A DNA stretch of 64,000 nt from Cladochytrium replicatum (Eukaryota > Chytridiomycota > Chytridiomycetes > Cladochytriales > Cladochytriaceae): the NCBI GenBank assembly GCA_025526935.1, contig JAHLKD010000039.1:310001-374000 (forward strand), given 5' to 3'. Below the pieces are notes generated by a model. That model saw nothing but the letters and a program-made list of their open reading frames with translations, did no database searches and had not been told where the DNA came from. The position numbers were made by a program, and so were the translations under genes. Positions 1 to 64,000 of the stretch are shown here, in pieces; the stretch's first letter is position 1, and each line of letters starts with the position of its first letter.

Positions 1-334
1 AAGTATTCTTCGAATCCCCAGCTCTGATGCATTAAATCAAGAAAACATACTGCGATATGGGGGAAAGAAAAGAGACGGTAAACTCGAGAACAACCTTCTG
101 CCTTAACATTAAATCCTTGCCGAAGAAAAATAAACACAAAAATACAACTCAAATCCAGCAGCGGAAACCTGGTCAGCGTCGCAAAATAGACAGCTTAAAA
201 GGAAAAATAATCGGATAATAACCTTCCAACACCAGCATAGGCAGGTTTAACTAGGAACCGCGAAATCGACCGCAAACAATTTTGGATATCCCACCAAAAA
301 GTCGAAAGGCAACAATACCATGATTAAAAGATGA

Positions 335-1820
335 CTAAGATACATGGCTCTGTGGGAATACACCTTCTTCCCTGGTCGTCAAGTTTATCCCCGACGCCCA
401 TCCGTCGCCATACGACTCCTTGACAACGACACGATCGCCAACAATCAGCCGAATATCACCCTCCTGCTCTGGATCAAAGTCACGAACAGCCACGGACGAC
501 GGCGACGACGACGAGCCAGCACCTGCTGATCGTGGTGCCGTCGTCACCACAATGCTGTCTCGGTTGTCTGTGGTGCGATACAACGTTGACGGTGCAGGTG
601 CAACCGAGTAGATAGGTTGCGCGTACGTCACTGGCGCGCCGAGCGTTCCGTTCGCAGGTGCCTGCGAAGTCACAAACACCATCGAGACATTTTGTGACGG
701 CACGGGAGACGCGACGACGGACACGAATCGCGGTGCGCCGGACCCCGAAGGCCCGCTCGTCGACGGAGGGTAGTACACCGAATTCGAAGGCGAGTCGAAA
801 TACGCTTCACCCCCGGCGGAGCTGTATTGCGCCGAGCTACGACGACCGGGAACGACACCGCCACCTCCTGGAGGCATTTTGTACTGAACACGCTCAGCCG
901 AACCGGTACCTCCGATACGCATGAGCGAACGATTCCTCTTCTGCTCCTGGAGCACCAGGACGAACGCTACCGCACCGAGAACACCGAAACAGAGCCCTGC
1001 TGCGGCGCCATAGACGATGTCGCAGGAGAAAATACCAAAGAGCGACGGGAAACAGCCAGGACGTTTCTCTTTCGGAGTTTCCGACGGCGCGGACGTTGGC
1101 GCTACAAGATTTGTGCAACACGGGTTTGCGGAATTCGTCTGGTTGCAAAAATCGCTGGCACTCTGGTAAGCGGTGAACCCTATCCACGTTGCGAAATTTG
1201 TAAGTATGCAAACACCAAACAACCTTCTTCTGTATACCGCAATTTGTTTGCTCGTTTGTGAGACCCGGAAAGCAGTTTGTAGTGCTGGCCGCACAAATGT
1301 TGTTAATGCTCTGGAGTGTGTTTGTCCGTGCTTGGACCACAGAAACGGTTGAATTTGGAGGGCAATTGTTATTGATTAAGTTGAAGGTGGAATCGTACAT
1401 GGACTTGCACTGACTAGCACACAGTGTAGGAACGGTCGACTTGTCCGTGCACTTCCCAATGACCTGGTCGGAGGTGTATATCACCTCACAGATAAATCCC
1501 CGGACATATTGTAGGTAGTTCAAGTCCCATGTAGGGCAGCCGAGGTCACTCCCAGCATTCGACAAGAGACCGAGCGACAGGAACTCGATGGTTCGATTAA
1601 CAAATGCGTCGAATTCGGTAACTTGAGAGAAGTGGTTGAGGTTTGCGTTGAGAGTAAGGTTGACCTTCACTCTGTTGTTGTAGTCGGGGCACTGCTGGCT
1701 GCCTGTGATGGTGACGCATTCTGCAGCGTTTGACTGAGCATCGACTCCTGAGATACCGTCGGCCAGCACCAGCACCAGCACCAGCACCCCTGCCCACGGC
1801 AGCCGTGGAGGTCGTGGCAT
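335..1820 (-). CDS. Type I membrane protein with Cys-rich ectodomain and C-terminal SH3 domain
   Basis: Two exons (1820-1238 and 1179-335) are joined across a 58-bp GT-AG intron that starts GTATAC and carries a TACTTAC branch-like site; the join keeps the frame (..TNCG/FTAYQ..). The first ATG is followed by a hydrophobic signal peptide. The ectodomain (about residues 30-230) has many cysteines and N-glycosylation sequons. One transmembrane segment follows (start YGAAAGLCFGVLGAVAFVL), then a low-complexity Ser/Pro/Gly cytoplasmic stretch, and an SH3 domain in the last ~50 residues (DFDPEQEGDIRL..DRVVV..GWASG..GVFPQSHV). Fungal membrane SH3 proteins such as Sho1 act in surface signalling. This one has a different topology, so the role in signalling is inference. 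The ectodomain family is not recognised. Stop and frame are clear. Confidence 0.75.
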
Positions 1821-1918
1821 CGTCGAGTTGTGGAGCACGCACACTGCCACCGGATGGAATGGAATTCTGATAACTATTTTAAAAAAATTTAACTATCCAG
1901 TGTCCTTCAATATGCGGT

Positions 1919-3313
1919 TCAGAAGTACACCCGGATCGCTGCACTCGCAATGCTTTCCTGCGGACAGTACGGGCACTTGAACCGCGTTGCCGTATTGTTC
2001 TTGCACAACCGATTCAAGCTCTCCTTGCATATCACATGCCCGCACTCCATCATCATCGGCGGATTCTCCTCGGTCGCCATCTCTTTCGAAACTGGGCAGG
2101 CAAACACAGAATGGAATCGATATCGCGGGTGAAGCGGAATCTCCACTGGAAGTTCTCCTGCCTGAGTCCACTCGAGGCCAGACTTGTCTTTCATGATCGA
2201 CGACATTTTGATGATAGTTGGGAGCGCGGCCGTTCCGATTGTGACAGAGGCGTAGAGTGGTGATTCTGTTGGGAGACCGAGCAGGGTGCAGTACTCGCTC
2301 GTGAATTTACGCTCCAAGTCCGCCAATGCGCTGGGGCTCAAAAAATCGGCGTACGGAGATTTATCCAAATTGCGGACATACAGGAAAGAGCACATCATTC
2401 GTTGGATCTCTATGGGGATTGTCAGATGTTTCTTGGCAATCTGATGTTGCACTGTACCTTTCAGGTTCGATTTCGCAAAATAGGGAAACTTTTGCTTAGC
2501 GTAGTTCAGGGCCATTGAGCGATCTTCCTGCAATAGCTGGATAAACTGTTGCTTATCAAGCGTAAACTCCAGAGAAGAATCCAGGTTGCCGCGATTCTGT
2601 TGGCACCAAATAAGGGCGGGACTCAGATTCTTCTGCCGCATCTCCCCTAGTATTCTGTACATTTCGGTAAATTTCTCCTTCATAGCCTGAATCTCGTCGA
2701 CAGACATGTGCTTCAAGACTTTCTTCTCCTTCTCAGTTGCATCGCCAGACAAGATCATTTCAAATGGTCCGTACTCCGAAGCTTCAAGATCCATGTTAAC
2801 GGACTCGTCAGCTGGCTCTCCTTCCATCGCGGCTGCCGCCGTGATTCCAGCCTCGCGAGCAAACATGTCCACAAACTCGAACCGCCCTTCTCTGATAAAG
2901 TGCTGAAGGATCGTGTTGTTCAAGACTCGCTCTTTATTATCCAAAGCATGCGGATCCCACACCGTATCCAGATCCACGTTTTTGAATTTCTTATCGAGGA
3001 CTTTTGCATATTTAGCGACCGTTGAAGTGAGTTCTTTGTGAGCTTCCGAAGCTTGTGATGCTAGTGCTTTGACACGGTTGGAAAGACTGGATTGAGCGAT
3101 GATGTTGCGTGCTGCAGACAATCGGCTGGTTTTGCCTTCGGGTGATTGCACCGCGTCCTGCATTGGCAGGTCACTGTTCGCGGCAGCGGTCTGGATCTCA
3201 TTGCGCACATTCGAGAGCTCAGCGATTAGGGTGTCGATTGCATCGGCAGTCGAGTCTGCGGTCAGTTTCTGCCGCTTGGCGACTTTCTCGTACTCCTTGA
3301 GCACCGTGTCCAT
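1919..3313 (-). CDS. RMD5: RMD5/GID2 (RMND5-type) E3 ubiquitin ligase subunit of the GID/CTLH complex
   Basis: A single 464-residue open frame with no intron. The middle part carries a LisH-like segment (around ILQHFIREGRFEFVDMFARE) and a CTLH region (EIQAMKEKFTEMYRILGEMR onward, including ALIWCQQNR). The C-terminus is the atypical RING of the RMND5 family: FACPVSKE, then NPPMMMECGHVICKESL and FKCPYCP, ending in a short tail RVYF. In yeast, Rmd5 pairs with Gid9 in the ubiquitin ligase that degrades gluconeogenic enzymes when glucose returns; animals use the same complex more broadly. Length and domain order fit the family. It lies just downstream (same strand) of nothing functionally related, and about 100 bp separates it from the SH3 membrane protein gene. 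Confidence 0.9.
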   Translation of the reverse strand: MDTVLKEYEKVAKRQKLTADSTADAIDTLIAELSNVRNEIQTAAANSDLPMQDAVQSPEGKTSRLSAARNIIAQSSLSNRVKALASQASEAHKELTSTVAKYAKVLDKKFKNVDLDTVWDPHALDNKERVLNNTILQHFIREGRFEFVDMFAREAGITAAAAMEGEPADESVNMDLEASEYGPFEMILSGDATEKEKKVLKHMSVDEIQAMKEKFTEMYRILGEMRQKNLSPALIWCQQNRGNLDSSLEFTLDKQQFIQLLQEDRSMALNYAKQKFPYFAKSNLKGTVQHQIAKKHLTIPIEIQRMMCSFLYVRNLDKSPYADFLSPSALADLERKFTSEYCTLLGLPTESPLYASVTIGTAALPTIIKMSSIMKDKSGLEWTQAGELPVEIPLHPRYRFHSVFACPVSKEMATEENPPMMMECGHVICKESLNRLCKNNTATRFKCPYCPQESIASAAIRVYF

Positions 3314-3600
3314 GATCAGTGGCGCAACTGGGGGGAACTACTGGGCAGACGGAGACGGAGACGGGGACAAGAAACTTGCTGTCGGAGGTATTGATACATT
3401 GTGTATTTTAAAAATAGTTAAACTTAAACTGACATTGATGGATCTGACTTGTGATCCAGGGTTTACCCCACGGAAGTCAAAGGATAAGCGGGAAACTCGC
3501 GGGATTTAAAAATACCAATAAACGAGAACGATTCGAACAACGAGGGTTTCTAACGCCACGTTAATGCTTTAAGCGGTCCATCGTCGACCCTTCCTCTCTC

Positions 3601-5595
3601 ATGAGGGGAACGACCAAAGACACCACTTGCTCACCCAAAGCCATTCCTATCGCAACTAGCAAGCAGATCCAACATGCGCAATCGGCAATTGACTCTAATA
3701 AACGAGTTGATCAGCCATCGGAAGGTGGAATCTGGAACGATGATTCGAAGAAGCACACCAATGGATTCTTAACCATGTGCCGGGTTAATGCGAGTTCAGC
3801 TCCAACAAAAGATACTTCTTGACGTTCCCATCGGGATAGAGACAGAGCCGATGCTATCGCCTACGCAACCCAACAGGCATCGGAGTTCGCAGCTTCCCTG
3901 CAAGTTCCAATCGACCACAATGGCACAGCTCTCCATCTCGCCGTCGAACTAAATTGATTTCATGGTCGTCGCACTCCTTCTCCAGCGTTTGTGCGAATCC
4001 AGATGTGCCCAACGGATCCAACGTTACGCCAACAGTGCTCGCCAAACGCATGTCGTACTCCAACCTCGTGCGGGTACTGAAAATGTATGGTGGGACTCTA
4101 CCTGCAACGGATGAAAAGTTTCGAAATTCCACAGCGTTGGGAGGTGGCGGGAGGCGACCAAGGAGCGAGGCGAACAATGCGCCAATGGGTGACTCGGCCC
4201 GAAGGCCCTCAAAGAATGTGGGGTGTGCAAATGAGAATGTGGTCATTGTTGCGGGGAATATCCCGCTCTGTCGAGCTACTTTCGCAACTGAGTAAATCCC
4301 GAGCGCGATTCCGGAATCTTGCGGGGATGGAGAAGAATCGGGGGTCGAAGTTGAGAAAACGAGCAGTGCGAATGATGTGGATCGACATTCCAGCAATGGA
4401 AAGCCATTTAATTTGAGCGCACAAAATGTTTGCTTTCTAGGCCTTTATTTGAAACCGGTACTCATTGGAAGAGATCACCGTGGTATCACCGGGCACATTT
4501 GGGCATGTTTAGTCGGACGAGAGGATGTTGTTCGTTTGCTGGTTGAAGCTGGACACGCCGATTTCAACGGAGCTCTAAACCAGCCCGCATTATCTCAAAA
4601 TTCGAAATCGATCCTCTTGACACTACTTATTGCCGCTGTATTTAAAGGATCTAAGGAGCTGACCGGTATCGATAAAGGTACGGATGTGAACCTTAGAGCT
4701 GGAAGTGGTCGAACTTGCATTCATGGCTGCTTGGCTGTTTCTTGTGCAGACGGGAAGTATTTTGAAGGCGATGCTCCTATACCTGACAACAGAGGACACA
4801 GAGTTTATTGGATCGATTCTCAGCATCTTTCAGACCAGGAATCAGCCGAAAAGGTCCTCAACTCTGGAAACAAGGGTCATAATTCTGTTACGTTCAAAGT
4901 TGAAGAGCAACACGGACATTTTGGAGTTGACCGATCCAATAAGTCCATGGAAGGGGACTGAACCGGATGAAAAATCTGTTTCGGTCTTCGAATGCATCGT
5001 GCAATTGATGCTGGCAGCACAAAAGAAAGTCAAACATCAATCTGTGACGATTCCTGAAAGAAATGCACCACACGACTAACCTTCTTCGTGCAATCGAAGT
5101 TTTGGAGAAATCAGCAGGAAAGTCATCCATCATCCCAGCAACTCCCGCATCTGCTCTAAGCACAGCGAATACACTAATGCCACCAACATCTGCCGCTCTC
5201 ACTGCCTCTGCGGGAATCACTCAGTCGCCGTCCTGGTCACGAGCCCGCGCTGACATCTGCTTCATTTCATCTTCTCCAGTCCGGCAAAGTATTTTCCGAG
5301 GTTGCGCGAGTTTTAAACTTGAATATTCTCGACAGCTCATGGTAAAAACTCGTATCTCTGTTGGCGTTTGGCCGCCTGCAAACGCCATCTCGGACATGAT
5401 CAAGGCTGCCGCAACCTTGGCCAAGGCACGCAGATCACTCGCCCAGCTCGTCAACAGCACAGGATTCTTCCCGATCCTCGGAAAAAATCTTGAATTGCGA
5501 TTCGAGCTTTTAGATCAGCTTGGCGAGCTCGCAAAGTCGTATGCTCAGGTTTCTTCTTCGGACGGACCCAGCGCTGCTCTGTCCAACGAATAAGC
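3601..5595 (+). pseudogene. Decayed ankyrin-repeat gene
   Basis: Ankyrin-like pieces occur in shifting plus-strand frames. At about 3850-3950 there is LQVPIDHNGTALHLAVEL, followed by a stop. A piece DFMVVALLLQ continues in another frame, then NPDVPNGSNVTPTVLAKRMS and VLKMYGGTLP in a third. At about 4470-4560 there is DHRGITGHIWACLVGREDVV and RLLVEAGHADFN; at about 4690-4740 DVNLRAGSGRTCIHGCLAV. Around 4930 the frame changes again to DILELTDPISPW. A helical segment (MIKAAATLAKARRSLAQLV onward, about 5395-5590) is open. The frame changes inside repeat units are not explained by introns with clean splice sites, so this reads as a broken gene; a multi-intron gene with unusual repeats is the alternative. 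The function of the original protein is unknown. Confidence 0.5.
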
Positions 5596-5599
5596 ACGG

Positions 5600-6262
5600 T
5601 GTCTTCGAATTCTCTGGATAACCTCGTTCGTCAGTTCGTCGCCTCAGTTTCGGAGTTGAAACGAGTGCAGATGATGGGTTTGACGAAAGGAATGGTTTTC
5701 GTGTCGTGCGGACGCGATCATCCAGGAAGTCCGCTCGTATGAGCCGTTCTCGCATATCCCCGACACAATAACACTGAAGCTGTCCCCCGAATTGATCTTT
5801 CCTGCACCCAACAACTTGCCACTGTCGGGTGCTATGACGGAGCTGGAAGCCGCTGCTGATCCGGTGATGTTTCGGGGCAAAGTCGCCTCGGGACCGTGCG
5901 GTGAAGATCAAGAATGCGGCGTCAGTGAAGCGGTAAAACGTGACATTGGAAGAAAGATTGCTAGCAGAATGAGAAAATGCAGAAACTGTTCCAGATTTGG
6001 GAGGATCAGTTCCGAACGGTCACTGATGATCGTGCAAATTTGATAATCATTTACATTTGTTGTCCGCAGGACCGGCTGAACCACCGACAGTTTGACCTCG
6101 TCGTTAACAAGAAGGTCGATCCAATCTGTCTTGGAGTATACTACTTCCTCAAACTTTTCAAAGCTGGGATCTCAGGTTCTTGTAAACTGTTTGGTCAGCA
6201 AGCCACACGCTGCTCCCAACACGAAACGCGCTCGTGTCACTTGCCCACCACAACCATCAACT
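5600..6262. other. Spacer, possible tail of the decayed gene
   Basis: No convincing gene. Short plus-strand frames are open (for example 5792-6043) and could be the last remnants of the ankyrin-type gene upstream, but none shows a recognisable domain or clean splice joins. The stretch ends at the start codon of the secreted protein gene at 6263. Confidence 0.3.
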
Positions 6263-7755
6263 ATGTCCTCTTTGTCTGAAGGAATGAGCACGACTTGGCT
6301 GCTCACCATGGTCGCCCTAGTTCTTTCGACTCTCATTTTACCAGCTCGCAGTCAGTTCAACACAAATGATCTGCCTCTCACGTTCGATCAACGCGGCCCG
6401 CCATATTTTCTCCTCAATCAAACCAGCATGTTCAATGTCAGTCCATGAACTTCCAAGATATTGTTCCAGCTTACCTCTTGCGAACAATTTAGAGAGTAGT
6501 TCATGCGCGTATTTACCGAAATGGGAACTATACATTGCAAAAGGGGGGACAAGTGGTCGTGGTAGGTTTCGGTAGATTCTTCCAGAGAACAACTTTGTAA
6601 CTTACTTCCAAACAATCAGAGCATTCAACAGGTGGCTAAGTCGCTATCAATGCTGAAGCCAACTTACGTTCGAGGGCTTATTCGTCTGGACAACAATGAC
6701 GATCTCACTCCCGACATGATACGAGATTTCATTACAGTGCGCCAGGCTGTGCTTCCTGGATCGCCTTCATGCAAGTTTGATATCGAGCTAGAAGCACTTC
6801 AATTCTCGTTTGGGGACGGGAAGGCAATCAAGGACAAATTGCAAATGATTTGGGCCGCGATGCGCTCGAATCCCGGTTTCCAGATCGATGCGATATTCTT
6901 TGATCATTGGAATCAAGCCTTTGCCGACTCTCCGATTGCAATGCTGGTGGCGACGTTCTTCATCCATCAGGACATGAAGATTGCGCTTGGTGGGTCTCTC
7001 GAGAATCGTAAAAGCACGTACTAACTCTGCTAACATACAGGAGGAAACACTTACGGAGGTGACATTCCGCCCAACACGGATTTCGTTTCACTCACGACCA
7101 GCAACTTCCTTGTAAGTGTTGAAGAATTTGAACAAATTGGCGAACAAAAATCAATGCGAACCTCAACTTTCAGATCCCACCATCGAAGCCATTCACGCAT
7201 CCCGTCCCAGCTATCGGCGCAATGCTCTCCTCGGCCCCATCCGACTTCTCCTCCGAATCGTGCGCATTTAACGCATACCTTTACTACTCGCAGTCCTCTT
7301 CGACGTCCTTCCGCATCAAAGATGGTGCTGGGCGATACGACGTGATTCGTAGCATCGCCTACCAACAGAAATCAGGTGGATATGTATATTCGTGGCCGAT
7401 ATTTTACCCGGAATGCCCGACACAACGATCATACGACTCGGTGGACGACTGGGCGGCCGTTTCCAACCCGATCCCGGGCAAGTCTACCCCTGGCCCCGGA
7501 AACATGACACTGTACGATTGGATGGCGACTGTGCTGATCCCGATGTACTCGCCGGATGACGGCGGAGGACTGACGCCGTATAGTTTTCCGTTGAACCCGA
7601 ACTGGGGTGGTGGGTCGAACGACACAGGGAACTCGACCCCGCGGCGGGTTGGAAACACCGCACCTCCACGAAGCTCTTCCTCCCGCAACACACACAGCGC
7701 TTTTGCAGCTGTGGCAGCCACTGCTATTTCGATGCTTTTAACCCAAATCTTTTGA
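6263..7755 (+). CDS. Secreted, probably GPI-anchored protein (possible TIM-barrel glycosidase-like)
   Basis: Four exons fit: 6263-6439, 6620-6989, 7041-7111 and 7174-7755, with GT-AG introns. The second intron contains a perfect TACTAAC branch site. Exon joins keep the frame (ALG/GNTYGG; SNFL/IPPSK). The first exon encodes a signal peptide (TTWLLTMVALVLSTLILPAR, then SQFN). The C-terminus is a Ser/Thr-rich stretch followed by a hydrophobic tail (HSAFAAVAATAISMLLTQIF), as expected for GPI attachment. The middle (SFGDGKAIKDKLQMIWAAMR.., DAIFFDHWNQAF.., MKIALGGNTYGG) has alternating helix and short strand pattern ending in acidic/aromatic residues, which suggests a TIM-barrel hydrolase fold acting on the cell wall or food. 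That functional guess is inference; the family is not recognised with certainty. Confidence 0.7.
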
Positions 7756-7881
7756 TTTTGTTTCCGAATCTGCCCCGATCCCATTTCCAGTGTTAAGTCT
7801 GCAACTATTTATTGCGTGATGTGTTTGTCGAAAATAGATCTCCTTCCTCTCATCAGTAAACCCTTAATATGAACCCCAGGG

Positions 7882-8989
7882 ATGAGTGGCCGGGAAGGTT
7901 CTCCTCACGCCACATTTTATAAAGATTGCGAAATGATCAGAACTCTCAATGCTCGCTGGTCTGCCGTCGGGAAGCTTGGTGCGCGCACTGCCCCCCTCGG
8001 TCGCTCCTCTCACACAGTCAACTTGATCAATGGGAAGGTATATGTCTTCAGTGGAGAACACGCCCCGCGCCAACCAATCGACAACACCATTCATAGTATG
8101 TGGAGCTCTATGCTAACTGTCAGATGAGGTTCTGAACAAAAGCTTTTGATAAAATTTAATAGTTTTTGACTTGAATACTGGGAGCTGGGTCGATCCCATC
8201 GTCCCGGGCGCTTTTACGCCCAGCCCACGCGTGGGCCACGCAAGCGCCTCGATCGGCAAGGACATCTACTACTTTGGTGGGCGGGGTGGACTCGACATGG
8301 CTCCGTTGGAAGCGAACGTGTACATATTCAACACTGAAACCTCGAGCTGGTCGACAGTTGCACCCGACACTTTAACCCCTCAGGCCCGTTCGTACCACGC
8401 TATGACCTCCGCAGGAAACAAGCTGTACGTGTTTGGTGGATGTCCGGAGAAAGGTCGCATGAACGACTTGCATTCGTTCAACTCTGCCACTCGCACTTGG
8501 GAAGATCTGTATGCACCTGGCGCACCTCCGGCTCGTGGTGGACCGGGACTCGCTGCGTTCGGCGAGTCTTTGTACGTGTATGGGGGCTTCGACGGGGTGA
8601 ACGAGCGCGGGGACGTGTTCAAGTATGATCTCAAGGAGAAGAAGTGGACCGATGTCACTCCTGAAGCTACTGAAGGCTCGCCGATTCCCCGCAGCGTATT
8701 CGGTTTCGTGGCTGTAGAGGAGCTGGGCGGGATCCTGGCTTTGTGCGGTGAAAAGGATCCCAGTCCGACCGGCCACATTGGGAGCGGGAAGTATCTCGAT
8801 GACAGCTACTTGTTGCTCATCAAGGGCGTCGAGAAGCCAGTTTGGGTTCCTATCGAAACCGCGGACAGGGAGAACGGCCCGACTCCGCGAGGTTGGATCG
8901 CAGCTGCAGCGGAGGGGAAAGAGGTTGTGGTTCATGGAGGCTTCGATGGTGCCATCAGAGATGATGGGCTGTTCGTCCTTCAATTTTGA
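7882..8989 (+). CDS. Kelch-repeat protein
   Basis: Two exons (7882-8095 and 8163-8989) are joined across a 67-bp intron GTATGT..AATAG, giving ..NTIH/IFDLNTG... An internal ATG at 7933 (MIRTLNARWSAVG) is an equally likely start because the typical first kelch strand begins there. At least five kelch blades are visible: SSHTVNLINGKVYVFSG, GHASASIGKDIYYFGGRGG, SYHAMTSAGNKLYVFGG, GPGLAAFGESLYVYGGFDG and SVFGFVAVEELGGILALCG, with a last blade ending VVVHGGFDGAIRDDGLFVL. There is no BTB, F-box or transmembrane segment, so it is a bare cytosolic beta-propeller, likely a protein-interaction scaffold. It resembles the stand-alone propellers of the nitrile-specifier/Tea1 type; no more specific role is supported. 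Confidence 0.85.
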
Positions 8990-9151
8990 CGACCCTTCAG
9001 TAATCTGTAATTGTGTTTCCCCCGTTTATGTGCCATGGAACAGTTCTATGAATACGCAGTGACAAATTTCCAATAATGTATTCTTCAGTGTGACGCACAC
9101 CGGATGGAAAGCCAACAACTCCGCAGCAACTTAGTTCCGAAACACAGAAGG

Positions 9152-10115
9152 TTACGAAGATTTGGACTTTGCGGCATTCGGCTTTGACACATAGCTCTGC
9201 CGCTGCTTGATCATATGAGTGTACAAAATGTAGAATCCTAATCAAGCCAATTAGCCCTGCGAACTGACTTGCAGGGCTGCTTTCATTACCTGGGAAGTAG
9301 ATAACGCCTTGTGCAACATACAGCCAGTAGAGGATTGAACCTCCAAGTTGGTATGCGCCGTGACGAGCCTTCATGAGAAGAATCCACTCACTTCCAGCTC
9401 CAAGGGGGTAAAGAACCCAGAAGAAGTTGTATCGGCACCATAGAAGTACTGACGGCACTTCGCCAATGAGATTGAGGCCGTAGTATGAGTATCGCACCAT
9501 TTCAGTAATGGTCCAAGCGATGACCATTGTCGTGTAGGCTGGATGTCCACGGATCTGCCTCAATCATAAGTCAATACGCCATAGGAATACGAGGGTACGT
9601 TACCGATTGGTCGTCGTAAATGTTTAGTACACCCCACACCAAAAGCAGGCGTGAAAAGATCTGCATGAGCGTGGTCATGATGGGAGAGCGCACGAATCCT
9701 GTCAACACGATAAGATATGTGGGATTTGTCCGTTTAATGTTATATACCGAGCGCTGAATGAAGCACCTGTCCAAATTCAAACCAAACTTTCAGATCAGCA
9801 GCTGAACAAAGGATACTTTTCAAGATTACCTCGAGAATTGCGCAAGTCTGAACTAATGTAACCACCCATCCACTAGCATCGTAGCTCTTTGCAAAGTCGC
9901 CACCAGTTTTTGACAGGCTGTCAACAAGCAGCCACTGTGCATACGCCCATCCTGCCATTGAAGCTGCGTTGTATGCAATCAGATATGCCTTAATGACCGC
10001 CGAGGGTCCCTTTTTCTTGTCTGCAGTGAAATGATGTCAAAAAAGGTTGAAATAGATTAGCGAAAGGAGCCAATTTCATTAATTAAGCCAGCGAACCTGC
10101 ACTTCGACCAGCCAT
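9152..10115 (-). CDS. PHS1: Very-long-chain 3-hydroxyacyl-CoA dehydratase (PHS1/HACD)
   Basis: Six small exons read cleanly on the minus strand. Exon 1 is only 19 bp (10115-10097, MAGRSA), exon 2 is 10020-9830, and exon 3 is about 19 bp (VLHSALG). The last exon ends at 9152 (SYVSKPNAAKSKSS). All joins use GT-AG introns of about 50-80 bp and keep frame. The protein has several membrane helices and the PTPLA/HACD signature: AYLIAYNAASMAGWAYAQWL, LEVLHSALGFVRSPIMTT, QIFSRLLLVWG, and MVRYSYYGLNLIGEVP with WCRYNFFWVLYPLGAGSEW, which contains the family's conserved Tyr and Glu region. PHS1 catalyses the third step of the fatty-acid elongation cycle in the endoplasmic reticulum, and the basic C-terminal tail (KPNAAKSKSS) is compatible with ER retention. 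About 400 bp separate it from the divergent RPB2 gene. Confidence 0.92.
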
Positions 10116-10520
10116 TCTCTTTTCGATGAAGAACTGCAGCGATTCACTTTTCAATTCCAAACTCAAAAATTGTCCAACTTTTCGACAGCAGGTCCTGTGG
10201 CTTTTGGCTCAGTTGCCTTTCGTCGACAAAAAGGATACAAAACACGGGCGAACGTGCGCTCTGAAGCCAGAACCTGGCGAATTGCTCTCACCTGTATCGC
10301 CGTCGCTGGCACTGAGATCTCGGTTGTACTTAATTTTCGGTTGTACTTTGTTCGCTCCTCTACTGCACTGTCACATTTCGAGAAAGTGGCAAGCGACCCG
10401 GACGCATCTGAAAGCTGTGAATTTGAGGGCATCCGATTGCCAAATCTTCTGAGCCTCAATAAGCTCTGTTGTACCATTTTCATCACCGAAAGAGTGTTCT
10501 AAAGCTTGACCTTCACAATC

Positions 10521-13500
10521 ATGGCGGACGACTATCTTTTCGAAGATTCCACAATGAAAGATCGCGATGACGATCTCTTTGAGGAGGACGACGATGGGAG
10601 GGAACAGCTTATGGAAGAGATAGCAGACGATCGTTATGGAGGTAATTGCGGAGCATTATTTGTTATTAGTAGGTGCAGGGCTGACCCATTCTCTGGAAGA
10701 CCCGCTGAAAGACGACTTGGACCAGGAGGATGTGTGGACGGTCATTTCTGCTTTTTTCGACCTCAAAGGTCTTGTGCGGCAACAGCTGGATTCGTTCGAT
10801 GAGTTTATTGAGAATACAATGCAAGAAGTGGTGGACGAAACGGCACAACTCGTGATGCAGATGAACTCGAATTTTACTGGCGATGATACTGATGTAGCTG
10901 TATGTATTAGCATTTAGAGCAGTGAAATTGTGAGTTCATCCATCTTCAATTCCAGAAACAATATGTTATCCACTTTGGACAAATCTACGTCAGTAAACCC
11001 ACAAATGTCGAAGGAGATGGAGTTGTCAACACAATTTTCCCCCAAGAAGCTCGTCTGAGGAATTTAACGTAGGCAAATTTGATTTCATTTGAAGTAATTC
11101 GTCCTTAACCGATGTCTGCAGATACTCGGCTCCAATCTACCTCGACATGAAAATGGAAACGCGTTCTGCGCGTGCAGATGGAACGTGGAGGACGGAGAAA
11201 GCAGACTCTGACTGGGCTCGAATTGGTATTGGTGCAGTGCCCATCATGCTGCGTTCCAAATTCTGTATTCTTTCGGATATGAGAGAGTCGGACATTATGG
11301 AGGCTGGTGAATGCCCTTACGATATGGTGTGCTGTTTTCGTGATTCTCTTATTGAAATGCTGAATTTTCTGCTCACAATAGGGTGGATACTTTGTAGTGA
11401 AGGGTTCCGAGAAAGTTTTGATCGCTCAGGAGAGAATGTCTAACAACCAGGTCTACTGCTTTGCCAAAAGCGGTCCTGGACCGCATCCCTACTCTTTCTC
11501 CGCCGAAATCCGCTCGCAGGCTGAAACAGGAAGTAAGGTCGCGAGTCCTGTCTTCATAAAAATGCAGCAGCGAGGAGGCGAGAAAGGGGTAAGCAATGGA
11601 CTCCGACTTAGGAAAAAAATTTCTGACAACCACTGAAGCAAGGACATGGGCATTATTTGCGAACGTCACTGCCCTATATTAAATCAGATGTTCCAGTTGT
11701 GATCGTCTTCCGTGCATTGAACGTGATCGCCGACAAGGATATTTTGGAGTTGATCTGTTATGAGCCGGATGACTATCAGATGCTGGAAGCGATGAAGCCA
11801 TCGATCGAGGAAGCGTTCGTTATCCAGGAACGTGAGGTTGCGCTCGACTTTATCGGGAAGCGTGGAACCACGGTTGGTGCTTCGAAGGAGCGGCGTATTC
11901 GATACGCGCAGGAGATCATGGATAAGGAATTCCTTCCGCATGTCAGTGTAGAGCCCCATCACGAGACTAGGAAGGCGTATTTCTTCGGATACATGATCCA
12001 CCGTCTTCTATCTCTGTCACTTGAGCGTAGAGATCAGGACGATCGTGATCATTTTGGAATGAAGCGGTTGGATCTTGCCGGCGCATTGATGGGAGGTCTC
12101 TTTCGTCAACTATTCAAGAAAATGACGAAGGAGATTAATAACTATATGCGCAAGGTATGAATACTCATTTTGGCTACTCGTCGAGCTTTCTTAAATCTGT
12201 TTTTCTGCTTTTCAGTGTGTTGATACAAATCTTACATTTGACCTGAAGTGGGCTGTCAAAGGGAATATTATCAAAAACGGCTTGCAGTTCTCTTTGGCAA
12301 CCGGAAACTGGGGTGACCAGAAGAAACTGAACGCAGCACGCGCTGGTGTCAGTCAGGTGCTCAACCGTTACACATACGCATCTACGTTGTCGCATTTGCG
12401 CCGCCTTAACACACCCATTGGGCGAGAAGGCAAACTTGCGAAACCTCGTCAGCTGCACAATACACATTGGGGAATGGTGTGCCCTGCAGAGACGCCAGAG
12501 GGACAGGCTTGCGGTCTCGTAAAGAATCTGTCGTTGATGGCGTGCGTTTCCGTGGCGAGCCCGTCGCGACAAGTGATGGAATTCCTAGAAGTGCTTAATT
12601 TAAACAATCTGGATGAAATCCGACCTTCGCAGATCAGCCAGGGCACACGAGTATTTGTGAACGGGCAATGGGTGGGCATTGTTAGTGAAGGAGCAGTCGA
12701 AGAGATGGTTTTGGAATTGCGCAACCTTCGACGAAGGGTCGAGGTATCACCCGAGCTTTCGATCGTTCGGGATGTTCGTGAGAAAGAACTGTGGATTTAC
12801 ACCGATGCTGGAAGAATTTACCGGCCATTATTTATCGTCGATGAGAAGACACACCACACTTACATTCAACCAAGACATATAACCCAGATTCTGGACAAGG
12901 TGGTTACACTCACGAATTATCATAATCCATTTACTTAACGCATCTTTGTTTAGGAATTGAGCTTTGACGATCTGCTGGTGGAAGGGTTAGTCGAGTACAT
13001 TGACACACTGGAAGAAGAGACCATCATGATTGCAATGAGCCAGTCTGACCTGACTCAGACGAGAACACACTTGCTTCAGCAGGCGGATCCAGATCTTGAA
13101 ATCCCACCAAATCCACACGCTGGAGACACATCATACCGCCTGAAGCCCAATGCTGGTGCCTACTCACAGCAGTGGACTCACTGCGAAATCCATCCTGCCA
13201 TGATCTTGGGTATTTGTGCTTCAATCATACCGTTCCCCGATCACAACCAGTCTCCTCGTAACACATACCAGTCCGCCATGGGTAAACAAGCAATGGGAAC
13301 CTTCTTGACAAATTACTTGCTACGATACGATACGATGATGAACATTCTGTTCTATCCTCAAAAGCCCTTGGCAACGACACGATCGATGGAATACCTACGA
13401 TTCCGAGAGCTTCCTGCTGGGCAGAACGCTTGTGTAGCGATCGCATGCTATTCAGGTTATAATCAGGAAGATTCCATTATTATGAACCAGTCGTCTATCG

Positions 13501-14729
13501 ACAGGGGACTTTTCAGGTCTATGTACTACCGGGTTTATATGGATCAAGAGAAGAAAGTTGGAATGCTTCAGACGGAAACTTTTGAGAAGCCAACTCGAGA
13601 AACGACCTTGAGGTTGCGCCATGGTACTTATGAAAAGCTGGAAGACGATGGCTTGATTGCTCCAGGAATGCGTGTGTCGGGTGACGACATCATTATCGGA
13701 AAGGTAAGAAATTGAGCGGTTGCAAATCTATGTACCATTGTGCTACATTGCCTTTTGTTTTACAGACTGTTCCACTGCAAACTGAGTCTGATGAGCTTGG
13801 CCAGCGCCAGGCTCAGACCAAGCGAGATGCCTCGACTCCGTTGAAGAGTACTGAGCAGGGCATTGTTGATTCCGTGCTCGTGACAACCAACTCAGACGGA
13901 TACAAATTCATCAAAGTGCGCGTTCGCTCTGTTCGTGTGCCTCAGATGGGAGACAAGTTTGCATCTCGGCACGGTCAGAAGGGTACTGTCGGTATGACCT
14001 ACCGACAGGAAGATATGCCGTTTACTGCAGAAGGGATCAGTCCTGATCTGATTATCAACCCTCACGCTATTCCTTCCCGTATGACCATCGGTCACTTGGT
14101 TGAGTGTCTGCTATCCAAAGTTGCGACTCTTACTGGACAGGAAGGAGACGCCACTCCCTTCACTGATCTCACTGTCCACCAAGTTAGCGACCTGTTGTAC
14201 CAGCACGGGTACCAGCAGCGTGGTTTCGAAGTACTTTACAACGGCCACACCGGCCAAAAGTTGCGCGCACAGCTATTCATGGGACCGACGTACTACCAAC
14301 GTCTGAAGCACATGGTAGACGACAAGATCCATTCGCGTGCACGCGGACCGGTGCAGATCCTGACACGGCAGCCGGTCGAGGGTCGTTCTAGGGACGGTGG
14401 GTTGCGTTTCGGAGAGATGGAGCGTGATTGTATGATCAGTCACGGAGCGGCACATTTCTTGAAGGTCAGTTGTGGTTCATGTTTTGGTTTACCTCGTCGC
14501 TCACAGTTCATTGCAGGAGCGGTTGTTTGATGTCTCCGATGCATACAGGATCCACGTGTGTGACCTGTGCGGGCTGATGGCGATTGCAAATTTGAAACGA
14601 AACAATTTCCAGTGCCGCGCCTGCAAGAATACTACACAGGTGTCTCAGGTGCACCTGCCATATGCGTGCAAGTTGCTTTTCCAAGAGCTAATGGCGATGA
14701 ACATAGCGCCGCGGTTGATGGTCGTGTAA
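10521..14729 (+). CDS. RPB2: RNA polymerase II second-largest subunit RPB2
   Basis: About ten exons (first 10521-10641, then 10680-10899, 10956 on) give a complete RPB2. The order of conserved segments is right from end to end. They include [137 protein letters not shown] and [19 protein letters not shown]. The C-terminal clamp zinc motif [21 protein letters not shown] is intact. It forms half of the active-site cleft of RNA polymerase II in the nucleus. Introns are 37-70 bp; the third has a CCTTAAC branch site. An AATAAA-like signal lies about 55 bp after the stop. Nothing in the sequence suggests disruption. Confidence 0.97.
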
Positions 14730-17700
14730 ATTTGGTGATGAGGTTATATCTGTGGACATGCTTTGTGTGCTTAACATATCTAATGGAAGAAAAATAAAAT
14801 TGTAGCGGTTTAGAAGCCCGGCATCATTGATGCCGTTCTTCGCCACAGAGCATTTTTACAGTTTCTGCACTAACGTTTGCGGTCTGAACTCGACCATCTG
14901 CAATACAGTGATTGTTTAGATAAATAGGGATATCAAGACAATGTCAATGTCCGCACGCAGCTCATGCAATCTTCGATTAGTTTAGGTGTTTCCTATAGTT
15001 TCTCGTCTTTGTCCATGTGTAAAAGACTCTCGACTTGCGTAATTGAAGATCTACTTGAACATTGAACATTCTTCTTCGACATATAAACTGGGGACTTAAT
15101 ACCGGCAGATTTTGGATCAGTTATCACTGGCAATATCAGATAATTTTAGCAATTTCCATTTTGTGGGTTCAACACTTACCACTAATCGATATGCTTGAAC
15201 AATGAGCGGCGGCGAAGAGTCCCATGTCGTCATCCAGAATGTCAAGGAATCTAGCGAGATCGTCGTCCCAGGAGCCTCGTTAGAGACTACACCTATCAAT
15301 AAGTACTAAAATTTTACCGATGTCAAGATCCTGATCTAACTTTCTGGTCCTTCAATGGTATCGAGGTATTCTCCAAAACTAAAAGCGCGTTTCCGTTTCG
15401 ATCATCGGCGTTTCTGGAAGAATGTATCTCAATGATCAGGGATTCGAGCTCTTTCCAGCTTGGCTTACAAGAGCAAAAACGACAGCACAAGTCGTCCTTA
15501 TTTGCAAACCTCGCCCGTTTTCCTCGTCTCGGGCTCTTACTGGAAGGATTGGCACAATAATTGTTTGTTTACTTGAAAATAGATGCGAGCTTGCTCTTAC
15601 CTGTTTTCCGAGTTGCTGTGAGTTTGTCCGATCTCCGGGGTTTATCACCAAACTTTTGCTGTTGGCCAGATTGACAGGATAAATAAAGCCATGACATAAT
15701 TAGCACTGCGCTTTCTTTACCTTGTTCGCGATTGGTTGCGTATTGGCACTTCTTTTGATGTGCGTAGCGAAGGCGTTGTCGTCAGCGACACTTGCCCGCG
15801 GCTTTACTGTGCCGGAGTTCTTTAGATTAATACGGTGGATCACAGAATAATTTTACTCCACTTACCTTTGATTTAGATATTTTGCTTAAAAGTGCTGGTT
15901 TAATGGTCCGATCAGCCAGTGTTGCTGACGGCCTCGGTTTCAAGGAGGGCAGTGATTGTGTTGGTTTCGTGGTCCGATCAGCCGGTGTTGCTGGCAGCCT
16001 CTGTTGAAGGGAGGGTGTATTTAGTCCAAGTTTTTGTCGATTGGGATTTCACCATCGCCAACTCTCGTTCTTTGGTCTTGTTCTCGAATTTTGGCGCTGC
16101 TTTCTCCGTACTTTTCTTCAATTCTGATGTGACAGCTGCATTTTCGGCTTTCTTCATTCTGTGATTTGTGCTTGGAGATGTTTCCAGAAAAGTAAACAAT
16201 AGATCCCTTATCCTGGACAATCGTTCGCATTTTTTGATCTCCTGGCAGATCTCCTAATGAAAATTGGTCTTTTCTTTGATAATGAGAGTTTTGGGGGTAC
16301 TTGGCTTTGATTTGTCGGAACTGGCGACAAAATGTGATTGAGCGATCAAGTGCACTGTAGTGATATCCTTTCCTTGAGTGAGTCAAGAGCTTGTGAGATT
16401 GAGTATTCGGTTGTAACGATAACCCAAGTTCCCACACTAGGGAGACACCATCACAATGAACACGTGATGTTTGGTAATGAACTGATTTGGATGGTCGCAG
16501 ATCTCTTAAAAAATGTTTAGAAAACAATAAAATATTGCGAGAAACCTCTATTTCTCACTGTATGCACGAACGGTAATTTGCAGATATTTTGGGAAGTTGT
16601 TCAAAGTGTCGTTGGGGGGGCAGGGAGCTGGCACAAAACATGGTGCAAAGAATACACTATACCGTTTTCGTCCCAAAAATCCTATAAATTGAATCATGAA
16701 CAATTCGTGACACGAAAACTTAGCCTATAATGAACCTAAGTTAAGCAGCGAAGAATGACGGCATTTGTTTTAATTTCCAAAAGTTCAGGAGTGATGACCT
16801 CTTACGCCGGGCCATCAAACGAACATCGTAGTTCAATTCATTCAGGAACAAGGATTGAATGCAATCTTGTCTCAATTGAACTGCCGACAACCACAAAATC
16901 CAGGAGTCCAGCATTCAGAATCCTGTAACGCATCGTCTAGCCGCTGGTTCCCAAACTCATGAGTCCGTCTGGGAACCCGTTATTTCCACATTATCGCCAC
17001 TGCTGCCTTATGCTTCGAAAAACTGTCTGAACGTTTTGGAAGTTCGAATGACAAGAAGGCCGACTTACAATTCCGACCAGCTTCGATCGAGCTTGTGTGA
17101 CAGCGTGGGCAGCCAAAGCCGATCTGGGTGGCGATAGCATGCTGATCACCGTGGTTGAGATTCGGAGAACATATTCGAGGAGTAGCACAGAATGCGAACG
17201 ACGTTGAGAACACCAGTGGGGCTTGAGTTTCAGCCGTATCTTTGGTTGTCTTCACAGGTTTCGATCGACTTTCGTAACGAGCGGGACTGAACAAGCCTTT
17301 CTCCCACAGCACCAAAAATGGCAATGCATGGACCAATTGCCTTCAATTCTGAGTGTGAAAATCTGCACTTGCGAAAAGTTGAGGATGTTGCACCTTTGTT
17401 TCTTTGGAAGTGCCATTCCCATTCCTAATGCTCTAGGTCCTTTCTAAAGTGTCTCGGACAAACATATACTGCTCAATTTTAAAGACAAGCCTCCTTTCCC
17501 TACGCGCTTTAAAAACCGGCGCGTTTCCCCCGCCTTGAACCACACGGCTTACAATATGCTTGCAACCACCTTACCTGCGGAGTTCGCTTCGGCGACTCCG
17601 GATAGGGCTGAGAGAAGTCTTCAGAAGTGGCAAAAATCCCTCCTGTCCACTCTGATTGCGAGTTTGAGCATGTTCCATCGCGTTTCTGCAATAGCTCTCT

Positions 17701-17736
17701 TTTACTCCATCCCTCCATCCCATCGAAAACACACCT
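14730..17736. other. Gene-free spacer
   Basis: About 3 kb of AT-richer DNA without a convincing gene. The open frames present are short, overlap on both strands and have no recognisable domains or splice-consistent neighbours. Its one clear structural feature is the tandem repeat at 15897-16018. Confidence 0.6.
15897..16018. repeat. Two-copy tandem repeat of about 66 bp
   Basis: Two adjacent diverged copies both begin GGTTT..TGGTCCGATCAGCC and continue GTGTTGCTG..GCCTC. Copy 1 is at 15897-15962 and copy 2 at 15963-16018. Outside any gene. Confidence 0.75.
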
Positions 17737-18494
17737 ATGGTGAGTGATAATCATCCTTATGTTCATCACTGTAGCTTACTTGGCACCTGTATTCCAGACT
17801 TTAATCAAGTTGTTTCACCAAGTTTCCCATATCGGGGACCACCGCGTCCCCATCGCACGGTTTGGAAACGAGAGTCTTTTCAAGGCTAATATGAAAGGTA
17901 CACATCTTTCTTTGATTATTGAATCCGGCTTTAATTGTTCTTTCAGGCGATGTGCTGCTCTTGGAGTATGCACTACCCGTAGGGTCCAACCCTGTCAACC
18001 GTGATCACAGAACACCGAGACTGTTTCTAGGAGACTATCCCCGATCAAATTGTGATCATGGCTCGGATGTTGTGGTCGTTCCTGCACTGGTTGCTCAGGT
18101 TGACAACCTTATCAAAAGGTCAAAGACCAACTTCCCGTTTCCACTACCCACGAGCTTATCGGAGAGGTCGAGATCGCAAGCATCGACATCGCCAACACTG
18201 AACAAACCAACCTACCCGACTCGCTTGTCCCCAACAGCGACCCTTCATCCATTTACACCCATTCATGGCATAGTCAACGGTCAGAGCTTCCACCTACTTC
18301 AGCTGAAGCCTCCGATGAGCCTCCGATCGCCTCGGTAGTAGCGAAAACGTCTTTGCCTGGCGAGAACGTAAGAGTGGTTGCGGTCCCGGGGGTTGCTGCT
18401 ACAGTACGCTCGGGGGCTAGGGAGGCATACTCGTCCGACGGTGCAGCCGACGCCGACGCTTCATTTTTGGGTGGAGCTCTCTCAGACTCTTGAT
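17737..18494 (+). CDS. Doubtful small multi-exon gene, unknown function
   Basis: A four-exon plus-strand model keeps one frame. It starts with an ATG directly followed by GTGAGT (17737). The second exon (about 17799-17895) begins TLIKLFHQVSHIGDHRVP. The third, starting at about 17947, carries GDVLLLEYALPVGSNPVN and LVAQ. The last exon (VEIASIDIANTEQTNLPDS onward) ends in FLGGALSDS. The introns have reasonable GT-AG signals. The same DNA is also open on the minus strand (18274-18540), where Glu/Asp-rich low-complexity protein would be encoded, so the coding strand is not certain. No domain is recognised. It may be a lineage-specific gene or a relic. Confidence 0.3.
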
Positions 18495-18533
18495 CTGGTT
18501 TAACCTCTATGCACAATACGGACTCAGGAGCGT

Positions 18534-18565
18534 ATTTCACAGCCGAATCATTTCACAGCCGAATC
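18534..18565. repeat. Perfect 16-bp tandem duplication
   Basis: ATTTCACAGCCGAATC occurs twice in direct succession (18534-18549 and 18550-18565). On the minus strand the duplication falls between two open frames (18760-18548 and 18540-18274) that would be continuous if one copy were removed (..RSDSAVK/YAPESV..). Confidence 0.85.
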
Positions 18566-20832
18566 TGATCGCACTGTACCATTGGGCTCCTGCACCGGCG
18601 CAGCCAGAAAGATCCCCGCCCAGCTCCCATGGCTCCCGCACATCATCCATCGCCATATCGATCTCCCGGCTGTCCACATTGAGATCAGATCGCTCCACAT
18701 CAATGCTCGCAAAGCGTCCAACCCTCTACCATCCCCACGCAGTCGCATCTCCGCAAACACGCGTTTCTCTGCGCCGACGAGCCGGAGCTGTTCTCCCGCC
18801 GTTGTTGTCCTAGGCCGACGAGCTACTTACTGCTGCACTACCCCACCTCGCTTCCATAAACATTCGCCACGCAGCCCGAACGACTACTCTGCGAACGTTG
18901 CGGAGCTCGTGCAAGTCATGCAAGAGTCGTTGAGCATGCTGCACCTCGAATAACTTGCCGCAACGTCCTGATAGCCTATGGCACTTCTGTCTTTTAACTT
19001 GATATCATCCAATTATGTAAAATTGGGTTTTAAGAAAGTTTTAAACCATTGGACTCTTCACGGCAGTCTTCTCTTTTACTTGCCATTTCGGGAATCGAAT
19101 CGAGGTTTCCACCGGAAGCATCGTGAACGTCTGCGTAACACAAGACTAAAACTACTGTCCGTGGATAGTGGATGGGGTATCTCTCTCTATTCTGCGGATC
19201 CCCGTTTTTGTCTCAATTGCGGCGGCTGTGGTCACAAGGTCACAGCTAAACCGGAACAACACAAATCAAATAGCGGGACTCCAATCTCTAAGCAGTGCCG
19301 GGCGGCCTCTTATCACACATATACGGTGACGCAGCAAGCCAGGTGAGTCGAATAGTGCCTTTGACGGTAAACTTTACCTGAATAACATGAATATGTCACC
19401 TTGGTTCGGAACAAAGACGACCCTGGCGGCCAGTCGTTCGCAATGACACTTACGAGAACACCGAAGTTTGCGACGGACAGTCTAGGTCGTCACTCAGCTC
19501 AACCCAGTACGCCTATCCCCAACAAACACGTTCCAACTATTCCATTCATTCTTGACTCGCTAGAGCGACCACCTTCCGTTGCACCCACAGCAGAAGCTTC
19601 GGTCGCCTATGTCACCGCAGATCAAGACACTCCACCCCTACTGTAAAGCGCCGGCAACACTGTCGGATGAGGGTGCCGACAAAGGACGCTTTCCAAACCC
19701 GAGCTGACCATTACACTCCGTCTGACGTCTGACGCTGAATATGAAACCCCCAAGGTCTACAAATGCTATCTTGATGTGTTGGACAACAAAACCGACTCTG
19801 GAATATACTCTGCAATCGAGTCTGATATGACGGAAACGTCGGGCTCTGACATCGACACAGTTGAGCCTGCAGCATGTGCTGCAACATCCCAACTAAACCG
19901 CGACACCCCCTATGATCGCGGGGTGCCGGCGCCTTCTCTTTGATCTCCAATTTCTGCTTAATACCTCGTAGCCTCTTATCACAGCAATCAAGTCTTTACG
20001 TAGCACTCATGCTTTGCTGGATCAACCAAGGTGAGTCTTGAATTATGAATTTGACGGCAATGCCTTTCTGAATCCTTGGCGCAGATCAAAGCCGGTGCTC
20101 GTGGCGAGTTGTTCTCGTTGGCGTTGTTCGAGACAATGAAGTGCAAAGAGGTTCTTGATGGAGAATCTAACACTGTCCGCCAATACTCAGAGAAGAAAAC
20201 TGCGACGAGAATTAGTGTGTATTCTGAGACCGGCGGTTGACAGATTATGGTGATGGTGTGGTATTCAAATCCCCTAATCCGTGCAACATAACGTAAGTCT
20301 ACAGATGCAGTAAAACAAAGAATGTCACTACTTTTTTTATTGTTTAGATTTACGACAAGGCATGATCTTTTCACGGCACATAAGTGGCAAAGAAAACCTT
20401 GAGCAATTGATGAAGGAAGCCGGGCTCTTGAAACAGGGACGCGAGAAAAGGAGCAGATAAGACGAGTAGAACTTTGCAGAGAATGGATACGATCATCCTC
20501 AGAACGCTATCATTATCATGTGCAACCATTCAACGGTCCACACAGTTTTCCAGTACCGCTCAACTCGATAGATTTGACACTTTTTTGTTTTAATGTAATG
20601 AATTGTTTTGTCATGTTTGCGAATGGACATGTATTACTGAATCTAGCGATCTGAAACAATACAGGCTTTTCTCCCAGCACTAATACCTGTACGTAACTCA
20701 ATTTTTACGAATACTAATCAGTCCAAAAAGTTTGGACACGAACAGTAATAAATGAAAACTTTGAGTCCCATCAACCAAGACTCAGCCGACGAAATGAGGC
20801 GATGAGATCAGGCATCGCCAGAATTTGTTTCC
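18566..20832. other. Degenerate spacer with duplicated segments
   Basis: No supported gene. Several short open frames on both strands are interrupted by stops. Two related segments, about 19281-19390 and 19947-20077, share CCAAT..TCT, GCCTCTTATCACA, a GTGAGTC..AAT block and TTTGACGG.AA, which marks an old duplication. The interval between them (about 19430-19650) has an open plus frame rich in Pro and Thr without a recognisable domain. Confidence 0.4.
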
Positions 20833-21240
20833 TCAGTTAACTAAGACGTTAGAGGAAATCGCTGAAACTAGCAATAGTGCTTCCCCCACCTTGTCCAATA
20901 GTTCAAGACCATCCACATCCATATCGTTCGAATGACGCACCGATTGCTTCGATGCAATACACTGCTCCTGAACCATCCTAAGATCCTTCTTCAATGTTTT
21001 GGCTTCCCCGCCACAGATCTCTCGAAGTGTGCGTGATGTCCCGTTTGCATCACAGGCGACATAAAGAGCAAGGATTGCGACAGCTTCATGCCGGCAGCGC
21101 GCGAGCACAGGGTCCTTATCAAGGTTCCGGAACAGCGCGGACGCGGACCTGATGCAATCTGTGGGCAGGCAAGCTCAGACGCTGTCCAGTCAATTTCCTG
21201 GAGCTTCCTTGCATATTTGTGGATGACTTTGATCTGCATA
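20833..21240 (-). pseudogene. Orphan TFIIB-like cyclin repeat (fragment)
   Basis: On the minus strand the segment CLPTDCIRSASALFRNLD then RHEAVAILALYVACDANGTS and RTLREICGG..KTLKKDLRMVQ matches the first cyclin-fold repeat of TFIIB-type factors. The diagnostic string is (Y)ACxxxGxxRTxxEI followed by KK. A possible upstream piece (IHKYARKLQEIDWTASE) lies in another frame. A stop follows at 20833 with no second repeat, and no zinc ribbon is found upstream. TFIIB proteins position Pol II at promoters; this copy is too incomplete to do that. It is either a relic of a duplicated TFIIB gene or a very small single-repeat protein. Confidence 0.45.
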
Positions 21241-21880
21241 ATGTAGCCAAGAATATTTCAACGAACTGCCTGTTCTGTCAGTTTGGTGGAATTATATGTG
21301 CCTTTGTTTACAGTTCAAGTAGGAAAGCAAATATATTTTTTTTAATCGGCGTATCAGGCGTAGTACGGAAGGAATGGGTCAAGTTTGTTGGATTGGCTGA
21401 TTTTGTTTGTCATTTAATGTTTACTTGCAACACTTCACAACAAGTGCAAACAGGGGAAAATTTCTCTATTTGAAACACTTTGGTGGTTTAAAATAAATTA
21501 AAAACGAAGGATGGGAGATTGATCCTACATTGCACGAAGCTTTATTCTTGTAAATGATGCGGCGGGCTCATTTATGAGCCCAGATGTGACGAGTGCTGTG
21601 AGATTTAGTGGATCTCAAAAATTACTTGGTTGGCTTCGGCTTCTGTATCACGCCGCGTCCCCGACAAAATCAAGGAAAGTTATCGCACGTTTTTGAGCTA
21701 TTTCTTCATTTCAGTGCTCCTTTACCGCAGATCACTTTCAAGCTCCTTGGTACGCTGTGAGTGGTGCTGTGAGCCCCGCGAGAAACGAAAAGTGCCATAA
21801 CCAAGATGACATCCCGCCGAAATGTCACGAAGCCACATCTGATGTTGTTTAAATGGCTGAGATTCCCTTCACAGATCCTC

Positions 21881-22068
21881 ATCCTCTCATGGCCTTTTGG
21901 CTAAGATCAAGTGAAGTATCTGTTCTATCCTGCGTGACAGCTGGATTTCGGGACATGTCCCGAAAACAATTTGTCACACTTATTTTTGGTATCAGCGCGG
22001 TGATTCTGTGCTTGCATAGGTCACCCGCACTGGTGCTGGCGGTATTGCACTACTTCCGCCGTGCGCGA
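21881..22068 (+). ncRNA. U2 spliceosomal snRNA
   Basis: The 5' part GGCCTTTTGGCTAAGATCAA followed by GTG..AGTATCTGTTCT is the diagnostic U2 sequence. Ten bases (ATCCTCTCAT) precede GGCC as in other U2 RNAs, which sets the start at 21881. A perfect hairpin (TTTCGGGACATGTCCCGAAA) matches stem IIb. An Sm site (TTATTTTTGGT) follows at about 21980, then two 3' stem-loops. The last one, GGCGGTATTGCACTACTTCC closing with GCC, carries the U2 stem IV loop. All structural parts are present, so this looks like a working gene; the 3' end is set by the end of the stem IV helix and is approximate. The branch-site recognition sequence reads GAAGTA rather than the usual GTAGTA (position 34 changed to A). Confidence 0.88.
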
Positions 22069-23091
22069 GTCCCTCTGGGGACAACAAAGCTCAAAATTTG
22101 ATTATCAAAATCAGTCATTCTCTGGCAGAATAATAAATGCCTTAGCAAAAGCTTTCGCGTTAAGCTTCATGTCGTCTTAAAAAGATCGTAAAGGATGAAG
22201 CGGTTGTGATGAAATTTCATGACGGAGTATCTCCAACGTTGGGAATGTGTAAATCGAGAGTTTTGAGATCGCGGGGAGTTGTACATGCTAGTAAGCAAGA
22301 TTACTCGAATCAAAGCACTTTACAGGCGACATTCTCGATTAGGGAAGTAAGTTGACAAAGATCAAAGCGATCAAGGTGAGGGCAGAAACTAAGAAGCTAC
22401 CTTGCACTTGTGAGAAACGAATTCCTGAGTAGAAGATTTATAAATGTGTCGAAGTTGCTGTGCTCCATCCCACCCCACACAAGGATCTTTCTGCGACCTC
22501 TATAAATATCCAATATCCTGATTGACGTTGGGAAGGTCCGATCCGATTCTGGTTATCCTTATCAACTGAACTTTGTGGCAACTCTGAAGCACAATTGTGT
22601 CGCACCTATCCGCAATTGATGCTGACCACCTGTGGTGCACCCCAATACCCAGATCGCATACTTTGACCTTCGCTTTTGATTTTTCCAATTTTCTTTCGTT
22701 TTTGTATATTTGTTTATTTCGTTGTGGTGGTCAGTAAGCTTGGAGGATTCCTCCAGAAAATTTTCTGCCGAGTGCTTTTTGCTGGTTTGGGAATCCCGAG
22801 AGTTTGGTCAAGTTGGGGGAGCATGCTTAATTTTGTGGGTCTCATTTTTCTACGAGTTTGTTGGGGTTGGCTGACTTACTGAATGGTGCCCGCATCAGAG
22901 TTGTACATTTCAAATGGCCAAAAGACGCCAAGCTTGTGCTTAGCTGTTTCAAAAATCCGTTGTTGAAGTTGTTGAAACCACCATCTTATAGTCAAGAAAA
23001 TCGAACTGATAAGATTCGCTATCCATGCTTTTTTAAAGTTATCGCTGTCCCAATTGGCAAGTATCTTCTCAATTTATATTCATGCTAAATC
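22069..23091. other. Gene-free spacer
   Basis: About 1 kb downstream of the U2 gene. Only short, domain-free frames are present, one of them rich in Phe/Val (22676-22882), which reflects T-rich DNA. I see no promoter, RNA or repeat I can support. Confidence 0.5.
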
Positions 23092-24273
23092 TCAATGAGA
23101 ATACTCCCCGGTCCAGTCAGACCCACTTCCCTCATTTTCCTCGCCCATCTCCATCTTCAAGTTCAAATTGCCCAGACCCTCAGACCCGGCGGACACACTT
23201 GTGGACATCTCCTCACTGAAGAATCCTTTCTCTTCGCCATGACTCTTTGCAACATGGCGGTTGAGATCGTACAGCCTGAAGAACAACTTCTTGCACGAGC
23301 CGACCGTGCAAGCGTGGACTTTCTTCCTGTTTGGGTTGTGGGTCTCCATGTGGGCTTCTAAATTGAATCGTCGGGTGAAGGAGCGGTTGCAATTCGGTTG
23401 TGGGCAGTCGAACAATTTCGCTGGCCGACGCCGTTTAGGGACTCCCGAGGGAGTTTTGGTTTGCGACGCTCTTTGTGGCGGAGTTTGATTGGCGTTGTGC
23501 GATGCGATAATGAGGGACTTGAGCTTCCCCATGCTGATGCAGACCAGCCGTTCGTTGTCGTTCGAGGAGGAGATGGTGGAACCGGAGTGGTATTCGGCAA
23601 GGATATCTTCCACAAATGTTGGAGGTAGTTGCTCCAGCGTTGTGAGCGGTGGCCGATCGGTTTCTACTTCTGTAGTCGGCGGCTCAATCCGGAGATCCTT
23701 GTGTGGGGTCTCGATCGGTCCAGTCGTGTTGAAGCGCACAAACTCTGTGACCCTCTGTTCAATAATCTCTGAAGGAGCTCGAGGCTCGTTGCCAAGCAAA
23801 CCGAATTCCAAAAAAGCGTCATTTATTTCTGTGATTCCCGATGTAAAAGGATTGGACAGAGTTGCACATTCCGATGGAATTGGTGATTCAAATACAGGTG
23901 CTGGAATTGGACCGGGTGGAGCGCTGAGTGTGAGTGAGTCGAAGAGGGGATATATGCTCAGAAGCGGGGATGCATTTGCGGTGTGTAAGCCATACGGTGG
24001 CGGGGTGATGATGTACCGAGGGTCTCGGGAAGTGAAGCGTGATGGGGTGAAGTTAGGTGTCAATGCCTGAGGTCCGACGTGGATGCTGGGCGACTGGATC
24101 GTGCCAAGGACGAATTGTTGTTGCGGGTATTCAGTGCTAAGATCTGGTGAGGATGTGATTGGGCGCAATTGGTTGAGGGTGATGTTGATCGGTTGTAAAT
24201 GTGATCCGTTGCGGTGAATCGCTCCCTGGTCGGGGAGAGATTCTTCTTCGTAAGTGCTCTCTGGAGTATCCAT
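23092..24273 (-). CDS. C2H2 zinc-finger transcription factor
   Basis: One uninterrupted 393-residue frame. The N-terminal two thirds are Pro/Ser/Thr-rich and disordered. Two C2H2 fingers lie near the C-terminus: CPQPNCNRSFTRRFNLEAHM followed by ETH, and CTVGSCKKLFFRLYDLNRHV followed by AKSH. A basic stretch (GVPKRRRPAKLFD) precedes the fingers and could act as a nuclear localisation signal. An acidic tail follows (EMGEENEGSGSDW). Two tandem fingers with a short TxNPNRK linker are typical of fungal regulators, but the target genes cannot be read from the sequence. Start ATG at 24273 gives MDTPESTYEEE. No intron was needed. Confidence 0.85.
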   Translation of the reverse strand: MDTPESTYEEESLPDQGAIHRNGSHLQPINITLNQLRPITSSPDLSTEYPQQQFVLGTIQSPSIHVGPQALTPNFTPSRFTSRDPRYIITPPPYGLHTANASPLLSIYPLFDSLTLSAPPGPIPAPVFESPIPSECATLSNPFTSGITEINDAFLEFGLLGNEPRAPSEIIEQRVTEFVRFNTTGPIETPHKDLRIEPPTTEVETDRPPLTTLEQLPPTFVEDILAEYHSGSTISSSNDNERLVCISMGKLKSLIIASHNANQTPPQRASQTKTPSGVPKRRRPAKLFDCPQPNCNRSFTRRFNLEAHMETHNPNRKKVHACTVGSCKKLFFRLYDLNRHVAKSHGEEKGFFSEEMSTSVSAGSEGLGNLNLKMEMGEENEGSGSDWTGEYSH

Positions 24274-24674
24274 GCTTCCAGTGTTGTTCTAAGTGGTTGA
24301 ACTGAGTGGCTGCCAGTTGCGACCGGCATTGGTTTTAAGCAAACATGGTGAGGGCCATTGCTGCAGGTTTCTTTTTGATTGTGTGCCACAGTGCATCGTA
24401 TCCTGGATACAAGTTAATTGAGAGACGTCCACGTCAAGTACATCAAGTGACTCCGGCATGCAGGTGCAGACCAAACACGACTTCAACGGAGCTGGAATCT
24501 TTTCTTTCCACCCCCAGGAACAATTTCAACAAGACCGTTCAGTGACCGATATCGATTGCGAAATTTGAAAATTTTTGCAGGCTCCACTGCACCCTGAGAG
24601 CCCTTTGAATTACTATTTGGAATAAAACTAGGAATACTTTTGCACAGAAAATCTCAAAACGATTCGTTACACTA

Positions 24675-25711
24675 CTAGAAACATAGAGAATAATAGAAAT
24701 AAGACGATACATCAGATAGGTTGAAGAGTCCGAATCCAACAAACGGGATGAAGAGCTGGAACTTGTTTAATTGCTCAAACTTCCACAATCCACTTCGGTC
24801 AATGACCGCAAGCCCGCTGTTCCAACTGTGCAGACGCATTAGAACAGTTCCGTCGACAACTTGACTGAAAACTTCTGGATACATATGGAATTGTTGGGGC
24901 GGGCCGTACTCACCATATTCGTTAAGCGGCCGGTACTCGAAGTTAGCTGCTCTGAATTGAGGTGTTGGTTGTGTGCATGAATAGTGAGCATCAGGAGCGG
25001 GCGTAGGTTGATGGTTTTGAAAGGGAGCCTATGAGGTGATTAAAATACTCGTACGAAAGTAAGATGTGCGAGCTTCCTTCAAACTTTGGGAATGATGCAA
25101 AAGTGCTCTGGCGTTTGTTCGTGAACTCTGGCGGGTTCCGATGGCCGGTATGGTGCTGATGTGCTTATGAGGTTCTTCCGGCCAGGGTGCATGAACAAAT
25201 TTGTTTCGTTCTGAAGTCTTGATCTTGGCCAGCTGAGGAGGGTCAGTGGCAGGAGGGAGAGTTGAGGAAACATTCGAGGAAGTATGAGCGGTTGTTTCCT
25301 TCTTGACCGAAACCTTTTATGGGGATCAGAAGAACTGCTTTTCGAAAACAATGACACAATACTCACTTCAATTCGGAGTCGATTTAATTGACGGATTCGG
25401 AGTCAATTTGATTGAGGATTTGCGTTCATCTTTGACGGCTTGATCTCCGAGTGTCCCGTGATTTGCAGACTCGTTTGCTCCTTGATGAGCTGTTTGTTGC
25501 ATTTTCTGAGTCCGCGCCGTCCAATGAGTTCCTTCGGCAGCCACAGCGATTCGGCGCTGCTTGTGGTCGTCCGAACCTGTACCTGCTGGGACATCTTACA
25601 CCCGACTTGATCAAAATCAGGTAAGAATCGGTGCACCACTTGATTGGCAAGAATAGCAGTGAATAGGCAGTGAAGCTGTAAGCAATAGAATTTATCGGAA
25701 ATCGTCTCAAA
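24675..25711 (-). other. Uncertain multi-exon locus
   Basis: The minus strand holds one well-behaved open block at about 25024-24700 (APFQNHQPTPAPDAHYSCTQ.., PPQQFHMYPEVFSQVVDGT, GLAVIDRSGLWKFEQLNKFQ) that starts after a TAG acceptor. It could be the last exon of a gene. Upstream blocks (25360-25080 and 25590-25400) are open in more than one frame, and I could not find a set of splices that joins all blocks without a stop. Either the gene is decayed or my exon model is wrong. No domain recognised. Confidence 0.3.
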
Positions 25712-25834
25712 TTTAGTGATCCGCTTGTATGTTCAATGTCATCAGTCGTTTTGGTGAAGATTTCTTGCGGAATAGTCTATTCAAAGGCTTTTAACAAAGC
25801 GTGCAATGACATGTGGATATAAGTTTGCAGAATT

Positions 25835-26732
25835 CTATTGCATTTGGGAAAAGGATGAATAATAGAATTGGGAGAACTTTGCAGCGCTCACCTCAGCAAC
25901 GGGATATTGCACATCGACCGCTTCCCATCCTCCAATGCCCATGAGCCAGTCAGCACTGTCTCGGACGATCTCACAACCGCCAGCGCAGCGGCTCCATATA
26001 GGGTTCCAGATATTTTGAACGGTTCTGGCGATAGGATCTTTCGAACCAACGTGCTCGTACAGAAGGATTTGCCCACCGGGTTTCAACAGGCTCTGCAAAT
26101 AGCTGAGATGCGCACGGGGGTTTGGGATTGAGCACAGGACCTGGACGAGGACAATTGTGTCCAACGATGATGCGTTCACAGCAGCATTTTCAAGTGCACT
26201 GTGATCGGTCGAGAGGCCAGCCGGGATGACGGTAGCCTTTTTGATGAGATTGGCGAGTGTGAGAGAAGCTTCAAGCTTAACACGAAGTGTGTCGAACGGC
26301 TCGAGGCAATACAAATGATCGATCTGCAAAAGACGATTAAAAATGTTCGAACATTTGCTAGAAGACTCATTTACAAACCTTCTCTTGGGCGTAGAACTTG
26401 ACATTTTCGCCTGTTCCAGCACCGACTTCCAAAACCTTGCCGCGTGCCTGATTCAACAGAGTACGCTTTATTCCGGGGTTCATTTTAGCAGAATCCGCCA
26501 AGAGCGCTCTCATCCCATGTCCCAAGATGAGTTTCCCCCAGAGGAAGAGGTTGAACCAGTTTGTGAAACTCGAACTTCCGAGTTGCTCTCGGATTGCGGG
26601 GATAAAGCCATGGTACAACATGAAGAGCATCATGATCCCGGGGCTGAAAGAGTTTGAGACATATGCAAACGGGTTAGCTGGCCTGGCCAGATGCGTCGCC
26701 AGCTCAGCAGATCGCAAAGTTAGCGACGACAT
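25835..26732 (-). CDS. METTL7-like SAM-dependent methyltransferase
   Basis: Two exons (26732-26379 and 26323-25835) are joined across a 55-bp intron GTTTGT..TTGCAG, giving AQEK/IDHLYCLEPFD. An N-terminal hydrophobic stretch (GIMMLFMLYHGFIPAIREQL) could anchor the protein to a membrane or lipid droplet. Motif I is VLEVGAGTGENVKFY, motif II the acidic end in YCLEPFD. NASSLDTIVLVQVLCSIPNP and LLKPGGQILLYEHVG are the post-motifs of class I methyltransferases of the METTL7/TMT1 type. These enzymes methylate small thiols in animals; the substrate here is unknown. A decayed relative lies about 2.4 kb away. Confidence 0.82.
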
Positions 26733-27235
26733 TGATATGGCACTTGGTCAAGAAGTGCGGTACGTGCGCCACAGTTGGGCAATCAAAATTAATATTTGAA
26801 TAATGCCGATCAGGATCTGGAAAGAATAGCTGACAGTTTTTTATCTAAATCACAGAATCGTGTTTAATTGTGATTCAGCTTCTACTAGTGGGGCCTTGGG
26901 ATGCACTTCGGAGGAGAAGCGGCGCCGAAAGTAAGCAATCGTCTCTGAACTTTCTCTGCAACACACTTCAAGCAACACATTCTGGCCTCACCAGCAGCAT
27001 AGGTCACATTGCTTTTGGCTTCTCGTTCGTCGTTGGTGCAGTGTCCACCAGTTGCATAATGAAAGATTTTGTGCATCACAACGCCGCGGAACTTCCGGGG
27101 TTAATGTTTTACAATAAATTTCTTTCAGTTCTTCTTGGTTTTCTAACGATACGCAATGTATCGTTACATAACAAGGCAGAACAATTAATGTCACAATATA
27201 TCTGTTTTATAGCACAGAAGAACATTTGATATTGT

Positions 27236-28118
27236 CTAAAATGTATGGTCTTCATCCTGTTCGATCTGTTCACTGATATTTTCAGGGACGTATCTCAAAG
27301 GTCTGAAGAGGCTCAGTAGCATTTTGAATCCTTTCACGAACTTTCCGAAACGTTGGGCAAGTGCTGAATTCTTATTTGCCTGCACCTGCTCCGTACCCGG
27401 CTCGTCTGTAACTACGGTGACTTGGCTCTCTCCTTGCTGCTCGAAGGTTAGATTGATGATCACACATGCTGGTGGTCAAGACATACCAGCTCCTCTACGA
27501 TGCAAGATTTCAAACAGATCATATCCGGGGGAATTTTCCATGGTCCGCCTGCAATACATACATCCGCACGCTCCGAAAACTCCTCCACATTTCCGTATGC
27601 AGCCTTGATCAGCTCCTCCATCCGATCTAACGTGATGGTTGGAACAGTCCGTGCGACGACCGTTCCCGACGGATTGACGGCATCGAACAGGATAGTGGAC
27701 AGGATCTTGGATCCTGTTAGAGCCATGGTGTTCATATCTGTGATGGTAATGGTGTTGCCTCTGAAAAGCTCGGCGAGGGTTGAAGCATCGAGCTGCGGCC
27801 AGATATCCTGTAGGATCAAAGAAAATGTCACCACGGGTTGATCGCTTTCGTCCCGGTACCACATACATTTCCTGCGGAAAGCTCGTCGATCCCGTCTATC
27901 TTGATCTGAAGAACAGCTCTCTCGCCGTCGCAATCGTTCATGTGAAGGGGGCAACGACGCCCGGTGGAGACAGCTCGCAGCCGTTCGTTCAGTACGTTCT
28001 TGACGATGAGGTCGAGCGTTGTCTGGAAGATAGATTTTTGAGTCAGCATCGATTGGTTACGATGCTGAAAGTATACCATCTCGAGATCGTCGTTCACCGC
28101 AAAGCTTTTGGGTAGCAT
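27236..28118 (-). CDS. Hypothetical protein, three exons
   Basis: Exon 1 starts at the ATG at 28118 (MLPKSFAVNDDLEMVYFQHR). Two introns of 59 and 50 bp (GTATGT..CCTACAG and GTATGT..GAGCAG, the second with a CTAACC branch site) join in frame to give IDELSAGN/DIWPQLD and IVEEL/QGESQVTVV. The product is about 240 residues, with no signal peptide and a mixed alpha/beta pattern (TLAELFRGNTITITDMNTMA, TVPTITLDRMEELIKAAYGN). The C-terminal third is basic then acidic and probably disordered. I do not recognise the family. A TATATAG element sits about 130 bp upstream of the ATG on this strand. Confidence 0.6.
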
Positions 28119-28244
28119 TTTGTTGGCATTTTGTTGGATTGGGTCAACAGGGAATGCACTGCCATGTTGGATTGTGCTGAAAACTACTGCTACTGGACGC
28201 TGAGAAAGTCACGAAGGATTGGGGGAGGCTGGGATGTGATACGT

Positions 28245-28258
28245 AGAGCTATATAACA
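28245..28258 (-). promoter_or_regulatory. Possible TATA element
   Basis: The minus strand reads GTTATATAGCTC about 130 bp before the start of the hypothetical gene at 28118. Position and sequence fit a TATA box, but short AT motifs arise by chance. Confidence 0.25.
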
Positions 28259-28570
28259 CACAGTGGCCTCGCTTCACGATCCTGAGTGGCGAGTAAAACC
28301 ACCCCGGGTACTTATGCTTGTTTCTGCATGTTCAATCAGATTTGACCTCAAACAAAGTGACACAAAAGACAAGCTATTCTATATGCCAATAATGAAACAT
28401 TTCACGACTGGAGACAAACAGACTTTGTCCTTTTCGCTAAATTCTTTCGAAGCTCATGAGAGATTCATCGAGCTGTCGCAAAGCGAGCCACCACTTCGGG
28501 GAAATATCCGCAGAATTCTAATTATTGAAAAAGTAAACAAACGTGTCATAATCATAAGCGGGAAGTTAGA

Positions 28571-28700
28571 TTATCTCGGCCACGGAATTCTGCACCTCGA
28601 CAGATTTCCAACGACCGACGTTCGTCAACCAATCCACGCTGTCTCTAAAAAGCTCGCACCCGCCGGCGCAGCAGCTGGAGTGCTCTCACAGTCCACCACC
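28571..28700 (-). pseudogene. Fragment of a second METTL7-like methyltransferase
   Basis: The minus strand reads CAGGCELFRDSVDWLTNVGR then WKSVEVQNSVAEII before a stop. The intact gene at 25835-26732 has CAGGCEIVRDSADWLMGIGG then WEAVDVQYPVAEVS at its C-terminus. The match is clear over about 40 codons. Upstream of it no methyltransferase motifs remain in frame, so only the 3' end of a duplicated gene is left. Confidence 0.7.
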
Positions 28701-29186
28701 ATGGCGGTCTTTATCGCCGTCAGCCTCGGCAAACGCCCCCACTCGCGGAACTGGGGTTCGTGCACACATGTCCGCGATCCATATCACGATCCGGGTGTCG
28801 TTGCTCGACGCGCTGTACCAGATGTCGAACACTCCTATGGTTGTGGAAACCAACCTGCAGTTGATCGTGAGCGTCGAGAGAGATTTCGACACTCTCCCGA
28901 TCAATTGTTTTCTGGTAAGCGTTGCACTTGGTAGGCACTTACAGGTGATATGAGCTCTCGTCAGACTGAGCGTGGTGGGCAACTCACCAGTACTCAGTGC
29001 CTAGATCAGCGTCATAAGTGCAGCATCCACGACGTTCCCGTCATAATTAAGACACACAATACCCGCCTAAAGTACCCAGACAGCCGCACCGCATGTGCTA
29101 GTTATGGCTCATGCAGATCAAGAGTGCAACAATCAAATGCAGAGTGAATGACTCATTCACGACACGACAGGCACCACCACCCGCAA

Positions 29187-30380
29187 ATGATTACACCCCA
29201 AATCAAATCACACATGTTGTTTATACTGGCATCCGTTGTGTGGAGCACGGCTGTTTCAGCTCAGAGTGATACCGTATCGATCCAGCAGAGACAGCAAGCG
29301 GCAAGTCAGGCGGCGTCTAACAGTGCAGAATGTCGCTCCATCCAACCGTTTTACTTTGAGATTGGCGATGTGACTGGAAAGCAGGTCTCTGGATCAGTTG
29401 GAAGTGGAGCCGGAGGTCGCACAGTTACCGCCGACAGTGTACTGAAGATTGCATCAGCGTCAAAGTGGATTTTCGGGAGTTATGTGGTTCAAAGGAAGCT
29501 TGGGAATCTGACCGATAACGAAGTCCAGGCGCTGACGATGCGCGCCGGGTATACAAACTTTGGATACGGCAGCTGTGCAGCGCTGCCAGCTGCGACCACG
29601 ACGGTTTTGCAGTGCGCGCAAGTGAGAAACATCGTCCGTGGAGGTTTTAACAACGATTTCAATGCGAGCCAAGTCGGAAAGTTCTACTATGCAGGAGGAC
29701 ACTTTCAGCAGCTCGCTATTGAAGATCTTCAATTGGGAGCAGAAACTGCGTCGTCGTTAGGAGCGGCGGTTACAACTGTGCTGAATAGCAACGTCACAGC
29801 TGATGGGCGCTTCTCTATCACATACGACTCTGCTCAACTTGCTGCAGGAGTGGCCGCTACGCCAGGAGCCTACGCCAAGTTTCTTCAAGCGATAGTTCAA
29901 AAGCGACTTCTTATCTCCCAGACGCTCAGTACACCACAAGTGTGCACAAGCCCACTAGTTTGTCCGGGGGATGCAATTTACACGCCCATCCCTGCTTCAC
30001 AAAGCTGGTTTTACAGTCTTGGTCACTGGATCGAACCAAAAGTTGCTGGAGCGAAGGATCTCAGTGGGGGGATAGCGTACTACAGCAGCGCGGGAGCGTT
30101 TGGGTTCTATCCTTGGGTTGATGCAGGACTTATGACTTATGGTTTGATCGGGAGGGAGGAGCAGGCGACGAATCCACAGTTGGGCGATACCGTTGCTTTT
30201 GACAGTGTGCAGTGTGGAGCTGTGATCCGCAATGCGTGGTTCAGTGGAAACAGTGGGACCACACCTACAGGGACTGGAACTTCTCCCACATCCACTAGCG
30301 ATGCATCGCTGAGCGGCCAAAGTGCCGGACTGTCTCTGCTGTACTTGATTTTACTTGTGATTTGCGTCAACAGGCTGTGA
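29187..30380 (+). CDS. Secreted serine beta-lactamase/penicillin-binding-fold protein, GPI-type
   Basis: A single open frame. An in-frame ATG exists at 29148, but the start at 29187 puts the signal peptide (SHMLFILASVVWSTAVSAQS) near the N-terminus, so I prefer it. The SxxK motif of the serine beta-lactamase fold is seen in IASASKWIFGSYVV, followed later by KFYYAGGHFQQL and by YSLGHWIEPK and SSAGAFGFYPWVDAG near the third motif. The C-terminus is a Thr/Ser/Gly-rich stretch and a hydrophobic tail (AGLSLLYLILLVICVNRL), as for GPI anchoring. Proteins of this family act as esterases, amidases or peptidases; the substrate is unknown. Related proteins are common in bacteria, so transfer is possible, but base composition does not stand out. 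Confidence 0.7.
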   Translation: MITPQIKSHMLFILASVVWSTAVSAQSDTVSIQQRQQAASQAASNSAECRSIQPFYFEIGDVTGKQVSGSVGSGAGGRTVTADSVLKIASASKWIFGSYVVQRKLGNLTDNEVQALTMRAGYTNFGYGSCAALPAATTTVLQCAQVRNIVRGGFNNDFNASQVGKFYYAGGHFQQLAIEDLQLGAETASSLGAAVTTVLNSNVTADGRFSITYDSAQLAAGVAATPGAYAKFLQAIVQKRLLISQTLSTPQVCTSPLVCPGDAIYTPIPASQSWFYSLGHWIEPKVAGAKDLSGGIAYYSSAGAFGFYPWVDAGLMTYGLIGREEQATNPQLGDTVAFDSVQCGAVIRNAWFSGNSGTTPTGTGTSPTSTSDASLSGQSAGLSLLYLILLVICVNRL

Positions 30381-30491
30381 TCTCGCACCAGCCACCCAAA
30401 CACCAGCCACCAGCAGCCACCGTGGCTGTCCACATGTGCTTCCGTTTTCGGTCGCCTCGAACTGTTTCCGTCCAACGAAACGAACAACGCG

Positions 30492-33400
30492 ATGGCCCAC
30501 AAAGACAGCCCAACCCCTCGCACAGCTTCGGCAGCCCAGTCCGCATCTGGGAGATACTCAAACTCGCACGCAAATCACTCTTCGTCTCACAACCAAAAGC
30601 GCTCCTCGCTCAATGATAAATCTCAAACCACTTCGGATTCGCCAGTGCTGGACGAAAGTTTCGTCAGCCTGAAGGCTCGCTATGCGTCAGAACTGGCCGA
30701 CCTGCGTCAGATCTTCTCAGACTGGTCGGACTCGGACCTTCTGACCACCTTGGACGAGGCTCATGGCGATCTCGACTTGGCAATCGGTCGTATCAGCGAA
30801 GGTACTAGTGCCACTCTTTCTGCGATGTCTGGCGTGATGCGATGGTTATCTCCAATTTTTCTCCCGTCTTTCCATTGGTTTTCGGTTAAATGCGACTCAG
30901 TGAGATAACACAATTTTGGCACATGGAATATGTTAATTGTCTGGAAGTGAGATTATGACGTCTAATCTCGTTTTTGAACAGGCCACGCTAGTGTCTGGGG
31001 AGAAGTCACAAAGGCGAAGAAGAAAGTGGAAAAGCCGAAAGCAAAAGATTCGCCAGCGGGTTCTCCCGCCCTCGGAACAAGCGGAGTAGCCGCACAAGTA
31101 TCAGATTTACGCGGACGTCAGGCTTACGGTGGTCGTAGCCGTGGCGGTATGTCCACAGTTTTCTCTGATTAGTCTAAGTTGACGTCGTGCATTTCAGGCG
31201 GCATTGCTGGTCGTGGCGGTCGTGGGGGGTTCAGTGGCCGTGGCCGTGGTGCTGCTAACGGAGGTTTGTGCAAAGAAATGAAAGGTTTGGGCTGGATCTC
31301 AAAAAAGATATAAAATTTCAGGTTACATCAAGACCTCCCGTTCGGGCAACGGCTCACACCAACAATTTGCGGATGCTGAAGCCAAACAATCAGAAGATGC
31401 TATAAAGGTGTCAGATGATACGTTGGGTGCGGAAGAGTCTGTTGGCGAGACAGTCGCGGCTGCTGAGACAGTAGAGGAAAGCTGGGGTGAGGAGGCTTCT
31501 GCGCCAGTTACAGTAACCACACCTGCTCCAACGAAAGTGGAACCTGCCAAGGCGCCAGTTACATCGAAGGCGGTCCCCGCTGTGGCCCCCGGTGCCTCTA
31601 AGACCACTCCGCTCAATTCGAAAACTTCGTGGGCACAACTAGTCAAAGGGTTGGTGGAATTATTTGGTTGCCAAAAATTGATGTTTGATTTAACGCTCGG
31701 GAGATTAGACCGGAACCTGTGGTGCAGGCACCGTCGCAACCGACCATTGCAGAACACCCGCCGAAGCTGGCACCTAAAGGTGCGGCACCAAAGCAATCTT
31801 TTGCAGCGAAGGCTCAAGGGTCGCCAAAGCCAGTCGTTGCGGATCACCAACAGTTGAATGCTTCGCAGTACCATGCCGGTGTTCCGCCAGTTCGTGAACC
31901 CAGTCCAGTTCGAAGCAAGAGCCCGGTTCGACCTCAATCCCCTGGCAAGGATGTTGCTCAGTCTGGCACGGTCTCACCGGTCAGGGTTCAAGGATCGCCT
32001 CTTCAGCCGGTGGGATCACCTGGTGTAAAGAGTGCGACCGCTCCAGCCACTGCTGGATCCAGCGCTGTTCCCAGTAAACCTACCTCACGCCCATCCTCCC
32101 CTGTGCATTCTGCTCCCGCACAACGTTCACCCGCGCAAACTTCAGCTGAGCCATCTTCTCGACCGTCATCGTCTGCAGCCGTACATGCACCATCGCCGGC
32201 ATCGTCGTTTGCATCTGCAGCAACACCAGGTGCGCCTCCTGGGCTCAAACCACGCACTACTGTTCAGCGCAAGCAGCTGAAGCAGGAAGCTGCTGTTGTG
32301 ATGCCCTCGAACACCAACCTCTCTGCTGTCGGCGTGCAGTTTGGCTCATTGGGATTGGGTGGTGGAGCCGTTGATGATGAGGAGCCGTCGATTGTCCAGC
32401 AGCAGGCCACGCAGCAACTTACCCCAAATGAATTGCCTCAGCAGCTTCCCCAGCAGTCGATCACACCTGCACAGGTTGGATCAGCACTTCCTGGCTCCTT
32501 AGGTACTCCGATTGCACCTCTTCAAAGCTTTGGCCAGCAAGCGTATGTATATTGAGATGATGGAAGCAAAATGTCTCACTAAATTACTCTCGGAATTATC
32601 AGCGTTCCTCAAGGTCAGATGGGAGTGGCACCAAGCTACTCAACTCCTACTCCTGGTACCGCCACAGCTGCCGCTGGTTTGCCTCAGATCCAGGGACAGC
32701 AGGGACTTGCCAACCAGGCCGGCGTGCAACCGGGGTTGGTCGGAAACCGCCCGATTGCGCCATCGTCTATGGTTGCTGGTATGAACCCCGTTGCAGCTTT
32801 CCAGGTAAGAAAAATGTGTAACTATTGGGAAAAACTTCTCTGAACTTCTCTGCCTTTCTTGAAGCTCGCCGCGGCTGGAGGATATGGAATGGGACAGATA
32901 CCCGGCGCTGATTTCAGCGGTCTTTACCAAACCGATGCTCAGCGAGCTGTGATGGTAGGCTCTGTGTGCGGGCTAACAAATAGCGATATTGATTTATCCG
33001 CTTTTCCAGGGCATGCAAGGCTACTACGCCGACCCCACAACTTACTCGCAGAACGCCATGGCAAAGTATCCCGCCCAGGACGGCACTGGTGTCAACTCGA
33101 GCCAGGCATCGCCTCAGCAGGCCCCTCAGCAACAAGCCGGACTGGGTCAGCAGCAGGGACAACCACAAATGCCCCAGGCGACCCAACAGCAGCAGCCACC
33201 GTATGCCATGCCCTATTACTATCCGTACTACCACCAGTTCCCCAACCAGTACGCATCTGCACCATACCAGTCTTCGATGTACGGGCAGCCGTTTGTTAAC
33301 AAGCAGCCGTACATGTACCCCAGTGGGCCTACCCAAGGATCTGGCGCACAGGGACCTACAGGCGCTCAAAAGCCCGGAACTCCCACGACGAACTTGTCCG

Positions 33401-34187
33401 CTGGATACTATTCGTCTTCCCAGCCACACATGTACCACCAGACGATGAGCTACGAGGATTTGAGCGGTGGTGGGGGTCTCGGTGGTCAACCTCCTCAGGA
33501 TTACGGAAAGAGTGGAGCTGGGATGTACGGTATTCCCCAGCAGCAACAGCAGCAACAGCAAGGCTATACTGGCTTTGGATTGGGAGGAGTGGCTCAAGGT
33601 GCGCAAGGAACGCAACAAGGTGCTGGCGGGCCTAAACCAGTGCAAGGTGCAAGTCCTCAACAGGGAGGCGTCGACTACAAGAGTCAGTTTGTGCCACAGA
33701 AGGTGATTATCAATAGTGTATCTCGTTTGGATATTATCTAACACTTGTGATTTGTTGCCAGTCTGCTGCACGTCCTCCGAGGCAAGGGTACGAACCTCAC
33801 AAGTACCAAGGAGGATCAGCGGCTGGTCAGCAACAAACTTCTGGTGGTAACGGTGGCGGCCAAAATGCCGGAGCAGGACAAGGTGCGGGACAGGGAACCG
33901 GACAACAAGGATCCGGTCAGAGCCAGCCCGCGCCGTCGCAGCAGCAGCAAGGGTCTGCTGGTGCAAGCGGGGCCATGCCGTACTATCAGCAGCAACAGCA
34001 GCACCAGTACGCGGGGCTTCACACGGGTCCGCCGCCGCCGGGAGCTGGAGGGATGGCGCCGCCGCCTGGACAGTATGGGTACCAGAACCTGGGGATGCAG
34101 CATGGATACGGGCAGGGTGGAGGAAACTTGTATGGACAAAGCGGAGGCCGGCAGGGGCAGGGGCAGTACTGGACGCAGCATAGCTAA
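30492..34187 (+). CDS. DEF1: DEF1/UBAP2-like protein: CUE domain plus long Gln/Pro-rich tail
   Basis: Nine exons on the plus strand (first 30492-30801, 30982-31146, 31198-31263, 31322 on); all joins keep frame. A CUE domain (FVSLKARYASELADLRQIFS then DLDLAIGRISEG) is followed by GHASVWGEVTKAKKKVEKPK, as in DEF1-type proteins, then an RGG-like stretch. The middle carries AAVVMPSNTNLSAVGVQFGS, close to the motif of animal UBAP2/lingerer proteins. The C-terminal half is a prion-like Gln/Tyr/Gly/Pro-rich tail. In yeast, Def1 helps ubiquitylate and remove stalled RNA polymerase II; human UBAP2 and UBAP2L have been described as its counterparts. An AATAAA-like signal overlaps the stop codon (TAAATAAAG). 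Confidence 0.8.
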
Positions 34188-34743
34188 ATAAAGCGGGAAA
34201 TGGGAAGCGCAAATCGTGCCGATGTGTTGTTTGTTTTCCTCTTTTTCAGCGAGCGCGCTTGTGGTTTTCTTTAAGTTTTTATTTCAAGGACATTCGATGA
34301 TGTTTTTTTTTGCGCCCTGCTCGAATCTGGGCTGGGGAATGATCTGATTTAGTTTAACACGATTTGTGTGATTTTAATTGCTTCATGTTCAGATATCTTC
34401 ACACCAAACAGCCAAATGTGACATGCTTTAGCAACTCAACTGAAGTCTGGTGTAATGGCGTTCCACCAACGATTAGAACTACCTGAAAAAAAGAAAATGA
34501 ATTAGTTACCCTATGAGCTGTACCTGAATTGCCCATGAAGCTAAGGTTGAGGCTCCTTGAGATGCAAACAATTGCGCATCGCTGCAGAGTCTTCACGAAA
34601 AATACTGAAAATAATGAGCGGTTGAGGAGGAGGAAAAGATTCAGATCAGAGCAATCACTCCATACCCATATTGTATGTTGTTTCGGATTGTTTGGCTTGC
34701 TTAGTTTACTTCCACTTTGGGACATATTATCGAAGTCCCTAAA

Positions 34744-36127
34744 ATGATGGGTGGAGGTATCGAATCCCAACAAAGTCTTCGGTCTCGGGTGCGAATCTCA
34801 CCGTTTAACTGAGTTTAGGATTCGGTGGATACGGCAACAACAGTCGTGGTGGTAGTGGTGGTGTTTTCGGTGGCTATGGGAACAGCGGAGGTGGCAACTA
34901 CATCGGAGGAAGTGGAGGTTACAGTGGAGGCGGTAGAAGTGGTTATGGCGGTGCAGGGAGAAGTGATGGGTATGGAGGCTTTGGTGGGAACTCTGGATAC
35001 GGTGGAGGAGGTGGGTGAGGAGGAGGAGGAGGAGGAGTTGGAGGCGGAGCATACAACCAAGGTAACTCTTATGATCCCAGCGGAGGAAACTTTGGGGGAG
35101 GAGGAGGCGGTGGAGGATTTATGGCTGACTCGCCAACAAACCCGTTTGGCTCACCAGGCGTTGGGGGCAGTCCTGGTGTCAAGAAGGCAAGCATGAACCA
35201 GAGCTTGAGGCCGGTCACGATAAAGCAAGTACTCGAGGCGAAGCAACCTGTAAATGATACTCCGTACACGATCGACGGTGTAGATGTAACGATGGTGTCG
35301 ATTGTTGGGAGGGTGATATCGGTAAGCCGGGCTTCCACGAATGTGTCGTACACGATCGATGATGGAACAGGACAGATTGACGTGAAAGAGTTCATGGACA
35401 ACTCTTCGAATGATGGTTCAACTGAAGAGGAGGGAAAAGCACCCATCGCGTACGCCCTAAGATTTCTTAAGAGTGATGATCTTGGTATTGAATCACTTCT
35501 CCAGGGAGGACCAGTACGTTAAGGTGGTAGCGCTTGTGAAGGTCTTGAACAAACGCATTATCACGGCCACGCGAACGCCTACTCTGCTTTCTTCACCAGA
35601 CGAGATCACATACCACAACTTGCAAGCATTGTACGGTCACCTTTATGCGGTTCGGGGACCTGCAGTAGGTCCATTTGTACCTTCAGCTCTTCTTAACTGA
35701 TCGAGTTTCTGATCCAGAATGCAAGCCGTGGCCCGCAATCGATGAGCATGAATGCCGGAGGAGGAGCGTATGGGGCATACAACGCCGGCGCAGGAAGTTA
35801 CGGAGGTCCGGGAATGGGTCAAAATTACGGTGGAGCTGGGAACGGACATCAAGTCGAGAGTGAACTGTCAGCACTTCAAGACAAGATTGTGAAGATTCTG
35901 AGCGGCGCACGGTTTAATGAGGGAATGGAAATTGCTTCGATTGTTCAACAACTCCGGGCTACAGCTTCCGAAGCGGACATACGGTGAGCTTTGATATTGA
36001 CAAAATCGTTTGTCAGGAGTTAATGATCTCCATCAACAGCAACGCTGCTGATTGTTTAGTAGGAGAAGGTCATGCATATTCCACGATTCACGAGGAGCAC
36101 ATACGGCTCACATCATTTGATAGTTAA
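34744..36127 (+). CDS. RFA2: Replication protein A 32-kDa subunit (RFA2/RPA2), with an in-frame stop
   Basis: Five exons fit: 34744-34756 (13 bp, MMGG), 34819-35449, 35505-35664, 35718-35983 and 36040-36127. All four introns are GT-AG and keep frame. The N-terminus is a Gly-rich stretch, as in other RPA32 proteins. An OB fold follows (VDVTMVSIVGRVISVSRAST, YTIDDGTGQIDVKEF, YVKVVALVKVLNKRIITATR) and then a C-terminal winged helix (SELSALQDKIVKIL.., VGEGHAYSTIHEEHIRLTSF). RPA32 is part of the single-stranded-DNA-binding trimer used in replication and repair. A TGA at 35016-35018 lies in frame in the Gly-rich part. It may be a sequence error, or translation may start at the ATG at 35121 (MADSPTNPFGSPG), which would give a normal-sized protein without the Gly-rich segment. 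Confidence 0.88.
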
Positions 36128-36805
36128 GCAATGATATCTCTATAATATTACATCGTTATGTTTCTATAAACGCTAAAAAAACTTCAAAAATGCGTGTCTT
36201 CGCACTGCTATCGTACCTCCTTCCACCTGGTTCATGAAACGACCCCGCTCTTGTTTGAGCCATCACGACTTGCTGCGACCATACTCTGTACGGATAGGAT
36301 CCTCAAACGTCGATAACGAATGCTATTTGAGGCGACTAACCGGTGATGATGAAGGCAATGCAGCGAAGAATCAGCTTGGACGGCGAAGCTAATGCATTGA
36401 GTTCCAAGGAATCGTTGAGTTTAACTTCAACCGGCCCGCTGCTAAGATCGCTTTAGGTCAAAAGGTCATGTCCCAGTTTCGATCCGCGTTGGCTGCTCTC
36501 AGCTTTGATTCGAAAGACAACCGAGCTAAACATTCGGCTTTGGTTTGAGACTGCTTCATTAGACAAGCGCGTGTCGTAGTGATTCGGAGTCTGGTTGACG
36601 AGGTGTTCTGGCCGATTTGAAGGTAGGGAAGTTCGATTTGAGGTTTTGCACGTCCTTACGCGAGGCGACGATGCGAAAGAGGTGGCGGAATTTGTTACGG
36701 TCGTCGAACGGCACTCGACATCCATCTCGAGGTTTTGATAAACAATCACATTTCTTACGCACTTTCCGTCCGTCCCCAATGCAGTTGCTGCCTATGCCAA
36801 CAATT

Positions 36806-36877
36806 GCATTGATCGACGGGGCTGCATTGATCGACGGGGCTGCATTGATCGACGGGGCTGCATTGATCGACGGGGCT
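36806..36877. repeat. 18-bp minisatellite, four perfect copies
   Basis: GCATTGATCGACGGGGCT is repeated four times without mismatch, between RFA2 and the pantothenate synthetase gene. It could be read as protein on either strand (ALIDGA or APSINA repeats), but neither frame has support as a gene. Confidence 0.95.
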
Positions 36878-37612
36878 GCACTCGGTGGTGGATTGAGGTG
36901 CATTTCTCATACGCTACAATTTACGGCGAAAGGGACACAACAGTTGCCAAGGCTAAATGGGTCAGCCAAAGCGAAAGAGCTTTTTTTTAGGGGAAAGCGT
37001 TGACTGCTTCGTAAGCGCTTTCATATGGTTAGGTTCCTTAACACAGCTGTCAGTCTCGCTCTCCGTTCACTTCTTATGCAGGAGTTGTTAACTACGCTGT
37101 TGAGGGCAGTACGTATGATCATGCCCTTTAGGTGGTGAGCGATGCTGCCACAGGGACCCGGTTGCGCTTCGGATGGCCAAACTGGCAATGGATTCGAGTT
37201 CTCAACTCGACGAGTAAGCATTTGGATTGTTTCTGAGGCACTAACACAACTCAAACGGTGTGTAGTACGACTCTGAAATGGCTTTTGAACAGGCAATGCT
37301 ACTCTCAGATCATTTTCACTGAAGGTGATGTATGTTCTGCACCCAGCTTCTTTGACCAACGCATTCATAGGGCTACGGGCATCTACAGCCAGTATTCAAA
37401 GGGCTATAAAATACATCGACAACAATCTATTGGTTGACTTGCATTCAGTCGTTGAGGTCACTTCTGTGCCCTGGTCCAGGTCCGGTCATTCTTCTTCGTT
37501 GCTCTCTCGCCTGCGGCAGTGGCGCAAAACAATGCTGCGCTTCTTCTCTGAGCAGATCTTCAGGACCGCAGCACCACATGCTGATCAGTGCCGTCGCATC
37601 TTTGGCAAATCT

Positions 37613-38892
37613 ATGTCATCGGAATCGCTGTCTTCAGGGGTGCGCAGAGGCGGAAGTACGTCGCCATTCTTGTCATGCACACTTGATCCAACTCTGACGT
37701 CAAATTCCAGCTTGGACATTCGAGGGTGGGAAGCTGACTGTCGTGGAAACAATCGCTGCATACAGAGCACTAAGGAATAAATGGTATCGTGAGGGTAAAT
37801 CGGTGGGTTTCGTACCGACAATGGTGAGTTTTGACCCGCATGATGTCGCAGAGAAGTTTATTCAGTCACGCTAGGGTGCTCTGCATGAAGGACACGTTTC
37901 TCTGGGTAACTGATCTTTTTGTTTCAATTGGCCCTCAATTTGACGCGCGGTCGGATGTATCTTAGTGAAGTTAGCCAAATCACAATGCGATGTGACAGTT
38001 AGCACGATCTTTGTGAACCCTGCCCAGTTTGCGCCGCATGAGGACCTTTCGAAATATCCGCGAACTTTAGAAGGTGACCTAATGCAGTTGGCTGAGGTCG
38101 GATGCAATATTGTCGTTGTTCCAAGTGTCGAAGAGATGTATCCGGCTGGAATCACCCTGAATGTGGCCGAGCAAACAGGAAGCTTTGTAGACGTGTTAGG
38201 ATTATCACACCAAATGTGAATGCCGTCGGGATTGGCGTTGCCTCCAAACAACTGACATTCATCACATTAGGGAAGGAAGCATCCGACCGCACTTTTTCCG
38301 CGGGGTCGCCACAATTGTCACCAAACTGTTCAATCTTATTGATCCAACTACTGCTTACTTCGGACAGAAGGACGCCCAGCAATGTGTCGTCATACGTGCT
38401 CTTGCTCGAGACCTTCTTTTTCCAGTAAACGTCCGCGTCGGAGCTACAGTACGCGAAGTGGATGGACTCGCCATGAGCTCCCGAAATAGATACCTCGGAC
38501 CAGTTCAACGATCTCGCATTGCGCCATCGCTGTACAAAGCTTTGTTGGCGGGGAAGGCGGTCTTTGACAAGGAAGTTGCAAGTGGCCGTCCGGTTGCACG
38601 AGAATCGATTTTGGCTGCTGCGAAAAGTGTCGTTGATGACGTGAAGAAAGAAGTGGAGGCTCTTAGAAGGTCACCAGACGTATCAAAGGATGATCAGCTT
38701 GAGGGTGGTTTGGATGACCTGACGAAAGTCGAACTAGAATACCTCAGCATCGCCAGCCCTCACAAGTTGGTCGAATTAGAACGTTTGGGGACTGAGGAGA
38801 ACAAAACGGCTATATTTTCAGGAGCGCTTCGAATTGGCAAAACGCGGATAATTGACAATATTTTGCTCGGAATGGAGGTTGATGAGTGGTGA
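37613..38892 (+). CDS. PAN6: Pantothenate synthetase (pantoate-beta-alanine ligase, PAN6)
   Basis: Five exons (37613-37655, 37711-37823, 37875-37905, 37966-38215, 38271-38892) keep one frame through GT-AG introns of about 50-60 bp. The protein shows the family signature: [36 protein letters not shown] (the HxGH nucleotide-binding motif), [50 protein letters not shown], and [12 protein letters not shown] (the KMSKS equivalent). It joins pantoate and beta-alanine using ATP, the last step to vitamin B5. A 31-bp exon ([10 protein letters not shown]) is correctly framed. The start at 37613 is the first ATG that lets the short first exon splice in frame, but a mitochondrial or longer leader is possible. 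Confidence 0.93.
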
Positions 38893-41800
38893 ACCTGTGC
38901 TGAACAGTGTAACGGACATTTCTTACGTCTAATGTGTTTTAATCAAACGATGCATTTCCAGATGCCGAAAAAAACGAGCTGACCACGCATTTACTGAAAG
39001 ATTTAAGGCGATTGTATTTCGAAAGTTAAAATAATCATCAAGCAGAAAGGAAAGGGAGATTATCTCTACCTTTCCGACTATGTGTACGAGATGTTACTAC
39101 ATCAAGCTGCAACAATTTTAAAGAAGCATTTCCCGATCCAAGTGAGAGGCCAAAGCAACGACCAGGCTCTCTTCGCTGATCCTTCCGCTGGTATGCCATG
39201 GTTTTTTAATGCTTCGTGTTGCACCAATCCGGCCAGGCAACTTGCTTCTGCAGCGATCGCGTACACTTCCAATGAACGCTTAGGTTCTGGCTGCGGGTGC
39301 TCTCCTTCTACGAGCCGCTGGTGAGATGCATGTTGCGCTTGAACAACTGGATGAGCGATTCCAGCCGAGATGGCGGGAACACCACGCGGGCATGTAGCAT
39401 GCATAGCAGTTTGTTGACTGCATTCAGATCCAAGAACCAGATTGCTTGACTTCGGAGGATGTGATGAAGGCTCCCACGCGGACGATCTCACCGCAGGCCC
39501 TTTCCATCGATCCTTGGGTTGCATTGTAATGATCGCGATCGAAGGTGGTAAGCTGGATGTTATGGGAATCAGAGATTTATAAACTGAAATGAGCAAACTT
39601 ACCATTCTTGGATCGAGTTCAGGACCACAAGGGGTCCACCGAACCATTGAGCTTGGATACTCTTTATCAAGAGATACGTTGGAAACCAATAGGTACTGTT
39701 GTCCAGTGCTGATCTACCTTATCGAGATACTTTTCCCGATTAAGTTTCGACAGTCGCTTAGTCGCTCCGTGGCAGTTATGTTAGTGTGAATTGCAAATAG
39801 AAGGCACATATTTCTGATTACGTTTTTCGCTGTGTTTTAGGACATCCGCAGTCCTGGAAGCTTCCATTGATGTGGATGGTTTGCATTATGTGGGTATCTT
39901 CATAGATCTTTAATGCATCGATTGTGCATAAGCTATGACCGCTTTCATCTTGTTTTGCTCCATGATGCTTTGGAACTCTGGTGGGCAAATTCCAATCTTA
40001 CTAGACGCAATGTTTACTGAGGTGAGGGTTTTGATAGCGTCCAATCAGAGGACGAGTACTGTTTATGCTCTTCACTATTGTTTGTATATTGTTAATTGTC
40101 AGGTGTCAGTTTTGATCTTGACGTTTGATCCAGGTGAGGGAAAGCAAGCGGATCGCTGTTGGAGTATTGCCCAGTGTGATGATGATTACTACTCTGGAGT
40201 TTGGAAACTTGGCGATAGTGGACAGTGTGCCTGTCCACTCCACCGCCGGAAGTCCAGAAGGTAATCAGAATTCCACATGTCATGATTTCCTCTGATTTGC
40301 AAAAAGTGGTGTTAGGCTTTCTCTTCTACACTTTGTGAGGTACTTCACCGAATTCCCATACGAAACGAAGGTGGAATACCAACCAAGAAGCTTACCTCAA
40401 TACCTGAAAATCATTTCCTTTGTCAGTATATGCCTCCTGCGAGACGAAAGTACGGACAACAAACGAACCCCGAGTGCTGGTAAACATTTATTATTGTGGT
40501 CTATTTTGACTGATTTTGTGTCGATGTTTCATGGGGGAATCCACGTTTCGCCCACGTCCCAATATCTCTTGGAATATCTCTGTAGCCAAGTTAGTGAATG
40601 TCACGGATTACCAAGCTGCGTTCTGATTTTTCTCTGGCCAGTATGTTCCACTCCCGAAAAGGAAGCTGCAAGCACATACTAAACCCGATAGTGTGTGTGA
40701 CCCAAGCGTTAGCAGATCACCTGGTGTTGATCTAATTTGATAGGTGCAGAAGTGACAGTTCATCAGAGGTTCACCACGAAATCTCCGCTGATGTGTTCAA
40801 ACGAAAGATATTATTCCTCGAAGATTCGTTTGTCAAAGATTGAATATTTTAGTCCTTTCCTTTCCAGGATGTTGTAGGAGTGAAAATAAAACTGGACGCA
40901 AAGGAGGGTTGGTCTGGGTCTGTCGGACAACCACTGAAGCTGATTACTGCTTTACAGAGTCAAAACGAATAATGCCACGAGAATCTCTAGAGTAGACAAT
41001 GGCAACTCCGTCATTAGGTGACCATTTGAAATTTCAGTAATGCGTGATCTAATCTGTCTGCTTGTAGTTGTGAGCAAGGAGAACTATTGGCTTCTGTTTA
41101 AATCACGCACAACGAACCGTCGCCTACCTATGCCATCACGACGAGCGTGTCTACACATTTGTCGCTTGTCGATGAACACTTGCCGTCCCCGCACCTCAAC
41201 ACCGCGGCCGATGTGGCCCCACGATCTAACCAGAACAAAGCACGCTCAAGACACAATCAGGGCGATGCCATGAAGATTTCGGATCATCAGCGCTCTTCAT
41301 TCCACCGTGCCAAACGCGCCAAAATTTAGAGAGCTTTCGTCTTCGTTTTGATCGCTCACATGAGTTGTGATCATCATCGCTGAAATCTCTGTCGTTGACA
41401 TATGTGAATATATTCTCATTGAACAGCACATTGAGAATCGATAATAGATCATGTTTAAGCACCAAAAATGTTACCCAGTGTCCAACAAGCCGACGGGCGG
41501 GCTACATCCAAAATCAACTCAATTCTCTTTTCTCGGCACAACACAGTCATTCTTGGTTCCTGTAACGTGGTCAATTGGTCGCTTTAATTGTGCGGTCCAG
41601 TTCCTCCATTGTCTTTGGATGGATCAGGAGCAGTGCAATCCTCAGAACCACAAACAGGTACCTGGGATACAACACTGATTTGAAAGCGGAAATGATAGTA
41701 TGGTACTGGCTGCATTCGCCTTTATCGTTTCACCAAGGAGGACGAGGTTTTCTGTGCCGGAGTAGCGCACATATAGTGTTACGACATGACGGCGATGCTG

Positions 41801-43353
41801 TGAGCAAGCAGAACCAACAAAATTATGAAAGCTTTGACCACCAGCCGATTATGGGCTCCACAACATTGGACATTTTCTAATTCAAGCTGATACAGTGTCT
41901 ATGCAAAAACGCTGCGGCTTCACCTAGATTCCAAGCAAGGATACAAAAATTGAGAGCATATGCTGATACAACCTGATCGGATGGACTTTCCAAAACCATT
42001 GTCAAATCAAGTACTAGCAGCTTTAGTCTGCAGATGATACCTCTCCTTCCTGTTCATCAAACTTCCCCGTACCTCAACGCAGCAGCTGCTGGTGCCGCCT
42101 TCGCCAAAACGGAGCATGTGCAAGAATGTAGTATATATTATCGCAGATTCCATTGGGATTTCGGATCACAAGTGTGCCAGCTCCACCATGGCAAACGGGG
42201 AAACACCGGGTTCAATCTGACAAGCAAATCAGAATTTCGAAGTTTCTGAACAGGACTGACTAATCAGATATTCTCGAGCAGAATCACAATGGTAAAACCG
42301 AATTATTTTCTGATTTTCTTTCTCTGAGAGATACTTGCAATTTTGAAGATCCTTGACTAAAGCTAACTCATCCTTGAATATCTATATGTCTACATTGCTG
42401 CCTAACCGATTCCGCAACCTCTGGAGAAGCGTCATCGAGAGGAGGTAGTGGGAATCGTGACTTTGGTTGTTCCATCAAGTTCAGATGGGAGACAGTGAGG
42501 AAACCTCCGAGTCAATTTCCGCCGAAGGAGACACAAATGCGCCTTGATCAATGCCGTCAACTTCCGAGACCTCCACTCGATCATTGTGAGTGCGATCATA
42601 ATGTCGTCAAAAGGTGGCTACCTGCAGCCAGCGACCCTGGCACACCCGAGCAGTTGTGAGGCCACGCCAGCACATCCCCCGTCGCAACAGTTGCGCAAAG
42701 TTCGTAACATGTGAATTGCGAGAGATGTCGAAGATGATTTCTGCCTGGTACCGACGGTCCGTTTTGAGATTGGATTGCCCATTGCAAGAATATCAAAGTC
42801 AAAACATGACAAACTTACTCTCTCACTTTGCTGTAGAAGATAATCATCAGATATGCAGGATAGTTGTTAGAAATAGAAGTGGGTGTCCATTTTGTAGCAA
42901 TGTAGACTTGGTCACAACAGCAGTGTACTGATGGGATTGCAATTAAGGTTCAGAAAAATGAATCCTAAATATCATTGATGTCCTACGACAACTGAAATCC
43001 TTCCAAACTTTACGCTTATTCTTTCCGGTTACATCGGACCTTTTCTTCACTTTTTTGAGTCTCTTTTTTGTCCTCGTGAAACTATTCTACATTGGCGGCT
43101 TTGCCGAGTTCATTTTCATTCGGAATGATTAGAATCCAGAAAATTGGATGTAAGGAAAGGTCAGATATTTGGGTTCAAAGAGAAAAAGAAGGGCAGCAGA
43201 CACAATGCCAGAAATTAGGCGATTTATGTATTAAGCGACGGCATAACAATAAGCGTTAAAAGTAGCGCCCAAGTCATGAAACGGGAACCATGAATGAATG
43301 TCACGCAAGTGAATGCACATCAAAAAGCAATATTTTCCTTAACAATGTCCAAT
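38893..43353. other. Gene desert with decayed duplicated segments
   Basis: About 4.5 kb with no supported gene. Two segments, 41160-41330 and 42050-42225, are related. Shared blocks include CCC(G)CACCTCAAC/CCGTACCTCAAC, GAT.CCAT..GATTTCGGATCA and TCCACC.TG.CAAACG. They look like two old copies of one gene or element that has since decayed. The minus-strand frame at 39102-39689 is long (195 codons) but has no domain and no clean splice partners. Confidence 0.45.
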
Positions 43354-43437
43354 CTTAAAATTGTACCGAAGGCAGTTCGCTGCAAACTTTCGAAGCTTAA
43401 AATATGCCGACGGCAGTTCGCTGCAAACTTTCGTGTG
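43354..43437. repeat. Two-copy tandem repeat of 42 bp
   Basis: Copy 1 (43354-43395) and copy 2 (43396-43437) share CTTAAAAT, then GGCAGTTCGCTGCAAACTTT followed by CG. They lie just after the stop of the HAP2 gene, in its likely 3' untranslated region. Confidence 0.9.
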
Positions 43438-43450
43438 CGAAAGAAAGTAA

Positions 43451-44280
43451 TTAAGTCGGGGACTGCATGACGAGGCCACCGATGTGTGATACAGCCTGTG
43501 CGCGCCCAGGTTTACCCTCGACATGCGACTGAGGTAGTTGCTGAGGGTGCTGATATTGATGAGGTTGCTGTGGCTGTTGTTGCTGTTGCTGGGCAGCGAG
43601 AGCAGCCATTTCCGCGGCCGACAAGAAGCGTCCTCCAGGACCGCGCGGCCTACGCATTGCATGTTTATGTCTCGATTCATGAATATAGCCTTGTTGCTGG
43701 TGAGATGTGTAAATACTGGAGATCACGTCGAGGGAGAATCAGCTCACCTTGTCTTTCTTAGCCGACTTGTGGGCCGCTTCCCATCGGGCACGTGCTTCTC
43801 GTCTCTTTAATATCCGATGATACTGTTTTGCATTTACGTACAGTGGCTCATCTTGTTGACCAGAACTAGTAACCGGAGCAGCCGCAGCAGCAGTAACAGC
43901 TGCGCCAGGGAAAGCGTGTGGTGAAGATGTAGATGGAGAGGTAGACGAAGCAGGAGACAGCGGCGTAATAATGGACGTCACGGCTGAAATTGATTGTGAT
44001 ACCGGCGCGGGGCCAGGAGCGTTCCCTGATGATTGCGGCTGTTCGCTAAAGTGCGAGATGTTAGGTGGCAGATGCTGAAGTTGAGATTGGCCGTCCGATG
44101 GTGGTCCGACTGAGATATGTGCTGGGGGTGCAAGAAAGATGTGCGAAAGCTGTTGGGGATAAGCTTGGTGTTGTGGAGCTGGCAGGACCGTCGGCTGGGC
44201 AGGCTTGAAAGACGAGCAATCAGATATGGCGATGGGCACACAGCCAAGCAGACACATACCCAGTGCGGTTGGTGATCCAT
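43451..44280 (-). CDS. HAP2: CCAAT-binding factor subunit HAP2 (NF-YA)
   Basis: Three exons: 44280-44260 (21 bp, MDHQPHW), 44203-43748 and 43696-43451. The first intron is GTATGT..TTTCAAG, the second GTGAGC..TCACCAG; both keep frame. The conserved NF-YA core is complete across the second junction: DEPLYVNAKQYHRILKRREA (subunit association), then QQGYIHESRHKHAMRRPRG and PGGRFLSAAEM (DNA contact, CCAAT box). The N-terminal half is Pro/Ser/Gln-rich, as expected for an activation region. HAP2 joins HAP3 and HAP5 (histone-fold partners) to bind CCAAT boxes, and in yeast controls respiration genes. A short poly-Gln stretch follows the core. Nothing is missing. Confidence 0.95.
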
Positions 44281-44962
44281 TTGGGCTAGCGCTTTCTATT
44301 GGGTGGAGGCAGATGTTGGTAGTGGTTGGGGGAAGGCCAATCAAATTTGAGCAAAGCCACGATGTGCATGATCCAATCGAGTTTTAATGTTTCAAGAAAA
44401 CGATACATGAAAACGGAGTCACCACTGGCATCAAAAATGTTGAAAACTCTCATTTTCCTCTCAATTTATGTTGTGCGGCGGATTTTTCGGCTTTCCGAAT
44501 TGTTTCTTGTCGGGCATAGTGAACGTCCCCGAAGCTCTGCACGACAACATTCTATTCGAGAGTATGGCTCATCTCCTAATTAGAAAGCATACAAATATAA
44601 GCATACACCTTTTAAGGTGGGGATTTGACGTTCATCGGCAGGTCATGATTTAACCAATAGAAAGTCAGAGGAACGAATTGAGCAGCAATGTGAGTGAGGA
44701 TCACAAAACAGCAGATGAAGATTGGCACGTTGGGGAACCAAAAGAGTTCTTGCGCATAACACAGAAATTGGAAACCTTTGGGCGAATTGATTTGACTCTA
44801 TGCCGAACAAGCTGTTTGAAGTGCGATTGAGTAAGAACTATACTTTAAGGATGAAGTGAACATTTGCACTACCAAAACAAAAGAAATTGGATAGAGTCCG
44901 AATAAGGTGGTTGGAAGTGTGCAAGGGGAACCGTTGACCCGCCACCGGTTGACGGAAGAAGT

Positions 44963-45255
44963 ACTACCACATATCTTCCCAACTGGTCAGGACCGGTCAA
45001 AACACTTCCAGTCGTGAAAGTAGAGAAAAATTGCGGTAGGATTTAGGAACAAAACAGAATTAGCAAATAAACTACTGCGCTTGATCTCAACCATTCAGGA
45101 ACATCCAAAGCGATCGTGAAAGTCGAGTTCAAAGTGCGGTAGTATATTTTATCAACTAAGAAGGGGGAGATTATGCGCATCTACCGCTCCAAATCCCGAC
45201 CTGTCAGGAACAACTTCAGTTCGTGACAGTCGAGTTAAAAGTGCGGTAGATGGTG
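44963..45255. repeat. Three-unit array of hairpin-forming repeats, about 109-bp period
   Basis: Three diverged units start at about 44963, 45071 and 45181. Each begins with a CTAC(C/T)(G/A)C-like block, has CAGGA(A/C)C in the middle, and ends with TCGTGA(A/C)AGT.GAG then (T/G)TGCGGTAG. In unit 3 the ends CTACCGC and GCGGTAG are inverted repeats, and an inner pair (CGACCTGTCA and TGACAGTCG) allows a second stem with one bulged base. The units have the look of small non-autonomous elements or of arrayed structured RNAs. Confidence 0.7.
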
Positions 45256-45289
45256 CCCGGAAAATGGACCAGATCATGGAGAATAAAAG

Positions 45290-45462
45290 GCGAGCCTAAA
45301 CTTACTCGTTCCCCTGAAGACGGCTTTAGGCCATTTTCAAAAATTGACGACGATCAGCAGAGGAGACACGTAAGTTTGGGGTCGCCCGCCCACGTCGGCA
45401 CAAAAGTGAAGCAAAGAAAAGGAACAATTGTTCGAGGCTGAACTTACTCGTTCCCCTGAAGA
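45290..45462. repeat. Direct repeat, 31 bp, 142-bp spacing
   Basis: Copies at 45290-45320 and 45432-45462 share CGAG.CT.AACTTACTCG and TTCCCCTGAAGA. Read on the minus strand each ends in GAACGAGTAAGTT, which looks like an exon end plus a 5' splice site. Confidence 0.8.
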
Positions 45463-46402
45463 AGGTCGATCACACATTCCAAATCTGATCCGATTGTGGC
45501 AAGCGTCGGCAGAGATAACGAGAAAGCTCAGCGTCGAGAGCAGATGTGCCCAAGAAGATAAAGAAGGAAGGAGAAGAACTGGGCTAAATACCTGTTGTAG
45601 TTCGAACATGGTGTTCACGATCACGATCTGCGATGAATGGTGTCAGAAGTTGAAGTGTCGAGTAGGAGCTGTTGCAGGTGGGCTGATTGAATTGAGGGGA
45701 AAGGGTTTCTATTTAACTGTTGGCGGAGGTTGGCGGGGATTTCTCTGGAACGCGTTTGGACCAGGGCGGAGGGTGCGCAGAAGCGGGACGCACCTCGCGT
45801 CGGAGGTCCCATATTCACCAGAAATCTGGATCACGCTGATCGACCGTTCGGAGCTGAGGGGGCACAACTGAGCACAGCTACACAAAGTATTGTTAGTGAT
45901 TTAATGTCCCTAACGTGTGACCTTTTTTCCTATCGTGTATGAAACATACATTTCCTACGTTATTAAACTATGTTGACCGTCTAGACCACGTAAGCCACAT
46001 CAACTTAAAAGATTGCAATACACGTACATATCTATTAACTTTGAAAAATGGGATAAGAAATTTTCGATAGTAGTGGAATTTAGAACTTCTCGCAGAGCCC
46101 GCACCTGTTCAGCATGTGAGTCAACCGAATCGATGTTTCCACCGAATTCTTTGTGGTTTACCAAACGCTGTTGCCACCAAAGTTTTTAATCAACTGTAGT
46201 CTTATTGTTTTCGGCCGGTCACGCAATTGACTTACATATACTCACAATGTACTGTGCGAAAAAAAAGCACTGTTCAATTTGGACTAGCAGCTCTCTTGAG
46301 AAAATTTTTCTCAACTACCCAGTGTTTCCTGCAACTTTTTTGCTTTTGACCCCAGTTTGCACTAGTGCGGCTACACTTGTCCATTGGTGCCCCGCCAATT
46401 AC

Positions 46403-46591
46403 TTAGGTCGCTTCCATCTGAGAACTCTTCTTTAACGCCGCCTCCATCCTTTGCTTCATGTTTACTATGTTTTTCAAGGAAAGCCGTTCCAGGAGAGACA
46501 TCTTTTGAGAGAGCTCCGTCATCTTCGTTGAAACTGTTGATCTCACACCGAGTTGTGTTTCTCCAGACTTGTCTTGTTCTTGGAGATGCAT
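46403..46591 (-). CDS. Small coiled-coil ORF, doubtful
   Basis: A 62-residue frame starting at an ATG and rich in Lys, Glu, Met, Ser and Leu (VSTKMTELSQKMSLLERLSL, KNIVNMKQRMEAALKKSSQM) would form one helix. A CAG acceptor precedes it, so it could also be the last exon of a longer gene. No family is recognised and no upstream exon is evident. Confidence 0.25.
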   Translation of the reverse strand: MHLQEQDKSGETQLGVRSTVSTKMTELSQKMSLLERLSLKNIVNMKQRMEAALKKSSQMEAT

Positions 46592-46922
46592 TTTAGCTGG
46601 GAATCAATGAGTCAGTGATGAACTAAGCAAAGAGCAAAGACTACGCTCAGATCGCCGCTTGGAAACAAATGATTTGACCTCCGAGGATTGATTGCTGGTG
46701 AACAAACAAGCAAACGACGGGTTTTCGAGGGGAGTATTGCGGAAAGCAGAAGCCCATTTCATGGAGCGTGGGGTTGATTCGAAACTTCGTGTAAAGTGCG
46801 GAAAGGGTTGTCTTAATGTTTTGCATACACAACCGGCGAAAAAAGAAGAAACGAACAATACTGGGCGAACATGGATTGTTACAAAGTGAACCAGGTAAAT
46901 GAAAACAATGCGAAAACACTCA

Positions 46923-49900
46923 TCAAAGCAGATCTTCATCACGTAATACAATCGGCTCTAAAACATCGAGAGGAATCTGCACCCACAGTTCTTCGTTTCC
47001 TCCTTCGGCGGGGGAACCTATCGTCTGTCCAGTTATAGCAGCTTGCACGACAGGCGCTCGGCGCACACGTCCAATAACTTTATCGAATCCTCTCACCATC
47101 TCAACGTCAATCCAATCGCCTACTCGCAACAACACAGGACGTGCACCAGGGCTTCTGCTGAAGCCAGCTTCTGGCCGTACAACTGTGCCCGGTACAGGCT
47201 CAACCACTTGAAGTAAGCCTTTCATGTTCCCACCAACGACAGAGATCCAACCCTCCTCATTCGTTCGCAGCGACCGACCAAAGACATAAAGGTGGTTCTC
47301 GAGTTGGTGCTTAATAATTCTGACTGGCTCCTCTTCCGCTCGGATGATAAGGTGCAATGGGTGTGGCGGAGTTGCCTTTGACTTTGAACTTTTCGACTGA
47401 GGTTGGCTCGTTGGCTTCTCTGTGCGGAAGAACCTATAAATCCCAGGTCGCATCACTGGTGTGGTTGATTGGATGTTGGGAATGAAGAATGCGGACGATC
47501 GAGTTGTTGCACGGTCGGTGAAAACGCAAAGAGGGAATACACCCTTCCGCTTGCCGGTGTGGTTCTGCCCCTGTGCCCATCCAGTGTCACCGTATCTAAT
47601 TTGATCAAGTTGTGGAGACTGACGTGCCCAGTTCGTAATGGGTACCTTGTCAATATATTGCACGAATCGCCCGCCTTCAAAGTTACTTCTTGCATCAATC
47701 GGGCTTTAAATTCTCTTTTCACCACGTAAGCTTGCTTCTCCATGAACTGCGAAGAGATTTCAACCGGCGTCCTCCACAGATTAAGCTGGTTTCGGGCGTG
47801 CAGGTATGCCCGGCATAAATCAGTGCCGGCTTGTTTCGTCAATGTCACGCGGAAGACCGACTGTCCACTCGACGAAGTGCTGCTCGTTGCAGTGAGACGG
47901 CGAACAAGCTCCGGTGGATTGTGCAGCGAAGCTGTAACTAAGGAAGGTATATCGAACTCCAAGATCATGTTTTCGTCTTTCTCTACCGGTGATGGGGAAA
48001 GTAAATACACAAACTGGTGACCATCAACGAGGCCATACCTTCCGATCCCACATAATCAGCACAGTCTGATCCAATTACTTTAAGAGAAGAAGAGGGAAGC
48101 TTATGACTTCATTTTGCCTACCCCTTAAAATTGTTCGCTCCATCTCCAACATAGCGCGGTACTCTAGGGCATCAAATACCTTTTCATCATCTTCATTGCG
48201 CTCATTTTCCCCTTCCGTCCCAGACTTGTCTGCTGCCTTTTCGGGAGGATTAGCTGTCACCTTCTGTTGAAGCAACAAGACCACATCCGAGAACACGATA
48301 ATCATGCCGGTGCGGTTGGTATCTTGATATGTCTGAACAGGCACCTCGGCAATGAGGAAGCGGTTGTAGGGCCTTAGAATTTGCTGTTTCGTAATTCTAG
48401 TGAACAAAAAGGAAGAAAAACAATGTGCACTCAATACTCACAGGTAACTTTGAGATATGGGCTTGCATCATGAACATTCGCTGGAAAAGAGACACCTGTC
48501 GCTGAATCTCATCCATAGTCCCAGCGAAAGCTCCAACAACCTTACGAATGCCATCCATTTCCGCCCGAATGGTATGATCTTCTGGTATGCAAGTCAATAT
48601 TGCTACAACAAAAGCAGTTTAGGCAAATGTCGAAATTTAATTAACTTTTTCTCACATCCGAATGTTAGGCTGTAGCGAGTCACATGTTGAATGGGCAGGT
48701 GAACAAGTCCATCGACAGACATCCTCTGTAACTGCGACCGTTTGGAGTTCAGTAGCCTATTGAATGAATCTGATCGGATCAGCCGATCTTTGAGTTGAAC
48801 GCGCCGTTGATGCGATCCCATGTAAGAAATATAGATTTCAAACTTTGAAGCCTGAGAAACATCAGAATCTGTCAGGAAATCGGAATTTCTTGACACATTA
48901 CATGTTCTGAAAAGGTCTCAATGATCTGGCGCAGACCATCAACTAAGCTCTCGGATTGGTACATCCGCTTGGGACTTTCTCTGTTTGCACCTACAGCCAT
49001 CTTCGCGATCGCAATGTCGAACCCGTTCATCAAAGATTTCGAAAGTGCAACCATATCCGGAAACCCAAAGAAGAGCACGTCGACGCTCGTGGGGTCAATA
49101 ACGCCAGTACCAGCACCTGATGCCACCCAACTCAGCAGCTCAGGCTTGAGGTATTGCAAAAATGCGGATATCTTGGACTGATATCCCGCTTCCAGTTCTC
49201 TCATCTCATTCACGATATGCCAAGGCTTATCAGTGTTGATCGGCGGATCAACTTTGTTCGTTTTGCGAAGTGACGCAGTTCGGGACGGAAGTCCAGCTCC
49301 CGGTGGTGACGGTGGAGAACCTGGTGAGACTGGTGACCCGGGCCCATCTGTTCGCGGAGTTACCTCCATTTTCAAAATATCAGAATCACAAAGGTCGGTG
49401 GGAAGAAAAAGAATCACCTACAGGTAAGGATCCCCCCGGAGATAGAGGTTTCTTTGGAGAGTCCTGCAGATGCGGGGGAAGACTCGAGATCGCCTGGACC
49501 CCGGGAGGGACATATGAGCGTGGGGGTGCACCATTCGCTCGGGGTGGAGGGGTAAACTTTTGTTGCGGTGAAGATGGAGCGGAATTGGATGGCGTCCCTT
49601 CGCTGGAAGAAGCAGCAGAGCTTCCCCCCACCGCAGCCTTCTCTTCGTATTCCTGTCGGATGCGTTGCATCTCCTCTGCAAAGTTCGCAGGTAAAAGCGT
49701 GGACTGACCGACCACATTTTCCGAAATTTCGATCAATCGACCAGCCAAGCGGTGCAAAGTTTCTGTGCGGTTACCCTCGTCCTAAAGAAAATAAAATGAG
49801 GATGTTCTTTTGATTTTGGATCTGGCATTTTCTACCTTTAATTCTGCTGTTCTAAATATGTTCGCATAGCTTGCACTGATTTCGTCGCCAAACTGCATAT

Positions 49901-52356
49901 CAATAGATATACGTTGGCCTTTGCCACCGCTAGAGCTGGAGTTTCCAAATGAAATAGGTGATTCTATCGAAGAACTGTTCGCGCTATTCGCGACTGATGT
50001 CGAAGCGATCTCGATCTGATTCGTTGCTGACGTTTCGCTTGCTGGTGTCGGTGCAACAGGGGTTTCTACCACAGCAGCTTGCTCCACAACCGGTGCCACC
50101 TCAACCACCTCCCTATCAGCGATGTATGCTTTCAATACCGCGGGCTCAATCTCCGTAATGATAGCAACCACCAAGCTATCCATATCATTTGTATTCTTAC
50201 AAAGTTCGATGAACGCCTCAAGCATTGCGAGTCTCCTGTTCGTGTCGTACGACGGCTTGCTGCTGGCTACCGATTCCACCAATCCACGAACACGTCGCCG
50301 TTCAATAACTGCACCTGGGACCATCAAATCACTCCGCTTTTTGACCTCATTGTGAAGCGCAATTCCGAGGGCCGCCATATCTTGCGTTACAACCGCTGTT
50401 GAATTGCTAAGTGACCTCTGTCCAGGATCCTCCATAGTGGGAAAAGTGTTGATCCAAAACGCTGCCGCTTCTGGATTAGTTTCTTCCAGTTCAGCGATCA
50501 TTATTATGTGCGGCGGACGGGTGGGCTCCTAAAAATGCGGCATAAGAGCTCCAACCGGACTTTCAAACTCTGGAACTTACAGTGAGCATGTCCTCAAAAG
50601 CTTCGATGAGCTGTTTATTGCTGACCAATACACGGAATAGAACTAAAGTCATCTGCTCTCCTCCGTCTCCGCTCGTGTCTCCCATTTCCTCCCGCACTTT
50701 CTGCCGATCAAGGATAAAGTCGTGGCTACCCAAAAATTCTCGATCCAATGCATCAAAGAACTTGCCCAAATCAACTTCGAGGGCGTTCGGACCGAAATGG
50801 TCAGACCAAAACTTTGCCGCTTCGGGATTGGACTCCTTGAGCATATCGAACGCATTATTAGCCATTGGAGTGGAAGGTGAGTTGTTCACGATAATTGGAG
50901 GCGTCATGTTTATTTGACTGCGTTGATCCGGGAGAGACTGTTGATGCGGAATCGGTACGGCAGGCGAGGGAGCAAAGGTGTCCATGTACAACCCGGAAGG
51001 AGGCACAGGTGGTTGAGGGAACGACGACGGGAGGGGGGAGTGACCCCCTCCACCCCTTCCTTTGAACGTTTGATACCGAGGTTTCTTTTGCTGTGCTGGT
51101 CGCATCTGAGGTGTGCCAACAATTGCGGCACGCAAACTGGCCAGATAGGACGCAGCATGGGGCATATCGGGCCTCTGAAGCGGTTCATGCGCCCAACAAT
51201 TTTCGATCAAGTTCCACAGTTCAGGCGTGCAGACTTCGCCAGCATCGCGCGGAAGAATGGGCCTCCTCTTTTCGATCACAACATGCCCAAAGAGCTGAGT
51301 TACCTGCTGGATATCCGAGGGGAACGGTGCTCTCCCTTTGTTGATAATTTCAAAGCATGTCATTCCAAACGCATACACGTCCACTTGGGCAGTCAGGGCA
51401 CCTCCCGAGAGACGCTCCGGTGCCATAAAGTAGTAAGTTCCACCACCAATTCCTGCTACGCTTGCGTTAACGCTGCCACCATTGGCATCGCTAATCACGC
51501 GCGAAAACCCGAAATCAGCAATTTTGACCTGCCCCATTCTGTCGAGTAGAACATTCGAGGACTTGATGTCTCCATGTAATACAGGCTTTGCTCTCGTGTG
51601 AAGAAAGCTAATACCAGTCGCAATTTCGTAACAATATGTAAGTACATCCATCAGATTGAGCGGAGGTCCTGATCTCAATCGCTAGAACGCGAAGCTGATT
51701 ACAGAAGGTCGTCCATGGCAAAGATTGTGCCTACCTGAGACAAATTGCATTCCATCGCTTCCATAACAATGAGTGGATAATCGTGGTTGCTGCTATTACA
51801 TGCGCCGTACAGCTGTAGAATATTTGGGTGTCGAAGAGGGTACCAAATTTTAATTTCCTGCAAGAAAGCCTGAATCTGCTGTCTTGTGCAGCTGTGAGAC
51901 GCCGGAACTTTTATAGCAACCTGATGGCCTTGCCAGAACTAGTATAGGATCAGATTTCGGGAAAGAAGAGTCTTTGACCAATAATCTTACTCCGAGCAAG
52001 ACTTTCCCAAAACTTCCACTACCCAAAACTTGTGCATCGTGCGCAATTGAAATTTCCATTTCATTGAGCTCCCAAGGTTCCCTCTCTTGCTGAGGAGTTT
52101 GGTGAATGTGCCGCGGCATTGGAGGTAATGGTGGGGGGTGAGCGGGATTTCCCATTGTTCCCGAGTACATTGCTGCAGTGGAAGGATTCGTATCTCGCAC
52201 CATCCTAGAGTACGAACGTGGTGGAGGTGGTCCATCGTAACGGGACACAGACATCATGTGTTGTTGCTGCTGCTGTTGTCCAGGTGGTTGAAGCGAATGT
52301 GAAGGTTGCATTGCAGCCTCTTTCCGAGGTGCACCTCCCATGAATGGCATGTGCAT
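46923..52356 (-). CDS. TKL-type protein kinase fused to a RhoGEF (DH-PH) and SH3 domains
   Basis: About eleven exons on the minus strand. After a Pro/Gln-rich N-terminus comes a kinase domain: VLGSGSFGKVLLG (52.0 kb), VAIK (51.9 kb), HGDIKSSNVLLD (51.57 kb), ADFGFSR and MAPERLSGG. HGD instead of HRD marks a non-RD kinase. A helical region follows (50.85-49.8 kb). A DH domain (about 49.23-48.47 kb) begins HIVNEMRELEAGYQSKISAF and contains LPIQHVTRYSL. Next come a PH domain (about 48.4-47.9 kb), an SH3 domain (EVTLKAGDSCNIL, then GWAQGQNHTGKRKGVFPLCV) and a second SH3-like segment. RhoGEFs load GTP onto Rho-family GTPases to steer actin; the kinase half suggests phosphorylation-controlled activation. 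The start ATG near 52356 is tentative. Confidence 0.82.
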
Positions 52357-53277
52357 GCACGAGCGTCTGGTGAATGTGCAGCGGTCAATGCACAGTTTCT
52401 GTGTATGCTTTGGCAAAGACCACACCACACGATAGTTTTGCAGAACGCAAGCCTACGATGTTAGTGTGGAGACACCTTGTTGACGCGCCACATGCCAAAT
52501 CCTTAGATCAAAGGAACGCGGAGAAACATTATTGCATAACCTTTGCCATGTCTCCCCGGATCGAGCTCTTTAGACAAGATCAATCCGCTGATGTCGGAAG
52601 GAGAATCATAAGATGTCCTGCGTGGGTCAAACGTTTTGCTGCCACTACGTCCCTATTCATGCGGTGACCTCAATTCTTTTGCTACCTGGGTTGATGAGAG
52701 GACTTTGGGACCTGGACGCATCGTCTCGTCGAACAAAAGTGCCGAAATCTAGTCGCCAATTCCAAAAGTTTCGGAGCCGGCCAGCTCGCATTGTAATTAT
52801 CTCGCAGGGTACCTCCCAAAAGTCACCGACCCTAGCGGTACAAATCTGCTCTTTCTTCATTTAACATGAATGAACCATTCCACTTTCAGTGGCTTCCGCC
52901 TTCTCCTGAACGCACAACAGACCGCTCCAATTTCACATTGTTGATGGCGGACTCTTTTGGACACACTAGAAACAACCTTCAATCGTTCGTGGCTTCAGTA
53001 ATCGTGGTGTCATTTGTGATTCTGTGGATCTTGTCGTTCCTTAAAGGTTGGCATGTTTGGTTCGCGTCCCGGCAACGATCAGAGCTGGCAGGGGATCGCC
53101 CCACATATTGTAGCAAACAGGCCGGAATGTCTTGCATGGAATGAATTGTGATTGTGATGTTCAAATTCCAACTGGTACAAACAATGAACGGTTCACATCC
53201 CCCCGTGTGACTTGGTCATGGTAGCTCTGTGCCACAGCCGACCCTCCCACAGCCACTTGCCCACCTCAAACCCCGCA
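52357..53277. other. Promoter-side spacer between the kinase-GEF and SKP1
   Basis: Divergent intergenic region. It holds a plus-strand frame at 52866-53144 with one hydrophobic stretch (FVASVIVVSFVILWILSFL) and a minus frame at 52657-52860, neither supported by domains or splice context. Either could contain an unrecognised 5' exon. Confidence 0.4.
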
Positions 53278-54012
53278 ATGTCAAAGACTGTTCGCCTCAC
53301 CTCCTCAGATGGTCAGGACTTCAACGTCGTTAGCGAAATCGCTAACCAGTCCGTGCTCATCAAGAACATGTTGGAGGACATCGGCGACAACGCTGACGAC
53401 AACCCAATTCCCCTACCGAATGTCTCCGCTTCTATCCTCCAGAAAGGTAGCGATGATCGGTCATTCCATAATTTTCTGTTTTATTCCAATCTGACTTATC
53501 GTTGGTAGTGATCGACTATGCCACCTACCACAAGGACGACCCTCCGATGCCCGCAGATGAGGACTCCAAACCAAAGAGCTCGGACGACATTGAGGATTGG
53601 GATAGGGAATTTATGAATGTGGACCAGGGTACCCTTTTCGAGCTGATCTTGGCTGCGAACTACCTTGACATGAAGGCTTTGCTTGACTTGGGTATGCATT
53701 TGGAATCGATTTGAGAGTGATTTTTGGGCTGTGTGAGGAATGTCTGTGCCGTGGAGAACCCAGTCATCGAAGGTTTTCATTGTTCTCTGGCTAAACTATC
53801 GTTTCAAGGCTGCAAGACTGTCGCTAACATGATCAAGGGCAAAACTGTGGAGGAAATTCGCAAGATTTTCAACATTGTCAACGATTTCACACCTGAGGAG
53901 GAGGAGCAGGTTAGAGGTTCCTTACTTATTTGCCTTATGGTTGGCCAACAAATGGCTTTCTCTCTCCTCTCTCCAGATCCGCAAGGAGAACGAGTGGTGC
54001 GAGGATCGCTAA
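53278..54012 (+). CDS. SKP1: SKP1, SCF ubiquitin ligase adaptor
   Basis: Four exons (53278-53446, 53509-53691, 53809-53909, 53977-54012) with GT-AG introns and exact frame. The protein begins [17 protein letters not shown], has the BTB/POZ-like fold ([35 protein letters not shown]) and the F-box-binding C-terminus ([45 protein letters not shown]). SKP1 links F-box proteins to cullin 1 in SCF ligases. Length (about 162 aa) is typical. It converges on the NCA2 gene, whose stop is about 210 bp downstream on the other strand. Confidence 0.97.
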
Positions 54013-54222
54013 TTGTTTGTGCTGCAAGGAAGTGGTGCGGAATCATGGATGCTCGACGGGAAATCATGTCTCCATGTATATCGAGCGGATACCCGCGGAT
54101 CTTGCAATTGCAATACATATCTCTCCCCCATCTTAACGCCGCACGAAACAGATGGTTGTTTACGACGGTTTTCAAACATTGCGATTCACGAAAGTCATGT
54201 TACAGAAAGCCTTTGTTTTTAA

Positions 54223-56333
54223 TCATCTGGCAAGAGAGTGCCACAACATCCCGTAGCTGTTCCACATTCTTCTCACAACACCAACTTTGTAAACATAACC
54301 TTCAAGCTCCTTCCGTGCTTCAAAAACGTGCTCCAACTCTCTGATGTCATCGGCAAACATCCGCTCGCTCTCCAGCCTGTCTGCTAGCGAATAACCCCCC
54401 TGTCTACGGAAAGCTGCACGGGCATGAATTCTCAGAGTGTTCGTCTCAGCGAGGAGAAGGCCGGTGGTGACTGAGGTTGGCCAGGTATGGTAAATTTGTG
54501 CGTTATTGAGCAACCTGTCCACTTCTCTGAAAGCGAGCAAATTAAACAAATCCAAACTATGCAGAAGTTTATCACTGAATACCTCAAGCTGCGCCGAAGT
54601 ACTTCCACTTCGCCCGCAACTACCAATCCCCATCGCCGAGCGAACGCGCTCTTCCACGCTGTGTACGTGCCCCACAAGAGAAAGCTGGCAGGAAGCAGCG
54701 CCAACATACCGAAGTTGAGTTCGTTTGCCCGCAAGAGACGGTCCAACGCCGACATGGCCAGCTCCCCATCCAGTTTTGCCTTTTGGACTTGAATAAGAAG
54801 GGAGCGGAGCAAGTCACCTTTTGCAAGAGATGTCAACGGCTTTCGCAAGTGTGATTCATACGCGGAAAGAACAACGCTGATATCTCCTTTGGATGCCATG
54901 TCCTGTATCTTGTCTAGTTCAGTTGGTGATGAGACTCCAGCGTCGCGGGCAAAGGAGACCACCATCCTCTCGAGTGACTTACAAAGCGATAGCGTATCAA
55001 TTCAATATACAATCTGCACAAATAACACATACCTCCAAATCTGATTTCACACTTTCCGCACCCAAGAGAGCCAACTTTGTTTCGCGATGACGCACTGTCT
55101 CCCACATAGAGCTCAGGGGCTCCACGACCCAGTCTCTTGCAAAATTGATCAATGTTTGCTGGGCTTCGTCCAGCCATATTTGGATCGAGTTTGCTCTGTG
55201 CTTCACCATCAAGCCAGTTTTGTACATAAAAAGTCCAGCAAGAAGCGCCGTCACGCCGTGCGTAGCTAGAAACGATGTCGGGAGCAAATACGCTTTCACG
55301 GTATCTCGCAGCTCGCCGGGTAGTGCCACAATCCGTTCTTGAACAGCAATCAATCTTTCGCGCAGCTCGGAATATGTCGCAAAGGGAGATTTCTCGCTTT
55401 CCAATGCTAAGGGAACAAAAGAGTAAGAAGGAGGCTTTCATGTACACTGCTTTGCTTACAAATGGAAAACGTCTCAATGCCGGTCATCAGGGCTACACTT
55501 TCCAGGCGATGAGATCGACATGCCGCAAGAAATTCGGAAACCCTCTCGACAATCAACTCAAGCTTCCTAAGTTCGCCTTCCAAGTACTCCGGACCAATCT
55601 CCCTCCAGCTTTCACAAATATCGTCCGATTTCCAGCACTCCTGAACGAGCATGCCGAGACACCCAGCTTCAAAGGCTCTGACATTTTCAAGCATGGTCTT
55701 CTTCAGCTGCAGCCCGTGCCGAAGCGACTCGTAAACTGTAGTTGGTGGAGACAGAATGACAGAGGTTGAGCGCATGAGTAGTAGTGGAGTTGTTCCAAGC
55801 GATTTAAGTTTGAAAGAGTTCAGAACACCAGGTAGGGCAGCCCAGGCTCTCTGTGCGGCACGCAGTAGGCGAGCTGACAGATTCGAATTTTCTTCCGTCA
55901 CTGTTACTTCTCCGCCTTTTTGGAGAAGGTCAGAGAGAATACTATAAAGTCGAATTGGAATCGAATTGATAGCATAGTAAATGGTGCTCCCAAGATCCGA
56001 TTCGGTTTGTGCTAATCGAACAATGTCCTTTGGAAGATCAGCTGAATGTACCAACAGGATGTTCGCCAAGTGCATGCTTAGGGCAATAGTGGCTCGGGAT
56101 AACAGCAGGAATTCAACTTCATCGCAATTGTCCGTCTTTGAGTCTCGAAAGGATGCGTCGGTTAAGACTCGGTGGATTTCTGCATGCGATGGCAGCTTAT
56201 CTTCGGTACTGCTCCTTTGCTCGCGTGAATGGATGGATGCAAGAGAGCGCCGTGTACTCTTCAGCTTGTGTGAAGTGACTCCCAGTTCCACATTAACTGT
56301 GAGCTGTGCAAACCGATCAGCTACAAAACCCAT
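54223..56333 (-). CDS. NCA2: NCA2-family mitochondrial protein
   Basis: Four exons on the minus strand: about 56333-55407 (through [12 protein letters not shown]), then [20 protein letters not shown] onward, [20 protein letters not shown] onward, and a last exon [18 protein letters not shown] to the stop at 54223. The NCA2 signature is strong: [56 protein letters not shown] (membrane segment), and [10 protein letters not shown] at the end. Another membrane stretch is [20 protein letters not shown]. In yeast, Nca2 acts in expression of the mitochondrial ATP synthase subunits 6 and 8. A strong acceptor (TTTTTTCCAG) lies just upstream of the first ATG I use, so a 5' exon may be missing from this model. 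Confidence 0.82.
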
Positions 56334-56457
56334 TTGGAACGAAGCCACTGGAAAAAAAGTAGCCGCTATGGACCGATTGACTGATCAGCTCACTATTGTT
56401 ATTTACTCTCGGTCTTTCATGGCTTGTTAATAAATATTCTGGTTTATTGGTATCAAT

Positions 56458-59400
56458 TCAAAACATTGATTTTTCCCTGAAAAGCAACCTGCGCGGGTTC
56501 TTTTCGTTCCCCAATGTAACAAACTCGTCTGCAACAAATTGTTTGACTGTTTGTCGACCGACCTTCGCAGTCAATTCCAACTCGTCCCCACCTTCAGAGC
56601 ATAAACTCATTCTTCGACTGCTTCCACGTGCTTTTCGAGTCGAGAGAGGAGATGCTAACACAGATGGCTGAAGAGTCTGATCAAGCATTGCTGCACCAAG
56701 GTCCCCCCAATCAATCTTACGAAATGCTCCGCCGGACCGCTGTCCACTATCAGTTCCCGCCTTGGTTACGCGCCATAGTCCGCCCGGACTTCGGTGGAAC
56801 TCTGCGCCATCCGTGAATTTGTCTACTCTCGGTCTTTGCGAACTTTCTCCTCTTCTTCGAATCGACTCCCTCAGTTGAAATTTGCGCGAAGAGCACTGAG
56901 GCGTGCGACTTTGTTCTCTAGTCCATCTTTTTGGTGTAACACAATTGTTGGGAGATCGATCCCCAAGGTTGGCCTCAAAGTCTGGAGGGCCCTCTCGTGG
57001 GGTTCCGAGTGGCTGTCTTTCGATATTCCTGTGAACGTAGTAGGCTCTTCTGGGTGTTGCCGTGACGTTTGTCGATAACAACTCAACAATATTTTCTTTA
57101 ACCTGCTGCACTTGATTTCTTCGAGCCTGTCGAGGAGAAACATAGTTGGAACCAAAGGTGGGCTTCTGCTGCAAAAAAGTATTTGATCTTGGATGATTCG
57201 CTCTGTTGGTGAGGTTTTGTGAAGAGGTTCGAATTTTGCTTTTTGGACTTCTGGTAGCCACAACAACATCCGAAACCGTTCGTTTGAATCCCCGGGAAGC
57301 AGGGTTGGCCAAATCCTTCAAATTTTGCTTTTGGTCAGTGCCCCTTTTCAGATCCGCTTTGATAGAGCTGAAACTTGATCCTTTCTGAGCCAACATTTTT
57401 CCTTCATTCCTGACAGTCCATCCGTGCAGAGTCTTCATCCTTTTCAATTGATCTGCAAGTCGAGATTGCATAGATCTTTTGGTGATATTTTGCTGGGTAT
57501 CGCAGTGTGTATCACTGCTTGTCTTTATATCGATTTGAGCAGTGTCGTCATGAATCTCGGTCCTCTGTTCTGACTCAACGCGAAGTCGTTTCCTCTCTCT
57601 GATGTCGTTCTCAAGTTCGGGTTTTGAAGAGCGACCTTTCACATTCATCATCTTCTTTGACAATTGTGGCATAGGTTGTGAGACTTCTCTGAATGAACCC
57701 AAGGTAGCTCTGGGGCTACCAATTGTAGTGTTCTTGTGCATATCAAAACCACCTTTGGCCAGCAGTGTAGGAACGAAGTTTGATAATGGTGATCCAAAAC
57801 TGTTGATCATATTAGCTCGGTTCACCGAACGAAAACGTAAGCGACTTACAATGGCACAACGACAAGCTCCGCAAACTGGGCAAATGAATTTCCATCGGCG
57901 CTAATTGACATCTTGTCTATCTCCGGATTTTTTTGGTCCAACAATTGCACTGAACTGAGGGACTCCAGTAGACACATCGACTCTACAATCTCTGCACATC
58001 GGTCTTCCAAAAACCGAATCGGATCATGGGTTTTGTGTCCAAAACCAATCTTTTCGTTGTCATCTGTGACACATTTTCTTTTTCTCGATCGTCCAAGCAG
58101 ATCTGCGAAACTCTTCCCAGACTTCCCCAACGCATTCAGTCGTTTTTTTGACGCTTCCGTTGTCGCATGCTCGGCAATTGTTCGTCGAGTAAGCGTTTCA
58201 GGAATTGGAGGAACTTTGGCACGCTCAACAACATGCAGGCGTAGGCATTCCAGCGTGATAACGAGCTGTAACCTCAGCCTATCAAAATGCGTCGTCAGTG
58301 AACATCAACGCCTTCGTCATGTGGTATTACTCTGTGATTTTCAACTTATTCACAGCGTTTGTGATTCCATCATTCGTGGTGATATCCATCCAGTGCTGCT
58401 CGCGCCATCCGCATATTAGTTCCAAATCTTGAGATTCCATCTGTTGAGCCGGTTCCACTTGGCTGACTAATGGATCTTCAGCAGCTTGCGCACACATTGT
58501 CTTCAACATTATGCTAAAATTTCGATACTTCTGATCGAGCCTGACGAGCGGAACCATCAAATGATGAACGATAAAGTCGATTGCCTGGGAGCGCAACATC
58601 CAATATGAGTGCAAGCAAATAGGACGCGAAGATTATCGTACCTCGCTATTTCGAGAGTTGTTTATGTCTGGATCAGAGTTGAGGTGTCCTGCGGAAGCAG
58701 AACGGAGATTCATGTAAAGATCTGGGAATGCTTCACTAATAAGTTCGGTCAACGTCTTAAAAGCAGCGAGGGGATAAGAAATTGAAACCACGTTGCGTTG
58801 CAGTACTTGTAAATACCTTATCACTAAAGACTACTTCCCGGCACTGCAAGCGGAACTCTTCAAGCACTTCGTAAGCGCTGCGTACAAGATGAACTTTCGG
58901 ATTAGGGCGAAAATTCTCAACATTCACATCCCCAGAAACTGTGTCTTTCATTTCTTGAAGCTTTTGCGAGCCCGTATGCTTCTCATCGAAAGTTGAGCGA
59001 TGTTGCACCGTATGCGCTTCCCATTCAAAGTCAAATACACCCAAGGTGTATGTGAACAGGTCTTTCGTGTTTATTTGCGAGGACGAGAAATCCGACTTCC
59101 GTTCATAGGCATCGAAAAACTCGGTAATCGACTCAGGAAGGTCGTTATTATTCCAAGACGCTTTTGAATCAGCGAAATGGTCTGCACCGGGCTCTCCAAT
59201 GAGCGAAATTACGGCTTGTTCTGCATCGCTTTTAACACAGATAACATAAGCCGATCTAAATCCCGTGTGGTAGAGTAATGCAAGCACGGAGTTGTTGTTG
59301 CTGGTTTCCGAATTGTATCCAACACGAGCCAGCAACGCATTCTTTCCTCCTTCAAGTTGTTCTAGAAGCCTCCCGAATTGTCCCACACTGATCTCGTCCG

Positions 59401-61094
59401 ATACAGGGAAGCACAGGAAATTCTGCCGCAAGAATGTCGCAGAAGTGTCACCATCATTTAAATCGTTCGATTCGTCATCTCCTTCAGCCATGTGATTAGA
59501 GCACAATGAATTTCGATCGATTATCATGTCCCTTGAGATGTGATCATCCACCAAGGAACCAAGAATTGTAATGATCAGAGGCATGGACTTCTCTTTCAAT
59601 GGCATCTCGGACTCTCTTTCGAAGCTCGAAGTGGCTATGGGCACCTCCCTTCGCACACGGTCCCAATTACCAAGATTCAGTTATGTTTCAATCTAAAGAC
59701 CGCCTTTCTTACTTACAGTCGCAAAGGCTTCAAAAAGACTTCGACTTGCACGAGAATGAATTTTAAAACATGCTGGTCGCTATTCTACAAAACATACCGC
59801 GTTCCGATGTCTCGAAGACGATTTCGGCATTGGCAAGAGAATTCTTCGAATCACTTCTCCGAAAGTCCGTGTGAAAGGTGGTCATTGACCAAACTGTTTC
59901 ATTCCCTGCAGAGTTCTCTGGAGAAATTCTGAGTAGATCCTTGCAATCTTTGGGATCCGCAAACTGAAATCGAAGGGGTGCTAAACTGATCTTCAGTGGA
60001 ATGATTGCTCCATTCAAGTTATTCACAAAGGATTGGGGAAGAAATGTTCCAGCGTAAACTTTGAGGATGCAGAAGAGCCAATGATGTATCGTTGCTGATT
60101 CGAAACTGAAAGCAGGACCCTGTTCAGAGATAAGTTGAATATCAAGATAAATGAGACGTTAGAACCTTATCTGAAACAGCGAACCAGCTTAACGACGTCC
60201 GAGTGTCAAGAAACCCATCTAGCAAGCCCCGCCCCAGCAGTCGGTCCCGCAAGCGAAGTAGGAGCACGCTGTGTTTCTGTGGATTTGCATCGAATGCTGA
60301 TGAAACTAATTGAGCACCATCAAATCGAGCAAGGTCGTGAAATGAGCCAGGTGCCCGGCCGAAGAGGAATACATGGTTCCTAATTCTCACAGGATAGCGG
60401 TGCCGAGTTCTTATATCATCCCTGGGTCTACTTGCCGTCATCCCTGCACCAAACGAAGAGTTTACGGCGCGCATTCGCTGGCGACCAGGGGAACTTCTGC
60501 GGGCTCTGGGAACTTCCAAGAGCCATTTGAAATCAGCAAGTGACTTTCTCAGCACCATGGCATATGCGTCGAGAGGACTGGGTGCGGAAGATGAGTTGAT
60601 GTTAGGATCTTTAGGGGCCAAACCAGATAGCGATTCGACTGCCGAAAGTGAAGCATGCTGGACTAATGAGAAGAAGTCACTGTAAGACGAGGAAGAAAAC
60701 TCCTTTCCGTGGCAGGAATGAAGAGGCAAACTTGTTTCTGTTACAGTTGTGCGGTTGAAAATCTGGTAGGTAATTGATGAGATAATGGTTAAGGAAATTC
60801 CGAGAAAGAAAGTTGAGCAGCAGTAATGAGTAACTAATAAGGATATCTCCATGTTACTCTGCTGTCCACGAACAAATAGAAGTAGAGGATCGTTCGTAGC
60901 GCACACGTTGTGGTCGTATCAACAAAACGTGATGCATGGTCCACTGCATCGTCGTTGGTTAATACCGCAAGTGTTGGAATGGCATCGGCGATGTCGATTA
61001 GAAATATTACATTTGGAGGAGGCCGCGTTGCCGTTGCTGGGGAACTGAGCAAGGATTTGGCTGGGTGTTGGTAATTGAAGTTGTCCTTCGCCAT
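56458..61094 (-). CDS. TICRR: Treslin/TICRR-like replication initiation factor (Sld3 family)
   Basis: About nine exons on the minus strand. The N-terminal segment matches the Treslin N-terminal domain: NVIFLIDIADAIPTLAV, CALRTILYFYLFVDSRVTW, SPLDAYAMVLRKSLADFKWL, VRIRNHVFLFGRAPGSFHD. Then come ISLAPLRFQFADPKD and FGRLLEQLEGGKNALLARVG. The Sld3/Treslin domain is ITELRLQLVITLECLRLHVV..FAELVVVPFFGSPLSNFV. A basic, disordered C-terminus with SP/TP sites follows. Sld3/Treslin, once phosphorylated by S-CDK, brings CDC45 to the replicative helicase via Dpb11/TopBP1. Yeast Sld3 lacks the N-terminal domain seen here. One intron (60770-60846) looks U12-type. The gene ends about 125 bp upstream of the first ATG of NCA2 on the same strand and diverges from the cyclin gene. 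Confidence 0.78.
60770..60846 (-). other. Candidate U12-type AT-AC intron
   Basis: Read on the minus strand, the 77-bp intron begins ATATCCTT and has TTTCCTTAACC 19 nt before an end in ATTAC. These are the U12-type 5' splice site, branch site and AC 3' end. Phase is right: ..VTW AG/C TAC CAG ATT TTC gives VTWSYQIFN. A GT-AG alternative (donor GTAACA inside exon 1, acceptor CTACCAG) is also in frame but removes the strand VTWSYQ that aligns with the Treslin family. Confidence 0.6.
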
Positions 61095-61600
61095 ATTATG
61101 CCCAAAAAAGGAAAGTTTCCGTAAGGTCACCAAATGGACTGACCGTATTTCAGAACTATTTCCGATTCTTGATTTAAGAGCTGGTATCTCACCAGTGTTC
61201 GTCAGTTGAAACAGATAGAAAGTTTGCAGAATAGTTTATTCTATGCTTTATGTAACAACAATAATACGTCACTGCCACTCCGCTCACGTGACAAATTCGC
61301 CGGCCCAACAAACGAAACCAACCAAACAGCTCGCAAAACGTTTTGAGGTCGGCTCAACTGTGTAGGCACACCTGGCCCTGCATCTCGCTCGCAATCGAAA
61401 CCTCGATTGGTTTGCGCTGAAGAAGGACTAGCTGCTGTTGCCTCGCTCGATCAAACTGGTGGGTTAATTGGTAGAGCAAGCAAATAGCAAAAAGGAGCTC
61501 GTTCTTATATGTGCATGTTTTTGTCCATGTCGTAGGTTGAAGGACAGTTCTTGCCTCAATTCCTCTTCGGTCTTCATTTCCGCACACTGTCTCAGTGGAA

Positions 61601-64000
61601 ATGAGCTCAACAGATTACATCGACCATGCTGGTTTTGCTCCTTCTGAAGGCACAGAGCAGATGAAGGACGTAAGGAACAGTCCGGCTACAGCAGCGTTAG
61701 AATCTTCTCATCCGGATTTGGGTCAGAAGCATCCATTGGTACCCATCAATGACAAACCAAACATTATAAAGAAGGACTCTCCGACTTCCATGAAAGTTCC
61801 ACAAAAAATCATCCTACCGTCTCCTTCTCAGTCTCGAAAGCGTCCGCGCTCTGAAACTCCATCCGAAATCATGCAATCATTGGAGCAACGCTTGAAAAAG
61901 TTCAAGACGTTATCCTCCTCCGATGCTGACCAATGGATTTTTTCGACCGAGGAACTTTTATTCACTCCATCGTTTGTTCATCTGGGCAAGAAGTATTATG
62001 ATGAAGTGTTTGAACGTGCACGTGGATGCGATTTTATGAGGAAGTGTGCTAGAGATCTCGGCCTGTAAGTGAACTGATATAGCTAAAGTTATTTCAAGTT
62101 CTTACCAAATCCCTATCTCTCATACAACAGCCCAACTGAGACCTTGTGCATGGCAAAAATGTTGTTCCATCGTTTCTATATGCGAAAGCCGATGACTCAG
62201 ACAAAAGATTATATTTATTGGCATATTGCGGCGACATCGTTATTCATTGCCGTTAAAAGTAACGATACCTACCGCAAGCTGGATGCAATTATCCCTGTGG
62301 TTATTAAGTACTCCTCCAAGAAGGAAAATGTCACGCCGAGGGATAAGGTGGACAAAAGTCTCTCCAACTGATTGTGCAATCTAACATTGGTCTTTCTCAG
62401 GAGTGGATAGTGTGGAAGGACATTATTCTCTCAACGGAAGATGTTATTTTGATGAGTGTATGTTTTGATCTGACAATGGAGTTTCCACACGCGTATGCAG
62501 TGGATCTTGTTTGGCAATACTCGGAGATAGTTCCTGCATCTGGTATTGTCTGACTCACTTCCTTTATTCTGCTGGTTCTCACCGAACACGGCTGTGCATC
62601 GGTAGTGCTAGACAAACTCGCAATTCAAGCGTATCATTACTCGACTGACTGGTTTGTATCAACCTTTCCTTTGCATATCGGCTGCCTGATAATCTCCAAA
62701 TACACAGCTTGAACTCGATGCTTTGTCTTAAGCTCCCACCACACCTTCTGGCATACGTGGCGGTATTCATGGCTTGCCAATCAGTTGGAACCCAGCTCGT
62801 TGACCCTATCAATAACCAACCATTTTGGACTGTTGCAAATTTCAGGGAGAGATTTCTCAAGGGTAATCAATCGAAACAATGTCTATTGAGATCAAGGTTA
62901 ATGGATGAATGTAACAGATTCGGAGAAACATGTGACAGCTCTTTCAAAAATATCCGCCGTTAGCTCGCTTCTCCGAAAGTCCCTTGAGCACCGCCTTTGC
63001 GAGCCATTCGACGACCCTACCGCGATTAATCAGGTGAGATATCGATTTTCTTAGTAAACGTTTCTGATGGATGCCTTGTTCCAGCCATATCAACGAAGGA
63101 TCTTCGTTCAATCTACCGAGAAGGCTGCTACTCACAGTGTTCAGCCCATTTTCCAGCACCGTGCTAGCCTACTAAACACACCATCACCAACCAGCCCCGC
63201 GAAGTCGCCAGGGAAACAGCACTCTCCTGCGCGGACCAGCGAAGATATGTCTTCAGCCACTCCAATTTCCCAAGCCAGTCCACAATCAGTTGTCACAACA
63301 ACCTCTTCACGCGAGAGTTCTAAGCCGCAACCGGCTTCTAATGAAGGAACCATTTTGGAACCGGGCCCCGGTGACTCAATCTCACGCCCTCCACAGTCAG
63401 AATCAAACGGAGATGCCCGGAAAGCGAGAAACACAGATAGAAATGTTGCACAGGAGTCGCAGAAGGCCGTTCCATGGAAACGGTCTGGTCACGCAAACTC
63501 TAATCACAGAGATCGGCCAAAGAGCAATGGACCTTCTCACTCCGCTGGGCAGATATCCGCTTTTGGATCCGTTCATCCATCTGGCGATGCACCTCGACAT
63601 ACTAATCACCAAAATAATCCGATATGCGCACCAATGATTGGTCGTATGCAACGCCCAACTTTTGTACCGGCGCCGAACGTTCAGTTTCAAGCTTCCCATT
63701 CATATGCAAACATGATGCCTCTGCTTCCACATCACGATATGCACGGAATGGGATTTTACCCCCACTCTTCACACATGCCTCCTCAGCACATGCCATACTC
63801 CGCCCATCCCCCACCGCCACCCCCTGGACCTCCTCCTCCGATGCCCCCACCACCACCGCTGACAGACGATGAAGCAGACATAAATGTATATTGGCATCAA
63901 CAGGGTGAGGCTCAATTTTTTGATGGCACAATACCGACTCAAAATCATCAGCAAGTGCTTCCTGGTTCAATTGGAATGTGGAGTGGTGGTCCAGGGTGGA
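61601..64000 (+). CDS. Cyclin K/T-type transcriptional cyclin (partial, cut by window end)
   Basis: Seven exons can be followed: 61601-62064, 62131-62347, 62401 to about 62541, a short exon VLDKLAIQAYHYSTD, about 62708-62860, then DSEKHVTALSKISAV onward, and the long last exon. The cyclin box is clear: QWIFSTEELLFTPS, FMRKCARDLGLPTETLCMAK, IYWHIAATSLFIAVKSND and EWIVWKDIILSTEDVILMSV. The second repeat has CLNSMLCLKLPPHLLAYVAV. After it comes a long Ser/Pro-rich region and a poly-Pro tail ending in PPPPPLTDDEADINVYW, like cyclin K. Such cyclins pair with CDK9/CDK12-type kinases that phosphorylate the Pol II C-terminal domain. An upstream in-frame ATG at 61595 is possible. The stop codon lies beyond the window. 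Confidence 0.88.

Follow-up and report, generated by a model that had tools for sequence, protein, structure and literature searches.

The Sld3/Treslin gene

In the window, i.e. the whole 64,000-nt stretch of Cladochytrium replicatum DNA analysed here, the minus strand carries a gene for which we built a model by hand, with eight exons between 61094 and 56458 that encode 1377 aa and are joined by one AT-AC and six GT-AG introns. Exon 1 (60847..61094) begins with an ATG at 61094, exon 2 lies at 60166..60769, and exons 3-8, joined by the GT-AG introns, lie at 59798-60119, 58817-59634, 58642-58755, 58331-58584, 57850-58278 and 56458-57799. The Sld3_STD domain (PF08639) was found in exons 6-7 with 28.6 bits (cut-off 24.9, E 7.8e-7), which identifies the gene as Sld3/Treslin, and the label given in a preliminary description of this DNA is therefore supported. 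The domain is common to this gene and to known Sld3/Treslin (TICRR); the fungal gene also has a long N-terminal part, without counterpart in yeast Sld3. A PDB search with the STD part returned only myoglobin (E 0.7), and one with the N-terminal part gave no relevant match.

According to Ferreira 2022 (PMC8807876), fungi lack the N-terminal CIT/vWA domain. Despite this statement, the N-terminal region at 60166-61094 shows a weak match to Treslin_N (PF21854), obtained on exon 2 alone with 14.0 bits (cut-off 26.5, E 0.038). If a vWA domain is confirmed here, its loss would postdate the branching-off of zoosporic fungi. Other genes of the window include, in the region 54432-61094 (minus strand), an NCA2-like gene downstream of Sld3/Treslin, a major U2 snRNA gene at 21881-22075 (plus strand, 132.5 bits) and an RPB2 gene of several exons at 11627-14530 (plus strand). 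Two of the RPB2 exons are matched best, ahead of human chains, by PDB 3h0g_B, a chain of the fungal-type RNA polymerase II of fission yeast.

A probable AT-AC intron between exons 1 and 2

Exons 1 and 2 are separated by 77 nt (60770..60846, minus strand), a candidate AT-AC minor (U12-type) intron of phase 2 that we assigned from its motifs, its reading frame and a weight-matrix scan. It starts at 60846 with ATATCCTTA, which matches the U12-type 5' splice site RTATCCTT(T), and its 5' splice site ATATCCTT (60839..60846) belongs to a TT class comprising 4 of the 13 introns that we accepted in this genome. Close to the 3' end, TTTCCTTAACC (60787..60797) matches the U12-type branch site TTCCTTRAY with the putative branch A at 60789, and the intron ends in CAATTAC, with the AC of the 3' splice site at 60770..60771 and the last base at 60770. 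The distance from this branch A to the AC is 19 nt; the longest distances usual in animals are no greater than this, a point that counts against the AT-AC reading. All letters and coordinates of the U12 hallmarks were exactly as the preliminary description had given them, and when the window was scanned on both strands, using hand-set weights that follow the U12 consensus, this site came first with 30.5 bits, followed by a runner-up at 17.1 bits. In 60 dinucleotide-shuffled versions of the full window no site reached this score (highest 28.0 bits, mean of the maxima 19.3).

Reading through the intron meets stop codons, and the AT-AC joint yields ...FVDSRVTWSYQIFNRTT... with the frame kept. It had been claimed that only the AC end restores the frame with the AT start; the AT-AC joint is indeed in frame, but so is a GT-AG splice at 60857-60763 (minus strand), the very splice listed in the preliminary description as refuting the AT-AC reading. 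This rival intron of 95 nt encloses the AT-AC intron, is 18 nt longer and would delete VTWSYQ. It could be an ordinary major-spliceosome intron (GTAACA...CTACCAG) that uses CCTTAAC for branching, with the U12 motifs present by chance, and since loose donors (such as GTTCTAACG and GTATTTACA) occur elsewhere in the gene, GTAACATGG would be within range. Nevertheless we consider this highly improbable, because chance would have to place both ATATCCTT and TTTCCTTAACC within one 77-nt stretch, and because the same genome holds candidates for the minor snRNAs and no fewer than 11 AT-AC introns supported by homology (see below). Moreover, VTWSYQ, which the GT-AG splice would remove, would align with a conserved strand of human TICRR. 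The preliminary description likewise lined up VTWSYQIFN with a conserved V.W..(F/Y).(I/F)F stretch of Treslin. At the place of the AT-AC joint, human TICRR presumably contains a comparable stretch, RV.W.(F/Y).(F/I)F, so that, judged from sequence, it is plausible that this joint restores the conserved strand. Treslin_N did not match the joined N-terminal proteins of either joint (Pfam, E up to 10), and thus Pfam does not discriminate between them.

The GT of the rival lies inside a Val codon and its AG inside a Gln codon, and since both dinucleotides belong to codons they need no splicing role. The same point weighs against a twintron, in which both introns would be used to give two in-frame isoforms six residues apart, or in which a transition from U12-type to U2-type would be under way. 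We regard such an arrangement as improbable, although a U12-type intron does lie nested in a frame-keeping U2-type one with a difference of 18 nt, and minor-to-major conversion of introns, which counts in favour of this reading, is discussed in PMC10639083.

Thus, 60846-60770 is very probably an AT-AC minor-spliceosome intron, as far as sequence can tell, located in the initial third of the Ku70-like region of the Sld3/Treslin gene of a zoosporic fungus, whose lineage also seems to be donor-shifted. We infer that the transcript is spliced at the AT-AC sites. In such a process, the 5' splice site ATATCCTT would be recognised by U11 and the branch site TTTCCTTAAC by U12, after which U4atac/U6atac would take the place of U11; use of the AC at 60770 as the 3' splice site would produce a protein containing ...SRVTWSYQIFN....

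Candidate minor spliceosome components and further accepted AT-AC introns

Along the lines proposed in the preliminary description, the assembly (50.5 Mb, 198 contigs) was searched for minor snRNAs and for the minor-spliceosome protein SNRNP25. The genome also contains 24 matches to the Fungal_trans domain and an IFT57 gene, a flagellar marker (best E 2.1e-19). U6atac was found at C48:88258-88380 (L001:1501-1623, minus strand) with 34.4 bits, above the RF00619 cut-off of 33 (genome-wide E 1.7e-5), with TATAAAA upstream and a T run downstream; no second U6atac exceeded the Rfam cut-off genome-wide, and the next match had E 0.73. The other three snRNAs are candidates below their cut-offs. The U4atac candidate (C34:88465-88606) scores 42.8 bits (RF00618 cut-off 53, genome-wide E 1.1e-4) and has an Sm site. 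The U11 candidate on C24 (L019:1360-1617) scores 36.0 bits (RF00548 cut-off 39), with E 7e-4 in a two-locus scan and 0.067 genome-wide; it contains an exact GGUAUGGCAAUCAAGA...AGCAUAAUUUUUG part and is 258 nt long owing to a large insert between the conserved parts. A second, weaker U11-like copy with an interrupted Sm region lies on C25 (L020).

The U12 candidate (C13:358282-358427) scores 19.7 bits (RF00007 cut-off 53), with E 0.65 in a one-locus scan and 2.4 genome-wide. Its 5' end carries UGCCGCAACAAAUGAGUAAGGAUAACAA, with UGCC...AAUGAGUAAGGA in place, and its branch-binding 5' part matches by eye. A TATA box precedes the putative start by ~31-37 nt in U4, U6atac, U11 and U12 (35 nt for U12); at this position none was found for U2, U4atac or the second U11. 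We infer that the two loci named are the U11 and U12 genes. SNRNP25, a protein of the U11/U12 particle, was matched with 31.7 bits (cut-off 22.8).

The pairing among these RNAs was then considered. Where U6atac has UGUUGGCA instead of the Rfam consensus GGUUAGCA, the U4atac candidate has UUGCCAAC, the exact complement of UGUUGGCA, and in stem II CGUUCCUCCCU of U4atac and GGGGAGGGACG of U6atac pair fully if G-U is allowed, so that both stems I and II of U4atac are complementary to the local U6atac. Co-folding of the 5' parts of U4atac and U6atac gave -56.8 kcal/mol, compared with -42.0 +/- 3.4 for shuffled U4atac (none of 500 as low) and with only -34.2 kcal/mol for U6atac with major U4. At the catalytic-triad position, U6atac has GGC in place of the AGC of the Rfam consensus; facing this GGC, the U12 candidate carries UGCC, so that the helix could still form. 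The 5' end of U12 (UGCC.CAAC) gave -8.4 with the changed GUUGGCA part of U6atac.

A scan for further U12-type sites, also proposed in the preliminary description, led to 12 more accepted AT-AC introns, 11 of which have a protein match across the joint: those in the genes for CstF-64, Pol delta, IPMK, exportin-5, two paralogous ChAPs, an Alg9-like protein, an LRR protein, YL1, a CDK and a MICU-like protein. For the twelfth, in an MSH-like gene, protein searches found no match and it was accepted on frames alone; the Treslin intron was likewise accepted on frames, plus the TICRR-like motif. The IPMK intron could alternatively end at an AG, and its PDB comparison concerns the AC form only.

These introns were collected with four patterns, each compared with a reversed control. 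RTATCCTT..TTCCTTRAY gave 6 matches (3 reversed), of which those in Treslin and CstF-64 were accepted, and RTATCCTT..TYCTTRAY gave 44 (21 reversed), all scored by script with 26 loci displayed and 4 accepted; several of the rejected ones were plainly coding (EH domain, TTLL, DEAD helicase). The broader RTATCC..TCCTTAAC gave 56 matches (18 reversed), of which 54 were read and 13 accepted, including Treslin, the two unread ones being C66:50531, a near-copy of another match, and C112:111231. The remaining read matches were dropped as coding, doubtful or without exons; the doubtful ones include, among others, L069 and L073 (ATATCCAC), L082 (ATATCCGC), L094 (ATATCCAAA) and L097. Finally, RTATCCAC..TYCTTRAY gave 27 matches (2 reversed), of which 20 were read and 6 accepted, all within the 13, and the 7 unread ones all begin with GTATCC.

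All 13 accepted introns are AT-AC; no GT-AG minor intron was accepted in this narrow search with fixed motifs and introns up to ~100 nt. From the branch A to the AC, the four TT introns span 19-26 nt; the remaining nine span 10-38 nt, with four at 12 nt. A different branch site may be in use in the case at 38 nt, in the CDK gene (L071). The U12 candidate reads GUAAGGAU compared with the consensus GUAAGGAA; at the base preceding TCCTTAAC, 7 of the 13 introns have T, 5 have A and 1 has G, numbers too small to speak of a shift. The phases (seven introns of phase 1, five of phase 2 and one of phase 0) have the same bias as described for minor introns in PMC10639083. The same source accepts minor splicing for a genome with no fewer than three minor introns together with two minor snRNAs at E 0.01. 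U6atac and U4atac, though not U11 and U12, pass this E value genome-wide, and together with the introns the genome thus counts as having minor splicing. The claim that this lineage keeps a minor spliceosome therefore holds, on the basis of U6atac above its cut-off, U4atac pairing with it, the U11 and U12 candidates, SNRNP25 and the 12 further introns.

Minor introns had also been described as lost from most fungi, which is fair for Ascomycota and Basidiomycota, but for chytrids, Mucorales, Glomeromycota and Basidiobolus minor introns are published (PMC10639083). According to PMC10639083 and PMC2846911, minor splicing is on record for Spizellomyces, Neocallimastigomycetes, Rhizopus, Phycomyces and Basidiobolus, and these accounts, like the genome here, show fungi outside Dikarya with minor snRNAs and a limited number of minor introns. 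Hence, retention alone is less surprising than it had first appeared.

Donor classes and the change in U6atac

In U6atac the box that reads AAGGAGAGA in the Rfam consensus reads GUGGAGAGA here. At positions +7/+8 the 13 introns have AC (6), AT (2), GC (1) or TT (4); thus, nine begin with ATATCC followed by a purine and a pyrimidine (R-Y), and four, Treslin included, keep TT. Because GU of the local U6atac is complementary to R-Y at +7/+8, these donors match the change in U6atac. In computed duplexes, the nine R-Y donors reached -5.4 to -8.2 kcal/mol with the local U6atac and -3.3 to -3.4 with the canonical piece, and the relation was reversed for the four TT donors (-3.1 to -3.2 kcal/mol local, -5.1 to -5.5 canonical). 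With TYCTTRAY as the branch pattern, the AC form of the donor gave 27 matches (2 reversed) and the TT form 44 (21 reversed). With the predicted 5' end of U11, GUCAAGGGCUG, the TT donors gave -3.9 to -6.0 and the R-Y donors -2.2 to -2.3, or -3.6 in another register, and no change matching the R-Y donors was found in the U11 candidate.

These data suggest that in this lineage the minor 5' splice site shifted from ATATCCTT to ATATCC-R-Y through a linked change of U6atac from AAGGAG to GUGGAG. The pattern has the appearance of co-evolution between a minor snRNA and the 5' splice sites that it reads. More fully, we think it likely that the minor 5' splice site was re-coded by this change in U6atac, with most donors going from ATATCC-UU to ATATCC-R-Y, with compensatory changes of U4atac and U12 in their helices with U6atac, and with U11 not following. 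Re-coding without U11 would leave two classes of donors, the shifted one in accord with U6atac and the ancestral one (Treslin, CstF-64, Pol delta and IPMK) still in accord with U11. The Treslin intron would then belong to the unshifted minority, with a donor good for U11 and poor for the local U6atac. If this is true, the two classes form a natural experiment on which RNA, U6atac or U11, sets the donor.

The ATATCC-R-Y class could instead reflect chance or enrichment in coding sequence, with the U6atac at L001 being a decayed copy. Some observations agree with this: only 6 of the 20 read among the 27 matches to the ATATCCAC pattern were accepted, and the 11 read matches lacking TCCTTAAC gave none; the reversed patterns differ in composition and are an imperfect control; and an open AT-AC joint at L094 (ATATCCAAA), left uncounted, would break the R-Y rule. 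We still judge it unlikely, because AT-AC joints occur in six ATATCCAC introns, two ATATCCAT introns and one ATATCCGC intron, with the joint spanned by a protein match in eight of the nine, and because the U4atac candidate is exactly complementary to the local U6atac and not to the canonical one, the former being the single U6atac above the cut-off.

The ATATCCTT donor, the TTCCTTAAC branch site, the AC acceptor and phases away from 0 are common to the set here and to the U12-type AT-AC introns known from Rhizophagus irregularis, plants and animals. The set here differs in that most accepted introns start with ATATCC-R-Y and that the branch-to-AC distance is longer in part of them (10-38 nt). 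Rhizophagus motifs stay close to those of animals and plants (PMC10639083), and the passages on early fungi consulted in PMC10639083 and PMC2846911 mention no shifted U6atac or donor. A shifted pair of U6atac and donor in a fungus was not found in the literature on minor splicing surveyed, as far as the parts consulted extend, which is not proof of absence. The Treslin intron adds a member to a known kind and by itself only extends by one genome the list of fungi with minor splicing; the system of U6atac and donors appears to be a so far undescribed variant of that kind.

Descriptions of the minor 5' splice site usually present it as nearly invariant. The joint change in U6atac, U4atac and donors is of more weight than the Treslin intron, since it would indicate that this site can be re-coded, and how. 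A likeness may be seen in Physarum polycephalum, where the minor system itself is reportedly changed as well, its minor splicing being called 'transformed' (Larue et al. 2021). In lineages with a changed minor system, minor introns may be undercounted by intron classifiers and covariance models that were trained on animals and plants, a warning that we give because three of the four minor snRNA candidates here fall below the curated Rfam scores.

As a further observation, the two paralogous ChAPs genes (L068 and L077) share their AT-AC intron, with ATATCCACG in one and ATATCCATG in the other, and both donors fit the U6atac G, as G-C or as G-U.
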